From Prosthecobacter fusiformis (GTDB lineage Bacteria > Verrucomicrobiota > Verrucomicrobiia > Verrucomicrobiales > Verrucomicrobiaceae), in assembly GCF_004364345.1 (NCBI RefSeq), contig NZ_SOCA01000002.1:137711-201710 (forward strand): 64,000 bases of DNA, in the 5' to 3' direction. How positions within the stretch are numbered: the first letter of the stretch is position 1; each line of letters opens with the position of its first letter. Made by a program: the position numbers and the translations under genes. The notes under the pieces are model-generated. The model saw only the letters and a program-made list of their open reading frames with translations. It was not told the DNA's origin and made no database searches. This document shows positions 1 through 64,000 of this stretch, in pieces.

Positions 1-497
1 ACCCCCATCCAGCGGCGGAACCAGGCCCACCGGCTTTCATGGAAATCCACCACCGCCACCACACCTTGTGGGCTGAGATCCTGCTGGCAAATTTTCAGTA
101 CTTCATCATAGCCAGGGTTGATCATGGACAGCGAGTAACTGAAGACGATGAGGTCAAACTTCACTTCTCCCGCCACAGGCGCATCATAGGCCTGATGCAA
201 AAGCGAAACCCGCTTCCCAAAACGCTCCATTTTGGGCCGCGCACGGTCCAGCATATCCTGGGACAGATCCAGCCCGATGACCTCCGCCTGCGGAAACGCC
301 TCCGCCAGATGCACCAGGTTTTTCCCCGTGCCGCAGCCGATCTCCAGAATGCGCCCCGGCTTCTTCACATGCCCTGCCGCACGCTGCACCAGCCTGCGCC
401 TGCCAAACAGGAACGCCCAGCGTGTGAGGTCATAGATGCGTGCATGCCAGCGGTAATAGCCAGTGAGTGATTGTTGGTTAGGTTGTCCGGTGCTCAT
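1..497 (-). CDS. btaB: BtaB-like SAM-dependent N-methyltransferase (3' part cut off by window edge)
   Basis: The visible 165 N-terminal residues form a class I SAM-dependent methyltransferase. Motif I LEIGCGTGKN lies at about residues 51-60 and an acidic post-I strand VIGLDLS follows at about 73-79. The opening YYRWHARIYDLTRW resembles BtaB, which methylates diacylglyceryl-homoserine three times to make the betaine lipid DGTS. The start codon overlaps the btaA stop (ATGA), so the two genes are translationally coupled. BtaA makes the BtaB substrate, which is the strongest argument for this assignment over a generic methyltransferase. The C-terminus lies outside the window. Confidence 0.8.
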   Translation of the reverse strand, partial: MSTGQPNQQSLTGYYRWHARIYDLTRWAFLFGRRRLVQRAAGHVKKPGRILEIGCGTGKNLVHLAEAFPQAEVIGLDLSQDMLDRARPKMERFGKRVSLLHQAYDAPVAGEVKFDLIVFSYSLSMINPGYDEVLKICQQDLSPQGVVAVVDFHESRWAWFRRWMG

Positions 498-1675
498 GCG
501 ATAACGTCTGCCAAAAGGGTGCATCCATAAGTGCCCACGCGGTCCTGCAGGTGCAGGGCATCCGCCAGGGGTTGGTTCAGGCGCAGGCGCTGAAGCGCGC
601 TCTCCGGGATGAAATCGATCACTGGGCTGGCCGAGCGCATGAGGATGCGTGTCCCTGGACGGCTGTTTTCCAGAATGAGCTGCCACTCCTCCGCCAGCGC
701 TTGGGGCTTGTGCGCCGCCAGCCAGTCCTGATGATCCAGCAGCACATAGTGAGAATAAGCAGCCGGGTTTTCGCGCAGGAAATTGGCCACCGTGGTGCTG
801 TGCGTGGTGATGCGGCTGCTGAGGGATTGCAGCATCGGCTGATGCTCCTCTTTCAGATAGTTTGGACAGCAGGACCGTGTATAATGTCCGGTTAGGTAGG
901 CCCGCCAAAAGTAGTTATCTTGAAACGGCACCTCCGTCAGCACATGGGCCAGCTTTGATTGAATGAAACCCGTGAGTCCGCCTGGGAACTGCGTCTCAAT
1001 GAGGCGGATCTGCGCCCTCGGCACCCCCAGCATCGTCATCGCCATCGGCTGCCGCACCAGCCAGGATACCAGGCCATTCCACAGCGCCGGTTTCACATGT
1101 TCATACAGGCGTTTTTGCTCATCCAGATTCTGCACATGCAGCATCGCGTCCACATAGTCCCGCACACGTGGGCTGCGCAGGAAGGTCTGCAAAGCGATCC
1201 ACGCCATCTGCCCGGCAGTGCCACGATAATAAAACGAAGGGTTCAGGGGCGAACTCTGAAAGTAATAATGCTTCGCCTTCCAATACTCGCTGGCAAAGGG
1301 ATGCATCTGCCCATCCAGTTCGTTCAGCAAGCCTTTGAATCCCGGATGTGAACCCTCGCCAAAGAGACGAAATAGATCCTCCTGATCCCCACGCCGGATC
1401 ATGGCGATCTTCAATTGTAGCAGCGCATTCTGGCGGGGGTTCATGTCCACCGCATGGATCTCCGCCGGGCCATCCAGCAGATAATCCAGCGCATTGCAGC
1501 CCGCGCTGGTGATCATCACCATTCGGCTGTCCGCCTTCAGATCCAGCATCTCGCGGTCCAGCCGTGGATCCTCCCAGCAGGTGTTGTAAACTAGATTGCC
1601 ACCATGGACCCGGCTGAAGATGGCATCATGAGCCCGTTGTGTCAGATGGGTTTTGGGAGGGGTGCGTACGACCAT
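494..1675 (-). CDS. btaA: BtaA-like S-adenosylmethionine:diacylglycerol 3-amino-3-carboxypropyltransferase (DUF3419)
   Basis: This 393-residue protein belongs to the DUF3419/BtaA family. BtaA transfers the 3-amino-3-carboxypropyl group of SAM to diacylglycerol, the first step of betaine-lipid (DGTS) synthesis at the membrane. Family features seen are NTCWEDPRLDR near residue 31, the SAM-site stretch ITSAGCNALDYLL near 54, and AVDMNPRQNALLQLK shortly after. The frame stays open upstream to 1855, but that extension lacks family character and would run into the ubiB-like gene. The ATG at 1675 gives MVVRTPPKTHLTQRAHDAIF and normal family length. The stop overlaps the btaB start. Betaine lipids commonly replace phospholipids under phosphate limitation; no Pho box was identified here. 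Confidence 0.85.
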   Translation of the reverse strand: MVVRTPPKTHLTQRAHDAIFSRVHGGNLVYNTCWEDPRLDREMLDLKADSRMVMITSAGCNALDYLLDGPAEIHAVDMNPRQNALLQLKIAMIRRGDQEDLFRLFGEGSHPGFKGLLNELDGQMHPFASEYWKAKHYYFQSSPLNPSFYYRGTAGQMAWIALQTFLRSPRVRDYVDAMLHVQNLDEQKRLYEHVKPALWNGLVSWLVRQPMAMTMLGVPRAQIRLIETQFPGGLTGFIQSKLAHVLTEVPFQDNYFWRAYLTGHYTRSCCPNYLKEEHQPMLQSLSSRITTHSTTVANFLRENPAAYSHYVLLDHQDWLAAHKPQALAEEWQLILENSRPGTRILMRSASPVIDFIPESALQRLRLNQPLADALHLQDRVGTYGCTLLADVIA

Positions 1676-1746
1676 GGCCCATACACAAACCTGTGCCGGG
1701 CCATTTGGCAGGCAGCTTCGTGCAACGAATTCGACAGAGGCCCGCC

Positions 1747-3411
1747 TCAGTCCTTGGAGCTGATGTTGCCAGATTTTCGGATCGCCCGCATCAACCGCCA
1801 GCCTAGGTAAACGCTGATCACATACCCCAGCGCGCCGAAGATGGACACCCCCCACAGCAGTGGCTTGGCCTCACTGCTCCAGAGCTGCGAGGAACCCAGA
1901 AAAATCGCCGCCGTGAGCACTCCCAGCACCAGCCGGTTAATGATCGGATCTAGGTGCCGGTGATCCAGGTGCACCGTTAGCGTACCATCACGAAAACGCG
2001 CCAGCAGATCCGCCATGTCCCGGGGCAGGGAGCTCAGCAGCCGGTCCCAGTCACGGTAAGTGCGGCGGGCCCGCCTAACCAGGCGTTTAGGGGAGAGACG
2101 ACGCAGGATCATGCGCTGGCAGAAGGGCTGCATCAGCTCCGCCAGGCTCACATCCGGGCTAAAGCGGCGGCTTGTTCCCTCCAGCACAATGATCGTCTTC
2201 AGCAGCACCGCCAGCGGTGGCGGCAGGGTGATGTGATAACGGCGGATGATCTCGATCAGGGAAGTCAGTGCATGGCCCACATTGATCTCGCTGAGCGGGT
2301 GACCCACGTAATCCGCCATGAAATCATCCAGATCCGTGCGCAGCCGTTCGCGGTTAAAGTCCGGCGGTACGGAGCCCAGCCTCAGCACCTGCTCGGTCAC
2401 CTGGGTGGAATCATGTTCTACGATAGCGAGCAGCAGCGTCTCCACCTCATCGCGCAACTCATCATCAATGCGTCCCACCTGCCCACAGTCGATCACTCCC
2501 ACCACGCAGCCGGGCAGCAGCATGAGGTTTCCGGGATGCGGATCCGCATGGTAGAAACCATCGCGAAAAACCATCTCCAGATACATGTTGGCTCCGCGTC
2601 GGGCGAATTCGTCCAGGTTTTCCCCGGAGGCTTTCATTGCCACGATATCCGTGCCGGAGATGCCATCCAGCCGTTCCATCGTGATGATCTGATGTGAGCA
2701 CAGATCCGCGTAAACCCTCGGGATGCGCACATTCGGTTCATCCAAAAAGTGCTGGGTGAATTCATCAATGTTCCGCTTCTCATACGTGAAGTCCATCTCC
2801 CGCAGCAGCGCCTTGCGGAACTGCCGCACGATGGCCACCGGCTGGTACGGTCGAAGGGCAGGAGAATGCTTTTCCAGCAGCTCCGCCATCGCTTGGACGA
2901 TTTCCAAATCTGTCGTGCTCTTCGCCTCAATGCCTCCCCGGCGGATCTTGACCACCACCTGTTCCCCGCTATGCAATCGCGCTGCATAGACCTGGGCGAT
3001 GGAAGCCGCCGCCAGCGGAACCGTATCAAATTCCGCATACAGCTCCTCCAGCGGCAGGCCCAGATCCGCCAGCAGGATGGCCCGGGCAGATTCCACAGAC
3101 TCTGCTGGCACATTGGATTGAAGCTCGGAGAGTTCGGTCGCCATCTCTGCTCCCACCAGGTCTGGCCGGGTGCTCAACATCTGGCCCAGCTTGATAAAGG
3201 TGGTGCCCAGTTCCGTCATCGCCATGCGCACACGGGCGGGCGTCGTCAGGTCGGAAAGCACCTGTCCGTCCGCACTGCGCAGACGGTTGATCAGCCAGGG
3301 ATAATCAAAGCCGCCGAAGAGATCGGCCAGTCCGTACTTGCCCAGCACGGTGGCGATTTCGCCCAGGCGTTTCGCATGGCGTTCCAATCGGGCGAGCGGT
3401 TCGATCTTCAT
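1747..3411 (-). CDS. ABC1/UbiB/AarF-family atypical kinase-like membrane protein
   Basis: A 554-residue ABC1-family (UbiB/COQ8-like) protein. Hallmarks are KLGQMLSTRPDLVG (the KxGQ motif, near residue 80), an Ala-rich nucleotide loop PLAAASIAQVYAARL with a following VVKI lysine, FYHADPHPGNLMLL, and VIDCGQVGR in place of the usual DFG. Two hydrophobic helices at the C-terminus (about residues 490-535) should anchor it in the inner membrane. Family members support isoprenoid quinone synthesis as ATPases or unorthodox kinases. No ubiquinone gene is adjacent, so a quinone role here is only inferred. Start ATG 3411 (MKIEPLARLERHAKRLG) is preferred to the upstream ATG at 3444. btaA begins 71 bp past its stop, so a shared transcript is likely. 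Confidence 0.85.
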   Translation of the reverse strand: MKIEPLARLERHAKRLGEIATVLGKYGLADLFGGFDYPWLINRLRSADGQVLSDLTTPARVRMAMTELGTTFIKLGQMLSTRPDLVGAEMATELSELQSNVPAESVESARAILLADLGLPLEELYAEFDTVPLAAASIAQVYAARLHSGEQVVVKIRRGGIEAKSTTDLEIVQAMAELLEKHSPALRPYQPVAIVRQFRKALLREMDFTYEKRNIDEFTQHFLDEPNVRIPRVYADLCSHQIITMERLDGISGTDIVAMKASGENLDEFARRGANMYLEMVFRDGFYHADPHPGNLMLLPGCVVGVIDCGQVGRIDDELRDEVETLLLAIVEHDSTQVTEQVLRLGSVPPDFNRERLRTDLDDFMADYVGHPLSEINVGHALTSLIEIIRRYHITLPPPLAVLLKTIIVLEGTSRRFSPDVSLAELMQPFCQRMILRRLSPKRLVRRARRTYRDWDRLLSSLPRDMADLLARFRDGTLTVHLDHRHLDPIINRLVLGVLTAAIFLGSSQLWSSEAKPLLWGVSIFGALGYVISVYLGWRLMRAIRKSGNISSKD

Positions 3412-3478
3412 GATTGCAGTGTAGCCAGAAGCGCCAACTTCCAAGCACGTTCCTCAATCACGAAGACCTGTGGCCGCT

Positions 3479-5119
3479 TTAATGATGCACGGAGCAGCCC
3501 GTGCCCACGCTCTGAAAGAAGTCCGTCCCTTTGTCATCCACCAGGATGAAGGCAGGGAAGTCCTGGACCTCGATCTTCCAGATGGCCTCCATGCCCAGTT
3601 CCGGGAACTCCACGACTTCCACTTTCTTGATGTTCTCCTTGGCCAGGATCGCAGCCGGACCGCCGATGCTGCCCAGGTAAAAACCACCGTGTTTTTTGCA
3701 GGCATCCGTCACCTGCTGGCCGCGATTGCCTTTGGCGATCATCACCATGCTGCCTCCACGGCTTTGGAAAAGGTCCACATAACTGTCCATGCGACCTGCT
3801 GTCGTGGGGCCGAAGCTGCCGCTGGGCATCCCGACCGGTGTCTTGGCCGGGCCTGCGTAATAGACAGGGTGCTCCTTGAAGTATTCCGGCAGGTCTTCCC
3901 CTGCATCCAGGCGCTCCTTCAGCTTGGCATGGGCGATGTCGCGGGCCACCACGATAGGTCCGTTGAGCAGCAGCCGTGTCGTCACCGGATGTTTGCTCAG
4001 TTCCTCCCGGATGGCCGCCATTGGCTGGTTGAGGTCGATTCGTACCGCGTTGGTGTCTTTGCGGTGGCGCAGCTCTTCAGGAATGTATTGCAGCGGATGG
4101 GTCTCCAGTTTTTCGATGAAAACACCGTCGCGAGTGATCTTACCCTTCGCCTGACGGTCAGCGGAACAGGACACTCCGATGCCGATGGGCAGGGATGCAC
4201 CATGCCGGGGCAGCCGGATCACCCGCACATCCAGGGCGAAGTATTTGCCGCCAAACTGCGCACCGATGCCGCAGGTGCGTGCCGCTTCCAGCATCTGGGC
4301 TTCCAGCTCGACATCCCGGAAAGCGCGGCCATGCTCATTGCCCGTGGTCGGCAGGTTGTCATAATACTTGGTGGAGGCCAGCTTGACATGTTTCATCGTC
4401 GCTTCAGCGGACGTGCCGCCAATGACAAAACTCAGGTGATAAGGCGGGCAGGCCGCCGTCCCCAGGGACAGCATCTTCTCTGTCAGGAAAGGCACGATAC
4501 TCTTCGGATTCAGCACCGCACGTGTCTCTTGATACAGGTAGGACTTGTTGGCTGAGCCGCCGCCTTTGGAGATGAAGAGAAACTTGTACGCATCCCCCTC
4601 CGTGGCATACAGGTCGAACTGCGCCGGCAGATTGGTGCCCGTATTCTTCTCCGTAAACATGTCCAGCGGCGCATTCTGAGAATACCGCAGATTGTTCTCC
4701 GTGTAGGCTTCATACACCCCTTTAGAAAGGGCCGCTTCATCACTGCTGCCTGTCCAGACCTGCTGGCCTTTTTTGCCCATGATGATGGCAGTGCCTGTAT
4801 CCTGGCAGAAGGGCAGGAGACCTGCTGAGGACACATCCGCATTCTTCAGCAAAGTCAGCGCCACCATGCGGTCATTCTCACTCGCCTCTGGATCGTCCAG
4901 GATCGCCGCCACCTGCTTGAGATGCTTCGGCCGCAGGAAAAAATTGATGTCATGAAACGCCTGGTTCGCCAGCAAAGTCAGCGCCTGCGGCTCCACACAC
5001 AGGACTTCCTTCCCGCCGAATTCATTCACGCTGACATGCTCCTTCGTCAGCAGCCGGTATTCAGTCTCGTCCTGGCCGAGTTCAAACAGTTCCTGGTAAT
5101 GAAAGGGAGGGGTGGGCAT
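3479..5119 (-). CDS. fumA: Class I (iron-sulfur) fumarate hydratase
   Basis: A 546-residue single-chain class I fumarase that interconverts fumarate and malate in the TCA cycle. It contains both the alpha (N-terminal) and beta (C-terminal) fumarase regions. Three cysteines at residues 105 (PFCQDTGT), 224 (AACPPYH) and 318 (VSCSA) coincide with the positions known as [4Fe-4S] ligands in E. coli FumA. The C-terminal part has [19 protein letters not shown], typical of the beta region. It appears monocistronic: the ubiB-like gene starts about 70 bp past its stop and a 364-bp gene-free stretch lies upstream. It is oxygen-sensitive by family, and no class II fumarase is seen in the window. Confidence 0.95.
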
Positions 5120-5483
5120 GGCTTATGGAACAGATACTTTTAAAAAGCATACGCGCCGGGGCAAATGGGAATGCGTTTTTGCGATCTACTCCAGGCCCTG
5201 AGAGAAAAATGGTCGTCAATTGACACATCAGCACCAGAATAAGCCATGAGACTGACTGTAATTTGGACACAGACATCTGCACGATTGCCAAATCTTTAGC
5301 GAAGTCAGACGCCTGCACTCTAAGCTCTGCCATAAACCGGCTTCTGAGGCGTTCATTGCCCATGAATGCATCCACGCCATCACCCACCAATCAAAATCCG
5401 GTCACGCGGAATGGTTTCATCGTTTCCAGAGGTGTTGCCCCATCACTCCTGAGATGGTAAAGGATATCTAAACTGGTCACCGC
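5120..5483. other. Gene-free stretch between fumarase and sialate O-acetylesterase
   Basis: This 364-bp stretch lies upstream of the fumarase gene and downstream of the sialate O-acetylesterase gene. Short open frames cross it but have no recognisable domain or credible start, and one of them overlaps the fumarase start. It should hold the fumarase promoter. No clear hairpin or repeat was found. Confidence 0.5.
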
Positions 5484-7106
5484 TCACCGCCCAGCCTTCA
5501 TCACTTCCTGAAACGGCGAGGTCACACCCATCGTGCTCAGGATAAATTCGTCCGTGCGGAAGGAACTGGCGGGCAGACCTTCAGCATTGATGAGATTGGC
5601 ACCTTCCGGCCAGGCTGCCCAGGCATAACGGACACCGACGGGAGCGGGTACTTCTGGACTGGAAACGACGACTTCGTTGCCTTCGATCTTCGCCTTCGCC
5701 CAGACCCATTTCTGGTCTTCTCCGGCGATTTGGAAATGCTTCAGCTCTCCCCCATCGCGGGTTTTCAGTCCGCCTCCCACGTAGTCGAACTGGATGCGCA
5801 CCTGCCCGCCTTCGACCATGCTGTTTTTGAACAACGGACCGCTGGGTATGGTGCTGCTGCGGCCATAGTCTTTGGTCAGTGCCCACAGCGCCAGGCGGCG
5901 GCCCACTTCCTGTTTGTTCTTCGGATGGATGTCGTTTTCCTCACCGATGTCATTGATGACCGCGAGTCCGGTCTTTGGCAAAGTGATCGCAGTCAAATAC
6001 TGGGCCTCCTGAAGCTCCGCCCAGGTATCCGCCACGCCTGCTTCTTTCGTCACCGGCAGCCGGTTGCCGTAGCTGGCCAGTTGCACAATGTAAAAGCTAA
6101 ACTCGTCATTCCAGCGCGTGCGCCAGTCATTGATCATGTTAGGCAGCAGTTCCTGATATTGAAAAGCGCGGTTTTGGTTAGACTCGCCCTGATACCAGAT
6201 CGCTCCTTGCAGGGTATAAGGAATCAGCGGGGCAACCATCGCATTAAAAAGCACGGCTGGGTGATGCGGGGTTTTATTCGGATCATCGGGCGGACGTGGC
6301 GCAGCGGGAGCTTTCTTCTTTTCGCCCTTGGCCAGTTTCGCATTCTCTTCATTGATCGCCTTCACCTGTGCCTGCCATTCGGCCTTGGCGGTTTCAAAAC
6401 GTGCATTCTCCGCAGCCGCATCCCAACTACTGCGAATGCCATCCCAGTCACTGAGGAGCTGGGCCGCGCAAGGTCTCTCTCTCAGGGATTCGTGGCTGGT
6501 CCAGGCCTCCACTCGGGTGCCGCCCCAGGAGGTGTTGATCAGGCCCACCGGCACTTTCAGTACCTGGTGCAGGTGACGGCCAAAGTAATAGGCCACAGCG
6601 GAAAACTGGCCCACATTGGCTGGCCTGGCTTCCTTCCAGCTACCCTTCACATCCGTGGCAGGCTCCATCGCAGTCGCACGCTCCACATTGAACATGCGGA
6701 TCTGCGGAAATTGCGCGGCTGGGATTTCCTGCTCAGCATTGGCCGCCTGGCTGACCGTCCACTGCATGTTCGACTGGCCGGAGCAGATCCACACTTCACC
6801 GACCAGGATGTCCTTCAGGGTTATCGTATTTTTTCCAGCCACGGTCATGTCTGCAGGCGTGGCATTCGCTGGCATGGGGTCCAGCAAGACGCGCCATTCC
6901 CCATCCAAATCTGCCTGTGTGACCTTCGCCTGACCGGCAAAAGTGATCGTCACATTTTCATCCGCCTCGGCTTTTCCCCAGATGGCCACGGATTTTTTCT
7001 GCTGAAGCACAAGGCCATCCGTGAAGATCGCAGGCAGGGTGACATCAGCCAGCACCGGAAGGCTGGTCAGGAGGAACAAGACAGAAAGGAAACACTTCAT
7101 GGGCAT
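5484..7106 (-). CDS. Secreted sialate O-acetylesterase (SGNH-type)
   Basis: About 540 residues with a signal peptide (MKCFLSVLFLLTSLPVLA) starting near residue 3. The SGNH-hydrolase nucleophile motif CSGQSNMQW places Ser112 as nucleophile, WYQGESN lies near 304-310, and DIHP (about 392-395) supplies the Asp/His pair. Sialate 9-O-acetylesterases remove O-acetyl groups from sialic acids; bacterial homologues also act on acetylated plant or mucin polysaccharides. Such secreted esterases are abundant in Verrucomicrobia that degrade complex glycans. A Lys/Pro-rich insert (about 260-282) interrupts the fold. The start is uncertain: ATG at 7106 or 7100, both upstream of the signal sequence. No sialidase or transporter is adjacent, so the substrate is unknown. 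Confidence 0.9.
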   Translation of the reverse strand: MPMKCFLSVLFLLTSLPVLADVTLPAIFTDGLVLQQKKSVAIWGKAEADENVTITFAGQAKVTQADLDGEWRVLLDPMPANATPADMTVAGKNTITLKDILVGEVWICSGQSNMQWTVSQAANAEQEIPAAQFPQIRMFNVERATAMEPATDVKGSWKEARPANVGQFSAVAYYFGRHLHQVLKVPVGLINTSWGGTRVEAWTSHESLRERPCAAQLLSDWDGIRSSWDAAAENARFETAKAEWQAQVKAINEENAKLAKGEKKKAPAAPRPPDDPNKTPHHPAVLFNAMVAPLIPYTLQGAIWYQGESNQNRAFQYQELLPNMINDWRTRWNDEFSFYIVQLASYGNRLPVTKEAGVADTWAELQEAQYLTAITLPKTGLAVINDIGEENDIHPKNKQEVGRRLALWALTKDYGRSSTIPSGPLFKNSMVEGGQVRIQFDYVGGGLKTRDGGELKHFQIAGEDQKWVWAKAKIEGNEVVVSSPEVPAPVGVRYAWAAWPEGANLINAEGLPASSFRTDEFILSTMGVTSPFQEVMKAGR

Positions 7107-7205
7107 GAGGAGAGGCCGTTTAAAACGTAAACCACTCTCCGTACGTAACAACGAACTTTAGGAAGCCACAAGTACAGATGCGAAATGCAATCATCGGTTT
7201 CCGGC

Positions 7206-8732
7206 TCACTGCCATGTCAGCGGGGTGCCCGCAGGCAGTAGGCGGACGGCAAATGCGATGTTCCAGTTGGTCATGCGGAAGCCGCCGATGCTCTCCTGCC
7301 GCCGCATGTATCCGGGGATGCTGGTGCCGTGCAGACCGTAGGGCAGGGGAGTGGCGTCACTGCCTTTGGCCAGATTGATCCAGATAAATCCCACGGGGTT
7401 ATTAGGCCCTGGAGGCAGGACTTGAGGTACACTGGCAGGCATGACGGGGTCTCCAGGGCTCACCATTTGGGGACGCGGAATCGCGTCCAGAATCTTCCAT
7501 GTCCCACGACCACGCAGTCCTGGGCGGGCGACCGCGACAGGCAAGTTGGCCACGAGTTTGCCACTGCGACGGATCTCCAGCCGCGAATTGCTGACGATGG
7601 TCGCAGTGACTGGTGTCGCAGGGTCGGCTGCGGGTTGCAACGGTTCCGCCAGGGCATTTTCGATCTCAAAGGGATGCACATTGGGCACGAAAAAAAGCGC
7701 ACCCACCGTCACGGAAGATTTCAGGCCCGGGTTGATCCGGCGCAGAAACGACTCGGAGCAGTGATAACGCTCAGCCACAAATTCCCACACATTTCGATAG
7801 GGCAGAAAGCTGGCCGCTGTGAGTTGTTCCAAAGTGATGCCAGGCTCCGGTGACGCTGAATTCCCAGATTTGCGGGTGGCCGAAATTTTAGGCGGCTCAG
7901 GTGCGATCCAGCGGAAATCTTCGCGACGCAATTGATACTCCGCATAGGCACCGCCCATGTTTTGCAATGCTTCAGGTATTTGCCCCATTTCAGACCGGAG
8001 TTCACCTGGATACGCTGCCTCATAGGACCGCAGAGCGGCATCGTACAAAGGGCCGTCCGTCCCATCGATAGGTCCCGCAGAGAATCCCTTCCGGTCCAGA
8101 TACGCCTGCATCAGCACCACCCGCGCCACACTGCTGGCGGCTGAGGGCAGCGGTCGCTTGAGCCGGGATTTGGTTTCCGCCGCCACTTCTTTGGTCTTCA
8201 CGGATTCTGCTTTGGTTTCCGGCTTTTGCGCCACCTTGGGCTTGGGTGCGGGTTTGGGCACAGGTGCCATGGCCTGGATGTCCGCTATGCTGGGAATGCG
8301 TAACTTTTGATCAATCACGATAATGTCACGCTTCATCCGGTTGAACTCTTTGATCTGAGCCACCGTCACTCCATGACGTCGGCCAATCAAAGACAGCGAG
8401 TCTCCTTTTTGAACCACGTATTCGAGCGTCTTTTCCGGCGGTCCCTGCGGGTTGGGAGCGGAGACAGATGCCTTGCCAGCAACTCCGTGAGTCGAGTTTG
8501 CCATGCTGCTAGGTTCGGGCTGCATTTCCAAAGAAAGCCCCCATGCAGCAGGATTGGAAGGCTCCGGTGCCCAGCGCCATTTCACGGCCTGCTCCATTCC
8601 CGGTTCAACGGTCGCTTGAGCGAGGGATTGCCCGATCACCGGTATTGCCGTCATGCAAAGCCAGACCACGAAGCAGACCCAAAATGAATCCATGATCAAG
8701 GCATCGAAGAGGAGTCGTTTCTTAGCCATCAT
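7206..8732 (-). CDS. LysM protein with degenerate L,D-transpeptidase (YkuD) domain
   Basis: A 508-residue envelope protein. An N-terminal hydrophobic segment (about 15-35) serves as signal or anchor. A LysM peptidoglycan-binding domain spans about 103-147 (YVVQKGDSLSLIGRRHGV). A Lys/Ala/Pro-rich linker follows, then a region resembling a peptidoglycan-binding helical repeat (AYLDRKGFSAGPIDGTDG). The C-terminus has the YkuD fold with HGT at 468-470, but the catalytic signature SHGCIRM reads SIGGFRM (481-487), so both the His and the nucleophilic Cys are replaced. It therefore probably binds peptidoglycan without L,D-transpeptidase activity. ATG at 8729 or 8691 are alternative starts. It looks monocistronic. 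Confidence 0.8.
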   Translation of the reverse strand: MMAKKRLLFDALIMDSFWVCFVVWLCMTAIPVIGQSLAQATVEPGMEQAVKWRWAPEPSNPAAWGLSLEMQPEPSSMANSTHGVAGKASVSAPNPQGPPEKTLEYVVQKGDSLSLIGRRHGVTVAQIKEFNRMKRDIIVIDQKLRIPSIADIQAMAPVPKPAPKPKVAQKPETKAESVKTKEVAAETKSRLKRPLPSAASSVARVVLMQAYLDRKGFSAGPIDGTDGPLYDAALRSYEAAYPGELRSEMGQIPEALQNMGGAYAEYQLRREDFRWIAPEPPKISATRKSGNSASPEPGITLEQLTAASFLPYRNVWEFVAERYHCSESFLRRINPGLKSSVTVGALFFVPNVHPFEIENALAEPLQPAADPATPVTATIVSNSRLEIRRSGKLVANLPVAVARPGLRGRGTWKILDAIPRPQMVSPGDPVMPASVPQVLPPGPNNPVGFIWINLAKGSDATPLPYGLHGTSIPGYMRRQESIGGFRMTNWNIAFAVRLLPAGTPLTWQ

Positions 8733-8866
8733 GGATCAAAGCCGGATATGGGGACATCACAAGCGCTGAGTGCCCAAGCTGCTCGCAGTGCCTCATAAAA
8801 AGGACACCGGATTAGCATCGTCAAGGTCGGTCATTTCGGCCCCTTATAAAATCATACGTGGCTCTG

Positions 8867-11548
8867 CTATCGCCGCCGCCGCCATCCCAGCCAAAAGAAA
8901 CCCAGCCCCAGAAGCAGCGCCCGGCTCGGCTCCGGCACGATGGTCACAACCAGGGAGCCTCCATCATTGATGGCTCCGATATCCCATAGCAGTCCCCATT
9001 CAGTCAGATCAGGCAGATTTAAATTACCCTCATTGTTATCCAGATCCCGGCCTGTGCGGTTGTTGGTACCCAGCAGGAAACCCGTGTCATCCAGAAGCCC
9101 TGCCCAGTCAATCAATGTCCAGGAATGATCCTTCATCGGCACATAGTCATCATCAAAAGTGACCGAAAGGAAAGTGTCGGCTGTCAGCTTCAGATCCCCG
9201 CCAATCGTGATCTTGTCCGCCGCGCTTGCATTAAGGATCTGCAACTGTGCCACCGTCGTCGGAGCATCCGCATCAAAGGATAAATCCCCGCTGATGCTCA
9301 GGGTGCCGATGCCATCCCCTGCCGTGGAGATGTCTAGATTGTCAGAAGTCGTGCCCGGCCTCAGTTGCGCTACCCCGCCGATGTGGAGATCCCCCGTAAT
9401 GCTACCGCTGCCGCTGATGATCTTTGTTCCGCTGGTGGGCGCATAAGTAAAACCCGACGTAAGGCTTCCCACATTAAAAACCGCCCCTGCATCCACCTGG
9501 ATCCAGTTGCTGCTGGCGATGCTGCCCGTCTCAGCCAGCGTCAGGCTTCCCCCGCTCACCGTCGTCTTGCCTGTATAGGTGCTGGCCACATTGAACTGGA
9601 GTATACCGGCACCGGTTTTAATAACACCGCCACTGCCCACCATCGGCAGATTGGTGGTGGTCGTGCCGCTATTGATGGCAAAGGTTCTCTGCCCCGTTCC
9701 CAGATTGATTTGCGCCACTCCGTAACTGCCTGATGTCAGGTTAAAATTGTTGTTCCCCGTGGCGGTAAGGGTCCCCTTGAGAATAAGTTCACTACCGAGT
9801 GTAGCGCTGTTATTATCGGGTCCTTTGGCGATGGTGATGTTCTGGCCACTCAAAGTCATGCCGCCCGGACCGATGGTGAGAGAAGTAACCCGGCTGGTAT
9901 TGTTGCCCCCGATGTTCAGCAGCGTTCCCGAAAACCCCGTCGCATTCAGTTGGTTGATCGTCATCGTCCCACCACTGTTGACCGTCAGCGTTCCCCCTCC
10001 TGACAGCGTCGCTGTCCCCGTGATCTCGACCACCCCGGCATTGTTGGAGCCTGAGGCAAAACCTGTCCCGCCAGTCTGTACATAGTTGGCAAAGACTTCA
10101 TTGAATCGGCCTAACATAAACATCGGCCCGGAGGTGACAGTGATCGTCGCTGTGTCTGGAATCTGATCAGAATTTCCCCAACTCAGCGTACCTCCGTTCA
10201 CCAGAATGTCTCCTGTGGCATTGAAACCCGCACTTTTTTTCATCGTCAGCCTGCCCGCGCTGACTGTGGTCACTCCGGCATAAGTATTGTGATCAATGCC
10301 CCCTAGTACAAGCGTGCCTGTGCCTGCCTTTGTCAACCCGCCTGCCCCCACAATCGCCAACTCCACGGTCGTGATGCTCGTATCATCACCGTTGATCGTC
10401 CAGGTGCGCGTGGCATTACCCATGTTCACTTGGTTGACCGCAGCAGCTCCCAGCGTGACAGCCTCGTTATAGGTGATGGAATTGACTCCTGTCGCGGTGA
10501 CGTTGCCTCCTAGCAGCAGTTCAGAGCCTTTAAAAGTCGAATTGGCGGTGCGGTTCAGTTTCAAAATTTGCCCGCTCAGCTTCAGTCCGCCTTCCCCCAC
10601 GCTCAGTCGGGTGACCGTGCTCGCATTGTCAGACCCGAGAACAAGCACCGCAGTCGTCGAACTGGCACCTACATACCCTGTAAAATCCACCGTATGCGCA
10701 GACCACTGCCCACGGCTGTTAATGGTGAGCGTATTCCCGCCGGAGATAGCCAGCGTTCCTTTGATGTCTATTATTCCAGAGTTGTTGTTAGAAGACATGC
10801 CTCCAGAGGTCTGGGTATAGCTGCCGATGGTCTCATTCCGGCTGCCAAAGGTAATGGTCCCTCCTGAAATAATCACATCGGCTGCGTCATCGATTTGGTT
10901 ATTCGCTCCCCACACAAAAGTCCCACCGGTCGTCACCTCGATATCGTCATTGATCGCATCAACATTCACGCTTTTAGCTGTCGTCAGCGTTCCTCCAGAG
11001 ACCGTGATCTTGCCTGTCAGCGTATTCCCATCCGCACCGCTCAAAGTCAGGTTTCCCGTACCGTTTTTAGTAAATCCGGCAGTACCCGCCAGGATGGACT
11101 TGATATCCACCGCCGCATTCGCCGCGATGATAGGTGTGCCTGCGAGTGTGAGCGTATTCCCACTCAGCACATACGTCCCGGACCCCGGCGTGTTAAAGGT
11201 CAGCCCTCCTGCCGTGATCGCCGTTGTCAGCGTGACGGTTCCCGCCGCTCCGCTGCCCACGCCAAAGACAGCAGTATCCCCATTCGCATTATTCCAGGCC
11301 TGATACCCCGGTGGCACACTCGCAGCGTTGTACCAGCGGTCGGTCACTGTCGTATCCCAGTTCCCGGTTCCGTCTTGAAGCCCACCAGTGGATATATTGC
11401 CATCCCACGTCAGGGTGGCAGCATTGAGCGAGAGATGGGTGCATAGCAGAGCCAGGAAAAGGGATGTCCTAAAAATCACAAGAAACGGGGGGATGGGGGG
11501 AGATATAAAAACACTCCTAAATAGCAGTTTCTGTCCCAAAAACACCAC
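8867..11548 (-). CDS. Large secreted beta-strand-repeat protein with PEP-CTERM anchor
   Basis: An 893-residue Ser/Thr/Gly-rich protein. It starts with a signal peptide (hydrophobic core about residues 22-42) and ends in the PEP-CTERM sorting signal VPEPSRALLLGLGFFWLGW followed by four arginines. Autotransporter-associated beta-strand repeats begin near residues 158 (GFTKNGTGNLTLSG), 404 (GLTKAGTGTLVLGG) and 641 (GVIKTGAGILQF), each followed by a TTVSxGxL-type strand. They delimit two tandem modules of about 240 residues with clear mutual similarity. A right-handed beta-helix is expected. There is no beta-barrel translocator, so export is probably Sec-dependent with exosortase-type processing. 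No exosortase gene is in the window. Likely a surface or matrix protein; ligand unknown. Confidence 0.85.
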   Translation of the reverse strand: MVFLGQKLLFRSVFISPPIPPFLVIFRTSLFLALLCTHLSLNAATLTWDGNISTGGLQDGTGNWDTTVTDRWYNAASVPPGYQAWNNANGDTAVFGVGSGAAGTVTLTTAITAGGLTFNTPGSGTYVLSGNTLTLAGTPIIAANAAVDIKSILAGTAGFTKNGTGNLTLSGADGNTLTGKITVSGGTLTTAKSVNVDAINDDIEVTTGGTFVWGANNQIDDAADVIISGGTITFGSRNETIGSYTQTSGGMSSNNNSGIIDIKGTLAISGGNTLTINSRGQWSAHTVDFTGYVGASSTTAVLVLGSDNASTVTRLSVGEGGLKLSGQILKLNRTANSTFKGSELLLGGNVTATGVNSITYNEAVTLGAAAVNQVNMGNATRTWTINGDDTSITTVELAIVGAGGLTKAGTGTLVLGGIDHNTYAGVTTVSAGRLTMKKSAGFNATGDILVNGGTLSWGNSDQIPDTATITVTSGPMFMLGRFNEVFANYVQTGGTGFASGSNNAGVVEITGTATLSGGGTLTVNSGGTMTINQLNATGFSGTLLNIGGNNTSRVTSLTIGPGGMTLSGQNITIAKGPDNNSATLGSELILKGTLTATGNNNFNLTSGSYGVAQINLGTGQRTFAINSGTTTTNLPMVGSGGVIKTGAGILQFNVASTYTGKTTVSGGSLTLAETGSIASSNWIQVDAGAVFNVGSLTSGFTYAPTSGTKIISGSGSITGDLHIGGVAQLRPGTTSDNLDISTAGDGIGTLSISGDLSFDADAPTTVAQLQILNASAADKITIGGDLKLTADTFLSVTFDDDYVPMKDHSWTLIDWAGLLDDTGFLLGTNNRTGRDLDNNEGNLNLPDLTEWGLLWDIGAINDGGSLVVTIVPEPSRALLLGLGFFWLGWRRRR

Positions 11549-11682
11549 TCACAGCCTGAATCCACCCCTTGCTACGGCAAACCTTTACCCTGCCAAAAGA
11601 GGTATAGCCCCCTTGTTTCCCCCAAGTTTGGTGATTGATGCCTCTTGCACCCGCCCCAGACTCTGCGCCATCATAGAAGGCG

Positions 11683-12387
11683 ATGCTTCCAGAAATCACC
11701 CAACTCCTCAAACTCCAGGAACGAGACCAGCGCATCCGCGCCCTTCAGAAAGAACTCAAGGACATCCCCAAAAACGAGGCGATGGCCAAAATGCAGCTCG
11801 CCGGGGATCAGGCCGCCGTGGAGGCCGCCAGCATGCGCGCCAAGGAGACCGAAGTGAAAATCAAGAGCGTGGAGCTGGACATCGCCACCCGCCAAAACTC
11901 CATCAAACGTCTCCACGACCAGCAGTTTGAAACTCGCAAAAACGATGAATTTCAGGCTCTGGGGCATGAAATCAAACGCTACGAAACCGACGTCCACGCC
12001 CTGGAAGATACCGAGCTGGAGCACATGGAAGTCCTCGAAGGCGCTAAGGCGGTGCTCAAGGAAGCCCAGGCCAAACTCGCCATCACCCAGGGGCGCGTGA
12101 ATGAAGACCTGAAATCCCTCGCCATCCGCGCCGAAGGAGTGAAGGCCCGCCTCGCCGCCGAAGAGGCCGAGCGCAGCGCCCTCGCCACTCCTGTGGAAAC
12201 CCCCGTGCTGGATCTCTACAACCGCCTCTTCACCAAAAAGGGCGATTCCGCCGTCGTGGCCCTGCTCAATGGCATCTGCGCAGGCTGCCACATGAAGGTC
12301 GTCATGGGCACCATCCAGCAGCTCCGCTCCGGTGAAACGCTCACCCAATGTGAAAGCTGCGGGCGCATTCTTTATTTGGTGGAATAG
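11683..12387 (+). CDS. Coiled-coil protein with C-terminal C4 zinc ribbon
   Basis: A 234-residue protein with a long charged alpha-helical hairpin (about 5-170) and a C-terminal zinc ribbon formed by Cys199, Cys202, Cys223 and Cys226 (CAGCH and CESCGR). It belongs to the widespread bacterial family annotated as C4-type zinc ribbon domain protein (CT398/zf-RING_7-like). The exact role is not settled; nucleic-acid or secretion-complex binding has been proposed for relatives. The start is the ATG at 11683 (MLPEITQLLKLQERD). The next gene follows after 9 bp on the same strand, so the two are probably cotranscribed. The 134-bp gap upstream must hold divergent promoters for this gene and the PEP-CTERM gene. 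Confidence 0.85.
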   Translation: MLPEITQLLKLQERDQRIRALQKELKDIPKNEAMAKMQLAGDQAAVEAASMRAKETEVKIKSVELDIATRQNSIKRLHDQQFETRKNDEFQALGHEIKRYETDVHALEDTELEHMEVLEGAKAVLKEAQAKLAITQGRVNEDLKSLAIRAEGVKARLAAEEAERSALATPVETPVLDLYNRLFTKKGDSAVVALLNGICAGCHMKVVMGTIQQLRSGETLTQCESCGRILYLVE

Positions 12388-12396
12388 TCGCGCACC

Positions 12397-12741
12397 ATGA
12401 ACTGGGCCATCGTTAAAGCCGTCCTTCTTCTCTCCGCCTCGAATGTCTTCATGACCTTCGCCTGGTATGCGCATCTGAAGGACATGAAGGCCAAGCCGTG
12501 GTTCGTCGCGGCGGTTCTGAGCTGGGGCATCGCCTTCTTCGAATACGTCCTCCAGGTCCCGGCCAACCGCATCGGCAGCACCGCGCTGAACCTCCCCCAG
12601 CTCAAGATCATCCAGGAGGTCATCACCCTCACGGTCTTTGTCCCCTTCGTCTTCTTTTACATGAAGCAGCCCCTGAAATGGGACTACCTCTGGGCCGCCC
12701 TTTGCATGTGCGGTGCCGTTTACTTCATCTTTAGAAAGTAA
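12397..12741 (+). CDS. DUF486 (DMT-like) small membrane protein
   Basis: A 114-residue integral membrane protein with four hydrophobic segments. It matches the DUF486 family: FMTFAWYAHLKDM near residue 20, then WFVAAVLSWGIAFFEY and QVPANRIG. The family resembles half of a drug/metabolite transporter of the EmrE type, so a dimer is plausible; the substrate is unknown. It lies 9 bp downstream of the zinc-ribbon gene. Its stop is 7 bp from the stop of the convergent rhodanese gene, and no terminator hairpin is visible between them. Confidence 0.85.
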   Translation: MNWAIVKAVLLLSASNVFMTFAWYAHLKDMKAKPWFVAAVLSWGIAFFEYVLQVPANRIGSTALNLPQLKIIQEVITLTVFVPFVFFYMKQPLKWDYLWAALCMCGAVYFIFRK

Positions 12742-12748
12742 AAGCCGC

Positions 12749-13174
12749 TTATTTCACCACCGGCCTGCCTTCTTTGAGCCAGGCATCGAGCCCGCCTTTG
12801 AGCAGCGCCAGCCGGGTGAACCCCATGCGGTGCATCTCCACTGCGGCCAGCTTTGACCGGCCACCCAGCGCACAGTAAACGAGCACCGGTTTTTGACGGT
12901 CCAGAGTGGCCAGGTATTCCTGGGTCGCAGGCTGTAGATAATCGTAGTTTTGGGACCCTGTCAGTTTCCCCTCACGCTCAATTTCCTCCGGCATCCGCAG
13001 ATCCAGGATGAACGCATCCGGCGTCTGTGCCATCCAGGCAGCCGCTTCCGCAGGTCCCAGTTCCTGGACTCCGGCGGGCAGTGCGATACTGGGCGGCTCC
13101 GTTTCCACTTGCGTGGCAGGGACAGGTTTGCAGCCGAAAAGGGCCAGGCAGAGCAGGGGCAGGAGCAGTCGCAT
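12749..13174 (-). CDS. Rhodanese-domain lipoprotein
   Basis: 141 residues: a lipoprotein signal peptide with lipobox LFGC (Cys15), then a single rhodanese domain. The active-site loop is CALGGRSKLA with Cys101, and DAFILDLRMPEEIEREGKL is the typical N-terminal strand. The domain should transfer or bind sulfane sulfur at the periplasmic face. The ATG at 13174 is chosen because it directly precedes the signal peptide; an in-frame ATG at 13240 would overlap the upstream gene and hide the lipobox. It is the last gene of an operon behind the two-lobe ModA-like protein, so it may serve a sulfur or oxyanion uptake function; that link is inferred. Confidence 0.85.
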   Translation of the reverse strand: MRLLLPLLCLALFGCKPVPATQVETEPPSIALPAGVQELGPAEAAAWMAQTPDAFILDLRMPEEIEREGKLTGSQNYDYLQPATQEYLATLDRQKPVLVYCALGGRSKLAAVEMHRMGFTRLALLKGGLDAWLKEGRPVVK

Positions 13175-13221
13175 GTGGATGCCGCACTTTCCCGGAAAGC
13201 CAGCGCTTCGCAACGGCATCC

Positions 13222-14751
13222 TCACTTCTGTTTCAGCCATTCCGGGATTTCCAGCTCGCTGCTCTTCACCGCAGGGGTATCGCCTCTCCAGACGAAACCC
13301 GCATCTGTGAAGCTCTTCTGATGGTTCTTCAAATAGGCCAGCATCCGGTTGCCGAGCTGTTTGTTAGGGGAGTTTGTCCGCACGGCAAAAGGCTGCACGG
13401 CCTTGGCCTTGTCGGCTGGCAGCGGGATGGAGTCAAAGTGGTCCGCCTGGTTCTGAATATTGATCTGATAAACCACCGCCGCATCCAGGGATCCGGTGCG
13501 CAGCTGGTTCACCAAAAAGTCACCCGTCGGCACCTGGCTGGAGGCGTTTTTGCTCACGCTTTCCCAGAGGTTCATGGATTTCAGGATGCCCTGCGTCATG
13601 AAGCCCAGGGTGGACTGCTCCGCATTGCAGATGCCCACCCGCAGCCCCTCACGAGCCAGATCGGCCAGTGTCTGAATGTTCTTCGGATTGCCCTTTGGGA
13701 CAGCGATGACGATCTGCGCCTCGGTCAGCAGCACTGCCTCCGGGAAATGCTCAGCCACCGGCGGGACAAAGCAGACATCGCAGGCATAATAAACATCGGG
13801 AAACTTCGGGCTGCTGCTGTCCTCCATTGTTTTCATCGCCGCACACAGGATGCCGCAGCCGTTAAAGACCGTTGTGATGCTGATGCCTTCCCGGGTGGCA
13901 AAGTCCTGCACCAGCTTTTCAATGGCAGGCCTGTTCACCCCGCCGCTGTAGAGGATGAGTTCAGGTTTCGCCGACCACTTGTCCCCTCCCGCTGCCAGAA
14001 AACCCAGCTCTTTAAACACCGCTCCACCCTTTTCCGGTGCCGCCAGATAACGGGCGAATTTCAATGCCTCTGCTGATGATGCGGCACTGGTCAGTACCGC
14101 CACACTCGCCTTTTCCGCATGACTGGAAAGCTCAGGCACTTTCACCATTTCCAGCCCCTTGAACTGTCCGATGACACTGTCCCAGACGATGGATGCATCC
14201 ACCGCTCCCAGTTGGGTGTCCGCCGCCACTTCCGCCACCGTCGGTTTCATCACTGCGGCTGTTTTTGCCAGCGTCTCCCAGCGGTCACCGAGCAGTTTTT
14301 GGGTGATCTTGCCGATGCTGGCCGCCTCAGGATTCGTCAGCGCCAGACGGACATCCGGCTTTTCCAGATCCGCCAGGCTGCGAATGCCTTTCGGGTTGCC
14401 CTTGGCCACAGCGATCACCGCATGCTGGACCGCGATGGGCAGCAACTCCTGGGTCACCTCCAGCTTGCGTGCATCCGCCAGGGAGCCGTCGTCCGCAGCG
14501 ATGAAAAGATCGCCCCGGTTGGCCACCCGCAGTTGCGTCAGCAGCGTCCCCGTGCCGCCAAATTGCAGGGACACCGGCACCCCCATTTCTTTTTCATACT
14601 GCGCCGCCACGGCCTCCACCGGCTTTTTTAAACCGGCAGCGCAATACACCGTCAGGCTCTGCTGGGTGGACCGGCTGCCTGGGCGCAAGCCGTAAAAGGC
14701 CAGGGCTCCGGCGGCCAGGATGAGGACGAGTGCGATGAGTTTACGGGGCAT
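13222..14751 (-). CDS. Two-lobe ModA-like periplasmic binding protein (tandem fusion)
   Basis: A 509-residue exported protein with an N-terminal hydrophobic helix (about 5-22) and two consecutive type II periplasmic-binding domains of the molybdate/tungstate (ModA) class. Domain 1 (about 32-255) has LTVYCAAGLKKPVEAVAAQY and FGGTGTLLTQL. Domain 2 (about 264-485) has LILYSGGVNRPAIEKLV. Each ends with a hinge strand of the DAAVVY/DASIVW kind. Domain 2 carries Cys299, Cys303, Cys324 and Cys327 (CX3C and CX2C), absent from usual ModA proteins. Standard ModA is about 250 residues, so this is a fusion or duplication. No ABC permease or ATPase lies nearby, so transport or sensing partners are unknown. 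A 9-bp gap separates it from the upstream gene. Confidence 0.75.
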   Translation of the reverse strand: MPRKLIALVLILAAGALAFYGLRPGSRSTQQSLTVYCAAGLKKPVEAVAAQYEKEMGVPVSLQFGGTGTLLTQLRVANRGDLFIAADDGSLADARKLEVTQELLPIAVQHAVIAVAKGNPKGIRSLADLEKPDVRLALTNPEAASIGKITQKLLGDRWETLAKTAAVMKPTVAEVAADTQLGAVDASIVWDSVIGQFKGLEMVKVPELSSHAEKASVAVLTSAASSAEALKFARYLAAPEKGGAVFKELGFLAAGGDKWSAKPELILYSGGVNRPAIEKLVQDFATREGISITTVFNGCGILCAAMKTMEDSSSPKFPDVYYACDVCFVPPVAEHFPEAVLLTEAQIVIAVPKGNPKNIQTLADLAREGLRVGICNAEQSTLGFMTQGILKSMNLWESVSKNASSQVPTGDFLVNQLRTGSLDAAVVYQINIQNQADHFDSIPLPADKAKAVQPFAVRTNSPNKQLGNRMLAYLKNHQKSFTDAGFVWRGDTPAVKSSELEIPEWLKQK

Positions 14752-14760
14752 AAAAGGAAT

Positions 14761-15753
14761 CTACTTTTTTCTCAGGAGCATCACGGCCGCAATGCTCAAT
14801 AGAAGGGCGACCGCGCCAGCGGTCCATTGCCAGGGCCACTTGACGGCGACATAGGTCACGTGGTCATCGGCTGTGACCGTCACAGTGACTGGCGCATTGG
14901 AAGCAGCTGGTTCTTGTGGGATCACCGGTTCTGGCGGCGCGTCCGCCTTCACCGCGGCCAGCGCCTTTTCCCAGTCCACATTCATCAGGATATCCCAGCC
15001 CGGATTTTCATTCTTCAGTCGGCAGGAGCATCGGCCCACCAGGAACATGCAGGCATCTTCCAGCGAGGCATCATCCAGGTCCGCTAGCGGCCATGCCCCC
15101 AGGACACGCCCCCGGCCAAAGACCGCTGCTGCAAAGCTGGTCGTGGAGGCATCCACCTTGCCCTCCGGCCCCGCCAGCATTCGGATGAGCGGTTGCTCCG
15201 CGGCGTCATCACGCCTCAGCCGCAGTGTCGCAAACTTCAGCCTCAGTGGCGGCCCGGGCCCGAGCTGGCTGTCTGGGTCATTCGGATTTTGCACCGGCAG
15301 CGCCGCCACCTGCTCCAGAAAACCAAGCCGTTTTTCGATGCGCTCCGCCTCCGCCTTGTCCTCTTGACTGCCACCCTCTACGATCACCCAGATCACCGAA
15401 TCGCCCGCCAGGATTTTTTTCAGCAGTTCCTGGCGTGCGGGGGAGTCCAGCAGCATCGGCAGCGTCTGGGCATTCAGGGCACCGGACCACACCAAGTGAT
15501 CGCTTTCACGCGAGTATTTCAGCGCTGCCTCCGTGGCTTCCGGGGCGGAAGTGATGCTCACGTTCGCCTTGCCATTGGCCCGCAAAGGGCGCAGCAGATC
15601 ACTCACCGCCGCATCCTGGGAAACCGATGGCGGCAGCACCAGATGGAAGGCATCCGCCTCCCAGCGGTCCAGCGCAAAGCGGAACACCGGGATGGTGCAG
15701 GCACTGGCCGTGGAAGCCAGAGCAAGGCCGAGAATGAACAGACGAAAAAGCAT
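14761..15753 (-). CDS. Exported protein with C-terminal membrane anchor, function unknown
   Basis: 330 residues. A signal peptide (MLFRLFILGLALASTASA) is followed at once by CTIPVFRFALDRWEAD, a Cys-led motif that looks strongly conserved in type. A large periplasmic domain follows, then a single transmembrane helix (about 306-325) ending in RKK. Pro-rich sequence (about 277-292) links domain to anchor. I recall similar openings in Planctomycetes/Verrucomicrobia proteins near ABC-type genes, but cannot name a family. It is the first gene of the operon with the ModA-like protein (9-bp gap) and the rhodanese lipoprotein. A thiol/sulfur-linked envelope role is possible, but this is inference. Confidence 0.7.
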   Translation of the reverse strand: MLFRLFILGLALASTASACTIPVFRFALDRWEADAFHLVLPPSVSQDAAVSDLLRPLRANGKANVSITSAPEATEAALKYSRESDHLVWSGALNAQTLPMLLDSPARQELLKKILAGDSVIWVIVEGGSQEDKAEAERIEKRLGFLEQVAALPVQNPNDPDSQLGPGPPLRLKFATLRLRRDDAAEQPLIRMLAGPEGKVDASTTSFAAAVFGRGRVLGAWPLADLDDASLEDACMFLVGRCSCRLKNENPGWDILMNVDWEKALAAVKADAPPEPVIPQEPAASNAPVTVTVTADDHVTYVAVKWPWQWTAGAVALLLSIAAVMLLRKK

Positions 15754-15848
15754 GGAGTCCCCAGGTCAACGAACGGCCTCTAGGTAAAGTTGCAGAGGGC
15801 TGGGGCAAATCTGCCACTCAGCCCCATCCTGCCGATTCTCAAATCCTG

Positions 15849-18749
15849 TCAGTGCGCCTGCAGCCAGTTCAGGCCGGTGCCCGCTTCCACACCCACCGGC
15901 ACATCCCCCAGCGTCAGTGCATTCTGCATCTCCCGTAGAATGAGCTCCTTGGCCTGCTCGACTTCATCCACAGGCACTTCAAAAAGCAGTTCATCGTGCA
16001 CTTGCAGCAGCATTTTGGTCTTCAGACCCGCATTGGTCAGCGCCTTGTCCACGTTGATCATCGCCAGCTTGATCATGTCCGCCGCTGTCCCCTGGATGGG
16101 CGTATTCATCGCCATCCGTTCCGCGCCGCCGCGAATGCTGGCATTGCCGCTGGCGATGTCGCGGATCACCCGCCGCCTGCCGGTGATGGTCTCCACATAC
16201 CCGTAACGCTTCGCATCCTGGACGATCTGCTCCATGTAGCGATGGATGCCTGGGAACTGCTTGAAGTAGTTCTCAATGATCGTCGCCGCCTCCCCACGCG
16301 GGATGCCCAGTCGCTGGGACAGGCCAAAGGCGCTGATGCCGTAAATGATGCCAAAGTTCACCATCTTCGCCGTGCGGCGCATCTCCGGCAGCGTCCCTTC
16401 TAAAGTGACCCCATAGACACGGGCTGCTGTGGCCTGATGGATGTCGTGACCGTTTTGGAAGGCCTCGATCATCGCCGCATCCTCGCTCAGCGCCGCCATC
16501 ACCCGCAGCTCCACCTGGCTGTAGTCCGCGCTCAGCAGCACCCAGCCTTCCTGGCCAGGCACAAAGGCCTTGCGGATTTCCTTGCCGGAATCGGACCGGA
16601 TGGGGATGTTTTGCAGGTTCGGGTTGCTGGAGGCCATGCGCCCCGTTGCCGCCATCAGTTGATGGAAGGTTGTGTGCACCCGGCCTGTCACTTTGGAAAC
16701 CGTGCCCGGCAGGGTGTCCACGTACGTGTTCTTCAGCTTCGTCACCTCACGATACTCCAGGATGTCGGCAATGATCGGATGCAGACCTGCCAGGGATTGC
16801 AGCACCTGCTCATTCGTCTGGTACTGTCCGGTGGAGGTCTTCTTCGGTTTGTCCGTCAGCTTCAGTCTTTCGAAAAGCACCTCACCGAGCTGCTTCGGGC
16901 TGTTCAGGTTGAAGGGCCCGCCCGCCACCTCCTGGATGCGGCGGTGCATTTCGTTGGCGCGTTTTTCCAGCTCCAGACCGAATTCACGCAGGGCCTGCAC
17001 ATCAATCGCCACCCCCGTGTTTTCCATCTTTGTCAGCACGGGCAGCAGCGGACATTCGATGTCGTAAAACACACGCTCCGCCCCATGCTTGGGCAGCAGC
17101 GGGCGCAACTTTGCCGCCAATTGCCAGGTCACATCCGCATCCTCGGCCGCATAGTCCGTGATCTTTTGGGGATCCGCCTCTGCCACATCTGCCATCGTGC
17201 TCTGGCTGAAAAGATCATTCTTCTCCGTGCCAATCAGGGCCGTGATCGGCACCGGGGTATATCCCAGCATGGACTCCGCCAGATAGTCCATGCCGTGCCG
17301 CTGATCCGGCTCGATCAGCGAATGTGCCAGCATGGTGTCGAAAAACGGCCCCACGACCTCCAGCCCGTGTGCCAGCATCACACTGAGGTCGAACTTCAAG
17401 TTATGCCCGATTTTCTCAATGCCCTCCGCAGCTCCGGCGGGCAGCACGGTATCGCCTCCGTCCCAGGGGGCGGAAAGGCTTTCCGGTGCAGGGGAGGTAT
17501 TGGTGAAGACACCTCGGAATTCTTCCAGCACCGCTGCCGCTTCAGCCTTGTCCCGTGGAAACAGGACAAACCAGCCCTCACCATCCTTCCATGAAAAAGC
17601 GATGCCCACGATCTGTGTATCGCGTGGGTCCAGAGAAGTCGTCTCCAGGTCAAAGCAGAACTGCGGCTGCGCCTGCAGTTCGACGATGAAGTTCCTGCGT
17701 TCCTCCGGGGTGCGGATCAGATGATAAGCATGCTCGGTGTCGGCGATGCTGCGCATGTTGTGGGCCGTCTGCTGCGTCGTTTCCTCCATGGAAAAAAGAT
17801 CGCCTGGCATGGCTGCGGCGGTCTCCGTCGGGGGTGCAGCATCCTTGGCGAGCTGACGTCCGCGCCCGGCCTTGAACTCATCTCCAAACATGCGCTTGCC
17901 CAGCGCGTTGAATTCAAATTCCGTGAACAGCCCCTTCAGCAGTTCATCGTCATGCGGGCGCACCGCCAGCCCGTCCAGCTCCACCTCCAGGGGCGCATCG
18001 TGCATGATGGTGGCCAGTTGTTTGGAAAGAATCGCCTTGTCCTTGTTCTGCTCCACTTTCTCCTTTTGCTTGCCCTTTAACTGCGCTGCATTGGCGATGA
18101 GATTTTCCAGGCTGCCAAACTGCTGGATCAGGCTCGTGGCCGTCTTTTCACCAAAGCCGGGGATGCCCGGAATGTTGTCCACCGCATCTCCCATCAGGGA
18201 GAGGATGTCCACCACCTGCTCTGGCCGCTCGATGCCCCACCGGGCGCACACTTCCGCCACGCCCAGGATTTCCACATCACTGCCCTGACGGCCTGGTTTA
18301 TAAATCTTCACCGATTCCGACACCAACTGGCCGAAGTCCTTGTCCGGCGTCACCATGAAGGTCTCGAAATCTTTGCCTTCAGACCGCTTCGCCAGGATGC
18401 CGATGATGTCATCCGCCTCATACCCATCGCGGGTCAGCAGCGGGATGTTCATCGCCGCGCATAACCGGTGGATCTGCGGGATCGCCGTCACCAGGTCCTC
18501 CGGCATTTCCTCCCGCTGCGCCTTGTACTCCGGGAAGATTTCATGCCGCGGTGTCGGCGCGGAAGTATCCAGCACCACCGCCAGATGCGTCGGCTGCCAG
18601 CTCTTGATGATGTCCAGCAGCGTATTGGTGAACCCGTACAAGGCGGACGTATTCAACCCGTCGCTGGTGCGGATCGGGTTTTTGATAAATGCAAAGTGCG
18701 CCCGGTAAAGCAGGGCCATGCCATCAAGCAGAAAGAGACGTTTCGACAT
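15849..18749 (-). CDS. polA: DNA polymerase I
   Basis: A 966-residue family A DNA polymerase for Okazaki-fragment processing and repair. The N-terminal 5'-3' nuclease starts with RLFLLDGMALLYRAHFAF and includes the DNIPGIPGFGEKTA helix-hairpin-helix. The 3'-5' proofreading domain looks intact: FDLETTSLD, IGHNLKFDLS and YAAEDADVTW supply the acidic residues. The polymerase core has LLSADYSQVELRV (motif A), RRTAKMVNFGIIYG (O-helix) and LLQVHDELLFE (motif C). Start ATG 18749 (MSKRLFLL) is preferred to 18785, whose extra 12 residues are not family-like. It appears monocistronic, with a 95-bp gap to the next gene on the same strand. Confidence 0.97.
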   Translation of the reverse strand: MSKRLFLLDGMALLYRAHFAFIKNPIRTSDGLNTSALYGFTNTLLDIIKSWQPTHLAVVLDTSAPTPRHEIFPEYKAQREEMPEDLVTAIPQIHRLCAAMNIPLLTRDGYEADDIIGILAKRSEGKDFETFMVTPDKDFGQLVSESVKIYKPGRQGSDVEILGVAEVCARWGIERPEQVVDILSLMGDAVDNIPGIPGFGEKTATSLIQQFGSLENLIANAAQLKGKQKEKVEQNKDKAILSKQLATIMHDAPLEVELDGLAVRPHDDELLKGLFTEFEFNALGKRMFGDEFKAGRGRQLAKDAAPPTETAAAMPGDLFSMEETTQQTAHNMRSIADTEHAYHLIRTPEERRNFIVELQAQPQFCFDLETTSLDPRDTQIVGIAFSWKDGEGWFVLFPRDKAEAAAVLEEFRGVFTNTSPAPESLSAPWDGGDTVLPAGAAEGIEKIGHNLKFDLSVMLAHGLEVVGPFFDTMLAHSLIEPDQRHGMDYLAESMLGYTPVPITALIGTEKNDLFSQSTMADVAEADPQKITDYAAEDADVTWQLAAKLRPLLPKHGAERVFYDIECPLLPVLTKMENTGVAIDVQALREFGLELEKRANEMHRRIQEVAGGPFNLNSPKQLGEVLFERLKLTDKPKKTSTGQYQTNEQVLQSLAGLHPIIADILEYREVTKLKNTYVDTLPGTVSKVTGRVHTTFHQLMAATGRMASSNPNLQNIPIRSDSGKEIRKAFVPGQEGWVLLSADYSQVELRVMAALSEDAAMIEAFQNGHDIHQATAARVYGVTLEGTLPEMRRTAKMVNFGIIYGISAFGLSQRLGIPRGEAATIIENYFKQFPGIHRYMEQIVQDAKRYGYVETITGRRRVIRDIASGNASIRGGAERMAMNTPIQGTAADMIKLAMINVDKALTNAGLKTKMLLQVHDELLFEVPVDEVEQAKELILREMQNALTLGDVPVGVEAGTGLNWLQAH

Positions 18750-18863
18750 TGCCGTCAGCCTAGCAGCCTCCGCCGGGGAGCACAACGGCAGGGGAAAATT
18801 TATGCACCCTGAAATTCCAGGCTTCCAACGTGACGCGTGGCCGGGACGCTGATAAATTGCCCC

Positions 18864-20138
18864 ATGCTACGACACGTTTTGCGAATGGCTCTCTGCGCTG
18901 TGTTCGCGATCAGCTTCCTGGGTTGCAAGCCTGCCCTGGTAAAACGCACCGCTGCGCTTCCATCGGAAGTGTATGTCTGGCAGCGGTCGTGGAAGCCGGA
19001 GATCACGGCCAGTGTCAGCAACTCCAAGGGCTGGCTGCAGGCTTATCATTTGCTGGCGGCAGAAGTCCGTTTTGAAAAAGGGGAGGTGAAGACCACCAGG
19101 ATCCAGCCAGACAAAGCGGCCATGGCCGGGCTGCGAGTGGGCCTGGTCATCCGCATTTTTCCCTCGGCGGCCAAAACCGGCTGGGATGTGAAGGCGGTGG
19201 TGGAAGTCGTGGATCTGGTCAAATCCCTGGTGGCCGAATGGCCGGAGGGCAGTCTGGCGGAGGTGCAACTGGACTACGACTGCCCGGACTCAAAACTGCC
19301 CGATTTTACCCGTCTGCTGACCGCTGTGAAAGAAGCTGTTTCTCCTTTGCCCGTTTCCTGCACGGCCTTGCCCTCCTGGTTGAGGGAGAAAGAGTTTGCC
19401 GACCTCGCGGCCGTTGCCCCGGGTTACGTCTTGCAGGTGCACTCGCTGCATTTGCCAGATTCGCGAGGCAAGAGAGTCGCCCTGGTTGATTTGGAAGAGA
19501 CGGATGAAGCGGTGGCCAGGGCGGTTAAAATCGGGGTTCCTTTCCGCGTGGCCCTGCCGACTTATTCTTGTGTGGTCGAGTTTGATGCGGCCGGCAAGGT
19601 GCGGGAGGTCTATGCTGAAGATGTGCCTCAGGCACTGCCTCTGCAGAGCTCGAATTATCTGGTGCTGGATGCGGATGCCTATGGGATGACCACCCTCGTT
19701 TCTAAATGGAGAAATGAGGCATCACCACTGATGAAATCGGTGGTCTGGTATCGCCTGCCAGTGGCGGGGGACCGACTGAACTGGAGCCTGGATGTAATGA
19801 AGCAGGTCGTTGAGGGGACGCCTTTGAAACGCGGGTGGAAAGCTGAATGCAAGGCCAATGACAGCGGCGTCCATGAGATCCGCCTGCGTCAGGCTGGCGA
19901 TGCGCCGGATGATCTGCCTCTGGTGGCCGTTGTGACCTGGAGAGGCGCTGAGCCAGCCGCCGCAGATGCATTGCGGGGGTATCGCATGATCGGCTCCGGC
20001 CCAGGCTATCTGGGATTGGAGCTGGAAGATCCTGGGCGGTTGCCCAGGGCGGCTCCGGGGACTGAAATGGTGATCGGCTGGCTGCGGTTGGAAAGGGAGG
20101 CGAAAGAGATGAATGTATCTTTAAAAGCTGCGCAGTGA
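18864..20138 (+). CDS. DUF3142-family lipoprotein
   Basis: 424 residues with a lipoprotein signal (MALCAVFAISFLGC). The DUF3142 hallmark VYVWQRSWKPEI follows the lipid Cys, and LAEVQLDYDCPDSKLPDF lies near residue 140. The family is predicted to have a TIM-barrel fold resembling glycoside hydrolases, with no established activity. The ATG at 18864 is used because it sits just ahead of the signal peptide; an in-frame ATG at 18837 adds nine residues. The next gene follows after 39 bp on the same strand and is probably its functional partner. Localisation is expected in the outer or inner membrane facing the periplasm. Confidence 0.8.
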   Translation: MLRHVLRMALCAVFAISFLGCKPALVKRTAALPSEVYVWQRSWKPEITASVSNSKGWLQAYHLLAAEVRFEKGEVKTTRIQPDKAAMAGLRVGLVIRIFPSAAKTGWDVKAVVEVVDLVKSLVAEWPEGSLAEVQLDYDCPDSKLPDFTRLLTAVKEAVSPLPVSCTALPSWLREKEFADLAAVAPGYVLQVHSLHLPDSRGKRVALVDLEETDEAVARAVKIGVPFRVALPTYSCVVEFDAAGKVREVYAEDVPQALPLQSSNYLVLDADAYGMTTLVSKWRNEASPLMKSVVWYRLPVAGDRLNWSLDVMKQVVEGTPLKRGWKAECKANDSGVHEIRLRQAGDAPDDLPLVAVVTWRGAEPAAADALRGYRMIGSGPGYLGLELEDPGRLPRAAPGTEMVIGWLRLEREAKEMNVSLKAAQ

Positions 20139-20177
20139 TCCTTGTCAGGTTGAGGACTTGAGTGATAATCTGGTCCC

Positions 20178-22451
20178 ATGCATGCATGGCGACCATTGAT
20201 TGGCTGGACGGTTCTTTTGGGCCTTGTGCCCGTGTTTGCCTGCGGTCCTTTCTTTCCTGAAAACGCGTTGGACAAGCCGAAGGGCATCCTGCAGCCGCCC
20301 CTGTTTGAATTCTCCGGGGAGCTGTATCAGTTGAAGGATCCTTGGTTAGGCGAAAAGCTGGCGGCCAGGAAACCGGGCTCGCCCGCTTACACTCTGGATT
20401 TGGAGATGGCGGAGATGGAAACCGTCATGCAGCCCCGCCTGCCGGATGAGGCGGCACGTAAAGTCTGGCTGACGGCGTATCGAGAGTTGCGCCGGACTAT
20501 GATCCATCACAGCGACCGGTCAGCCTCTTCGCTGACAACCCAGGACCGCGAGGGCATTGCCGGTATTGAAACGGCGAAACCGAAGGCTGAAAAGCTGATG
20601 CCGGACATGCCAGAAGATGTGCGCCTGTACCTGGAAGGTGCGCTGCTGTATCTCTCGGCTGAGGATGACACCGCCGCCGTGGTGACTCAGGCCCGGGAAA
20701 AGTGGCAGCAGGTCCTGGCCTTACCAGCGGCCCAGCGGCAGTGGCGCTCCACTTGGGCAGCCTGGATGCTTTTTCGCACAAGCGATCCTGCTGACGATGC
20801 GGCCTGTGGCCAATGGCTGGCGGAGACTCGAAAGCTGAGCCTGGAAGGCTTTGCGGACTGCCTGTATCTCGGCACCGAGGCCACTTATATCCTCGGAAGG
20901 CCCGCCAGTGATCTGCCGGAGAAATCGCTGGTCAGTGAGGCTGCCTGGAAGCGGGCTGCGTTTCTGCGGGCCATCCTCGGCATGGGCTGGGGCATGCGTG
21001 ACCTCCGTCATGATCGCTGGAAATATGGCACGTGGAGTGAGGAACTGGCGCAAGAAACTCTGGCGGACCCTTTCCTGCGGCAGGCGCAGCTTCTTCACCT
21101 GATCGAAGTCGCCCAAAATGCGCTGGACTGGCAGTTTGGCAACCGGACGGACACCCCAGAATTTCCAGTGGGGGATCTGGAGCTGTGGCTGCAGAGCTTT
21201 GAGAAATCCGGTCTCAAGGAACAGCGTGAGGCTGGTCTGATTGCCTGGATCTATTACAATGCGGCCAAGTTTGACGAGGCAAAACGCTGGCTGAAACTGG
21301 CCCAGTCCGATGACGTCATTGTCCTCTCTCTCAAGGGTAAGCTGGCGGCCATGGATGGACGAAAAACGGAGGCCGTGAAGTCCCTGGAGGCAATGGCCAA
21401 GCTGCTGCCGAATGATGAAGACGAGGAGCGTGCCATGATGGAGGACGCGGCACAAAGGGAAATCACTCCGTTGAGTGCGGATAACTATCTGAAAGTGCGG
21501 CGCCATCATTTCCTGGCTGATTATGGCCGGGCACAACTGGCGACGAACGACTTCACCGGAGCGCTCAGGACTTTTTCCAAAACGGATTTCTGGGTGGACA
21601 CGGCCTACATCGCGGAGCGCCTGCTGTCGGTGGAAGAGTTGCTGGCCATGCAGCGGGCCGAACCCATGGCTGAAGCGGTCAAGACCTGGAGGGTCGAGGA
21701 AGAGAGCGAACCGAAGGGCGAGGTCAAAACGATCCGCGGCCTGAGTGAGAAGTTCGGTGGCTGGGGACGTCCCACGGATGCTCCTGTGATGAGGCACCTG
21801 CTGGGCCGGAGGCTCTTGAGGGAGCAATATTTTAAGAATGCCCATCTTGTCCTGCCCGGGGAGCTGTCTTCTGCCAGCAAGGTCTATGCAAAAGCCTGCC
21901 GGGATGGGCATGATCGCAAGCTGCCGAAGGCGCAGCGAGCAGAGGCCCTTTGGCAGGCGGCCCAGCTTCATCGTATGTTAGGCATGGAGCTGGTTGGATT
22001 TGAAACGGGGCCGGACTATTATGCAGCAGGCGGTTCTTTTGAACTCCGGGACATGGCGGCCTTTCGCCGCCAGAAGGTCTGGTTGGACGAGTGGGAGCAT
22101 GATGAAAATACCCTGGTTGCCGGGCAGCAGGTGCCCACCTTTGCCGCAACGCCGGACGAGGTCTGGCGGGCACGCCACTATGGACCAAAGGTGGACAAGC
22201 GTTTCCATTATCGGTACGTCGCGGCAGAGATGGCCTGGCAGGCGGCTGCGCTGATGCCGGATGATGATCCGAAAACGGCGGAGGTGCTCTGCATCGCTGG
22301 CAACTGGCTGCAAAACCGCGACCCGAAAGCGGCGGACCGCTTTTACAAAGCCCTCGTCCGGCGAAATCCAAACGTACCCCTGGCCCAGCAGGCTGATAAG
22401 AAACGCTGGTTTCCAGAGGTGAAGTGGGAGTTTGATATGAGTTTGAACTGA
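20178..22451 (+). CDS. Large exported alpha-helical protein, partner of DUF3142 gene
   Basis: 757 residues with an N-terminal hydrophobic signal (LIGWTVLLGLVPVFA) followed by CGPFFPENAL, so it may be a lipoprotein, although the lipobox VFAC is weak. The rest is rich in Trp, Ala and Leu and looks like helical, TPR-like repeats, for example near residues 350-420 (YNAAKFDEAKRWLKLAQ). No named family is recognised. It begins 39 bp after the DUF3142 gene, and the pair is probably an operon. The role is unknown; a scaffold for the DUF3142 protein at the cell envelope is one possibility. Confidence 0.7.
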   Translation: MHAWRPLIGWTVLLGLVPVFACGPFFPENALDKPKGILQPPLFEFSGELYQLKDPWLGEKLAARKPGSPAYTLDLEMAEMETVMQPRLPDEAARKVWLTAYRELRRTMIHHSDRSASSLTTQDREGIAGIETAKPKAEKLMPDMPEDVRLYLEGALLYLSAEDDTAAVVTQAREKWQQVLALPAAQRQWRSTWAAWMLFRTSDPADDAACGQWLAETRKLSLEGFADCLYLGTEATYILGRPASDLPEKSLVSEAAWKRAAFLRAILGMGWGMRDLRHDRWKYGTWSEELAQETLADPFLRQAQLLHLIEVAQNALDWQFGNRTDTPEFPVGDLELWLQSFEKSGLKEQREAGLIAWIYYNAAKFDEAKRWLKLAQSDDVIVLSLKGKLAAMDGRKTEAVKSLEAMAKLLPNDEDEERAMMEDAAQREITPLSADNYLKVRRHHFLADYGRAQLATNDFTGALRTFSKTDFWVDTAYIAERLLSVEELLAMQRAEPMAEAVKTWRVEEESEPKGEVKTIRGLSEKFGGWGRPTDAPVMRHLLGRRLLREQYFKNAHLVLPGELSSASKVYAKACRDGHDRKLPKAQRAEALWQAAQLHRMLGMELVGFETGPDYYAAGGSFELRDMAAFRRQKVWLDEWEHDENTLVAGQQVPTFAATPDEVWRARHYGPKVDKRFHYRYVAAEMAWQAAALMPDDDPKTAEVLCIAGNWLQNRDPKAADRFYKALVRRNPNVPLAQQADKKRWFPEVKWEFDMSLN

Positions 22452-22470
22452 CTGCAAAAAGTCAGCGTTA

Positions 22471-24156
22471 TCATCCTCCCACCTTCAGGATCGCTCCCTG
22501 ATCGGCGCTGGTGACCATGGCCGCATAACGAGCCAGATAACCGCTGCGGGCTTTCGGGGCAGGCGGTGTCCAGCGTTGCCGGCGCTCGCTCAGCACCTCG
22601 GCGGAAACCAGCAGATTCAAACCGCGCGCGGGAATGTCGATCTCAATGCGGTCACCCGCTTCGATGAGGGCGATGGGGCCCCCGGCTGCCGCTTCCGGGG
22701 ACACATGACCGATGGCTCCGCCACGGGTGGCACCAGAGAAACGGCCATCGGTGATGAGGGCCACGGAATCTCCGAGCCCGCGTCCCGCGATGGCTGCGGT
22801 GGGAGCCAGCATCTCCTGCATGCCGGGCCCTCCGCGCGGGCCTTCATAACGGATCACCACCACATCACCCGCCTTCACCTGTCCGCCCAGAATCCCCAGG
22901 TTGGCCGCTTCCTGGGATTCAAAGATGACGGCGGTGCCGGTGAACTGCATCATCCCAGGGCTCACGCCTGCGGTCTTCACCACGCAGCCATCCGGTGCCA
23001 GGTTTCCAAAGAGCACGGCCAGCCCGCCCTTGGGCGAATAAGCTTTGTCGAGCGAGCGGATCACATCCTCATCCTTCACTTCAGCCGTGGAGATGGTTTC
23101 ACCCAAAGTTAGGCCGCTCACCGTCATGCTGTCTGGATGGATAAGGCCCGGTCTGGTAGCCAGGGATTTTAAGATGGCCGATATCCCCCCTGCGCGGTCC
23201 ACATCCTCCATGTAATAGGAACCGGAAGGGGCGACCTTGCAGATATGCGGCACCCGTTCGGCCAGGGTATTGAAGTCGGCCATGCTCAGCGGCACCCCTG
23301 CTTCATGGGCAATGGCGATGGTGTGCAGAACTGTATTTGAGGAGCCGCCCATGGCCATGTCCAGAGCCAGGGCATTCTCAAAGGATTCACGGGTCAGCAG
23401 ATCCGATGGCCTCACATTGTCCCGCACCAGACGCACGATGGTCCGGCCTGCCCGTTGGAAAAGGGCATCGCGTGCCGGATCGGTGGCCAGGATGGAACCA
23501 TTGCCAGGCAGCGCCCAACCCAGGGCCTCGCACAGGCAGTTCATTGAATTCGCCGTGAACATGCCCGAGCACGAACCGCAGGTGGGACAGGCATTCTTTT
23601 CGATCGTCGTGAGCTGCTGTTCGGTGATGGTATTGGAGGATAGCTGCCCCACGGCCTCGAACACCGAGGCCAGATTCAGGGATCGGCCGGTCACCGGATC
23701 TGTGCCTGACTTCATCGGGCCGCCGGAAACGAAGATGGAGGGGATGTTCACCCGGGCTGCTCCCATCATCATGCCTGGCACGATCTTGTCGCAGTTCGGG
23801 ATGCACACCACACCATCGAAGCAATGCGCCCTCAGCATGGTCTCGATGCAATCGGCAATGAGCTCTCGTGAAGCCAGGGAATACTTCATGCCGCCATGCC
23901 CCATGGCGATGCCGTCATCCACACCGATGCAGTTGAACTCAAATGGCACGCCGCCCGCTTCCCGCACTGCTTCGCGCACCTTGCGGCCCACCACATCCAG
24001 GTGCGCATGCCCCGGAATGATCTGGACAAAGGAATTGGCGATGGCAATGAAAGGCTTGTCCCAATCGTCTTCGGACTGGATCACGCCGGTGGCGCGGAGG
24101 AGGCTGCGGTGCGGGGCGCGCATCGCCCCTTTTTTGATGGTGTCGCTGATGGCCAT
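22471..24156 (-). CDS. ilvD: Dihydroxy-acid dehydratase
   Basis: A 561-residue IlvD. It dehydrates 2,3-dihydroxy-isovalerate and 2,3-dihydroxy-3-methylvalerate to the 2-keto acids for valine, isoleucine and leucine. Signatures are [17 protein letters not shown] (about 75-90), [12 protein letters not shown] (about 118-129) and [16 protein letters not shown] near 195. The early motif is [11 protein letters not shown] rather than the PCN form, which matches the E. coli-type, probably [4Fe-4S], group. A LysR gene is divergently transcribed 91 bp away, a common arrangement for control of the neighbour. No other ilv or leu gene is nearby, so the pathway is dispersed in this genome. Confidence 0.96.
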
Positions 24157-24191
24157 AAGGGTGGGTGGTTAACTGTGCCCACCAGAATCCC

Positions 24192-24207
24192 TCATGAAGA
24201 TGCATGA
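24192..24207. promoter_or_regulatory. Candidate LysR-type operator between ilvD and lysR
   Basis: The 91-bp divergent intergenic region contains the dyad TCATG-N6-CATGA, which also satisfies the T-N11-A rule of LysR boxes (T at 24192, A at 24204). A looser dyad ATGA-N10-TCAT follows at 24212-24229, spacing that would fit cooperative tetramer binding. This is inferred from pattern and context only. Confidence 0.35.
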
Positions 24208-24247
24208 TAGAATGACTGCTTTTGCTCATTAGTGATATCAAATCGGT

Positions 24248-25141
24248 ATGAGTTATTCCCTTCGCGAAATTGAGTGCTTCATCGCTGTGGCCGAGGCCCT
24301 GTCCTTCACCCGTGCGGCCAAACGCCTGAACATGGCCCAGCCGCCTTTGTCCCGGCACATCCGCACGCTCGAGGAGAAGATTGGGGCGCAACTTTTCTCG
24401 CGTGAACCCAGGCGTGTCTCCCTCACCGCCGCGGGCAGTCTGTTCTATGATGACATCCGCAATGTGCCCCGCCTGTTAAACAGGGCAGGGGAGGCGGCCC
24501 GGCGATGCTCTGCCGGGGAGACTGCAAGGCTGAGGCTGGGTTTTGTGAGTGCGGTGATGAATGATGAACTGGTGGACAGCTTTCGCCGCTACCGCGAGCG
24601 CCATCCGGGGGTGCAGATCATGCTGCATGACAGCTCTCCCAACGACCAGCTCAAGGCGATCGCCGAGGGGCGGCTAGACGGCGGTTTTGTCGGAATCATC
24701 CCTCCGGTTAGGCCGCCGGGCATCCAGTTCATGGCCTGGCATCAGGAGCCGTTGGTCTGCTTTGTACCCTCGGGACATCGGCTGGCAGGTTCCCAAAGCG
24801 TGGCTTTAAAAGCGTTGGCGGAGGAGTCCTTCATCGCAGTCTCGCATGAGTCCGCTCCGGCCTTCGCAAGCCATATGCAGGAGCTTTGCAAAGCGGCAGG
24901 TTTCCGCCCGCGCATCATTCTGGAATCCCCTCGTGCACAGGCGGTGGCGCTGATGGTGGCAGCAGGCTCCGGGGTGGCCTTGCTGCCTGCCGCACTGGCT
25001 CAGTTCATGAAGACCTCCGTTCATGCCATCCCGTTGAAGGGCAGCCCGAAGATCACCCATGTCTTTGCCTGCCAGAAAGGTCGCGCGGTGGGGCCGCTGG
25101 GCCATCTGCTTCAATTGCTGAAGGCACGGAAGCTGGCCTGA
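24248..25141 (+). CDS. LysR-family transcriptional regulator
   Basis: 297 residues: an N-terminal winged helix-turn-helix (residues 1-60; FTRAAKRLNMAQPPLSRHIR is the recognition region) and a C-terminal co-inducer-binding domain in two lobes. The N-terminus is typical of the CatM/BenM/IlvR-like subgroup, which often sense small aromatic or keto acids. It is transcribed away from ilvD with 91 bp between start codons. Regulation of ilvD and autoregulation are therefore likely, but unproven. The stop is only 11 bp from the end of the convergent beta-propeller gene. Confidence 0.9.
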   Translation: MSYSLREIECFIAVAEALSFTRAAKRLNMAQPPLSRHIRTLEEKIGAQLFSREPRRVSLTAAGSLFYDDIRNVPRLLNRAGEAARRCSAGETARLRLGFVSAVMNDELVDSFRRYRERHPGVQIMLHDSSPNDQLKAIAEGRLDGGFVGIIPPVRPPGIQFMAWHQEPLVCFVPSGHRLAGSQSVALKALAEESFIAVSHESAPAFASHMQELCKAAGFRPRIILESPRAQAVALMVAAGSGVALLPAALAQFMKTSVHAIPLKGSPKITHVFACQKGRAVGPLGHLLQLLKARKLA

Positions 25142-25152
25142 TGCTGATCGGG

Positions 25153-26199
25153 TTATACTTTCCTGAGCTTATAAGGATAGGCCTTGTCCGCATTCCACTG
25201 GCAGCCATACAGGTCACCGGCATCATCCACGCATACATCGTGGACATTGCGGAAGACGGGCTGGTCTTGGAGCAGCAGCTTCACCTGGTCTCCCTCGTAT
25301 TCAGGAGCCTGGCCACCGGGGGCGGAGATGACGCGGTTGTCCTTGTCCAGAATGAGGATAAAGCCCCGGTCCCGCCACATGCGATAGTCCCCCGGTTTCA
25401 TGCCAAAGCAGACACCTGAGAGCAACAGGTCGCCAGAGATGACCGGCCGACTCATAAAGGCACCCGGCAGGTAGACCGAGCGCACGTATTCCCCCGCCAG
25501 GGTAAACCAATGGAACTCATTGCGGATACGCTCCGTGCAAAGCACCAGGGGTTCCGGGCCACGAAGGTCGATGGTGACGCCATGGGCCTGCATGAACTTG
25601 CCGGGGTTCATGGCCTGGCTGCTGAGACCGCCGAACTTGCGGATAAACTTCCCCTGGGCATCGAACTGAAGGATGAACTGTGAGCCATAACCGTCCGCCA
25701 CATAGACATCGCCATTGGGAGCGACGGCAGCCTCAGTCGGGGCGTATTTGCTGGTTGCATCATAGGCTCCGCAGTCCTTGGCATGCGGGAGTTTGAGGAG
25801 CACCTCCCCCTTGAGGCTGGTCTTGATGACGGATGCGCCTGAGGAATCGCATAACCACAAGTATTCCTGGCCATCGCGGGTATCGAGTGAAAGGCCATGG
25901 CCCGCTTTAAGGCGGAGTGTCCAGGCATCGAGGACGTGGCCCTCTTTGTCGAAAATCAGGATGTTATTGCGGGCCTCGTTGGTGATCATGATCAGGCGCT
26001 TCTGGGCGTCCATGACCATTTCGTGACAGTCCTTGACGGGGTGTGTCTCCCGCTTTGCCTTGCACCATTCCAGGTCCACCTGATAACGATGGGCTCCATG
26101 GCCGATGATGGCACCCTGGAGGGAGGTCTTGCTTTGAGCCTTGATAAAAGGGGCACTCAAGACGGTGCCGGCGGCGGCGAGGAGGGTACGGCGTTTCAT
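25153..26199 (-). CDS. Exported NHL/six-bladed beta-propeller protein
   Basis: 348 residues with a twin-arginine-like or Sec signal (MKRRTLLAAAGTVLSAPFIKAQ). It carries beta-propeller repeats of the NHL type, such as VYVADGYGSQFILQFDAQGK and LIMITNEARNNILIFDKEG. It resembles secreted peptidyl-alpha-hydroxyglycine-lyase-like propellers found widely in Verrucomicrobia and Planctomycetes, although a lyase activity cannot be claimed from sequence alone. Six cysteines in an exported protein suggest possible disulfides. It is a single gene: the 103-residue ORF's stop lies about 50 bp upstream on the same strand. Confidence 0.8.
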   Translation of the reverse strand: MKRRTLLAAAGTVLSAPFIKAQSKTSLQGAIIGHGAHRYQVDLEWCKAKRETHPVKDCHEMVMDAQKRLIMITNEARNNILIFDKEGHVLDAWTLRLKAGHGLSLDTRDGQEYLWLCDSSGASVIKTSLKGEVLLKLPHAKDCGAYDATSKYAPTEAAVAPNGDVYVADGYGSQFILQFDAQGKFIRKFGGLSSQAMNPGKFMQAHGVTIDLRGPEPLVLCTERIRNEFHWFTLAGEYVRSVYLPGAFMSRPVISGDLLLSGVCFGMKPGDYRMWRDRGFILILDKDNRVISAPGGQAPEYEGDQVKLLLQDQPVFRNVHDVCVDDAGDLYGCQWNADKAYPYKLRKV

Positions 26200-26250
26200 G
26201 ACGGATAAACTCTGCTGGCGGGGACAAACTATCGCCGCACCCGGCTAATG

Positions 26251-26562
26251 CTACTTTTTCACCAGCACCTGTCCGTCAGCATAATGGAGAAGGTGCCGCG
26301 CAAGCCCCTTCAAGGTCTGGCGTGAGAGGGCGATCTCGGTGCTGCCAATCTCAAAGCGGTTCTGCGAAGGAACCGTGTGAAGGGAAATCCAGTCGAGCTG
26401 CCACCAGGCATTGCCCGCCTGGCTGCCTTCCCGGCAGCGGATGTAATCGAGGGCCAAAAGTTCACCGGGATGCTCAGAGCTTTCCCTTTCATGCTTTTGG
26501 TTAAGAAAATCGGCGAAGGGTTGCGAGTAATAAAAACCGCAGGGATGGCGGTGAAGCTGCAT
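26251..26562 (-). CDS. Small protein of unknown function downstream of transglutaminase
   Basis: A 103-residue protein starting at ATG 26562 (MQLHRHPCGFYYSQPFADFL). The frame extends further upstream, but there it overlaps the transglutaminase in another frame and is low-complexity, so the short form is chosen. It begins 16 bp after the transglutaminase stop and is probably the third gene of the ATP-grasp/transglutaminase operon. No domain is recognised. It is polar, with several His and Trp (NAWWQLDWISLH) and no signal peptide or membrane helix. It might be an accessory or substrate of the ligation system; this is inference from position. Confidence 0.6.
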   Translation of the reverse strand: MQLHRHPCGFYYSQPFADFLNQKHERESSEHPGELLALDYIRCREGSQAGNAWWQLDWISLHTVPSQNRFEIGSTEIALSRQTLKGLARHLLHYADGQVLVKK

Positions 26563-26578
26563 GGAACAGGACGGCTTG

Positions 26579-27460
26579 CTACTCAAGGTCTGGCAGCACA
26601 TCCACGGCGACCGCGAGATGTTGTTTGCCAGCACCGATGGTGACGCCGCGCAGGGGGCTGACATCGCTGAAATCACGCCCCCAGGCGACGGTGATGTGGC
26701 GCTCGGAAGGCAGTACGTTGTTGGTGGGGTCGGCATCCATCCAGCCGCAGGTCTCACCGCAATAGACGGAGACCCAGGCATGGGAGGCATCGGCACCGAC
26801 GAGTTTCACAACTCCGGGAGGAGGCATGGTTTCGAGGTAACCGCTGACGTAGCGGGCAGGCAGACCGAGGGAGCGGATGCAGGCGATCATGACCTGGGCG
26901 AAGTCCTGGCAGACACCACGCCGCTGCTTCAAAACTTTCTCAACGGGGGTGGCGACATCGGTGGCCTTGGGGTCGAAAATGAAGTCCGTGTTGATGCGGC
27001 GGTTGAGGTCGCTCACAGCTTCAAGGATGGGACGCTTGGGGGGGAAAGAAGGCCGTGCATACTCGGCAAACAGCGGGCCGATAGGAATAAGAGTGGATGC
27101 AAAAGTGAGCTCGCCAGCCGCAGTGGCAGGGTTGAAGACATCACTGCGGCAGGCGTCGCGGATGGATTCCCAGGCGGGAGTTTTGGCTGGATCGAAGGGT
27201 TCAGCACGCTCCACCTCGACCAGGCTGCGGGCGATGACTTCCAATTTCTGGTGAGAGCCTTCAATCTCAAAATAGACATTGGTATTGCCATAGTAGTCTG
27301 AGCGTTCAGACCGCTGCATGGGCGTCGGGCGGATAGTCAGCTCATGCCACGGGCACTCCTGAAAGGGCAGCGCGCGCGGCTCCAGGCGAGCCATGTAATG
27401 ACCGACGGTGACCGCACTTTCATACGTGTAGGTGGTGCGATGAATAATGTTGTAGCGCAT
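26579..27460 (-). CDS. Transglutaminase-like cysteine protease/ligase
   Basis: 293 residues: a bacterial transglutaminase-like N-terminal beta domain (about 1-85, RYNIIHRTTYTYESAVTVG) and a transglutaminase core with Cys184 (RRGVCQDFAQVM), His227 (DASHAWVSVY) and Asp242 (WMDADPTNN). The triad is complete, so it should be an active cysteine peptidase or amide-forming enzyme in the cytoplasm; no signal peptide is seen. It lies 36 bp downstream of the ATP-grasp/alpha-E gene, a recurrent gene set predicted to make or cleave peptide tags or small peptides. Confidence 0.9.
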   Translation of the reverse strand: MRYNIIHRTTYTYESAVTVGHYMARLEPRALPFQECPWHELTIRPTPMQRSERSDYYGNTNVYFEIEGSHQKLEVIARSLVEVERAEPFDPAKTPAWESIRDACRSDVFNPATAAGELTFASTLIPIGPLFAEYARPSFPPKRPILEAVSDLNRRINTDFIFDPKATDVATPVEKVLKQRRGVCQDFAQVMIACIRSLGLPARYVSGYLETMPPPGVVKLVGADASHAWVSVYCGETCGWMDADPTNNVLPSERHITVAWGRDFSDVSPLRGVTIGAGKQHLAVAVDVLPDLE

Positions 27461-27496
27461 GATGGCTCAGAGGTTCCGTGCTTTAAACTGATCCAT

Positions 27497-30034
27497 TCAT
27501 TCGGTCCGCCGGATGGCGTGGCTGAAGTAGTGCTCCGTGATGATGTCGGAAAGTTTTTCGAGGCCTTCAGTGAGGGTGTCACAGATGGCAGAGACTGAAT
27601 GGACGAGCTGGTCTGGAGTGCGGGCTAGCGCGGGGATATTCAGGGAATGAAGGTCGGAGAGCAGGACATCGGTCTGCTGCTTTTCCGGCATGAGGGATTC
27701 AAGAGTGGGATCGGTCGGTAGCTCGGCCGCCTGGCGTTTTAAAACCAGGAGTTGGTGAGCTACGGAACGGGGATTGATGTCATTGAGCAGCAGCAGGTCC
27801 ATCACCGGGGCCAGGACAGGAAGGGCAAAGTGGAGGCGGCGATAGGTCATGGTGCTATCGCAAATTTCCAGCAGAGGGCTAAGGAGGCTGTCATCCTGGG
27901 CCTTCTGCTCCATGGTTCCTTTGATGAGGGTAAGGATGATGGTGGCGCGCTCGAGACGACGGCCTATTTCGAGGAAACGCCAGCCGTGGCCGCGGGTCAT
28001 GTTTTCCTGCTGCATGCCGCTGAGGGCGGCGAGGTCCAGGATGAGGGTATCGAGGGAGCTTTGGGCTGCGGAGAGGCTGAATGGACCCGCTGGCAGGCGG
28101 GCATCCCGGTCAATGCGGTTGAAAAGACGCCACATGTCATCCGAGAGACGATCTCGTGCGGCGGAGGCGTTGTAACGAAGGCGGCTGAGCAGGCCGGGCA
28201 CGCTGCCTTCACGCTTGGGATCTTGGACCAGGGCCTGGAGGTGATCGCGGAGCACCGTCGCATCCTTGGGCAGAAGACCAATTTCAACCATGAGGGCGAC
28301 GCAGCTCTGAGCCTCGCGACTTTGAACAAGGCCACGCTCACTGGCGAGGCGCTGCATGATGACACGGGTCATCCGGACGGTGAGCTCAAGGCGCTCCGCA
28401 TAACGGCCTAACCAAAAGAGGTGGTCTGCCGCACGGCTGGGCACGCCGCTGGGCGGACGGGCAGGGCGGATGACGAGGGGCTGCTGGTCCAGGTGGCCAA
28501 AGGCGGTGTCCTCCGTGCCGTCGCCGAGCACCCAGGTATCCTTGCTGATGCCGCCGCTGCGCATTGTGACGAGCCAGCGCTCTGGCTCCGGGCTGACACG
28601 GGCGAGGCCACCAGGCATGGTCGCGAAACGTTCTCCTTGGGAGATGGCAAAGGCACGCCAGACGAGGGAGCGTGGTTCCATCTTAGTGCCTGTCCAGGTG
28701 GGTGTGGTGGAGAGGCTGAGGACTTCCTGGGCGACCCATTCGTGGGGAGCGGCGCGGATGGTATCCAGCAAACGGGCTTTCTGCTCCTTTTCCAGATCGC
28801 GGATGAAAACGGGATCACGCGAGCCGCGGACGAAGGCAGGTTTGACCACCCAGCGGTCAGGGTCGGACATGACCATAGCGAGCTCGCGCCGCTGGCCGCA
28901 CCACCAGGTGGGAACGCAGGGAAGTTTGAGCTCCTCACCCAACAGATGACGGCACAGGCCGGGCATGAAAGGGTGCAGGGCAGGGGTTTCGATCACGCCC
29001 GTGCCCAGGCCATTGGCGAGGGCGATGTTTCCGCTGCGCCAGGCCTCCATGAGGCCGGGGGTACCGAGCAGGGAGCCGGAATTCAGTTCCAGAGGGTCGC
29101 AAAAAACATCGTCTACATGGCGCACCATGACCTCCACACGGCGGAGTCCTTCTAAAGTCTTCAGGTGGGCGTGGCGGTCACGGACGGTGAGGTCAGCACC
29201 TTCGACGAGGGGGAAACCGAGATAACGGGCCTGGAAGGCGTGCTCAAAGTAGGTCTCATTGTAGGGACCGGGGGTGAGCATGAGGATGCCTGCATCCCCA
29301 TGACGATGCTTCGGGGCTAGGGAGCGCAGCATCTCACGCTTCAGCTCAAAGTAATTGGCCAGGCGGCGCACGCGGGAGGCATTGAACTCCTCCGCATAAA
29401 CGTTGGACATGACGATGCGGTTTTCCAGGGTGTAGCCGTGGCCGCTGGGGGCCTGGGCACGGTCCGCGAGGACGCGCCAGGAGCCACCTGCATCCCTGAC
29501 GAGGTCACAACCCAGGGAGAAGATGAAACGGCCGCCGGGGGGATTGACGCCGACAACGGGACGCAGGAAGCCAGGGTTCGCCTGGACGATGCCAGGGGGG
29601 AGCAGGCCGTCCCGGAGGAGATGCTGGGGACCGTAGAGGTCCAGAAGGATGGCATTTAAAAGGCGGCCACGCTGGTCCAGACCTTCCTGAACACGCCGCC
29701 AGTCCTGCTCGGCAACGATGAAGGGGAGGAGGTCCAGCATCCAGGGACGGCTGGCACCCTGGACGTCATCATAAATATTATAGGTGGCACCATGGTCCAC
29801 CAGGAGGCGCTGGATGGTATCCGCGCGTTGTTTGAAGTCGGCATCCGTGCATTGGGCCAGGAAACTGCCGAAGGTCTTCCAATGGGCACGCAGCTCTCCA
29901 CTGGGCATGACCATTTCGTCAAAGACGCCCGGTACCGGCCGATAATTCAGCAGGCAGGCCTCCAGGGCAGGCGCGCGCGCAGTCGCACCGGATGGCGACG
30001 GAGGTTCAATTGAGACAGACGATGGGTTGGGCAT
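27497..30034 (-). CDS. Circularly permuted ATP-grasp fused to alpha-E domain
   Basis: An 845-residue fusion. The first part (about 30-500) is the circularly permuted ATP-grasp family (DUF404/DUF407-type), with YNIYDDVQGASRPWMLDLLP, LTPGPYNETYFEHAFQAR, VVKPAFVRGSRDPVF and an MEPRSLVWRAF strand. The second part (about 525-840) is the helical alpha-E domain (DUF403), starting at RAADHLFWLGRYAERLELTVR. In many bacteria these are separate adjacent genes; here they are one polypeptide. ATP-grasp enzymes join a carboxylate to an amine, so with the downstream transglutaminase a peptide-ligation or tagging system is predicted for the family. The substrate is unknown. The region upstream is the 585-bp TGGGGA-rich intergenic stretch. 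Confidence 0.9.
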   Translation of the reverse strand: MPNPSSVSIEPPSPSGATARAPALEACLLNYRPVPGVFDEMVMPSGELRAHWKTFGSFLAQCTDADFKQRADTIQRLLVDHGATYNIYDDVQGASRPWMLDLLPFIVAEQDWRRVQEGLDQRGRLLNAILLDLYGPQHLLRDGLLPPGIVQANPGFLRPVVGVNPPGGRFIFSLGCDLVRDAGGSWRVLADRAQAPSGHGYTLENRIVMSNVYAEEFNASRVRRLANYFELKREMLRSLAPKHRHGDAGILMLTPGPYNETYFEHAFQARYLGFPLVEGADLTVRDRHAHLKTLEGLRRVEVMVRHVDDVFCDPLELNSGSLLGTPGLMEAWRSGNIALANGLGTGVIETPALHPFMPGLCRHLLGEELKLPCVPTWWCGQRRELAMVMSDPDRWVVKPAFVRGSRDPVFIRDLEKEQKARLLDTIRAAPHEWVAQEVLSLSTTPTWTGTKMEPRSLVWRAFAISQGERFATMPGGLARVSPEPERWLVTMRSGGISKDTWVLGDGTEDTAFGHLDQQPLVIRPARPPSGVPSRAADHLFWLGRYAERLELTVRMTRVIMQRLASERGLVQSREAQSCVALMVEIGLLPKDATVLRDHLQALVQDPKREGSVPGLLSRLRYNASAARDRLSDDMWRLFNRIDRDARLPAGPFSLSAAQSSLDTLILDLAALSGMQQENMTRGHGWRFLEIGRRLERATIILTLIKGTMEQKAQDDSLLSPLLEICDSTMTYRRLHFALPVLAPVMDLLLLNDINPRSVAHQLLVLKRQAAELPTDPTLESLMPEKQQTDVLLSDLHSLNIPALARTPDQLVHSVSAICDTLTEGLEKLSDIITEHYFSHAIRRTE

Positions 30035-30207
30035 TAGGCGGGTTGTTCCTTCATCGCCACATCGGCGGGTTCAAGCAAGCAAACAGATTCAGTGCCAAGG
30101 CAGGCAAAAGGATTTCAAGAATTCACATTCTATACGCCCGGAAGGTGGGCGCTGACAGGGTGTATAATGGGTAATTATATTTAGGTAATTGAATCAGATG
30201 GCCAGCA

Positions 30208-30345
30208 TGGGGAGAGATTTTATTTTTTCCCCATTTGGGGATTTGATAGCTTAAATCCTTGGTTATCAATAGATTGTGATGGGGATTTCATGGGGATTAT
30301 TTTCCCCATGGGGGATCTTGGGGAATGGCTGGCAGCGGCTGGGGA
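30208..30345. repeat. Cluster of TGGGGA/TCCCCA motifs with two hairpins
   Basis: TGGGGA occurs on the plus strand at 30208, 30236, 30280, 30291, 30319 and 30340. Its complement TCCCCA lies at 30228 and 30303, and a near copy TGGGGGA at 30309. Two pairs form dyads: TCCCCA-TT-TGGGGA (30228-30241), and CATGGGGA-N6-TCCCCATG (30289-30310, an 8-bp perfect stem). Eight exact copies in 138 bp is far above chance for a hexamer. It may be a multi-site operator, but no binding protein is known. Confidence 0.6.
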
Positions 30346-30580
30346 TAGCGACGAGAGACTGGCCATAGTCATGAGATGAGTATCCAGCGTGGAGGTGGTG
30401 GGTGCAAGCGGGTGCCAGGGCCAGTTGGGCCAAGTGGAATTTTTTGTTTTGTCATTGGAGTGGGCCATGAGCACAGCGTTTCAGGGGGGAATGCGTGCCT
30501 TTGTGTCTGTTTTGTCACCGTAATCGTCTTTGGTTTTTGGGACGGGAGGACATTGTCGGGACTGCGAGAATGCACCCGGA

Positions 30581-30607
30581 AGGCTCTTTGAGCCTGAGTG
30601 TTTTTCC
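30581..30607 (+). terminator. Hairpin plus T-run in leader of TonB operon
   Basis: AGGCTC-TTT-GAGCCT forms a perfect 6-bp stem at 30581-30595. A TTTTT tract begins five bases later (30601). It ends about 15 bp before the DUF3450 start codon. It may act as an attenuator or as a terminator of upstream transcription; the stem is short, so this is tentative. Confidence 0.4.
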
Positions 30608-30619
30608 TTCATCTCATCC

Positions 30620-31414
30620 ATGAATATTTTTGTCTTTAGATACCTGCCCTGGCTGGGCATTATGATTGTGACGGGGCTGCTTTCCGCTGCGGAAGTGCCA
30701 GCGGCCAAAGATGCTGCCGAGTCCATGAACCATGCGCGCGCCCTGCTGCAAAAATGGGCGGAAACGGAGAGGCTGACCGCTGCTGAACGCCACGAGTGGG
30801 AGCAGGGCAAGGCGCTGCTGGAGGGGCGAATCACCCTTGTGAAGCAGTCCATCAGCGAGATGAAGAAAAAAATCGCCGAGGCGGAAGCCAAGCTGGCCGA
30901 TGCAAAGAAGCGTACAGAAGAGGCTGAGGTAGAAAAGGCACAGGCAAAAGAAGCCAGTGATGCACTGCTGACTGCGGCCACTGAATTAGAGACAGGTGTG
31001 CGTGGCCTGATCCTCAGAGTGCCCGCAAACGTGAAGGAAAAGGTGAAGGTGCTGGCGGACCGCATTCCCAAAGAAGGAGCGGAGGTGAAGAACATCACGG
31101 CTGCGGAGCGGTATCAAAATGTCCTGGGTATCCTCAACGAACTGAACAAGTCCAATCTGGAGATTGCCTCTCTGCCAGAGATTCATGATGTGGGGAATGG
31201 TAAAAAAGCGGAGGTGAAGACACTTTATGTCGGATTGGGGCAGGCCTATTTTGTCAATGCGGCGGGTGATATCGGTGGTGTGGGAACACCGGGGGCACAG
31301 GATTGGGAATGGACGACAGATCCAAGCATCGCAAAGCGGGTGATCGAGGTCGTCGAAGTCATGAAAAAAACGGTGAGCCCGAAGCTGGTCGAGCTGCCTG
31401 CCTCCATTGATTGA
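30620..31414 (+). CDS. DUF3450-family periplasmic coiled-coil protein of TonB cluster
   Basis: 264 residues. A signal peptide (about 1-22, FRYLPWLGIMIVTGLLSAA) precedes a long charged coiled coil (about 40-130, rich in Lys/Glu/Ala). A C-terminal globular part includes KTLYVGLGQAYFVNAAGD and WEWTTDPSIAKRV, which are typical of DUF3450. In Gammaproteobacteria such proteins are encoded at the head of TonB2-type clusters with ExbB/ExbD/TonB and a TPR protein, as here. The ATG at 30620 directly precedes the signal peptide; the frame is open upstream to 30530 but that part is not signal-like. It is the first gene of a five-gene operon, with 14-29 bp to the next start. Confidence 0.8.
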   Translation: MNIFVFRYLPWLGIMIVTGLLSAAEVPAAKDAAESMNHARALLQKWAETERLTAAERHEWEQGKALLEGRITLVKQSISEMKKKIAEAEAKLADAKKRTEEAEVEKAQAKEASDALLTAATELETGVRGLILRVPANVKEKVKVLADRIPKEGAEVKNITAAERYQNVLGILNELNKSNLEIASLPEIHDVGNGKKAEVKTLYVGLGQAYFVNAAGDIGGVGTPGAQDWEWTTDPSIAKRVIEVVEVMKKTVSPKLVELPASID

Positions 31415-31443
31415 AACCCAGCTAGCCGATGCACTTTTTTAAT

Positions 31444-32952
31444 ATGAAACGTTTTGTTATTCTTTTGGCTCCCTGGCTCGCCTTTGCTCCGGCAGGTGCA
31501 CAGGAAACTTCGCCGTCTGTCTTTAACTCGGCTTCTGCCTCTGCGCAGAAGGATTATGATCAGAGCCTGGCCAACCTGACACGGGTGAGGGCTGAAATCG
31601 ACAAGGATAAAGAGCCCATGAACCGTGAGCTGGCAGAAGCTGAGGCTGAACTGGCTGCATTGCAGGAGAGATACGGCCCGCTGACATCCGAACTGGACCA
31701 GGCGGAGCTGAATGTGGTGAACCTGAAAAACCAGGTGAAATTGGCCACCGATGAAAGCAACTACCTGACGAACATCATGGATGAATTCACCAAGGGCTAT
31801 GAGTCCAAGGTGCATGTGAGCGAGCTACAACGTCTGGGTGAGGTGCTGAACAAAGCCAAGGCGGCGAGCGATGATGAAAAGGGGACATTGAAAGACCGCT
31901 TCATGGCACAGGTGGGGCTGATCCGCTCAGCCATCGTGCGCCTGTCCGAAGTCATCGGCGGCACTCGCTTTGAGGGCCAGGCGGTGGACAGCCAGGGTTT
32001 CGTGATGGATGGCAAATTTGCACTGATCGGCCCCATGGCCTTTTTCTCATCCACTGACGGGAAGGGATCTGGAATCGCGATGCCCCAGGTGGGATCGCCT
32101 ATGCCGATCATCCGCAGCATCACGCCGGAAATCAATGCTTCCATTGCATCTCTGGTAGAGACTGGCAAAGGACTGCTGCCGCTGGATGCAACGCTGGGCG
32201 GTGCGATCAAGGACTTTGTGACGAAGCATACTTTGTTAGACACTTACAAACATGGTGGGCCGATCATGCATCCGCTTTTACTCGTGAGCGTTTTGGTTTT
32301 CGGCACGGCGCTTGAGCGTATCTTTTTCATTCTGCGTGAGAAGAAGCGCCGCAAGCCCCGTGATGTGCATGAACTGCTGGAAGCTGTGGAAGCAGGAGAC
32401 TTCGACAAGGCCATCGGTCTGGGCCGGAAATCCCAGGACTATGTGGCGCGTGCTCTCTCCCATGCGCTGGAGCATGTGGAAACAAACATCAGCGATGCGC
32501 TGGGCCTGGCTGCCTCCATGGAGATCAAGCGCTTCAAGCGGGGTTTCTTCGTGCTGGATACGGGGATGACCATCGCCCCGCTTTTGGGACTCTTGGGCAC
32601 AGTGACGGGGATGATGGCTTCCTTTGCGGCCATCGGAGCTGACATGGGCGCGCCTTCTGCCATTACGGGAGGGATTGCGGAGGCGTTGATTGCTACGGCC
32701 TTTGGTCTGGTCATCGCGATGACGGGCCTGGTTCCCTTCAACTACCTCAACAACATGGTGGAGGATGCCGAGCATGAGCTGGAAGTGGCTGCTTCGAAGC
32801 TGGAACTGATCATCGAGAAGAACAAGAAGCATGAGGAGGAACTGCGCCACCGCCACAAGCAGATGCTGGCGAGCTCTGAAGGTGGCCTGCAGCAGATCTC
32901 TGGCCCGGCTAAGTCTGGCAAAATCATCGGTCAGGATCCCTTACCTGCGTAA
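31444..32952 (+). CDS. Long MotA/TolQ/ExbB proton-channel protein (TtpC-like)
   Basis: About 502 residues: a signal peptide (MKRFVILLAPWLAFAPAGAQ), a periplasmic coiled coil (about 30-130), a globular periplasmic part, then the ExbB/TolQ channel. Membrane segments lie near 275-297 (MHPLLLVSVLVFGTALE), 375-400 (TGMTIAPLLGLLGTVTGMM) and 414-433. The cytoplasmic tail is charged. The architecture matches TtpC, the long ExbB-type protein of TonB2 systems. It should use the proton gradient to drive TonB with ExbD. No separate short ExbB is present, so this protein probably provides the channel itself. Start ATG 31444 is preferred, but 31429 is in frame. The ExbD start follows the stop after 3 bp. 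Confidence 0.85.
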   Translation: MKRFVILLAPWLAFAPAGAQETSPSVFNSASASAQKDYDQSLANLTRVRAEIDKDKEPMNRELAEAEAELAALQERYGPLTSELDQAELNVVNLKNQVKLATDESNYLTNIMDEFTKGYESKVHVSELQRLGEVLNKAKAASDDEKGTLKDRFMAQVGLIRSAIVRLSEVIGGTRFEGQAVDSQGFVMDGKFALIGPMAFFSSTDGKGSGIAMPQVGSPMPIIRSITPEINASIASLVETGKGLLPLDATLGGAIKDFVTKHTLLDTYKHGGPIMHPLLLVSVLVFGTALERIFFILREKKRRKPRDVHELLEAVEAGDFDKAIGLGRKSQDYVARALSHALEHVETNISDALGLAASMEIKRFKRGFFVLDTGMTIAPLLGLLGTVTGMMASFAAIGADMGAPSAITGGIAEALIATAFGLVIAMTGLVPFNYLNNMVEDAEHELEVAASKLELIIEKNKKHEEELRHRHKQMLASSEGGLQQISGPAKSGKIIGQDPLPA

Positions 32953-32955
32953 TTC

Positions 32956-33363
32956 ATGAAATTTAAAAAGCGTCCTAAAAAACACGCGAAGATCGAAGTC
33001 GTGCCCCTGATTGACGTGGTCTTCTTCCTCCTGGCCACATTCGTTATGGTCTCCCTGTCCATGACAAAGAATGAAGGCATCACCGTGAACAACCCGGCGG
33101 CCTCCACGGCGAGTCCGAAGGACAATAAAGAGGAGACGTTGACGCTGAGCCTGGCCCAGACGGGCGAAATCTTCTTTAACAAAGAAAAGATCAATGTGGC
33201 CCAGTTGCCTTTGCGCCTGCAAAATTTCAAATCCGCCAACAAAGAAGGTCAGGTGGTGGTGAATGGTGATGGCGAAGTGCCCTACAAATTTATTGTGACG
33301 GTGCTGGATGAAGCCCGGAAGGCGGGGTTCACCAAGATCGCCCACTCAGTGGAGCGTAAGTAA
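32956..33363 (+). CDS. exbD: ExbD/TolR-family biopolymer transport protein
   Basis: 135 residues with one N-terminal transmembrane helix (about 15-38) after a basic cytoplasmic tail. IEVVPLIDVVFFLLATFVM contains the conserved aspartate (LIDVVF) needed for proton use in ExbD/TolR. A small periplasmic domain follows. It works with the long ExbB-like channel encoded 3 bp upstream and with TonB downstream. Length is typical for the family. Confidence 0.95.
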   Translation: MKFKKRPKKHAKIEVVPLIDVVFFLLATFVMVSLSMTKNEGITVNNPAASTASPKDNKEETLTLSLAQTGEIFFNKEKINVAQLPLRLQNFKSANKEGQVVVNGDGEVPYKFIVTVLDEARKAGFTKIAHSVERK

Positions 33364-33391
33364 GTGCGGGCACGGATCTGTTTACCACGAC

Positions 33392-34069
33392 ATGAAACAA
33401 GCGCTTTTCGGCCTCCTTGCTGCCCTGGGACTTCATGCGGTCGTGTTTTTGTTTGGCGGCTTTTTGATTCCGAAGGGAGATGGGGAAGGGAAGAAAAAGG
33501 AGGTCCTGGTGGAGGTGGATGTGAGCAAGGAGGAGGACAAGAAAGAGGAAGAAGAACCGAAGGAGAAGATGGATGAGCCTGCGGCTGACATTGAGCAGGA
33601 AATGCCTGATTTTCGTGAACTGTCCTCGCCCGCCGCATCTCCGGGGCCGGCGCTGGCGGCGGTGAGCTTGAGTGATCTTGGCTCCGCCTTGTCTGGTGTG
33701 GGTGGGGAAGGCGGCTTCGGACCCTCCGTGGGATTTGGCAGCGGGGTCATTGGCGGCAGCGGCTCCGGGGGCATGGGCGGCATGGCGGACATGCTTTCCA
33801 GCGGACAACTGGATAACAAGCCGGAGCCCATCAGCCGTGTCTCGCCGAAACTGAATGCTGAGCAGCGCGCGCGCGCCAAAGGGGTGGTGAAGCTGCTATT
33901 GATTGTGGGGCCTGATGGCAGTGTTTCCAAAGCGGAGGTGACGGAAACTCCGGACCCGTCCGTCAATGCTCCGTGCGTGGAGGCGGCCCGCCAGTGGCGG
34001 TTCAAGCCTGGAATGCGCGGGGGAAAACCTGTGTCCTTTAAACTGAAACTTCCTTTCCGATTCGAATGA
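33392..34069 (+). CDS. tonB: TonB-family protein with Gly-rich linker
   Basis: 225 residues: an N-terminal membrane anchor (about 5-26), an acidic/basic stretch (about 31-62, many Lys and Glu), a Gly-rich linker (about 102-131, GGSGSGGMGG), and a C-terminal TonB domain with VVKLLLIVGPDGSVSKAEV and the signature RQWRFKPGMRGGKPV. The usual Pro-rich spacer is replaced by charged and glycine-rich sequence, which would be more flexible. ATG 33392 is chosen because it precedes the anchor. It transmits proton-motive energy from the ExbBD complex to outer-membrane receptors; no TonB-dependent receptor is encoded in the window. Its stop overlaps the next start (ATGA). Confidence 0.9.
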   Translation: MKQALFGLLAALGLHAVVFLFGGFLIPKGDGEGKKKEVLVEVDVSKEEDKKEEEEPKEKMDEPAADIEQEMPDFRELSSPAASPGPALAAVSLSDLGSALSGVGGEGGFGPSVGFGSGVIGGSGSGGMGGMADMLSSGQLDNKPEPISRVSPKLNAEQRARAKGVVKLLLIVGPDGSVSKAEVTETPDPSVNAPCVEAARQWRFKPGMRGGKPVSFKLKLPFRFE

Positions 34070-35436
34070 ACCGATTTGTTTTCTGCCTGTTGCTCCTGGG
34101 GAGCATGCCACTCCATGCGGCACCTACTCACAAGGCTCCCTATGCCCTCGAGCTATGGAGCAACCCACGTTTCGCGCGTTACTTTGTGGGTACCTATGGG
34201 AATATCCCGGACGTGGAGCCTGTGCTGAGTGACGCTGACCGGCAGATTTTGCAGCATCTGCTGACCCTGATGCCGAAACCTTTGGAGGCGATTCAGTTCC
34301 TCGGAAAAGTGGTGAACAAGGATTCGAATGCGGTGTTCGATTATCAGGTGGCCAGCCTGTACTTTGACAATGGAATGCTGGATTCCTCCGAGGAATGGTT
34401 CAAAACTGCACTGGAGAAGTTCCCCACCTTTCGCCGTGCCTGGCGGGGTCAGGGAATGGTGCAGGTGAAGCTGGAAAAATGGCGTGAGGCCGTGACAAGC
34501 CTGGGCACTGCCATTGGCCTGGGAGTGCAGGATGGACCCACCTACGGTTTGTTAGGCTACGCACTGCTGTCTCTGGAGAGAGCTTCAGCGGCCGAGAGTG
34601 CTTATCGTCAAGCATTGATGTTTGATCCCGATTCCCTGGACTGGAAGATGGGCCTGGTTCGGGCTGTTCTGACCCAGCTGAAAGCGGCGGAGGCTGCGGC
34701 TTTGTGTGATGAGATCCTGCGTGATCATCCTGAGCGGACGGAACTGCTGAGCCTGCAAGCGGAGGCGTACATTGCGATGAAGGAAAATTCTAAAGCCACG
34801 CAGAACCTGGAGATCCTGGTGCGCGGAGGGCAGGCGAAGGGGGACGATATTCGTCGCCTGGGGGATATTTATTTGGCCACCGGGGAAGGGGCTCTGGCTC
34901 TGAGCGCCTATACCCGCTGGCTGGAGCGTGCGGATAAAACCCCGGCTGAAGATGTGACGCACATCGTCACGGTGGCTGAAAATTTATCGGCCCAGAATTC
35001 ATTGCCCGAGGCGACTCTCCTACTGGCCAAAGCGAAGGAGGTGTCATCCAGCAAGCTGCCCCCGGAAGCGGAATCCCGCCTGCTGAAAGTGGAGGCGCGC
35101 CTGCAAATGGCGGCGGGTAAAGGTGAGACTGCGGCTCCCATCCTGCAGCGTGTGGTGGAACTGAACCCCATGGACGGCAGCGCGCTCATGCTGCTGGGGC
35201 AGCATTTCAATGACACTAATGATCCGGTGAAGGCCACGGCCTACTATGAGCGTGCTACCAAAATCAAGGACACTGAGCCCGATGCGCTCATCCGCCTGGC
35301 GCAGATGAACATTGCCAACAGCAAGCTCCCGGATGCACTCCTGCTGCTGAAACGCTCCAATGATCTCAAGCCGCGTGACAGTGTCCAGAAACTGATTCAG
35401 GACCTGGAAAAATACCTGAAGAAGGGTACGAAGTAA
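34066..35436 (+). CDS. Exported TPR-repeat protein of TonB cluster
   Basis: 456 residues with a signal peptide (MNRFVFCLLLLGSMPLHAAP) and multiple tetratricopeptide repeats from about residue 95 to the end, for example AVTSLGTAIGLGVQDGPTYG and ALSAYTRWLERAD. The start overlaps the tonB stop (ATGA), so translation is coupled. A TPR protein at the end of DUF3450-ExbB-ExbD-TonB clusters is a recurring feature; it probably scaffolds the complex in the periplasm. It is the last gene of the operon; no clear terminator is visible in the 123 bp before padR. Confidence 0.85.
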   Translation: MNRFVFCLLLLGSMPLHAAPTHKAPYALELWSNPRFARYFVGTYGNIPDVEPVLSDADRQILQHLLTLMPKPLEAIQFLGKVVNKDSNAVFDYQVASLYFDNGMLDSSEEWFKTALEKFPTFRRAWRGQGMVQVKLEKWREAVTSLGTAIGLGVQDGPTYGLLGYALLSLERASAAESAYRQALMFDPDSLDWKMGLVRAVLTQLKAAEAAALCDEILRDHPERTELLSLQAEAYIAMKENSKATQNLEILVRGGQAKGDDIRRLGDIYLATGEGALALSAYTRWLERADKTPAEDVTHIVTVAENLSAQNSLPEATLLLAKAKEVSSSKLPPEAESRLLKVEARLQMAAGKGETAAPILQRVVELNPMDGSALMLLGQHFNDTNDPVKATAYYERATKIKDTEPDALIRLAQMNIANSKLPDALLLLKRSNDLKPRDSVQKLIQDLEKYLKKGTK

Positions 35437-35559
35437 GATCTGCTCTGCAAGCTCTGTCCTGAGGCCGCGAAAATCATGGACATCTTATGACCGGGGTGTG
35501 GGATGAATGATTCCACGCTTGGCAGGGGCCGTATATGCGACCATGTTTCAAGTTCTGCT

Positions 35560-35880
35560 ATGGACCTGAAACTGATCAACCGCGAGATTTTGCTCTCCTT
35601 CTGGAAGGTGCATATCTTGTATCATGCCGCTGATGGTGAGGTGATCGGCCAATGGATGATCAAGGAGCTGAGGCATCATGGCTATGAAGTGAGCCCAGGG
35701 ACGCTGTATCCTTTGCTCAAACGCATGGAGAAGAATGGCTGGCTGGTATCCACCGTGGATGCAGCGCGCGGACCGAAGGCACCGCGTGCCTACCGGATCA
35801 CGAAGGATGGCCGGGAGGTCCTGAAGATCGTCCGCCAGCAGCTCAAGGAGCTGGGGGTGGAGGTGGGAAAGCACGGCTAG
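35560..35880 (+). CDS. PadR-family transcriptional regulator
   Basis: 106 residues: a winged helix-turn-helix of the PadR type, with ILYHAADGEVIGQWMIKELRHHGY and the turn YEVSPGTLYPLLKRMEKNGWL, and the wing APRAYRITKDGREVL. It is shorter than PadR proteins with a long C-terminal dimer helix, so it fits the small subfamily. ATG 35560 (MDLKLINREILL) is preferred; an in-frame ATG at 35503 adds 19 residues without PadR character. It faces the end of the RND outer-membrane gene 21 bp away on the other strand. Many PadR proteins control efflux genes; the target here is unknown. Confidence 0.85.
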   Translation: MDLKLINREILLSFWKVHILYHAADGEVIGQWMIKELRHHGYEVSPGTLYPLLKRMEKNGWLVSTVDAARGPKAPRAYRITKDGREVLKIVRQQLKELGVEVGKHG

Positions 35881-35901
35881 AGAGACCCTGACGCGGTGGG
35901 T

Positions 35902-37299
35902 TTACCAACCGCCGCCGAGGGCCTTGATGAGGCGGACGGTGGAGATGTGGCGCTGGGCGGAGATTTGGGCGGTTTGGCGCTCGGTTTGGAGGCGGGTGCG
36001 CTCGGCGTCGAGATACTCGAAGTAGCTGAGGGTGCCGCGCTCGTAAGATTCGCGGACGAGGTCGGTAGCCTTGGTGGAGGCGGCGAGGGCTTCACTGACT
36101 GCGCTGGCTTGCTCTCGCAAATAACGTGTCTGGGCGAGGCTGGTTTCCACATCCCGGATGGCCGAGAGGACGGCTTGGCGGTAATTGGCGATGGCTTCTT
36201 CCCGCGCGGCTTTTTGACGCTTTACATTGAAACGAATGACGCTGAGGCCGCTGATGGGCAGGCTGATGCTGGGGCCGATGCTCCAGACGCGGCTATCGCC
36301 CCCCAGCAGGGTATCCACTTCATTGCTGAGGTAACCGGCGGTGCCCGTGAGCTTGACGGCGGGGAAGTAAGCGGAGACGGCGACGCCGATGTCTGCATTG
36401 CGGGCGGCGACGGTACGCTCTGCGGAGGCGACGTCTGGGCGGCGCTCCAACATGGCGGCGGGGAGTCCGGCGGGGATGACGGGCGGGGCCTTGGCGGCGA
36501 TGGGATTTTCGCGCACGATGAAGCTGCTGGCTGGGCGACCACACAGGAGGGCGAGGGTATCGCTGGCCTCCTGGCGCTGGCGTTTGACATCGGCCAGTTC
36601 GGCCTTGGCGGTGGCGACCTCCGTGACAGCGCGGGCAAAATCGGTCTCGGGGATGGCTCCGGCTTTGAACTTGTCATCCAGGAGGTTTTTGAACTTCTCG
36701 CGCAGGGCGATGGTACGGCGCAGGGCATTGAGCTCAGCATCCGCAGCGCGTAACAAGAAGTATTGCGCGGCGACATCACCCGTGAGGGTGAGGATGGCGT
36801 TGTGGTAACTGGCGGAGGTGGAGTCCGCCGTGGCGCGGGCGCTTTCCACCTCTCGGCGGATTTTGCCCCAGAAGTCGATCTCGTAGCTGAGATCGAGCAG
36901 GGTGCTGAAGCTGTTGACACGGCCACGTGGGATGTCCACGGGGATGGGGGTGGGGAGGTTGGCGGAGGTTTGCTCGCGCTTGCCATCGGCATTGAGGCGC
37001 AGGTCTGGCAACCAGTCGGCAGTGCTGATGCGGGCGGCGGCGCGCGCTTGGTCCACACGGGCGGCTGCGGCATGCAGGGTGGGGCTGCTCTGGAGGGCGA
37101 GTGCCTCCAGGCGGTCGAGCTCGGGCTCGCGGAAGATTTTCCACCATTCGCCACGTGGGGAGTCGTCGCGGGGAGCGGCGGTCTGCCAGCTCCACTTGGC
37201 GGGGGTGATGTCTGCGATGTCTGGCGCGGTGTGGTCCGGCCCGACGGTGCAGGCGCTGAGGGCCAGGGCGGCGATGAAGAGAGGTGAGCGTGTGAGCAT
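35902..37299 (-). CDS. RND efflux outer-membrane lipoprotein (OprM/NodT family)
   Basis: 465 residues with a lipoprotein signal (lipobox LSAC at about 14-17, then TVGPDHTAPD) and the two repeated TolC-like halves. Typical stretches are EWWKIFREPELDRLEALAL, RISTADWLPDLRLNADGKR and VRESYERGTLSYFEYLDAER. It forms the outer-membrane channel of the left RND pump. It lies 14 bp after the pump gene in the TetR-controlled operon and is the last gene of it. Coding is very GC-rich and the opposite strand is open over much of it. Confidence 0.93.
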   Translation of the reverse strand: MLTRSPLFIAALALSACTVGPDHTAPDIADITPAKWSWQTAAPRDDSPRGEWWKIFREPELDRLEALALQSSPTLHAAAARVDQARAAARISTADWLPDLRLNADGKREQTSANLPTPIPVDIPRGRVNSFSTLLDLSYEIDFWGKIRREVESARATADSTSASYHNAILTLTGDVAAQYFLLRAADAELNALRRTIALREKFKNLLDDKFKAGAIPETDFARAVTEVATAKAELADVKRQRQEASDTLALLCGRPASSFIVRENPIAAKAPPVIPAGLPAAMLERRPDVASAERTVAARNADIGVAVSAYFPAVKLTGTAGYLSNEVDTLLGGDSRVWSIGPSISLPISGLSVIRFNVKRQKAAREEAIANYRQAVLSAIRDVETSLAQTRYLREQASAVSEALAASTKATDLVRESYERGTLSYFEYLDAERTRLQTERQTAQISAQRHISTVRLIKALGGGW

Positions 37300-37313
37300 G
37301 GCGCTGGGGGGGA

Positions 37314-40300
37314 TCAGAGGGTAGCGGTGCTGGGGGCGGGAAGGGGAGATTTGGCGGCTGCTTTCGCGGCGCGTTTTTCGCGGCGGTTTTGGCGGAAGTG
37401 GATCATGTCATCGAAGAGGGAGTAGATGACGGGGGTGGCCAGAAGGGTGAGCAGCAGGGAGAGGCTCTGCCCTCCGAGAATGACGCCGGCGGTGGCGTTG
37501 TTGTATGCGGCCCCGACACCGGTGGCTGTCATCATAGGCACCATGCCCGCCACGAAGGCGAGGGTGGTCATGAGGATGGGGCGGAGGCGTTCCTTGTTGG
37601 CCAAAAGGATGGCGTCCAGGCGGTTCATGCCTTTTTCACGCAATTGGTTCGTGTGGTCAATCTGGAGGATGCCGTTCTTTTTCACCATGCCAAAGAGCAC
37701 CAGGATGCCCAGCATGGAGAAGATGTTGATCGACTGGCCGAACAAAATGAGTGACAAGATGGCAAAGGGCAGCGTCAGCGGCAGGGCCAGCAGGATGGTG
37801 AACGGGTGAACCCAGCTCTCAAACTGCGCAGCCAGGATGAGATACATGAAGATAAAGGCCATCAGGAAGGCCACACCAAACGCCTTGCCCGCCTTGGCGA
37901 TTTCCTTCGACCTGCCTGCGCTGCCGCTGGCATAATCCGCTGGTAATTTAAGGCGGTTCACGGCGGCGGAGATGCCGTCCATGATCTGCGTTTCACCCAC
38001 TCCTGGCGCATTGTTGGCGGTGATGGTCACCTGGCGGCGGCGGTTGAGGCGGTTGATCTGCGAGGGGCTGTCCGTATTGTCCAGGGTCAAAAGGTTGGAG
38101 ATGGCCACCGGGCCAGCCTTCAGGGAAGGAACGGTTAGCAGATTGAGGATTTCACTCGTGTTACGATACGATTCCTCAGCCTGGAGATGGATGTCGTATT
38201 GTTCTCCATTGTCATCATAAGTGGACACATCTACTCCGCCGACCAGCAGGCGCAGGGTGTTGGAAATGTCCGCGATACTGGCACCCATTTCACCGGCCTT
38301 GTTGCGGTTGACGGTGCCGGAGATTTCGGGCTTGCCCGCGATGAGGGAGCTGTCCAGGTCTCGCAGGCCGGGCAGGTCTTTTACTTCTTCCATCACCTGC
38401 TGTGTGGCGCGGGTGAGTACGTCCAGGTCTGGCCCGGCGATGAAATACTGTACGTTAGCGCTGGAGGCACCCGTGTTGAAAGGCGGCACGGCCAGCACGC
38501 TGATGCGCCATTCTTTGGGGAAATTTGGCACGATTTCCTGGCGCACCCGGTCCATGAGAGTCTGCTGGTCCTGGCGCAGGGCGGGATCATTGAGGCGGAC
38601 AAAGATGCCGGCGAGGTTGGGCGTGCGCTGGTCATTGTCACCGATGGTTAGCAGGGTGCCGTCCACACCGGGCAGCTTACGCACCTCACGGGCGAAGCGC
38701 TCCACCATGAGGTCCGTGGCGGCCAGGCTGGTGCCTTCCGGCGTGCGGATGTTCACCACAAACTCGGCCTCCTCCACCGGTGGCAGGAAGCTTTTCTGCA
38801 CCGTCTTCATCAGGATGGGCATGCAGGCCAGGATGCCGATGCAAGCCAGCACGATGACCCAGCGATGGCGCATGGAAAACCGCAGCAGCACCATGTAAAC
38901 CGCCTCCACAGGCTTGTAGAAAATGTTGACCAAATGCTCCAACCAGCGGTCAAAGCGGGTGCCATGACCATTCTTAAACATGCGGGCGGAAAGCGCGGGA
39001 GTGAGGGTGAAGCTAACCAAAAGTGAGACTGCGATGGCAAAGGCCATGGTCAGGCCGAAACTCTTCAAAAACATGCCGACGATGCCGCTGAGGAAGGCCA
39101 CTGGCACAAACACAGCCAGCAGGGAAAGCGTGGTGGCCATGACGGCGAGCCCGATCTCTTTCGGCCCTTCGATGGAGGCAGTGTAGGAGTCTTCCTTTTT
39201 GTCCTCCATGTGGCGGAAGATGTTTTCCACCACAATGATGGCATCATCAATCACGATGCCCACCGCCAGGGCCAGCGCCACAAGGCTGATGACGTTCAGG
39301 GTCACGCCCTGTGCCCACATGATGCCGAAGGCGGCAATGATGGACGTGGGAATGGCGAGCGCGGAGATGAGGGTTGCGCGGGAGTTGCCGAGGAAAACGA
39401 GCACCACGATGGCAGCAAAAAGGGCCCCCAGCACCAAGTGCTCTTTCACCGCATGCACGCTGGTGCGGATCACGGTGGAGGTATCGCGGACGACCTCCAC
39501 ATTGTAACCCTCAGGTAGCAATTTTTTAACATCGGTCAGCTTTTCATTCACCGCATCCACCACCGCCACGGTGTTGGTGCCGCTTTGCTTGCGGATGGAA
39601 AGGACCACGGAAGGCACCCCGTTGTTTCGCGCGACGGTGAGTTGTTCTTCAGCCCCGTCTTCCACCCGGGCGACATCCCGCATGCGTACCAGGCCGCCGC
39701 TGTTTTCCGTCACCACCAGCATGTTGATTTCATCAATGCTGCGCGCCTTGCCCAGAACGCGGAAACCTGCCTCACTGGCGGCGTTTTTCACCGTGCCTGC
39801 GGGGATCTGCACGTTTTGTGAACGGAGTGCGCGCTGCACATCTGTGGCGGTCAGGTTGTAGGAACGCAGCCGCATCGGGTCTAACCAAACGTTGATCTGC
39901 CGGAGGCGTCCGCCAAGAAGCGTGATCTGGCCTACACCTGGCACACTCTCAAGCTGGCGGCGCAGGATCTTGTCTGAGTATTCAGTGATCTCACGCACCG
40001 GTTTGTTCGCCACCAGGGCGATATTCAAAATGGGTGCAGCATCGGGATCCAGCTTTTCGATGATCGGGGCATCCACATCCTCCGGCAGTTCCGGGATGAT
40101 GCGGGCGATGCGGTCGCGGACTTCCTGGGCGGCAACATCAATGTTCTTTTCCAGAACAAAGGTGACCAGCACCTGGGAGATGCCCTCGCTGGAGATGGAG
40201 CGGAGTTCGTCAATGCCGGCGACGGTGTTGACTGCCTCTTCGATCTTGTCGGTGATTTCCGTTTCGATTTCCTTGGGCGTGGCACCGTCCTGGCGGGTGA

Positions 40301-40445
40301 CGATGCTGACGGTGGGGAAGTCAATTTTTGGGAACCGGTCCACCGGCAGTTTCGTGTAACCAAGCACACCCACGACCACGAAGACGAGGATGAGAACGCT
40401 GGCGAAGACCGGGCGTTTGACAGAGATTGCGGCGAGCCATTGCAT
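37314..40445 (-). CDS. RND multidrug efflux pump, HAE1 type
   Basis: 1043 residues, the standard length of AcrB-type hydrophobic/amphiphilic efflux pumps. There are two halves with six-helix bundles and large periplasmic loops. The proton-relay pair Asp-Asp is kept in GIVIDDAIIVVENIFRHM. The N-terminus SVKRPVFASVLILVFVVVGV is typical, as is FPKIDFPTVSIVT. It exports substrate with the lipoprotein adaptor encoded upstream and the outer-membrane protein downstream. A 318-bp gap separates it from the adaptor gene, unusual within such an operon. Substrate range cannot be read from the sequence. Confidence 0.95.
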   Translation of the reverse strand: MQWLAAISVKRPVFASVLILVFVVVGVLGYTKLPVDRFPKIDFPTVSIVTRQDGATPKEIETEITDKIEEAVNTVAGIDELRSISSEGISQVLVTFVLEKNIDVAAQEVRDRIARIIPELPEDVDAPIIEKLDPDAAPILNIALVANKPVREITEYSDKILRRQLESVPGVGQITLLGGRLRQINVWLDPMRLRSYNLTATDVQRALRSQNVQIPAGTVKNAASEAGFRVLGKARSIDEINMLVVTENSGGLVRMRDVARVEDGAEEQLTVARNNGVPSVVLSIRKQSGTNTVAVVDAVNEKLTDVKKLLPEGYNVEVVRDTSTVIRTSVHAVKEHLVLGALFAAIVVLVFLGNSRATLISALAIPTSIIAAFGIMWAQGVTLNVISLVALALAVGIVIDDAIIVVENIFRHMEDKKEDSYTASIEGPKEIGLAVMATTLSLLAVFVPVAFLSGIVGMFLKSFGLTMAFAIAVSLLVSFTLTPALSARMFKNGHGTRFDRWLEHLVNIFYKPVEAVYMVLLRFSMRHRWVIVLACIGILACMPILMKTVQKSFLPPVEEAEFVVNIRTPEGTSLAATDLMVERFAREVRKLPGVDGTLLTIGDNDQRTPNLAGIFVRLNDPALRQDQQTLMDRVRQEIVPNFPKEWRISVLAVPPFNTGASSANVQYFIAGPDLDVLTRATQQVMEEVKDLPGLRDLDSSLIAGKPEISGTVNRNKAGEMGASIADISNTLRLLVGGVDVSTYDDNGEQYDIHLQAEESYRNTSEILNLLTVPSLKAGPVAISNLLTLDNTDSPSQINRLNRRRQVTITANNAPGVGETQIMDGISAAVNRLKLPADYASGSAGRSKEIAKAGKAFGVAFLMAFIFMYLILAAQFESWVHPFTILLALPLTLPFAILSLILFGQSINIFSMLGILVLFGMVKKNGILQIDHTNQLREKGMNRLDAILLANKERLRPILMTTLAFVAGMVPMMTATGVGAAYNNATAGVILGGQSLSLLLTLLATPVIYSLFDDMIHFRQNRREKRAAKAAAKSPLPAPSTATL

Positions 40446-40763
40446 GGGGGGAAGGCGGGGGATAAGGTTTTAGCTCAGGGAGGAATTCAGGATCTAAAGA
40501 CCACAAAGATGCCGACTGTTGCCAGGGCTTGCGCTCGTTAGACTCGCAGCGGGATCCCGCCATAGCTCACTGTGTGGAGCGGGTGGCAGCAGACTGCCTC
40601 CCAGGAGAAAATGAAGGAGCGTGTTGTGCGTGAACTCCTGCTCATCCAGACCCTCTGAGGCGGGCTCATGATCGTCCTGGAGAACATGAATGTTGAGCCT
40701 AATCAACGATGCTGAATCGTTGGGTGTTTGCCGTTCTTGTAACATGGCTTGAGAAAAAGGGCT
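40446..40763. other. 318-bp gene-free insert inside RND operon
   Basis: This gap separates the adaptor and pump genes, which elsewhere are usually almost contiguous. It holds a perfect 12-bp palindrome GCGGGATCCCGC (40549-40560) and a GGCAG-N4-CTGCC dyad (40585-40598). A minus-strand 83-residue frame (40494-40745) has no recognisable domain. It may be a degenerate repeat element or the site of an internal promoter. Confidence 0.5.
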
Positions 40764-41855
40764 TCAGGCAGCAGGTTGGAATGGCAGGCCGTCCGCTGCT
40801 TCGGCGGGTGGTTTCACGAGCACGGTCTCGTCCTTGCTCACGCCGCGCCGGATTTCCGTAAATCCCTCGCGTGTTTCACCGACTTCGACCAGTCGCTCAG
40901 ACAAGGTGTTGCTATCCTGAATGACGACGAAAACTTTGCGGCGAGAGCCCTCAATGCGAAGGGCATCCGAAGGCACGGCGATGGCTTTTTCTTCTCTCAT
41001 CTGAATGCGGGCATCGCAGAAAAACCCGGCGCGCAATTTACCATCGGCATTGTCCACTGCGGCTTCGATGACGAGGTCACGAGAGGCTTCGCGCATGGCG
41101 GCCCCGAGGAACTTCAGCTTACCGGTAAAGGTCTCTCCGGCAAAAGCTGCGGTGGTGAATTCCACCGTCTGGCCGATTTTCAGGCCACCTACTTCAGTCT
41201 CGGGAACATTCAGCACCAGCCGCATCGTGGACTGGTCCACCACGCGAGCAACAGCGGAGTCCACACGCACGTATTCGCCTGGGTCCACCATGCGTTCGGC
41301 CACGACGCCGCCGGTCACTGCGCGGATTACACAGTCATCCAGAGTCTTTTGTGCCTGTTCCTGCCGGGAGACTGCACCGGCCAGTTCAGCCTCACGGGCG
41401 GATACTTCGGTGAGCAGCTTTTGATAGTCAGCATCGGCAACGGCCTTTTTCTCGGCCAACGGCTTGTTGCGCTCCTGCTCGTTTTTTGCCAGGGCAAGAC
41501 GGGACTTGGCCAGTTCGGCAGAAGCGTTGGCTTCATCCAGGGCGAGCCTGGCCTGGCGGTCATCCAGGGTGGCTAATACATCGCCAGGTTTGACCATGGA
41601 GCCGCGCTCCACCGGCGCGGTCATGACACGCCCGGTGGAGTCTGCCGCGACCACGGCATCATGCTGGCCAGTGAGCTGACCGGTCACGCGGAGGAAGCGT
41701 GGGAAAGTGTGCTCCTGAGCCGTAGCGGTGCTGCCTTTGACCGGAGGAGGTGCGGCCTTCGGAACTGCGTCTGCGGCAGGATCTGGAGCGGCCTTTTGGC
41801 AGGATACCAGCCAGTAAGCGGCGGCCAGCAGGAGGATGAGGGAGGTCCTTTTCAT
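40764..41855 (-). CDS. RND efflux periplasmic adaptor lipoprotein
   Basis: 363 residues of the membrane-fusion protein family. It has a lipoprotein signal (AAAYWLVSC at about 11-19) and lipoyl-like halves (VVAADSTGRVMTAPVERGSMV and VIRAVTGGVVAERMVDPGEYV) flanking a coiled-coil hairpin (about 100-150). Beta-barrel and membrane-proximal parts follow. It links the HAE1-type pump to the outer-membrane lipoprotein. Its start overlaps the tetR stop (ATGA), so it is coupled to its regulator's translation. Confidence 0.93.
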   Translation of the reverse strand: MKRTSLILLLAAAYWLVSCQKAAPDPAADAVPKAAPPPVKGSTATAQEHTFPRFLRVTGQLTGQHDAVVAADSTGRVMTAPVERGSMVKPGDVLATLDDRQARLALDEANASAELAKSRLALAKNEQERNKPLAEKKAVADADYQKLLTEVSAREAELAGAVSRQEQAQKTLDDCVIRAVTGGVVAERMVDPGEYVRVDSAVARVVDQSTMRLVLNVPETEVGGLKIGQTVEFTTAAFAGETFTGKLKFLGAAMREASRDLVIEAAVDNADGKLRAGFFCDARIQMREEKAIAVPSDALRIEGSRRKVFVVIQDSNTLSERLVEVGETREGFTEIRRGVSKDETVLVKPPAEAADGLPFQPAA

Positions 41856-42553
41856 GGGGTGGGGGGAGTCTTAGAAGGAGATTTAGATGACCGGGTTTTC
41901 GCGTCCTTCGGTCTGCGTGCTGTCAAGCCGTAGAGGGCCATATCGGCGATGCTGTTGGCCAGGCGGGAGAAGTCAGCTTCAGCTTCTGGGGCGGAGAATC
42001 CCAGCAGGCCCACCACATCACGGCTATGGTCAAAATGGACGCACATGGCGATGATCTGGTGGGCAGCCATCTCGCACTCCGTCTGTGTGCGGGAGGTTCC
42101 TCCAACGGCAGTCACCAGTCCGATCAGGTCAGTAAACCGAGGCTTGATGACGAGTCTAACCAGTTCTCCCAGGGCTGCTGTGGGCTGATGCATCTCATGG
42201 GCCATGAGGCGTCCCAGGACCGGGTGCGCTTTACGTTTCATCAGCACAAAGCGCAGGCAAAAATGGATCCATTCCCGCAGTGCCACTTCAGGGTCTTTGG
42301 AAAGCTCTGGAAGCACTTGCTGTTCCAGCGCATGAGCATGTGCAGCCAGCAGCACCTCCCGGTAAAGGCCCTCCTTGCTGCCGAAGTAATAGTTGATGGA
42401 GGCCACGTTCACATCCGCCTTTTTGCTGATCTCACGCACACTGCCTTCTGCAAAACCGGTGCGGGCAAAGACCTCACCCGCGGCAGCCATGATGCGCTCT
42501 TTTCTGGCGTCGGGATCACGCTCTCTGGCGGCGGATGGAGCAGTCTTTGGCAT
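41852..42553 (-). CDS. TetR/AcrR-family repressor of the left RND operon
   Basis: 233 residues: an N-terminal TetR helix-turn-helix (about 18-65, RIMAAAGEVFARTGFAEGSV and VASINYYFGSKEGLYREVL) and a C-terminal domain of the CerR/DUF1956 type (LVRLVIKPRFTDLIGLV). The tail is Lys/Ser/Pro-rich. It is the first gene of the left RND operon and overlaps the adaptor gene by 4 bp. A 28-bp palindrome lies just upstream of its start, so autorepression with ligand-released efflux is the likely logic. Confidence 0.93.
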   Translation of the reverse strand: MPKTAPSAARERDPDARKERIMAAAGEVFARTGFAEGSVREISKKADVNVASINYYFGSKEGLYREVLLAAHAHALEQQVLPELSKDPEVALREWIHFCLRFVLMKRKAHPVLGRLMAHEMHQPTAALGELVRLVIKPRFTDLIGLVTAVGGTSRTQTECEMAAHQIIAMCVHFDHSRDVVGLLGFSAPEAEADFSRLANSIADMALYGLTARRPKDAKTRSSKSPSKTPPTP

Positions 42554-42559
42554 AGGAGT

Positions 42560-42587
42560 TAAACGAGTGTTTATAAACGCTTGTTTA
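42560..42587. promoter_or_regulatory. Palindromic TetR operator
   Basis: Two 14-bp halves, TAAACGAGTGTTTA and TAAACGCTTGTTTA, form an inverted repeat in which 12 of 14 positions pair. It lies six bases upstream of the tetR start codon, as expected for a TetR autoregulatory site. A smaller perfect palindrome TGACGTCA follows at 42604-42611. Both lie in the 232-bp region between the divergent RND operons. Confidence 0.7.
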
Positions 42588-42785
42588 ATAGCGCGTCATT
42601 TTCTGACGTCAATGCTCATTTTTCCCGGGGAGACGCGAGGCGAAGTCTGCTGCTGCTAATTTTTTCCTTGGGCGCTTACTTTTTTGGATAGAAACCGACT
42701 TGAGGTCGTTTTACGGTGCCCGTAATCGCAGCCCGTTTAAATTGGGCGTCGATTCAGCATCCTGCTTTATCTCCCTCAATCCCGC

Positions 42786-45700
42786 ATGTCCCTTGCCCGT
42801 TTTGCCCTTCGTCATCCCTGGACCGTCATCGTCGCCGTGGTGGCTGTGTGCCTGGGAGCGTGGCTGGGAATGCAACGAATGACACGGGATATTTTTCCGC
42901 CTCTGGGCATCCCCACCATCTATGTGGCCCAGCCGTATGGCGGCATGGATCCGCTGCAGATGGAAGGATACCTGACCTACCGTTACGAGTATCACTTCCT
43001 CTACATCGCGAACATTGAGCATGTGGAGAGCAAGTCCATCCAGGGCGCTTCCATCATGAAGCTGCAGTTCCATCCCGGCACGGACATGAGCCAGGCGATG
43101 TCGGAAACGGTGGCTCAGGTGAACCGTTCCCGTGCCTTCATGCCGCCAGGAACGGTGGCACCCTTCATCATGCGATTTGATGCGGGCAGTGTGGCGGTGG
43201 GGCATCTGGTTTTCTCCACGGATGATCCGAACATTACGCTAAATCAAATGCAGGACCAGGCGCTGAACCGGGTGCGCCCCGCCTTTGCGACCTTGCCTGG
43301 GGTGTCTGCTCCGCCACCCTTTGGGGGCAGTTCACGGGCGGTTGTGGTGAACGTGAATCCGGACCGGATGAGGGCTTACGGGCTTTCGCCGGATGACATC
43401 GTGAAAGCCATCTCGCGGGGAAATCCCATCAGCCCATCAGGAAACATCAACCTGGATGGCCGCTACCCCATTGTGCCGACCAATGCCATCGTTTCCAACG
43501 TGAAAGATTTGGAGGCGGTGCCGCTGAAAAAGACGGAGGCAGGTGCGGTGTTTATTCGCGATGTGGCCACAGTTTCAGACGGGGCGGACGTGACGACCTC
43601 TTACGCCCTGGCCAATGGCAAGCGCACGGTTTACCTGCCGGTGACAAAACGTGCGGAAGCCTCCACGCTGGAGGTGGTGAAAAAGGTGAGGGAGAGCCTC
43701 CCTGAATTCCAAAAACTGCTGCCGGATGGGATCAAGGTGGACTTTGCCTTTGATCAGACACCGGTGGTGAACCGGACCATCCGGGACTTGGTGAAAGAGG
43801 GTGCGCTGGGAGCAGTGCTGACCGGACTCATGGTGCTGGTTTTCCTGCGGGATCTGCGCACGGCCTTCATTGTCATCATCAATATTCCGCTGTCCTTGCT
43901 GGCGGCGCTTTTTGGCCTGTGGATCACTGGGCAAAACATTCACCTCATGACCTTAGGCGGGCTGGCGCTGGCAGTGGGCATCCTGGTGGATGAAGCCACC
44001 GTGACAGTGGAAAACATCCATACCCATCTGGGCCGGGGCAAGTCACTGGCGCGCGCCGCTCTCGATGGCACCCTGGAGACAACCCTGCCGCGACTGCTGG
44101 CGATGCTGTGCATCCTGGCGGTGTTCATTCCGGCCTTTTTCATGGTGGGGGCGGCGCAGGCCTTGTTTGTGCCGCTGGCCCTGGCGGTCGGGTTTGCCAT
44201 GTTCGCCAGTTTCATTCTTTCGAGCACACTGGTGCCTGTGCTGTCGGTGTGGTTTCTTGGTGGAGCGCGTGCGTCCCGCGTGCCGCATTCGGCTTCCTCG
44301 ACGGATGCCGTTCGTGGACTTGCGAAAGGTTATCAGAGTTTGGTCAAAGCCACCGTCGCCATCCGCTGGATCCTCGTGCCCGCCTATCTGGCAGGGGCCG
44401 TGCTGATTATCGTGAGCTTCGCTCCCTTCCTCGGCACAGAGATTTTCCCAAAGACGGACAGTGGCCAGTTTGCCGTCCGGTTTCGTGCGCCGAGCGGTAC
44501 CCAGGTAGGCATCACGGAAGAGATTGCGCAGCAGATCCTCAAGACCATCGCGACTGAGGCTGGGGGTGAAGACAAGGTGGAGATGACCATCGGCATGGTG
44601 GGAGTGCATAACTCCAGCTTTCCAGTGAACCTAGTGCACCTCTGGAATGGCGGGCCTGAGGAAGGCTGGCTGGCGGTGCAATTGAAGCCTGAATCCGGCG
44701 TTCATGTGGAGGCTTTTCAGGAAAGGCTGCGTGGGATCTTCGCCCGCGAACTGCCGGATGTTCGCTTATCCTTTGAGCCGCAGGACATTGTCAGCCGTGT
44801 GATGAGCTTTGGTTCGCCAACGCCAGTGGAAATCGCTGTCAGTGGACCGAGCCTGCCTGCGAGCAAGGAGCATGCTGAGAAGATTTTGGCCAGGCTGAAG
44901 GAACTGCCTTTCATGAGGGATGTACAGATCGCCCAGACACTGGATGCGCCGACGGTGAATGTACAAATTGACCGTGAGCGTGCCGGTCTGCTGGGGGTGG
45001 ATGTGGAGGATGTCACCCGCTCCTTGGTGGCGGCGACGACCTCCAGCCGGTTCACCGCCCCGGTCTTCTGGGCGGATCCAGGCAGCGGCATCAGCTTCAA
45101 CGTCCAGGTGCAGATTCCTGAAGAGAAAACGCAGTCCATCGAGGACCTTGGCAACATGACGGTGACGTCGAAAACCGGTACTCCCGTGCTGCTTCGCAAT
45201 CTGGCGAAGATCGAGCAGGGAACCGCCGTCGGAACCTATGAGCGCTACAACCTGGTGCGAATCGTCAGTGTCACGGCGAACATTGTGGATACGGATTTTG
45301 GCCGTGCAATCGCGGCAGTGAAACAGGTGCTGGCGGATCTGGGGCCTGCACCGGATGGCAAAACGAAAGTGGATGTGCGCGGCCAGGTGATTCCGTATAA
45401 CCAACTTTACGAAGGATTCGGCAATGGACTGGTCATTGCCATCGTGGTGATCTTTCTGCTGCTGTGTGCGAATTTCCAGTCTTTGCGTCTGGCCTTCGTG
45501 GTCATCTCCACCATGCCTGCGGTGATTGCAGGCGTGGTGATGGCTTTGCTCTTTACGGGAACAACGGTGAACATCCAGTCCGCCATGGGAGCGATCATGG
45601 CGGTCGGTGTGGCGGTGGCGAATGCCATCCTGCTGGTCACGTTTGCGGATCGTGCCCGTATCACGCATCAGGGAGACCGTCGGCGGGGTGCCATTGAAGG

Positions 45701-45980
45701 TGCGGTCAGCCGCTTGCGGCCGATCGTGATGACCAGCTTTGCGATGATCGCCGGCATGATGCCGATGGCCCTGGGCCTGGGGGAAGGGGGGGCGCAGTCA
45801 GCACCCCTGGGCCGTGCTGTGGTGGGTGGGCTGGCCCTGGCGACCGTGGCGACACTGCTGATCCTGCCTGCGGTCTTTGCGATGCTGGCCAGCCAAAAGG
45901 CCACTTCAGCCTCTCTGGACCCCGATGATGAAGAAGGGGCGCTCTTTGAAAAAGCGGAGCCAGTGCTCAGTTCTCAGTAA
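42786..45980 (+). CDS. RND-family efflux transporter permease (right system)
   Basis: 1064 residues with the AcrB-like two-half layout. The N-terminal helix is RHPWTVIVAVVAVCLGAWLG, then FPPLGIPTIYVAQPYGGMDP. The transmembrane relay motif reads GILVDEATVTVENIHTHLG, with Asp-Glu in place of Asp-Asp. This is typical of a separate RND subgroup whose members often act with few-domain adaptors. It starts the right operon, transcribed away from tetR. Substrate unknown. A tandem cagtgctcag repeat flanks its stop (45961, 45982), probably without significance. Confidence 0.93.
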   Translation: MSLARFALRHPWTVIVAVVAVCLGAWLGMQRMTRDIFPPLGIPTIYVAQPYGGMDPLQMEGYLTYRYEYHFLYIANIEHVESKSIQGASIMKLQFHPGTDMSQAMSETVAQVNRSRAFMPPGTVAPFIMRFDAGSVAVGHLVFSTDDPNITLNQMQDQALNRVRPAFATLPGVSAPPPFGGSSRAVVVNVNPDRMRAYGLSPDDIVKAISRGNPISPSGNINLDGRYPIVPTNAIVSNVKDLEAVPLKKTEAGAVFIRDVATVSDGADVTTSYALANGKRTVYLPVTKRAEASTLEVVKKVRESLPEFQKLLPDGIKVDFAFDQTPVVNRTIRDLVKEGALGAVLTGLMVLVFLRDLRTAFIVIINIPLSLLAALFGLWITGQNIHLMTLGGLALAVGILVDEATVTVENIHTHLGRGKSLARAALDGTLETTLPRLLAMLCILAVFIPAFFMVGAAQALFVPLALAVGFAMFASFILSSTLVPVLSVWFLGGARASRVPHSASSTDAVRGLAKGYQSLVKATVAIRWILVPAYLAGAVLIIVSFAPFLGTEIFPKTDSGQFAVRFRAPSGTQVGITEEIAQQILKTIATEAGGEDKVEMTIGMVGVHNSSFPVNLVHLWNGGPEEGWLAVQLKPESGVHVEAFQERLRGIFARELPDVRLSFEPQDIVSRVMSFGSPTPVEIAVSGPSLPASKEHAEKILARLKELPFMRDVQIAQTLDAPTVNVQIDRERAGLLGVDVEDVTRSLVAATTSSRFTAPVFWADPGSGISFNVQVQIPEEKTQSIEDLGNMTVTSKTGTPVLLRNLAKIEQGTAVGTYERYNLVRIVSVTANIVDTDFGRAIAAVKQVLADLGPAPDGKTKVDVRGQVIPYNQLYEGFGNGLVIAIVVIFLLLCANFQSLRLAFVVISTMPAVIAGVVMALLFTGTTVNIQSAMGAIMAVGVAVANAILLVTFADRARITHQGDRRRGAIEGAVSRLRPIVMTSFAMIAGMMPMALGLGEGGAQSAPLGRAVVGGLALATVATLLILPAVFAMLASQKATSASLDPDDEEGALFEKAEPVLSSQ

Positions 45981-46037
45981 GCAGTGCTCAGATGAATTTG
46001 ATAAACCACCTTTTTGTTATTCTGACACTCCATCATC

Positions 46038-47096
46038 ATGTCTCCATTGGTCCCGAACTGTGCACTGAATAACCGTAAACCGATCTCTTTCCTTCCTGTG
46101 AATCCTGTTTATAAAATCATCACCCTCCTGTGGATGTCGATCACCTACAGTGCCCTTGGCATTGAACTGCCGGCTGCAAAGCCGCACAAAGGCACCATCC
46201 ATCGGTGGATAAGCCTGCCTGCCAGCCTCGCTGCGTGGCAGCAGGTGGCTCTGAAAGCGCGGGTGGCCGGGTATGTCAAAGATGTGTCTGTGGACAAAGG
46301 GGATGTTGTTAGTGCTGGCCAGACGCTCATCGAAATAGAAGTGCCCGAGCTCCAGGCGGATCTCATCAGCCACCGCGCCACCGTCACTGCGGCTGAGGTG
46401 GAAGTGAAGCGCCTGCATGAGGCCCGCAAAAAGTCCCCCGACCTCATCCTGCCGCAGTCCGTAGATGATGCCGAGGCCAGGCTGGCCATCGCCAAGGCAG
46501 GCATGGATCGCGCTGAAACGCTGCTCCAGTTCGCCCAGATCAAGGCTCCCTTTGCGGCCACCATCAGTGACCGCCGGGTGGATCCCGGCGCTTATGCTGC
46601 GGCCGGTGGCGAGACGCTGCTGCATCTGGTGGATGCCACGACTCTGCGCCTGCAAGTGCCCGTCATCGAAATGGAAAGCTCCCTGATCAAGCCCGGCCAG
46701 CAAGTGGAGGCCCGGTTGGAAGCCCTCAGCGGAAGCGTGGTCAAAGGCAGCATCTCCCGCACCTCCACCGTCCTGGATCCCGCCACGCGCACCTTGCTGG
46801 TTGAGGCCGACCTGAAAAACGAAGATGGTCGCCTCCGCCCCGGCATGTTCGTCACCGCCCGCCTCGCCGTCGAGCAGCATGACGGGGCCACCCTTATCCC
46901 TGTGGCTGGCCTGGTGAAGGAAAAGGCCAGCAGCTTTGTTTTTAAACACGTCAACGGCAAGGCCGTGAAGACGGCTGTCAAACCCGGCTTCAATGATGGC
47001 GTGAATGTCGAACTGCCCGAGTTGAAAGCAGATGATGTCATCCTGTTGCCAGGAACAATCATTCTGACAGACGGCCAGGATGTGACGGTGAAATGA
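46038..47096 (+). CDS. RND periplasmic adaptor (right system)
   Basis: 352 residues of the membrane-fusion family. It has an N-terminal hydrophobic stretch (about 25-42), a lipoyl half ALKARVAGYVKDVSVDKGDVV, a coiled coil (about 105-160), then IKAPFAATISDRRVDPGAY and a beta-barrel. It lies 57 bp after the pump gene and pairs with it and with the TolC-type protein downstream. The start is uncertain; ATG 46134 (MSITYSALGIELP) would give a shorter signal. No lipobox is seen. Confidence 0.9.
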   Translation: MSPLVPNCALNNRKPISFLPVNPVYKIITLLWMSITYSALGIELPAAKPHKGTIHRWISLPASLAAWQQVALKARVAGYVKDVSVDKGDVVSAGQTLIEIEVPELQADLISHRATVTAAEVEVKRLHEARKKSPDLILPQSVDDAEARLAIAKAGMDRAETLLQFAQIKAPFAATISDRRVDPGAYAAAGGETLLHLVDATTLRLQVPVIEMESSLIKPGQQVEARLEALSGSVVKGSISRTSTVLDPATRTLLVEADLKNEDGRLRPGMFVTARLAVEQHDGATLIPVAGLVKEKASSFVFKHVNGKAVKTAVKPGFNDGVNVELPELKADDVILLPGTIILTDGQDVTVK

Positions 47097-47117
47097 CTTC
47101 CACATTATATACAAGGG

Positions 47118-47399
47118 ATGACTGAAAAAAGCCAGCAATGCATCAATCGGATCGCGTCTCCCCTCGTCTGGTTGTCGATCCTGATATTGTTATTTTTGAT
47201 GATGCCTGACTTTATTGTGTGCAATCCTGCAGTAGCAGCTCAGAAGCTTTGCTCCGCCCTATTGCATACATGGCTGGCAGTGCCGGGACTCATTCTTGGG
47301 GTCATGTCTACCCGACTCGAGAGTCGTCTTGTCGCATGGACAGGCTGGACAGTCATCGTGTTTATTTGCTGGGGATCCTACCGCACCATGTATTCGTGA
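47118..47399 (+). CDS. Small hydrophobic membrane protein within RND operon
   Basis: 93 residues with three hydrophobic segments (about 16-33, 50-62 and 72-85) and an acceptable ATG 21 bp after the adaptor stop. No family recognised. Its position between the adaptor and the TolC-type gene suggests a pump accessory. The coding status rests on frame, spacing and hydrophobic pattern only, so it could be spurious. Confidence 0.5.
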   Translation: MTEKSQQCINRIASPLVWLSILILLFLMMPDFIVCNPAVAAQKLCSALLHTWLAVPGLILGVMSTRLESRLVAWTGWTVIVFICWGSYRTMYS

Positions 47400-47432
47400 A
47401 TTCCCTGCCAGCTACCTTTCACTCTTATTGTT

Positions 47433-48743
47433 ATGCACATGGTTGTTCAATACTCATCTACACTGCGTCAGATCCTCCTCTTTCTCCTGACGGCCGCCTT
47501 TGCCTCCGCCGCTCCCATGCACGTCAGCCTGCCTACCGTCATGAAGCTGGCGGGTGCCAACAATGACGAGATCGAGCAAGCCAGTGTCAAGCACTTGGAA
47601 ACCATCGCCGAGAGCAAGCAGGCCTGGCAGCGCTTCTGGCCCACGCTTTCTTTAAACGCCGGTTATCGCGGTCATGAGGGCAATGTCCAGGACATCGGCG
47701 GGGCCATCTTTGATGCGCGAAAGCAGCAGTATACAGTGGGCACGTCCATCATGATCGACTGGTCTCCAGGCGACATTTATTACAATGCGCTTGCTGCGAA
47801 ACAAAAGGCCCTGGCCGCTGAGCACCTGGCGGAAAAATCACGTCGCGACATCATTCAGGAAGCCATTGAACGTTATTACGATCTCCTGGCTGCCGAGGCT
47901 GATCTGGCCGTTATGGAGGATGATCTTCGCCTAACCGAAGGTTACGCTAAACAGCTTGATGGGGCCGTTACCGCAGGCACGGCCTTCCGTGCGGATCTGC
48001 TGCGGGTGAAGACTCAGGTCAGCCGCGCCCGGATCGCCATCCGGCAGGGCCAGGAAAAGAGGGATCTGGCTGCTTCGGCTCTGGCTGAGATCTTGCGTTT
48101 GGCCCCCGAGACTGCCCTCCGCCCAGCCAAGGCTGACCTGGTGCCTGTGTCCCTGATGGCCACAACCGGGGTGGCTTCTCTTCTCTCTCAGGCAGGGCAG
48201 AACAGGCCTGAGCTGCGTGCTGTGGGTGCCGCCCATGTTGCGGCTTCTCTGGAAAGCGCACGCACCCGCATTGCGCCTGCCATTCCCAGCGTGCAGGCGG
48301 GATACAGCGTGGGTGGGCTGGGTGGCGGATATGCCGGGGAGTTTGGCAACTTCGATGACCAGCAGGATTTCTTCGTTGGGCTCGGCTGGAAGATCGGCCC
48401 TGGCGGGCTGTTTGACCGGCAGCGCCAAAAGATCGCCGAGGCGCGTGAGCAGGGTGCCGCTCTTCAGACCGGTCAGGTCAAAGCCGCCATCGGTCGCGAG
48501 GTCGTTGATGCGGTGCTCAAAGCCCAGTCGGCAAAGGATCAGCTCAGCATCAATGAAGAGGCCGTGAACGCGGCTGAAGAGATGGTGAAACTGGCCCAGG
48601 ACAGGCAGGCCAGCCAGCTCGGCGTCGTGTTGGAATATTTGTTAGCGCGGGAGGAACTCACCCGGGCACGGCAGGGGCGTGTGAAATCCGTCACGGATTT
48701 CAATAAGGCCCAGCATGGGCTCAAACGTGCCGTGGGAAAGTAA
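47433..48743 (+). CDS. TolC-family outer-membrane protein (right RND system)
   Basis: 436 residues with a signal peptide (LLFLLTAAFASA) and the outer-membrane efflux protein fold. Typical helices are NNDEIEQASVKHLETIAESK and AIERYYDLLAAEADLAVMED, then GLGWKIGPGGLFDRQRQKIA and a C-terminal helix rich in Ala/Gln. There is no lipobox, in contrast to the left system's channel. It should form the outer channel for the pump and adaptor upstream. A nearer start to the signal is possible at the second ATG (47439). Confidence 0.9.
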   Translation: MHMVVQYSSTLRQILLFLLTAAFASAAPMHVSLPTVMKLAGANNDEIEQASVKHLETIAESKQAWQRFWPTLSLNAGYRGHEGNVQDIGGAIFDARKQQYTVGTSIMIDWSPGDIYYNALAAKQKALAAEHLAEKSRRDIIQEAIERYYDLLAAEADLAVMEDDLRLTEGYAKQLDGAVTAGTAFRADLLRVKTQVSRARIAIRQGQEKRDLAASALAEILRLAPETALRPAKADLVPVSLMATTGVASLLSQAGQNRPELRAVGAAHVAASLESARTRIAPAIPSVQAGYSVGGLGGGYAGEFGNFDDQQDFFVGLGWKIGPGGLFDRQRQKIAEAREQGAALQTGQVKAAIGREVVDAVLKAQSAKDQLSINEEAVNAAEEMVKLAQDRQASQLGVVLEYLLAREELTRARQGRVKSVTDFNKAQHGLKRAVGK

Positions 48744-48767
48744 GCGGTTTCATGCGGGCCGCTGGCC

Positions 48768-49679
48768 TCAAGGGGCCTTGATGTCTGGATTCACCTTTTG
48801 CAAGGCGACCCACAGGGCAGGATCCTGGGGATGTCCGTTGAAGAGCACCTGTCCATTGGGGGCAATGAGGACCATGCGGGGGATGCTTTCAATCTCCAGC
48901 AGCTTAGTGAATGGGCGCTCCGCAGGCTCGATCAACCAGGGGAATTCGATGCTTTGCTCGTCATGGATTTTAGCAGTGACGGCCTGGGCATCTTTGTCGT
49001 CCTTGTTCATGCCGGCGACGACGATGCCGTGCTTGGAAAGTTCCGCCGCTTTCTTCTTCAGCTCGGGCATGAGCTGCATGCACGGGCCGCACCAGGAGGC
49101 CCAAAAGTCCACCAGCAGAGCCTTCTTATCGCTGAGCTGGTCCCCGAGGGTGGTGGCCTCGCCATCATGGGTGGTAATCACCAGGGCTAGATCCACCTTC
49201 AGGTTGGCCATTTTAGCCTCCATGCGTTTCTTTTCGATGATCTGGGTGAAGATCTGGGCCTGTCCTGGGTTTAGCCAGATGGCCTCTAAAATTTGTGATT
49301 TGAAACCAGCCTCATCGTTTTTATCCTGCGCCTGGAGAGCCTTCGTGTATGCAATGAAGGAGCGGATCTCATCGGCGGATTTGAGTCCTGCGGATTGGCT
49401 ACGGTCAAAATTGGCGGCGAGTACTTCCAGCTCGGGAAGGATTTTTGTAAGCCATGCGCTGTCCTGATTGCGCAGGCCCCAGACGAGTTTGGCCTCGATG
49501 AGCTGCTGACGCGGAATACCCGCCATGCCGGCCTTCTTGACTGCTTCCATCAGCTGCTCCTCGTTGGCCTTGGGGTCGAACAGGCGCTGCATCAGCTCCT
49601 GGGGGGCGGGGGCTGCTTCCTGTGCCTGGAGGCTGGCAGAAAGAAGGGCAGCTAGAAGGAATGGGCGAATGGGTTTCAT
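48768..49679 (-). CDS. TlpA-type thioredoxin-like protein with helical N-terminal domain
   Basis: 303 residues: a signal peptide (FLLAALLSASLQAQ), an uncharacterised helical region (about 25-155) and a thioredoxin/TlpA domain with ASWCGPCMQL (Cys197 and Cys200). The domain should reduce or exchange disulfides in the periplasm. The helical region resembles those found in Verrucomicrobia and Planctomycetes redoxin fusions. The gene is a single unit convergent with the TolC-type gene (25 bp apart) and divergent from miaA (33 bp between starts). Confidence 0.9.
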   Translation of the reverse strand: MKPIRPFLLAALLSASLQAQEAAPAPQELMQRLFDPKANEEQLMEAVKKAGMAGIPRQQLIEAKLVWGLRNQDSAWLTKILPELEVLAANFDRSQSAGLKSADEIRSFIAYTKALQAQDKNDEAGFKSQILEAIWLNPGQAQIFTQIIEKKRMEAKMANLKVDLALVITTHDGEATTLGDQLSDKKALLVDFWASWCGPCMQLMPELKKKAAELSKHGIVVAGMNKDDKDAQAVTAKIHDEQSIEFPWLIEPAERPFTKLLEIESIPRMVLIAPNGQVLFNGHPQDPALWVALQKVNPDIKAP

Positions 49680-49712
49680 GGACAGTGGAGAATACGTCAG
49701 TTAGTTGAAGAT

Positions 49713-50654
49713 ATGTCGAACCGGTTTTGTATCCCTTTTTTCATTGTTGGCCCCACGGCCAGCGGAAAATCGGCGCTGGCTCTGGCCCTGGCAGAAAAGG
49801 TGGGCGGAGAGATTGTGAACGCGGATGCTTTTCAGCTCTATCGCGGCATGGACATTTTGACCGCGAAACCAGCCGCTGCCGATTTCGAAAAAGTGCCCCA
49901 CCATTTGTATGGAGTGATACCTCTGAAGGAAGCCTGCGATGCTCAAAGGTATCGTGAAATGGCGCTTCCGGTCATCGCAGACATCGCGGCACGGGGAAAG
50001 CTGCCCGTGGTGGTGGGGGGCTCCGGGCTTTATGTGAAATCGCTCTCTCACGGTCTGGCATCGTTACCGCCGACGGATCCGGATGTGCGGTCGCGCGTCG
50101 CCGCCATGGCAGCGGAGGATGCACGGGATTTGCTGCTAACGTTGGATCCGCAGGCCGGGGATAATGTGCCGCTGGCCAACCCCCGCTATGTGAGCCGGGC
50201 ACTGGAGATCTGCCTGATGACCGGACGCCCGCAATCCGAACTGCGCCAGACCTTTGCGCAAACCGAGCCCGCAGGCTGTGGCGTGGTCCTCCAATGGGAA
50301 CGTGAGGATCTTTATGCGCGTATCAACCAGCGTGTGGAGGCCATGCTGGAGGCAGGACTACTAAAGGAGGTGACGGACCTTCCCGAGCTGGGCCTGACGG
50401 CGAAAAAGGCCATCGGTCTGCGGGAAATGCGGGCGCATCTGGCAGGGGAGCTGCCCATGGTGGATGCCATTGAATCCATGCAGCAGACGACGCGACGTTA
50501 TGCGAAGCGGCAGATGACGTGGTTTCGCCGTGAGACTTGGCTGCAAACGATTTGCCTGGATTCACAGTCCACGGCAGAGTCAGCGCTCACTCAACTTATT
50601 GACCGTTTTCCATGGCTGCTGTCCCCGCTCTCCAATCCGTCCCCGTCAACCTAG
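49713..50654 (+). CDS. miaA: tRNA dimethylallyltransferase
   Basis: 313 residues. The P-loop GPTASGKSALALALA lies at about 13-27, followed by IVNADAFQLYRGMDI and the core stretch AKKAIGLREMRAHL. MiaA transfers a dimethylallyl group to A37 of tRNAs that read codons starting with U, the first step to ms2i6A. Usual length. It overlaps aroB by 43 bp, so the two are translated from one message. Confidence 0.95.
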   Translation: MSNRFCIPFFIVGPTASGKSALALALAEKVGGEIVNADAFQLYRGMDILTAKPAAADFEKVPHHLYGVIPLKEACDAQRYREMALPVIADIAARGKLPVVVGGSGLYVKSLSHGLASLPPTDPDVRSRVAAMAAEDARDLLLTLDPQAGDNVPLANPRYVSRALEICLMTGRPQSELRQTFAQTEPAGCGVVLQWEREDLYARINQRVEAMLEAGLLKEVTDLPELGLTAKKAIGLREMRAHLAGELPMVDAIESMQQTTRRYAKRQMTWFRRETWLQTICLDSQSTAESALTQLIDRFPWLLSPLSNPSPST

Positions 50655-51709
50655 GTCCACGCAGCTATACTGTGCAGGTGGGGAGCGGGCTGCTGTCAGG
50701 GATCGGCACAGAAGTCGCGGAAAAGATGGGTGAGCGGAAAAGCTGCGCCGTCATCACCGACTCGAACGTGGGACCGCTGTATGCAGATGCGGTACTGGAA
50801 AGTCTGCGTGCCGTAGGCAAGAATGCACATCTGATCACAGTGCCTGCGGGGGAGGCGAGCAAATCCCTGCTGAGCGCCCAGACGGTGTGTGGTGAAATGG
50901 TGCGTGCGGGGCTGGATCGCAAAAGTTTTGTGGTGGCCCTGGGCGGTGGTGTGATTGGCGATTTGGGTGGCTTTTGCGCCAGCATTTTTCAGCGTGGCAT
51001 CCCCTATGTGCAGGTGCCGACGACGGTTCTGAGCCAAGTGGACAGCAGTGTGGGGGGCAAGACGGGTGTAAACCTGCCCGATGCGAAAAACATGGTGGGT
51101 GCCTTTCACCAGCCTCTGCATGTGATCGCAGATGTGGCCACACTGGACTCTCTGCACAAGCGTGAGTGGAACGAGGGGTTTGCCGAAATCATTAAACACG
51201 CCTGCATTCGTGATGCCTCCATGCTGGAAGCGATAGATGCCGTGGCCGATGGGGCAGGGGACATGGCGGATCTGATCCGGCGGAATATTGCGATCAAGGC
51301 CGCGATTGTGGAGGCGGATGAGTATGAAACTCTCGGCTTGAGGGCGCTGCTGAATTTTGGCCACACTCTAGGGCATGCTGTTGAAGCGGCCGCTGGTTAT
51401 GGAGCCATGCTGCATGGAGAGGCCATCTCCCTAGGCCTGCGTGCAGCCGCCTGGTTGTCGGTCAAACGGGCGGGCCTGTTGCAAACGGACTGTGATCGGA
51501 TCATCGCCTTGCTTCAAAAGTTTGAATTGCCAACTCGGCTGCCGGAGGGCTTCGATACGGATGAGCTGCTGCGCATCACCCGCATGGATAAAAAGTTCGA
51601 AACTGGAAAAATCCGTTTCGTGCTGCTGCCGAAGCTGGGTGAGGCTTTTGTCAGCAAGGATGTGACGGAGGCCGATTTGATCGCCGCGCTGGATGAAATC
51701 CGCAAGTGA
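50612..51709 (+). CDS. aroB: 3-dehydroquinate synthase
   Basis: 365 residues: the NAD- and metal-dependent synthase that converts DAHP to 3-dehydroquinate in the shikimate pathway. Signatures are VVALGGGVIGDLGGFCASIF (NAD binding), PTTVLSQVDSSVGGKTGVN and RALLNFGHTLGHAVE (zinc-ligand His residues). Usual length. Its start lies within the end of miaA. A strong hairpin terminator follows its stop. Confidence 0.96.
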   Translation: MAAVPALQSVPVNLGPRSYTVQVGSGLLSGIGTEVAEKMGERKSCAVITDSNVGPLYADAVLESLRAVGKNAHLITVPAGEASKSLLSAQTVCGEMVRAGLDRKSFVVALGGGVIGDLGGFCASIFQRGIPYVQVPTTVLSQVDSSVGGKTGVNLPDAKNMVGAFHQPLHVIADVATLDSLHKREWNEGFAEIIKHACIRDASMLEAIDAVADGAGDMADLIRRNIAIKAAIVEADEYETLGLRALLNFGHTLGHAVEAAAGYGAMLHGEAISLGLRAAAWLSVKRAGLLQTDCDRIIALLQKFELPTRLPEGFDTDELLRITRMDKKFETGKIRFVLLPKLGEAFVSKDVTEADLIAALDEIRK

Positions 51710-51756
51710 GGCAGCCTCGAGAAGTTTCTCCTGAGCGGAGAACATCATCGTTAAAA

Positions 51757-51815
51757 AAACAAAGGCAGAAAAGCCGGGATTAAATCCTTCGAGCTTTTCT
51801 GCCTTCGTTGTTTTG
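51757..51815. terminator. Bidirectional intrinsic terminator
   Basis: AAGGCAGAAAAGC (51762-51774) and GCTTTTCTGCCTT (51793-51805) form a perfect 13-bp stem with an 18-base loop. An A-rich tract precedes it and a T-rich tract follows. It lies between the convergent aroB and coiled-coil gene ends, so it likely stops transcription on both strands. Confidence 0.85.
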
Positions 51816-51860
51816 ATTCGTTACTGGCCGGGTCTTACTTCGACTGCGAAATATCTGCTC

Positions 51861-52670
51861 TTAGGCCATGGCCTTGATGAGGGGGCGCTTTTTAAGGGCG
51901 TATTTGCGAATGGAGTTAGGCCGTGAACGCGAGCGGAGTCTCGTCGTCGTTAAAGCCACTTGTAGGGAAGCGTTTTTTTTTTCGGCCTCCGCAAGCTTCT
52001 CTTCCAGTTCCATCACCTTCTCTTCATCCACGATGACGACCGGCTCAGGAGCAGCAAAGGCTGCTTGAGTAGGTGGCGGCGGCGGTGGCGGGGCGAAGAA
52101 TTTCGGCATCGCGAAGGCTGGGGGCGGTGGAGCTTCAGCGACTTCTTCTTCTGGAGTGGGAGCCGGGGTATCATTGCCTCCCAGGTCAGGCATCGGAGTC
52201 ACAGGCGCGGCGGGAAGGCCACCATCATTGCTGCTCGGGGGGGCCGGTGGCGGCGGGGGAGCTGCGGCAAGCAGGGACTCCAGATGCAGCACACGAGCCT
52301 GGGTGGATGGCAGCTCCGAACACATTTGTTTGGCGATGTCCAAGGCCGCCTGCAATTCGAATTCCCGGCGGGTGGATTTTGCCAGCAGGTCATTGAATCG
52401 CTTTTCCTCCACACTCAGTTGATCACTGGCCATGTGACGGAACAGATCAAACTGACGCTGCATTTCGATGCGCCAGGCACTGGACTCCTGTCGCACGGTC
52501 ATGAGGTCTTTTTGCTGAAGAACGACCTGTTTTTCAAGGGCGGCCTTGTTTTTAAGCAACTCATCTTCAACGGAGCGTAGAAGCCACAGGCGAACCATGG
52601 CTGCGACGAAGAATGCCGCCATCAGGGATGTGGCAAGAACATAGATTTGGTATTCGGTAGGAATGGCCAT
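51861..52670 (-). CDS. Membrane-anchored coiled-coil protein with proline-rich segments
   Basis: 269 residues: an N-terminal transmembrane helix (about 10-28, LATSLMAAFFVAAMVRLWLL), a coiled coil (about 35-125), two proline-rich tracts (about 137-146 and 187-200), a second coiled coil (about 215-245) and a basic C-terminus (SRSRPNSIRKYALKKRP). ATG 52670 is chosen over 52685 because it directly precedes the helix. No family recognised. The design suggests a scaffold that reaches from the inner membrane into the cytoplasm. It is transcribed away from the NtrC-like gene. Confidence 0.7.
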   Translation of the reverse strand: MAIPTEYQIYVLATSLMAAFFVAAMVRLWLLRSVEDELLKNKAALEKQVVLQQKDLMTVRQESSAWRIEMQRQFDLFRHMASDQLSVEEKRFNDLLAKSTRREFELQAALDIAKQMCSELPSTQARVLHLESLLAAAPPPPPAPPSSNDGGLPAAPVTPMPDLGGNDTPAPTPEEEVAEAPPPPAFAMPKFFAPPPPPPPTQAAFAAPEPVVIVDEEKVMELEEKLAEAEKKNASLQVALTTTRLRSRSRPNSIRKYALKKRPLIKAMA

Positions 52671-52900
52671 CGAGCGGTCATGCAAGCAGGTGGCAAACCA
52701 AGTGGCAAGACTTCAGTGCTCAAAATGCAATAATTTTAGCTAAATGTCTGTCATCTTACGAAAATCCAGTGCTTCCAGACGTCTTACAGACTACATCGTT
52801 GAAATCGGATGATAGGACTAGCCTATCTCCCTTGTTTGAGCGGAGCCAGCCATCATGCAATTAGCACTAAGAGAATCTCGCCATGCGAAATGAAAGGCCA

Positions 52901-52928
52901 TTGACGGTTGAGAATATTCATTTAGCAT
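52901..52928 (+). promoter_or_regulatory. Candidate sigma-70 promoter of the NtrC-like gene
   Basis: TTGACG (52901-52906) and TAGCAT (52923-52928) are separated by 16 bp and lie about 40 bp upstream of the start codon in an AT-rich stretch. The -10 box matches four of six positions. The remaining 230 bp up to the divergent gene show no other clear signal. Confidence 0.3.
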
Positions 52929-52967
52929 ATTTAATAATCAATTCTGACTCTCAATTTATAACTATTT

Positions 52968-54341
52968 ATGGCTAAACTGGTAATCATTGATGACGAGGCC
53001 GCCATCCTTGAACTGATGAGCAAGCTCTGCCGCGCGGCAGGGCATACGGTCTTTGGATGCACGACTGGCATCGATGGTATGGCAGCTATCCGCAGCCAGC
53101 AGCCAGATCTAGTGATTGTGGATTTGCGCATTGGCGATGTGAACGGATTAGACTTGGTGAGCATGTGCAAGGACCAGTTTCCTAGCACGGCCGTCATCAT
53201 GGTGACGGGTCATGGTACCGTGGAGACTGCGGTTGAGGCGATGCGCCTGGGAGCTTTCGATTACCTGACGAAACCCTTTGATCTGGGGGATCTCATCAAG
53301 ACGGTCAATCAAGCCCTGAATCGCAATAATCCGACGGCAAGCACCGTGACGCCCACTTTGAGTAGCACATCCAGCGTGCGAAGTGCAGCATCCTCAAAAT
53401 TGATCGGCCACAGCGATGCCATCCAACGCATCTTTGAGATAGTTCGCCGGGTGGCTGATAATGATAGCCCGGTGCTTTTAGAGGGGGAATTTGGCGTAGG
53501 AAAACACATGGTCGCCCGTGCGTTGCATGAAGCCAGTCGGCGCAGCTCGGCCCCATATAAAGAACTGCAATGCAGTGCCATGCCTGAAGAGGCTCTGGAA
53601 TCCGAACTTTTCGGTCATACAAATGGCCAGGGTGGCATTTTTAGCCGTGCCAGCGGCGGCACGGTCCACTTGGCGGAAGTGCATGTTCTCCCTGCGCGAA
53701 TCCAGGCCCAGCTCAATACTTTCTTGGACGAGATGCAGTCTCGCCGTAGCGCTTGGAGCAGCAACAGTGGCTCGGATTTCCGTCTCGTTGTCAGCACCAC
53801 CATCTGCCTGGAGGAGGCTTCGAAAAAAGGCATCTTCCGTGAAGACCTCTATTATAAGCTATCCGTCGTTCCTCTGAAGATTCCACCGCTGCGTGAGCGC
53901 CGGGAAGACATCAAGCCCCTCGTGGATCACTTTTTGAAGGATTTGACGGATCGTACTGATTCACGTCCCAAGACGATGGATGCTTATGCTCTGGAGTTTC
54001 TGGAGAAGTATCCGTGGCCCGGCAATATCTCTGAACTGCGCAATGCCGTGGAACGTGCCTGTGCCTTTGCAGAAAATGACCGCATTCGTCCCGCCGATCT
54101 GCCAACCAAGGTGACTCAGCAGATTGAGGTGCCCACGACTTCTGTTTCCGGTGGAACCACTCAATTGCCCATTGGCTCCACCCTGGATGACTTTATCCGT
54201 GGCCAGGAGCGCCTGTTTATCCAGGAGACCCTGAAGTATAATAATGGCTCTCGTGAAAAGACAGCCTCCATGCTTGGGGTCAGCATAGCCACGCTCTACC
54301 GCAAGATGGGGCTGAATGTGGACCGCAAGACAACCGCCTAA
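52968..54341 (+). CDS. NtrC-like response regulator lacking the sigma-54 contact loop
   Basis: 457 residues in three parts. A receiver domain (1-115) has acidic pocket Asp8/Asp9, phospho-acceptor Asp52 and Lys102. An AAA+ domain follows (about 143-385), and a Fis-type helix-turn-helix (about 408-452, REKTASMLGVSIATLYRKMG). The AAA+ part departs from sigma-54 activators: Walker A is GEFGVGKH (173-180) and the GAFTGA loop after ELFGH (213-217) is deleted. Walker B reads GGTVHLAEV with Ala236 in place of the Asp. The Arg-finger stretch is FREDLYYKL. It probably does not activate sigma-54 promoters and may act as a conventional DNA-binding regulator. No histidine kinase is adjacent. Confidence 0.9.
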   Translation: MAKLVIIDDEAAILELMSKLCRAAGHTVFGCTTGIDGMAAIRSQQPDLVIVDLRIGDVNGLDLVSMCKDQFPSTAVIMVTGHGTVETAVEAMRLGAFDYLTKPFDLGDLIKTVNQALNRNNPTASTVTPTLSSTSSVRSAASSKLIGHSDAIQRIFEIVRRVADNDSPVLLEGEFGVGKHMVARALHEASRRSSAPYKELQCSAMPEEALESELFGHTNGQGGIFSRASGGTVHLAEVHVLPARIQAQLNTFLDEMQSRRSAWSSNSGSDFRLVVSTTICLEEASKKGIFREDLYYKLSVVPLKIPPLRERREDIKPLVDHFLKDLTDRTDSRPKTMDAYALEFLEKYPWPGNISELRNAVERACAFAENDRIRPADLPTKVTQQIEVPTTSVSGGTTQLPIGSTLDDFIRGQERLFIQETLKYNNGSREKTASMLGVSIATLYRKMGLNVDRKTTA

Positions 54342-54435
54342 AAGATATGGATGGAGCAAATGCGGCTTTGTGTTTGCCCCTGAACAAAATCAGCGATTGA
54401 ATGAATGACCCCGCTGCTGGGTCTATAGATCATCC

Positions 54436-55143
54436 ATGAAACGCCGTCTCCTTCTTGCCTGCCTTGCTACTGTCGCCTCTTCCAGTATGGCCCAATCGGT
54501 AGCCACACCGACTGCGGCTGAAATCCTGGGTCTAGTTCGACGCAGCTACGCCATGCAGGATCACAAGATGACCGGCAAGCTGAGGGATGAAGATACAGGC
54601 AAGGTGGAGCCGCTAGAGCTGACCCTGACAAAATCCGTCATGCGGTTCCGTTTTTCAAATCCCCCTGCAGAAATTATTCACTTGGATCTCACCACCTCCC
54701 CCGCCACGCTATGGCAGGTGAAGGCAGGTGGCAGCAGCCAAGTGCCTTTGAAGAATGCGGCGGATTCCGTGCGTGAGATGGACTTCAATTATGAAGATCT
54801 TTCTCAGCGGTTCTTGTACTGGAAAGACGTGAAGATGATGAACGCCAATGCCCGCATCACTGCGGCCCGGATCAAATGCTGGCTGGTGCGCGTGACGGCT
54901 CCAGATACGAGCGGCCCTTATTATACGGTGGATCTCTGGGTGCACCAGGAAAGCGGTGGCGTGGCCAAGATGGAAGCCTACAACTCCGCCAGTAAATTGG
55001 TAAAGCGTTTTGAAGTCATGAAAGTCTGGAAGGTCGGTGAGGCCAGTGCCTTGCGGGAAATGCGAGTACAATCGTTCAATCCTCTGAACGGCGACCGCAA
55101 AGGCATGACCTACATGACCATGGATAAACCGGAGAAGCAGTAG
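54436..55143 (+). CDS. LolA-like outer-membrane lipoprotein-sorting family protein
   Basis: 235 residues with a signal peptide (LLLACLATVASSSMAQ) and a LolA-like beta-sheet domain of the type named outer membrane lipoprotein-sorting protein. Recognisable stretches are ILGLVRRSYAMQDHKMTGKL, YWKDVKMMN and YYTVDLWVHQESGGVAKMEAY. True LolA moves lipoproteins to the outer membrane; for this wider family the ligand is unknown. It lies 94 bp after the NtrC-like gene and ends in a strong terminator. Confidence 0.8.
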   Translation: MKRRLLLACLATVASSSMAQSVATPTAAEILGLVRRSYAMQDHKMTGKLRDEDTGKVEPLELTLTKSVMRFRFSNPPAEIIHLDLTTSPATLWQVKAGGSSQVPLKNAADSVREMDFNYEDLSQRFLYWKDVKMMNANARITAARIKCWLVRVTAPDTSGPYYTVDLWVHQESGGVAKMEAYNSASKLVKRFEVMKVWKVGEASALREMRVQSFNPLNGDRKGMTYMTMDKPEKQ

Positions 55144-55164
55144 TTTTCACTCGCTGGTGACCGC

Positions 55165-55193
55165 ACAGGAGACGGATGAGTCTCCTGTTTTTT
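55165..55193 (+). terminator. Intrinsic terminator after LolA-like gene
   Basis: ACAGGAGAC (55165-55173) and GTCTCCTGT (55180-55188) form a perfect 9-bp stem with a 6-base loop, followed directly by TTTTT. It begins 21 bp after the LolA-like stop and separates it from the helicase gene. Confidence 0.88.
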
Positions 55194-55231
55194 GCTCCTT
55201 TCTGTAAAACCGCTTGGCACAGCCCCTCAGC

Positions 55232-57976
55232 ATGCTAAGCCAAAAGGCCCCCGTGCCTGACTCGTTCCCTTTTACCCAGCTTTGGTCCCAAGTGCGCCGC
55301 AAGTCCTGGATGTGGCTGTTCAGGCGGCAACAGATTGAGGCCGCATCAAAGTGGGTAAAGCTATATTCGAAGGTGAAGGAGGTGACCCTCATCCGTGCGG
55401 ATGAAATCGAAATGAGCGGGGTGGTGGGGCGCAGTGACCTGACCCATGAAGAACCCCGGTTGCGACTGCGCCTGGCGGCAAATGGAGATCTGCATCTGAC
55501 GACGGAGTGCACCTGCCATGCCGGCTCCCTCTGCGAGCATGCGGCTGCCTTGATGCTATTTTGTGAAGCGGAAGCCAGCCGTGAATTGATCGAAAAAATG
55601 GCCCGTCCTGGGCAGGGAACGGTAGGGGCTGAGGCGCCCAGTGGGACCGCCAGCGGTGCGGATGATGCCCTGCAACTGGACAATGAGCGACCGATGCCGC
55701 ACCTGCGCCTGCGCCGCATCATGGTGGAGCGGCCACAGGTGAAAATAGGCCGCAGCCAGCCTGTTCAGGTGCAGATGAGCATTGGTGTTGCTGAACTTTT
55801 TGTTAGCTATGAGGGCTGCTCACAGCAGTTTCAACTGCCTGGCCGCAATGCAGGTTCACGCTGGAAGGATGCAGAGGGGGCTACTTGGGCGCTCACCCGC
55901 AATGTGCGCACGGAAAGGCTGTTCCTCACGGATTTGATGCAGACTAAATTACTGCCCCTGACCCAGGCAATGCCGGATGTGAGCGCCACGGAGCCTCTGT
56001 CGGCCTTGTTTTCCATGGGGGACCGGGAGCATTCCCTGCACTGGTCCCAGTTCCTGCGGGATCATGTGCCGCTGCTGTGTGCAGAGGGCTGGCTGGTGGA
56101 GGTCCCTGAGGACTTCGGCTTTGGCATCCATGAAGTGGGGGAGGAGGCTTGGTTCACTGAACTGGAGGACGACATTGCCGGACGCGATACGTTTTCACTG
56201 GATCTGGGAGTGGATGTCAAAGGCGAGCGCATTTCCTTGGTGCCATTGCTGGTGGACTGCATCGACCGGGGGCTCACACCCGCCGTGCTGGAAGCGAACC
56301 TGGATCAAAACTACCTCATCGCCTTGCCTGGGGTAGGAAATCCGGTACTGGCCGTGCCTGCGCGGCGCCTGCTAGTACTGCTTCGTTTCCTGGATGAACT
56401 GCTGGCCACGCGCCCTGTGCAAAAAGGCGGTCGGCTGCAACTGGACAAGCTGCGTGCAGCCCAGCTCGCCAGCCTGGATGGTCTGCCGATCCGTGTTCCT
56501 GCGGAGCTGGCGGCACTGAAGGAGCGCCTCCAAGGCTTTACCGAAATGTCCCAGGTGCAGCCTCCTGAGGGCCTGCGGGCTTCCTTGCGGCCTTACCAGC
56601 AGGAGGGGTTGAGCTGGCTGCAGTTTTTACGCGAATTCGGCCTCCATGGCGTCCTGGCGGATGACATGGGACTGGGCAAGACTTTGCAGACCCTGGCGCA
56701 TCTGCTTTTGGAAAAGGAGGCTGGTCGCATGGACCGCCCGTGCCTGATCCTGGCACCCACCTCGGTGCTGAGAAACTGGGCCCGTGAGGCCGCCAAGTTT
56801 GCTCCGGCATTGCGTGTGCTTTTGCTGCATGGCGAGGAGCGGCGCAGTGAATTCCGCCGCATCGGCCGGTATGATCTCATCATCACCTCCTATCCACTGC
56901 TGGTGCGGGATGCGGAGTCTCTGCGCCCCATCGAATGGCACATCGTGGCGCTGGATGAGGCCCAGCACATCAAGAACCCGAAGAGCAAGGTGGCCCAAGT
57001 TTGTGGCACGCTGAAGAGCCGGCATCGCCTGTGCCTGACCGGCACCCCCATTGAAAATCATCTCGGGGAGTTGTGGAGCTTGTTTCAATTTTTAATGCCG
57101 GGCATCCTCGGGGATGCGGATAGCTTCCGCAGCTTTTATCGAAATCCCATTGAGCGGGATGCTGACTCAGAACGTCAGCAGCAGCTCGCTGCGCGTCTGC
57201 AACCGCTGCTCCTACGCCGAACCAAAAGTGCGGTAGCCAAGGACCTGCCGCCGAAGACGGAGATCCTGCACACCATTGAGTTAGGCAAGGCGCAGACGGA
57301 TCTTTATGAAACCATCCGCGCAGCCATGGACCAGCGGGTGAAAGAAGCCATCAATGCCCAGGGGTTGGACCGCAGCCAGATCATCGTGCTGGATGCGCTG
57401 TTGAAGCTCCGGCAGGTGTGTTGCCACCCGCAGCTCCTTAAAATCGAAGCTGCCCAAAAATTGGCCGAATCGGCCAAGACCGCCTTTTTGATGGAGGATC
57501 TGTTACCGGAGCTCATTGATGAACGACATCGGGTACTTATCTTTTCCCAGTTTACCCAGATGCTGGCCATCATTGAGGCTGCCTTGAAGGAGGCACGGAT
57601 CCCCTTTGTGAAACTGACTGGGGAAACCAAGGACCGGGAGACCCCTATGCGCCGTTTCCAGGCCGGGCAGGTGCCTGTATTCCTCATCAGCCTGAAGGCA
57701 GGCGGCTCCGGGTTGAACCTCACCACTGCGGATACGGTCATCCACTATGATCCTTGGTGGAATCCGGCGGCAGAGGCGCAGGCCAGTGACCGGGCACACC
57801 GTATCGGCCAGACAAAACCGGTCTTCATTCACAAGCTCATCTGCCAGGGCACCATTGAGGAGCGCATCGTGGAGATGCAAAAGACCAAGGCTGCTCTCAT
57901 TGAAGGCCTGCTATCGGGCCGAACGGAAAAACTGCGCCTGACCCAGGACGATATTCAGCGGCTTTTGGAAGCGTGA
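55232..57976 (+). CDS. SNF2-family helicase with SWIM zinc finger
   Basis: About 914 residues: a SWIM zinc finger near 93-103 (CTCHAGSLCEHA), a middle domain, and an SNF2/Rad54-type ATPase. Walker A lies near 475 (DDMGLGKTLQTLAHLL), the DExx box near 573 (ALDEAQHIKNPKS), and the helicase C-lobe has VLIFSQFTQML, SLKAGGSGLNL and AHRIGQTKPV near 856. It is a DNA translocase, likely in repair or nucleoprotein remodelling. The frame opens with a TTG at 55214; ATG 55232 (MLSQKAPVPDSF) is the conservative start. Confidence 0.93.
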   Translation: MLSQKAPVPDSFPFTQLWSQVRRKSWMWLFRRQQIEAASKWVKLYSKVKEVTLIRADEIEMSGVVGRSDLTHEEPRLRLRLAANGDLHLTTECTCHAGSLCEHAAALMLFCEAEASRELIEKMARPGQGTVGAEAPSGTASGADDALQLDNERPMPHLRLRRIMVERPQVKIGRSQPVQVQMSIGVAELFVSYEGCSQQFQLPGRNAGSRWKDAEGATWALTRNVRTERLFLTDLMQTKLLPLTQAMPDVSATEPLSALFSMGDREHSLHWSQFLRDHVPLLCAEGWLVEVPEDFGFGIHEVGEEAWFTELEDDIAGRDTFSLDLGVDVKGERISLVPLLVDCIDRGLTPAVLEANLDQNYLIALPGVGNPVLAVPARRLLVLLRFLDELLATRPVQKGGRLQLDKLRAAQLASLDGLPIRVPAELAALKERLQGFTEMSQVQPPEGLRASLRPYQQEGLSWLQFLREFGLHGVLADDMGLGKTLQTLAHLLLEKEAGRMDRPCLILAPTSVLRNWAREAAKFAPALRVLLLHGEERRSEFRRIGRYDLIITSYPLLVRDAESLRPIEWHIVALDEAQHIKNPKSKVAQVCGTLKSRHRLCLTGTPIENHLGELWSLFQFLMPGILGDADSFRSFYRNPIERDADSERQQQLAARLQPLLLRRTKSAVAKDLPPKTEILHTIELGKAQTDLYETIRAAMDQRVKEAINAQGLDRSQIIVLDALLKLRQVCCHPQLLKIEAAQKLAESAKTAFLMEDLLPELIDERHRVLIFSQFTQMLAIIEAALKEARIPFVKLTGETKDRETPMRRFQAGQVPVFLISLKAGGSGLNLTTADTVIHYDPWWNPAAEAQASDRAHRIGQTKPVFIHKLICQGTIEERIVEMQKTKAALIEGLLSGRTEKLRLTQDDIQRLLEA

Positions 57977-58029
57977 AGAGGTTTACCTTTTTGCTGGTCG
58001 TTTTCTCTCCCTTTGGATAAAAGGTGATG

Positions 58030-58266
58030 ATGATCGAAATCGAAGTTTATGCCCCTGGTCTCCGTGCGGAGTCCAGACTGCTGGAATTGCGCGGCCAGAT
58101 GGACCTGATTCCCCAGGTGCGTTACAAGGTGGATACCCACCATGAACTCGTTTATTTCGAACTGGACGAACCCACCGAGGTCTCCATGAAAGATGTCATG
58201 GAGGTATTTACCAACATCGGTTTGCAGCCGCGCCTCGTCGGTCAGGTTCCTGAGGAACTGGTCTGA
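58030..58266 (+). CDS. Small ferredoxin-fold-like protein, function unknown
   Basis: 78 residues. GTG 58024 and ATG 58027 and 58030 are in frame; the AAAAGG ending at 58024 fits best with ATG 58030. The sequence alternates strand-helix-strand (IEIEVYAPGLRAESRLLELRG, then VDTHHELVYFELDEPT), resembling a small alpha-beta sandwich of the HMA type, but without the metal-binding CXXC. It follows the helicase gene by 53 bp. The function is unknown. Confidence 0.6.
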   Translation: MIEIEVYAPGLRAESRLLELRGQMDLIPQVRYKVDTHHELVYFELDEPTEVSMKDVMEVFTNIGLQPRLVGQVPEELV

Positions 58267-58282
58267 AAAAGTCCTCTGTCTG

Positions 58283-58308
58283 CTTGCGCCGTTGTTGGAC
58301 GGTGCAAG
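58283..58308. terminator. Hairpin between convergent genes
   Basis: CTTGCGCCGT (58283-58292) pairs with ACGGTGCAAG (58299-58308) over ten positions, one of them a G-T pair, with a 6-base loop. It lies between the convergent small gene and gspD. There is no T-run, so termination is only a possibility. Confidence 0.45.
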
Positions 58309-58331
58309 TCAATCAATGGCTCGGGAAACGC

Positions 58332-61040
58332 CTACCTCCTCACGCCAGGAGGCGGATTGGTGATGGCCTTTGGCGTATTGCTACGGCGGAACATGCGTGA
58401 GAAAAATCCGCCTTTGCTTTGGGCTTCCAGTTCCAGGACTTCCTTGTCATGGCTGAGGCGTGCAGTTTCTACGTCCACACTTTCAGGGAAGCGTTCAGCG
58501 GCATCGGCACCCACCTGCGTGCGGTAGTCCTCACCCAAAGAGGTGCTGCGTAACTGGGCATTGTCATGCACGACCTGAGGCTGGATGAAGATGATCAATT
58601 CGCTGCGCGTGTTGCTATCCTTCGTGTCCTTGAAGAGATTGCCGACGCCAGGGATACGGCTCAGGAATGGGACGCCGTTGGTAGCTTTATCACTCTTTTC
58701 AGAGATGAGGCCCCCCAGCACGATGGTATTGCGGTCGGGTACGGTCACTGAAGTGACGATCTGCTCCGTGCCGATGATGGGGATAAGGTTGGGCTCCACC
58801 AACTGCGTGCCGATGACGGTGTCATTGACCTGGGCGATGGTCAGTGTGACCTCACCATCCACGTTGATGAGCGGTACCACTTCCAGTTTCAGCACCACAT
58901 CGCGATACACCACAGTTGTGGTGACGTTGTTTCCATTATTGTTACCGTTGGTGTTGGTCGTGGATTCAGAGGGGACAGGAATGAGCTGCCCGGAGGTGAT
59001 GGTGGCCTTTTTATTGTTCAGTGCAAAGATGCTGGGGCGTGAGAGAACCTTGAAGCGGTTCGTGCTCTCCAGGGCGGTGACAAAGATATCCAGGCTGTCC
59101 CCAATAGCTCCATAGAGATTGAGCCCGGCCGCAGGGCCAAAGGCATTGGTGATGACGTTGTTTCGCAGGTCGCCGATGGCTCCGGCTGTGGTTGCGGTCC
59201 CCAAGATGTCCTGACGGGTGAAGATGCTGCCCGCGCTGAAATTTGTGCCGTTTCTGTTGGTCAGAGCGCTCAGATAATCCACACCAAATTCAAAACCATC
59301 ACCCAGCGTGAGCTGGCCGATGACGGTGGAAAGGTAAACCTGAGCCGGTTTGCGGTCGAGCTTGTCCAGCAGACCATTCACCTTGTCGATGGCTTCTTTG
59401 CGGCCCATCACCAGGATGGAATTCGCCATCGGATCTGCAACTACACGCGTTTTGCCGACTAAAACTGAGATGGGTGCATTGTCCTCGCTCGGCCCCTGGA
59501 TCAGGTCAGCGCGGGAGGATCCTGCGCTAGTGGCTGAGGCGGTCTCATCGGTGGAGGTGCTGCCGCTGGTGGTCAGCACCTGGCCACCACGGGTGCCTGT
59601 GGTGGTGCGCCCGGTCAGCAGCTGGCTGCTGCTGGAGGCCAGGGGCTGGGTGCGCTGTTGCTGAATGGTGCCACCACCAGGGAGCTGGACGGTGCCTCCG
59701 CTGTTTGTGTCCTGGAGCAGGTCCGTGATGGCACTGAGGACGTCCACTGCGGCTGCATATTTCAGCTTCCTCTCATAAGGCTCATCCACCTGGAGGGGCT
59801 TGTCGAATTCTGAAATCAAGCTGGCGATGTACGCATAATCAGCCGGGGAGGAGACCACCAGGATCTGATTGAGCCGGGTATCCGCCACCACTTGAGCGGA
59901 AGGCACGGGTGCCAGCATACTGACCTGTCCGTTCTGATTGTTTTGATTGTTAGCTGATTGCTGGCGTGCGGGTTCCTCTTTGCGCTCTTCCCGATTACCC
60001 CGACCATCGCTGGTGACGTTTCCGCGGATGGTATTGACACCCTTGGTCTCCTTCTCCTGGGCCTGGGCATTGAGTGTGGCCTGGATGATCTGGGCTATGG
60101 TCGCTGCTTCGGCGTATTCAATCGGGATGAATTTAGTGACGAGGGAGGAGCCTGTATCCCCCACATCAATCGCTTCGCGGATGCTGATGAGCTGCTTAAT
60201 CACGGTGCTGCTCTCCGTGAGAAGCAGACCTGGAGGCGTGAGCACCGGCGTGATGCGACCATAGACACTGAGGCCGACATGACCGGAGAACATGGCGGCC
60301 GCCTCTTCTGGATCAATGAAGTCCAGCTTCATAAAGTAGGTGACGATGGTCTCCCCATCTGGCAGGTCCAGGGCTGAGGTATAAAAGCGCACACCGTGGG
60401 AAAACTGGACCGCATTGGCGCTCTGGTTGCGCGCGGGCAGGATACGGGCGCTTTTGCCATCCGGCTCCATGACGATGGCATAACCATTGGTTAACAAGGT
60501 GGCCTCGATGAGCTTCACCGCTTCATCTTTGGTGACGGCTCTGGGCGTGGCCAGGCTGACCGCAGCACCATCGGTGAAGATGTTCGTGTCTTTGATCAGC
60601 GTGATGTTAGTCAGCAGTTCATAGATGCTGAGCATGTCCGCCACGGGGTTATTTGGAAATTGGAGGACAATCTTGTCCCCCTCCATACGGATGGTCTGGG
60701 CCAGCGTGCTCTGGATGTTTTCGCCACCAGGTCCCATGCCTCCAGGGGGACCACCCATGGTGCCGCCAAAACCCGGGCCGCCAAATCCGGGTCCACCTTC
60801 GCCACCACGGCGACGTCCTCCAAATCCACCTGGGCCGCGCCCTTCTGGGCCACCTGGTGGGCGTGCCCCGTCTGCCGGCGGGGCAGGGGCATCAGGGCTG
60901 GGCGCTGGCTCAGCGCTCGCATTATTGGGGGCTTCAGGTGGTGGTAGAGCCGCCTCATCCTGCGCACGCATGGAGCAGGGAATGAACAGGAGTGTGCTCA
61001 GTGATAGGATGTGGAGAGGGCGGAGCCGGGAAAAAAACAT
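58332..61040 (-). CDS. gspD: Type II secretion system secretin GspD
   Basis: 902 residues: a signal peptide (about 1-26), a long Gly/Pro-rich region (about 55-107, many GGPGFGG-like units), N-domains (about 115-420), a Ser/Thr/Gln-rich linker (about 460-515), and a secretin barrel. The barrel has VLSRPSIFALNNKKATI and VPDRNTIVLGGLISE, and FLSRIPGVGNLFKDT near the end. GspD forms the outer-membrane channel for folded exoproteins. The Gly/Pro-rich N-terminal segment is not a usual GspD feature. It is the last visible gene of a gspK-L-M-x-D operon. Confidence 0.93.
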   Translation of the reverse strand: MFFSRLRPLHILSLSTLLFIPCSMRAQDEAALPPPEAPNNASAEPAPSPDAPAPPADGARPPGGPEGRGPGGFGGRRRGGEGGPGFGGPGFGGTMGGPPGGMGPGGENIQSTLAQTIRMEGDKIVLQFPNNPVADMLSIYELLTNITLIKDTNIFTDGAAVSLATPRAVTKDEAVKLIEATLLTNGYAIVMEPDGKSARILPARNQSANAVQFSHGVRFYTSALDLPDGETIVTYFMKLDFIDPEEAAAMFSGHVGLSVYGRITPVLTPPGLLLTESSTVIKQLISIREAIDVGDTGSSLVTKFIPIEYAEAATIAQIIQATLNAQAQEKETKGVNTIRGNVTSDGRGNREERKEEPARQQSANNQNNQNGQVSMLAPVPSAQVVADTRLNQILVVSSPADYAYIASLISEFDKPLQVDEPYERKLKYAAAVDVLSAITDLLQDTNSGGTVQLPGGGTIQQQRTQPLASSSSQLLTGRTTTGTRGGQVLTTSGSTSTDETASATSAGSSRADLIQGPSEDNAPISVLVGKTRVVADPMANSILVMGRKEAIDKVNGLLDKLDRKPAQVYLSTVIGQLTLGDGFEFGVDYLSALTNRNGTNFSAGSIFTRQDILGTATTAGAIGDLRNNVITNAFGPAAGLNLYGAIGDSLDIFVTALESTNRFKVLSRPSIFALNNKKATITSGQLIPVPSESTTNTNGNNNGNNVTTTVVYRDVVLKLEVVPLINVDGEVTLTIAQVNDTVIGTQLVEPNLIPIIGTEQIVTSVTVPDRNTIVLGGLISEKSDKATNGVPFLSRIPGVGNLFKDTKDSNTRSELIIFIQPQVVHDNAQLRSTSLGEDYRTQVGADAAERFPESVDVETARLSHDKEVLELEAQSKGGFFSRMFRRSNTPKAITNPPPGVRR

Positions 61041-61087
61041 GAAGGGATGGCTGGGAAAAGGGATGGGGGAGGCTGGTTGGGAGGCTG

Positions 61088-61738
61088 TTACTTGCCGCCT
61101 TTGTCCTCTTTTTCGATTCGTTCGAATTCTTTGCGGATGATATTGCTCCGCTCTTCTGGAGGAGCGTTGCGGAATTTTTCGTCGCTAAATTTAGAGCGCA
61201 TGGTTTCGCGCAATTTTTCACGGCCCTTTTCAGAAAGGGATTCATAGCGCTTGCGATCCTCCTCAGACGGGCCTCGTGGCCCGCCTTTGTAGCGGTCGCC
61301 TCCAGGCGGGCCTCCGCGCTCACCACGGTCCTTTTCAGGCTTGCCGTCTGGCTTCATGTCTTTAGCTGTCAGTGCGGCATATCGGACGCTGACAGTTTCC
61401 CCACCAATGGTGATGCGGGCCTGGCTGCGGGTGATGTCCGGCGCAGGTGAGGCCTCCTGAAGAGTCCAGCCCTGAAAATTTGGCTCCGTGCTGACGATGT
61501 GAGATTCTTTCGTCTCCAAGTTAAAGACCGTGGCCACGGGTTTACCATCAAAGTAGGCTAGCCCCGTGAGCACGAGGTTATCCGACATGTTCACCATCCG
61601 CGTGAAGGGTGAGCTGGTGACGACAGGGGAGAGCGTATTGGGATCGAACGGCTGAGGCAGGTCTGGATCCGGCTCGGCGGAAATAGCCACCATAGCATGC
61701 ATCAAAAGGCCAAGAGGCAGGAGAAGGAAAGTTTTCAT
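61088..61738 (-). CDS. Possible GspC/PilP-like type II secretion protein
   Basis: 216 residues: a signal peptide (MKTFLLLPLGLLMHAMVAISA), a beta-rich domain (about 45-125, NLVLTGLAYFDGKPVATVFN and then ITIGGETVSVRY) that resembles the HR/PilP domain of GspC-type proteins, a Gly/Pro/Asp-rich linker (about 130-160) and a charged helical C-terminus. The HR-like reading is inferred from pattern. It sits between the gspM-like and gspD genes, where a GspC-type link between inner-membrane platform and secretin would be expected. Confidence 0.6.
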   Translation of the reverse strand: MKTFLLLPLGLLMHAMVAISAEPDPDLPQPFDPNTLSPVVTSSPFTRMVNMSDNLVLTGLAYFDGKPVATVFNLETKESHIVSTEPNFQGWTLQEASPAPDITRSQARITIGGETVSVRYAALTAKDMKPDGKPEKDRGERGGPPGGDRYKGGPRGPSEEDRKRYESLSEKGREKLRETMRSKFSDEKFRNAPPEERSNIIRKEFERIEKEDKGGK

Positions 61739-61750
61739 GGGCTAAGGGGG

Positions 61751-62302
61751 TTAAAGGCCTGTCTCAGGTTTGAACCACCGTGCAACGGTCAGGTTGCACA
61801 CCACTTGCGGCGTCTTTTCGCGGGAGCGGGTATCCATCTCCAAATCCAACAGCCGGATAGCCTGAAATTTCTCCGGTGACTGCATGGTAGAAAGCCAGCG
61901 CAAAACCGTGATCTGGTCCCCTCTCAGCCGCATGGAGACAGTGACTTCACGGTAGTTTTCATTGGGAGCTGCCAGTGGTGGCAGCGTGGGTTGCTCAGAG
62001 ATAATGCCGTATTCCAGCGCCTGGTTTTGCAGATCTTCCAGTAACTGCCCCTGGGCACGTCCCAGGCTTTCGGTCACTGGCATTTTCTCGATCAACCAAG
62101 CCCGGCGTTTTTCCCAAAAGGCACGGTCGGCCATCCAGGTATCATTTTCACTTTTCTGCACCTGCAAGGCAGAGATTTTTTGCAATGCCGTACTGCGCCG
62201 CTGCATGAATTCATTGGCCAGGATGGCGAACCCCATGAAAACGAGCACACCTACACAGCCGAGCAGGAGGTTCTTTTCACGGGGGGTTAGTTTTTGAGCC
62301 AT
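61751..62302 (-). CDS. GspM/PilO-like type II secretion protein
   Basis: 183 residues: a short cytoplasmic start (MAQKLTPREKNLL), one transmembrane helix (about 12-32), a coiled coil (about 35-90) and a small periplasmic alpha-beta domain (VTVSMRLRGDQITVLRWLST). The layout is that of GspM/PilO. It lies between the gspL-like and GspC-like genes and forms part of the inner-membrane platform. Sequence identity in this family is low, so assignment rests on layout and context. Confidence 0.75.
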   Translation of the reverse strand: MAQKLTPREKNLLLGCVGVLVFMGFAILANEFMQRRSTALQKISALQVQKSENDTWMADRAFWEKRRAWLIEKMPVTESLGRAQGQLLEDLQNQALEYGIISEQPTLPPLAAPNENYREVTVSMRLRGDQITVLRWLSTMQSPEKFQAIRLLDLEMDTRSREKTPQVVCNLTVARWFKPETGL

Positions 62303-62335
62303 GGGTAGGAAAGGTTAAGGGTGGGCGGGCTCAGA

Positions 62336-63550
62336 TTACTGGAGCTTTCCCTGGGCGCGGAACTGGGCAGTCTTTTCACGCACGGTAGGTTGGGGCTTGC
62401 TCCATACATATTGGCCCAGAACTTTGTGTTTTTGCAGGTCTTCCACAAACTGAACGGCGACCTGCGCGTCCCGTGCCTCACCGCGGATATCGATCTCGGT
62501 GTCTTTGACCTCGAACTCACGAATGACGATCCCACTCGGCGGCATGAGTTTAGTGACCTCGGCCAGCAGGACCATAGGGTAACGTCTTGGCTCGATGGCA
62601 GGTGCGAGCGCTTTCCATCGGTCCACCGTCTTTTTCACCTGCATGGCAGGTTCTGCCGTGGCTTCCACGGCGGCGACCAGCTCTGCTGCCGTGGCTTCCT
62701 GCATGCGCAGATAGGCGTAGGAAACAAACGCCAGGGCGATGAAAAGCAAAACGCCCAGGATGCCAAAACGCATCAATTTACTGCGCCGTGCGGTACTGTT
62801 CTGCGCCAGGCGGACGGACGTTGGCAACAGGCGCGGCCACGTGCGGGTATCCAATTCTGCATTTGGCGGCAGGTGGGGTACTAGCCTCACAGTCAGACCG
62901 GTCAGGCTGGTGAGCGTTTCCGCCGTTTCATCGTTCCATGAAGTACCTGCCAGAGCGATGCCAGAAATGCCACCGACCCCCAGATCCTGTTCCAGGGCTA
63001 AACGGGAAATCAGGATTTCCTGCGCAATCTCATCCATGGAGGCAGTGGCCGGCGCGAAAAGATGGCTGTGATAAAGCTTCCCCTGATAATTGGCAGCCAG
63101 CACCAGAGAACCATGCTCCTCAGTGATCAACACATGGCCGTTCGGCAGCGTCAGCAGACGCAGGGCAGACGTATAGTCCGAGGCCTGCGGTAGTGCCAGA
63201 TCCTGTGGAAAGGGCTCGGCCAGGATATCTACACTGACCGTCGCCACGGAGGCGTTTTGAGTGAGCAGATGCCAGCGAAAATTACGCTGATCTCCGCCCT
63301 CCAGTTTCAGGCCCTTGCGGTCCATCTGGGTGATGATGATCTGCTCCAAAATTTCATGGTCAGCATTCGGCAGCACCAAGCCCACCGTGCGGCATGCGGA
63401 AGCCGGCAGGCCAACGATCAGCGGCTTTCCCTGGCTGGAGACTGAGGCGGGCGTTTCCACAGACTCGCCACCGGTTGCACTCCTTGGTTTCCAAACACGC
63501 CAGGTGGCATCAGGGGAGGGCAAAAGGAGTGTGGTGGCTGCAAACGACAT
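62336..63550 (-). CDS. GspL-like type II secretion platform protein
   Basis: 404 residues: an N-terminal cytoplasmic actin-like part of the GspL/PilM type (about 1-260), a transmembrane helix (about 268-288, LGVLLFIALAFVSYAYL), a coiled coil and a periplasmic ferredoxin-like domain (GIVIREFEVKDTEIDIRGEA). GspL recruits the GspE ATPase to the membrane. ATG 63550 (MSFAATTLLLPSPDATWRV) is chosen; an upstream ATG at 63646 has an unlikely N-terminus. It follows gspK. Confidence 0.75.
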   Translation of the reverse strand: MSFAATTLLLPSPDATWRVWKPRSATGGESVETPASVSSQGKPLIVGLPASACRTVGLVLPNADHEILEQIIITQMDRKGLKLEGGDQRNFRWHLLTQNASVATVSVDILAEPFPQDLALPQASDYTSALRLLTLPNGHVLITEEHGSLVLAANYQGKLYHSHLFAPATASMDEIAQEILISRLALEQDLGVGGISGIALAGTSWNDETAETLTSLTGLTVRLVPHLPPNAELDTRTWPRLLPTSVRLAQNSTARRSKLMRFGILGVLLFIALAFVSYAYLRMQEATAAELVAAVEATAEPAMQVKKTVDRWKALAPAIEPRRYPMVLLAEVTKLMPPSGIVIREFEVKDTEIDIRGEARDAQVAVQFVEDLQKHKVLGQYVWSKPQPTVREKTAQFRAQGKLQ

Positions 63551-63665
63551 GCGGTATTCTTTCAACGTCGGCTTTGAGGGGAAGTTGCGGGGGAAAGTGA
63601 TCTTCCGTTGATACCGTAAAATCAGCGGTGGGACAGATGGAATCATCCCGCCACGCCCAACCTTG

Positions 63666-64000
63666 TTATTCCTCCAACCGAGCGAGGTAGGTCAAAGAAC
63701 GGTCATCACCACGCCGCGCGATGATGATGATCTGCGCCCGCTTTTCCCCTACATAACCGGTGCTGGTGATCCGGCGTAAATCATCGTCACTGGTCAGGAT
63801 GCTGCCCATGCTGCGTGCCTGGTCGCCCGTGATGCCGAGCATGCGAAATGCTTCACCATCCGAGATGCGCTGGTCATCCTCCGTTCCCGCGATGCCATCC
63901 GGCCCGTCCCGGCGGCTGATGTAACTGTCCACATCTGTCTCCGAAGCTCCAGATACGGCAATGAGCGTTTCTTTAAATGCCGTGCGCAGATCAATAGTTC
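63666..64000 (-). CDS. gspK: GspK-type minor pseudopilin, C-terminal part (cut by window edge)
   Basis: The frame stays open to the right end of the window. The visible 111 residues include GEAFRMLGITGDQARSMGSI and ILTSDDDLRRITSTGYVGEK, typical of the C-terminal domain of the T2SS minor pseudopilin GspK. GspK caps the pseudopilus tip. The N-terminus, with the prepilin cleavage site, lies outside the window. Its place ahead of gspL and gspM supports the call. Confidence 0.75.
   Translation of the reverse strand, partial: TIDLRTAFKETLIAVSGASETDVDSYISRRDGPDGIAGTEDDQRISDGEAFRMLGITGDQARSMGSILTSDDDLRRITSTGYVGEKRAQIIIIARRGDDRSLTYLARLEE

Follow-up and report, generated by a model that had tools for sequence, protein, structure and literature searches.

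What can a regulator built like a sigma-54 activator do when the loop that contacts sigma-54 is missing? The question is raised by a gene of Prosthecobacter fusiformis, found in a 64,000-nucleotide stretch of DNA that was analysed as a whole and is called the window here. An earlier note, written from the DNA letters alone, reported a response regulator with phospho-receiver, AAA+ and Fis-type parts, a deleted loop and altered catalytic motifs, and suggested a remodelled, non-ATPase activator or repressor. Pfam confirms that all three parts of the NtrC-type enhancer-binding architecture are present (Response_reg at residues 5-113, Sigma54_activat at 145-303, AAA_lid_14 at 309-387, HTH_8 at 414-447), and the receiver pocket residues D8, D9, D52, T80 and K102 are all in place. 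Identity with the nitrogen regulator NtrC itself was rejected: the best NCBIfam model, TIGR01818 (ntrC), gives 318.1 bits, far under its equivalog cut-off of 558.6. From the sequence comparisons that follow, we think it quite probable that the protein is a formerly PilR-like regulator, controlled by phosphorylation and binding ATP without hydrolysing it, that has kept its operator while being cut loose from sigma-54 in favour of sigma-70. Features of the gene are collected in Table 1.

Table 1. Coordinates, within the window, of the regulator gene, its domains and motifs, and its predicted promoter elements.
Feature	Position	Strand	Evidence
Predicted -35 TTGACG, own promoter	52901..52906	+	TTGAC in 16/16 aligned upstream regions
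Tentative operator-like palindrome TTTAGCATATTTAATAAT, 15.5 bits	52921..52938	+	matrix match overlapping -10
Predicted -10 TAGCAT, 16 bp spacer	52923..52928	+	assigned by eye
CDS, GAFTGA-less response regulator, 457 aa, ATG start	52968..54341	+	ORF, Pfam, alignments
Receiver domain, aa 1-118	52968..53321	+	Pfam PF00072 at aa 5-113; pocket residues
Presumed phospho-acceptor D52 codon	53121..53123	+	D in 74/76 distinct Verrucomicrobiales sequences, 2 gapped
Degenerate AAA+ domain, aa 145-303	53400..53876	+	PF00158; alignments
Walker A GEFGVGK, aa 173-179, Lys kept	53484..53504	+	K in 73/76
L1 loop remnant, aa 217-223, GAFTGA absent	53616..53636	+	alignments
Walker B VHLAE, aa 233-237, Asp to Ala, Glu kept	53664..53678	+	alignments
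First Arg finger R291, kept	53838..53840	+	R in 76/76
Second Arg finger, now K297	53856..53858	+	K 69, R 7 of 76; canonical R 24/24
Sensor II Arg, now S355	54030..54032	+	S 54, G 20, L 1, D 1 of 76; canonical R 24/24
Fis-type DNA-binding region, aa 406-449	54183..54314	+	best conserved part of degenerate family

Where canonical orthologues read approximately ELFGHxKGAFTGAxxxxxGLFExAxxGTxFLDE, the window's protein reads ELFGHTNGQGGIFSRASGGTVHLAE, and the alignment places the loop in a deletion, as the earlier note had it. The structural names used here for AAA+ elements and residues (glutamate switch, Sensors, Arg fingers) are presumed to apply to these positions. The catalytic set of sigma-54 activators, a Walker B Asp-Glu pair, two Arg fingers and a Sensor II Arg, is represented in the window's protein by Ala-Glu, Arg plus Lys, and Ser. 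FREDLYYRL has become FREDLYYKL, with the second Arg finger replaced by Lys, and WPGNVREL has become WPGNISEL, with the Sensor II Arg replaced by Ser. The glutamate-switch Asn position is occupied by Q201, and the Sensor I stretch is STT, where canonical orthologues mostly have SN or TN. The substitution of the Walker B Asp had been read correctly (A236, followed by the conserved E237). The further statement that Walker A and the Arg finger deviate holds in part: Walker A is mildly altered (GEFGVGKH) and keeps its Lys, K179, while the change in the fingers concerns the second only and R291 is kept.

These features are those of a family. Among the 56 Verrucomicrobiales genomes searched, its own counted, 46 have an orthologue of the regulator: 33 of the 35 genomes of the genus (one as a partial match) and 13 of the 21 others of the order, where six of the eight genomes without one come from a single family (f2). 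The nearest named relative is L031 (Prosthecobacter sp., 93-94%). Not one of 74 full-length distinct Verrucomicrobiales sequences, that of the window among them, contains the pattern G[AS]F[TS][GD], as against 24 of 24 canonical orthologues, so the missing motif is no sequencing error. Close homologues keeping GAFTGA had been named in advance as evidence against the proposal; the close ones compared here all lack it, and it is a sister lineage and other classes that keep it. Residue counts were taken over 76 distinct Verrucomicrobiales sequences, including the fragments L078 and L083, the latter partly out of frame and hence the source of odd letters. The Walker B Asp position holds A in 48, E in 22, D in 3, T in 2 and S in 1; the P-loop Lys position holds K in 73, with one R, one gap and one D (the D in the fragment that is partly out of frame). 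The Walker B Glu is kept in 75 of 76, and D52 and T80 are present in all 74 sequences that are ungapped there. Throughout the degenerate family the loop, the Sensor II Arg and, by alignment, the glutamate-switch Asn are gone; the Walker B Asp and the second Arg finger are gone in most members.

Mean pairwise identity among 36 non-redundant degenerate sequences is 0.79 in the HTH region, 0.58 in the AAA domain and 0.62 in the receiver. The ratio dN/dS in the AAA domain is 0.027 against L031 and 0.028 against L032, and against L031 it is 0.021 in the receiver and 0.014 in the HTH region, figures that are rough because synonymous sites are near saturation. Given this conservation and these low ratios, the regulator is under constraint and presumably functional. 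Because the P-loop Lys and the Walker B Glu are so widely kept, ATP binding is likely to be retained. Against full loss of ATPase activity stand the 3 of 76 sequences that keep the Walker B Asp, the 22 with Glu in its place and the 7 that keep the second Arg. The family-wide loss across the order, the catalytic changes and the purifying selection together favour a remodelled, probably non-ATPase regulator that acts independently of sigma-54. The earlier proposal to this effect is strongly favoured, with the amendment that nucleotide binding has likely survived. We regard sigma-54 independence as very likely, and ATP binding without hydrolysis, with activation at sigma-70 promoters, as likely.

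Orthologues outside the order were sought by a profile search of 288 genomes of the phylum. Three sequences from other families of the same class (L134-L136) have a recognition region, GSREKxASMLGISMATLYRK, very similar to that of the degenerate family, and are intact in GAFTGA or GSFTGA, Walker A and B, Arg fingers and Sensor II. A further 21 sequences from other classes are canonical as well, and none of these 24 orthologues has lost the Walker A Lys, the glutamate-switch Asn, either residue of the Walker B Asp-Glu pair, either Arg finger or the Sensor II Arg. In a quick tree all rows without GAFTGA fall into a single clade (SH-aLRT 100) that joins L134-L136 (94), other classes lying outside (86). 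A tree from receiver and HTH columns without long-branch paralogues agrees, giving one degenerate clade (94/99), while the same columns with four long-branch paralogues included give no single degenerate clade (2 changes; 13% of bootstrap trees). By these comparisons the degenerate family appears to descend from a canonical activator and to have lost GAFTGA since, the tree with the long branches being indecisive on the point. Two members, L082 and L177, have a Lys finger but still the Walker B Asp, and in L174 neither the Asp nor the second Arg has been replaced; these two residues were therefore lost later, or more than once.

A second GAFTGA-less regulator of receiver-AAA-HTH type is encoded in the same genome outside the window (L118; G000:C14:58777-59187, minus strand). 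Its whole loop is deleted, its Walker B reads EE, its second Arg finger is Q, and its Sensor II Arg is kept. It lies on a very long branch of unsure placement and perhaps represents an independent loss of GAFTGA.

What the ancestor regulated is suggested by the gene order around canonical orthologues. Of 25 canonical loci from other classes, fetched out of a longer profile-search list, 12 have a type IV pilin gene directly downstream on the same strand, at 110-544 bp by ORF ends. Nine of these 12 regulator-to-pilin gaps contain a sequence that agrees with -24/-12 at 9 or more of 11 positions, against 4.1% of random 300-bp windows, a comparison that is approximate because the gaps are 191-628 bp long and the loci are related. 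T2SSE and T2SSF genes lie just upstream of the canonical orthologue in L165. In the sister loci L158-L160 no pilin was found; a sigma-54 gene lies about 0.6 kb downstream of the orthologue in L159 (L159:10614-12101), and L160 has an ORF that resembles it by eye. Since pilin genes behind sigma-54-like promoters follow so many canonical orthologues, we infer a PilR-like ancestor that would have activated type IV pilin genes through sigma-54. PilR is the NtrC-family activator of pilA through sigma-54, and the resemblance lies in this adjacency and in the operator that precedes a pseudopilin gene in the degenerate form (below). Unlike PilR, the degenerate regulator has lost its contact with sigma-54, and no PilS-type kinase was noticed by eye beside it in the locus gene lists. 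A same-strand pilin gene within 2 kb downstream of the regulator occurs in 0 of 68 Verrucomicrobiales loci (64 with at least 1 kb downstream), and pilin-like ORFs are near degenerate regulators in two cases only, 2.25 kb away in L044 and on the opposite strand in L067.

The link between the two forms is also visible in DNA. A de novo search of 29 degenerate-gene upstream regions returned the palindrome WTTCTCAAATTTGAGAAW with a likelihood of 152, against 31 for a shuffled control that was given fewer random starts (60 against 150), at width 18. The operator matrix was refined on 33 such regions and scanned over 826 kb from 67 Verrucomicrobiales loci, most of which, or close relatives of which, were in the training set. 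Of 53 matches of at least 14 bits, 51 are located no more than 220 bp upstream of the regulator gene, as are 66 of the 77 of at least 11 bits; of the two other matches at the higher threshold, that in L040 is 94 bp upstream of the true start of a gene whose start was wrongly called. A match of at least 11 bits stands upstream of the regulator in 59 of the 67 loci, and some of the eight loci without one are truncated. Eight of nine untrained loci (L166, L167, L169, L171, L223, L225, L226, L227 and L230) reach at least 11.7 bits, and L230 has no operator match; the held-out L224, L228 and L229, being the loci of training rows L053, L065 and L059, were left out of the nine.

Learned only from degenerate-gene promoters, the palindrome also marks the promoters of canonical orthologues and occurs upstream of sigma-54 pilin promoters in canonical loci. 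Applied unchanged to 28 canonical loci, none of them in the training set, the matrix scores 11 bits or more in the upstream windows of 18 of the 28 regulator genes (10 stay below) and in 7 of 12 regulator-to-pilin gaps. With 1000 permuted palindromic matrices the means were 0.64 upstream windows (maximum 12) and 0.56 gaps (maximum 6), and none of the 1000 did as well. Enhancers usually lie 100-150 bp before the promoter, and each of the seven gaps with an operator (L161, L165, L200, L202, L204, L205 and L218) has a site 104-168 bp before the -24 element. The -24/-12 score in these gaps is 8 in L200 and at least 9 in the other six. Further sites lie 47, 246, 277 and 322 bp before -24, and the first gaps of L163, L203, L212 and L215 have no site of at least 9.5 bits. 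Because a matrix trained on degenerate genes points to likely canonical enhancers, the case is strong that the palindrome would be the binding site of this regulator family.

At the regulator gene itself the palindrome takes two positions. Many relatives have it some 90-126 bp ahead of the start codon, immediately before TTGAC where that element can be recognised. For the window and the relatives nearest to it, the best match spans the -10 instead, and in the window it is the only one, with no good operator match upstream of the promoter. This site is to be read with care, for AT-rich -10 DNA resembles the motif and the region was in the matrix training set; it could reflect autorepression or an AT-rich coincidence. 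In L032, L033, L035, L048, L049 and L070, outward palindromes and long G+C-rich inverted repeats enclose the -35 upstream of the regulator. The arms of the repeats differ between species and stay complementary by eye; they may be an RNA element or a terminator that belongs to the preceding gene.

Candidate targets elsewhere were sought with the exact operator pattern, which has 27 matches in five Prosthecobacter-group genomes, against 4 for a reversed control; the window's genome has 8, against 1. Some of the latter lie inside ORFs (L251, L252 and L254, and also L249 as called), and L253 scores below 10 bits. Four of the 27, one in each of four genomes, fall on a contig of about 5.4-5.6 kb and were set aside as probably ribosomal RNA, the contig being small and without convincing genes. 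One match, in G243, precedes an N_methyl pseudopilin gene. This gene has clear best matches in 7 of 10 genomes searched, at 39-63% identity besides the query in G243 itself; those in G005 and G023 are just 43 and 39% identical, close to paralogues, and G010, G279 and G262 have weak matches only and hence no clear orthologue. The copy in the window's genome is at G000:C1:1207120-1207521.

An operator of 14.0 to 19.1 bits stands before all seven best-match pseudopilin genes, at a similar distance, in flanking DNA that has diverged; since the gene was first found through its operator in G243, the independent count is six of six. In 13 other pseudopilin loci, the ones among 33 further matches for which a locus was available, no site within 300 bp reaches 11 bits; L285, a related locus of this kind, has one of 11.4 bits at 534 bp upstream, beyond the distance counted. 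One of 1000 permuted matrices also gives seven of seven at 11 bits, and none reaches the mean of 16.4 bits (highest 15.6). At six of the seven promoters a TTGnnn-N16/17-TAnnnT sequence begins 56-57 bp from the operator start, and at three a second, weaker operator site lies 31-32 bp downstream of the first. As for -24/-12 elements, the best score at the seven promoters is 6 of 11, no good match.

A gene for a histidine kinase with a receiver domain (G000:C1:1163394-1165046 in the window's genome) is a further candidate, with a match 88-96 bp upstream in six of seven genomes. Its evidence is weak because conservation among five close genomes extends over all of the upstream region, and in the most distant orthologue (L293) the operator match lies elsewhere. 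Operator-like sites also occur at or near the start of an MbnP/di-haem cytochrome c peroxidase fusion gene in L258, L259 and L263, from three Prosthecobacter-group genomes, the assignment resting on Pfam matches of L259.

Put together, phosphorylation of D52 by a kinase encoded elsewhere would set the oligomeric state; the AAA+ domain would bind ATP through its P-loop without hydrolysing it and serve as an oligomerisation and regulatory module; and the Fis-type domain would bind WTTCTCAAATTTGAGAAW. From the palindrome the regulator would control its own sigma-70-type promoter and, in the Prosthecobacter group, the pseudopilin gene, which it would probably activate from positions ahead of the -35, and perhaps the histidine kinase gene as well. 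Binding by the protein, control by phosphorylation and activation rather than repression are what we infer from sequence patterns. As for how this state arose, we tentatively suggest that a PilR-type lineage may have switched sigma factor, keeping its operator and its pilin-type link while its promoters passed from -24/-12 to -35/-10 and its AAA+ domain became an ATP-binding scaffold. The PilR-like ancestry, the conserved operator and the pilin-type target go beyond the earlier note.

The alternative that survives best, though we consider it rather unlikely, is that the regulator's sole remaining role is repression, of its own gene and a few others, by blocking sigma-70 RNA polymerase without activating anything. 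In the window and near relatives the -10 lies under the best operator match, and the GAFTGA-less NtrC of Caulobacter represses sigma-70 promoters and its own locus, as described in passages of PMC10274813. Against this, the best match in many relatives is at about 90-126 bp before the start codon, upstream of TTGAC where this can be recognised, and the pseudopilin operator begins 56-57 bp before the TTG in most cases, with the weaker second site downstream of it in some. Such positions are those that we would expect of an activator.

The kind of protein is already known. The structure model of the regulator (mean pLDDT 76.5) has secondary structure in all three domains, with a pTM of 0.41 that makes their arrangement unreliable. 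Its best Foldseek match is Brucella NtrX with nucleotide (5m7n, 5m7o, 5m7p; E 3.6e-34), then NtrC1, followed by VpsR (7v2b) and FleQ. Like the regulator, Brucella NtrX has a short, non-matching loop where GAFTGA would be, and complexes with ADP and ATP have been solved; unlike it, NtrX shows, in a printed alignment, an unchanged Walker B Asp-Glu together with the second Arg finger and the Sensor II Arg. TyrR, DhaR and YplP are not known to be receiver-domain proteins. The GAFTGA of E. coli TyrR and DhaR and B. subtilis YplP is, like the regulator's, lost or damaged; TyrR and DhaR, with HupR, are listed as relatives at sigma-70 promoters and YplP is suspected, according to parts of PMC3162934. 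The NtrC proteins of R. capsulatus and Caulobacter, and VpsR, lack GAFTGA and act at sigma-70 promoters; the R. capsulatus protein needs ATP binding and not hydrolysis, Caulobacter NtrC still needs Walker A and B residues, and VpsR needs no ATP (all from passages of PMC10274813). The earlier note's mention of Rhodobacter NtrC and HupR as relatives that work without sigma-54 agrees with these sources. R. capsulatus NtrC and HupR and Caulobacter NtrC share with the regulator membership of the NtrC family of response regulators and the absence of GAFTGA, but in the regulator the Walker B Asp, second Arg finger and Sensor II have changed too; its ancestry is pilin-linked, not nitrogen-linked, and nothing here suggests orthology with them.

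VpsR, also NtrC-family without GAFTGA and of similar fold, is 24% identical over the structural alignment. It raises an improbable alternative, that the regulator is controlled by a different nucleotide bound at its AAA+ domain (c-di-GMP, as for VpsR and FleQ) and not by ATP. The place of both proteins among the Foldseek matches and the presence of Wzy_C and Glycos_transf_4 genes before the regulator in 17 and 15 of 52 loci would fit, but the P-loop Lys is kept in 73 of 76 sequences, and neither the window nor the loci of other families have these polysaccharide genes beside the regulator. The c-di-GMP residues of FleQ are not present in the regulator by eye, and no sign of c-di-GMP binding was seen in it. 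For VpsR itself, c-di-GMP binding is stated in part of PMC12564702, and action at sigma-70 promoters without GAFTGA in passages of PMC3162934 as well as PMC10274813.

Very improbable is a regulator that still activates sigma-54 through another surface with residual ATPase activity. It still has the Walker A Lys, the Walker B Glu and the first Arg finger, and in its genome sigma-54 is matched twice and six further AAA+ activators carry GAFTGA or GSFTGA (L111-L116); yet the loop, the Sensor II Arg and the glutamate-switch Asn are missing from the whole family, and the Walker B Asp and the second Arg finger from most of it, all of them features of the 24 canonical orthologues, and the operator-bearing pseudopilin promoters have no good -24/-12. 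The two sigma-54 (Sigma54_DBD) matches are at G000:C5:132502-132975 and C5:270366-270839, and the former adjoins a GSFTGA regulator at C5:133022-134419. A decaying pseudogene or an assembly error, which unusual residues in conserved motifs might suggest, has a negligible probability and was rejected, given orthologues in 46 of 56 genomes, purifying selection (AAA dN/dS about 0.03 against L031 and L032) and a conserved operator.

The reading we prefer, a sigma-54-independent regulator at sigma-70 promoters, implies that an ATP-spending sigma-54 activator gave rise to a sigma-70 regulator, a change that to our knowledge is known only from isolated cases. Both states are here orthologous, with apparently the same DNA site in front of the regulator gene and of pilin-type genes, so the transition is open to dissection by comparing orthologues. 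The operator is also a first handle on the control of surface-structure genes in Verrucomicrobiota. As far as our searches reach, four things are new here, namely the lineage itself, a loss shared by the whole family, the conservation of the operator and what appears to be a change in promoter class: no paper joining GAFTGA with Verrucomicrobia was found, and no title on this family was among the matches listed for Verrucomicrobia sigma54/PilR or Prosthecobacter response regulators. The sequence set described in a passage of PMC12316311 retains only sequences with GAFTGA.

Gene neighbourhoods were dropped as a guide to function because both recurrent arrangements are absent from the window. 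In one, genes named by eye as RNase D, Rho, CoaE and secretin are convergent neighbours of the regulator in 16-17 of 52 loci; in the other, the Wzy_C and Glycos_transf_4 (Wzy/WecA-like) genes mentioned above precede it, in some Verrucomicrobiaceae, by Pfam. The window has a secretin gene (PF00263) at 58335-61040 and a PilN-like gene (PF05137) at 62339-63646, both on the minus strand, with small genes without a Pfam match between them. This cluster, which begins about 4 kb downstream of the regulator, is of type IV pilus or type II secretion-like character.
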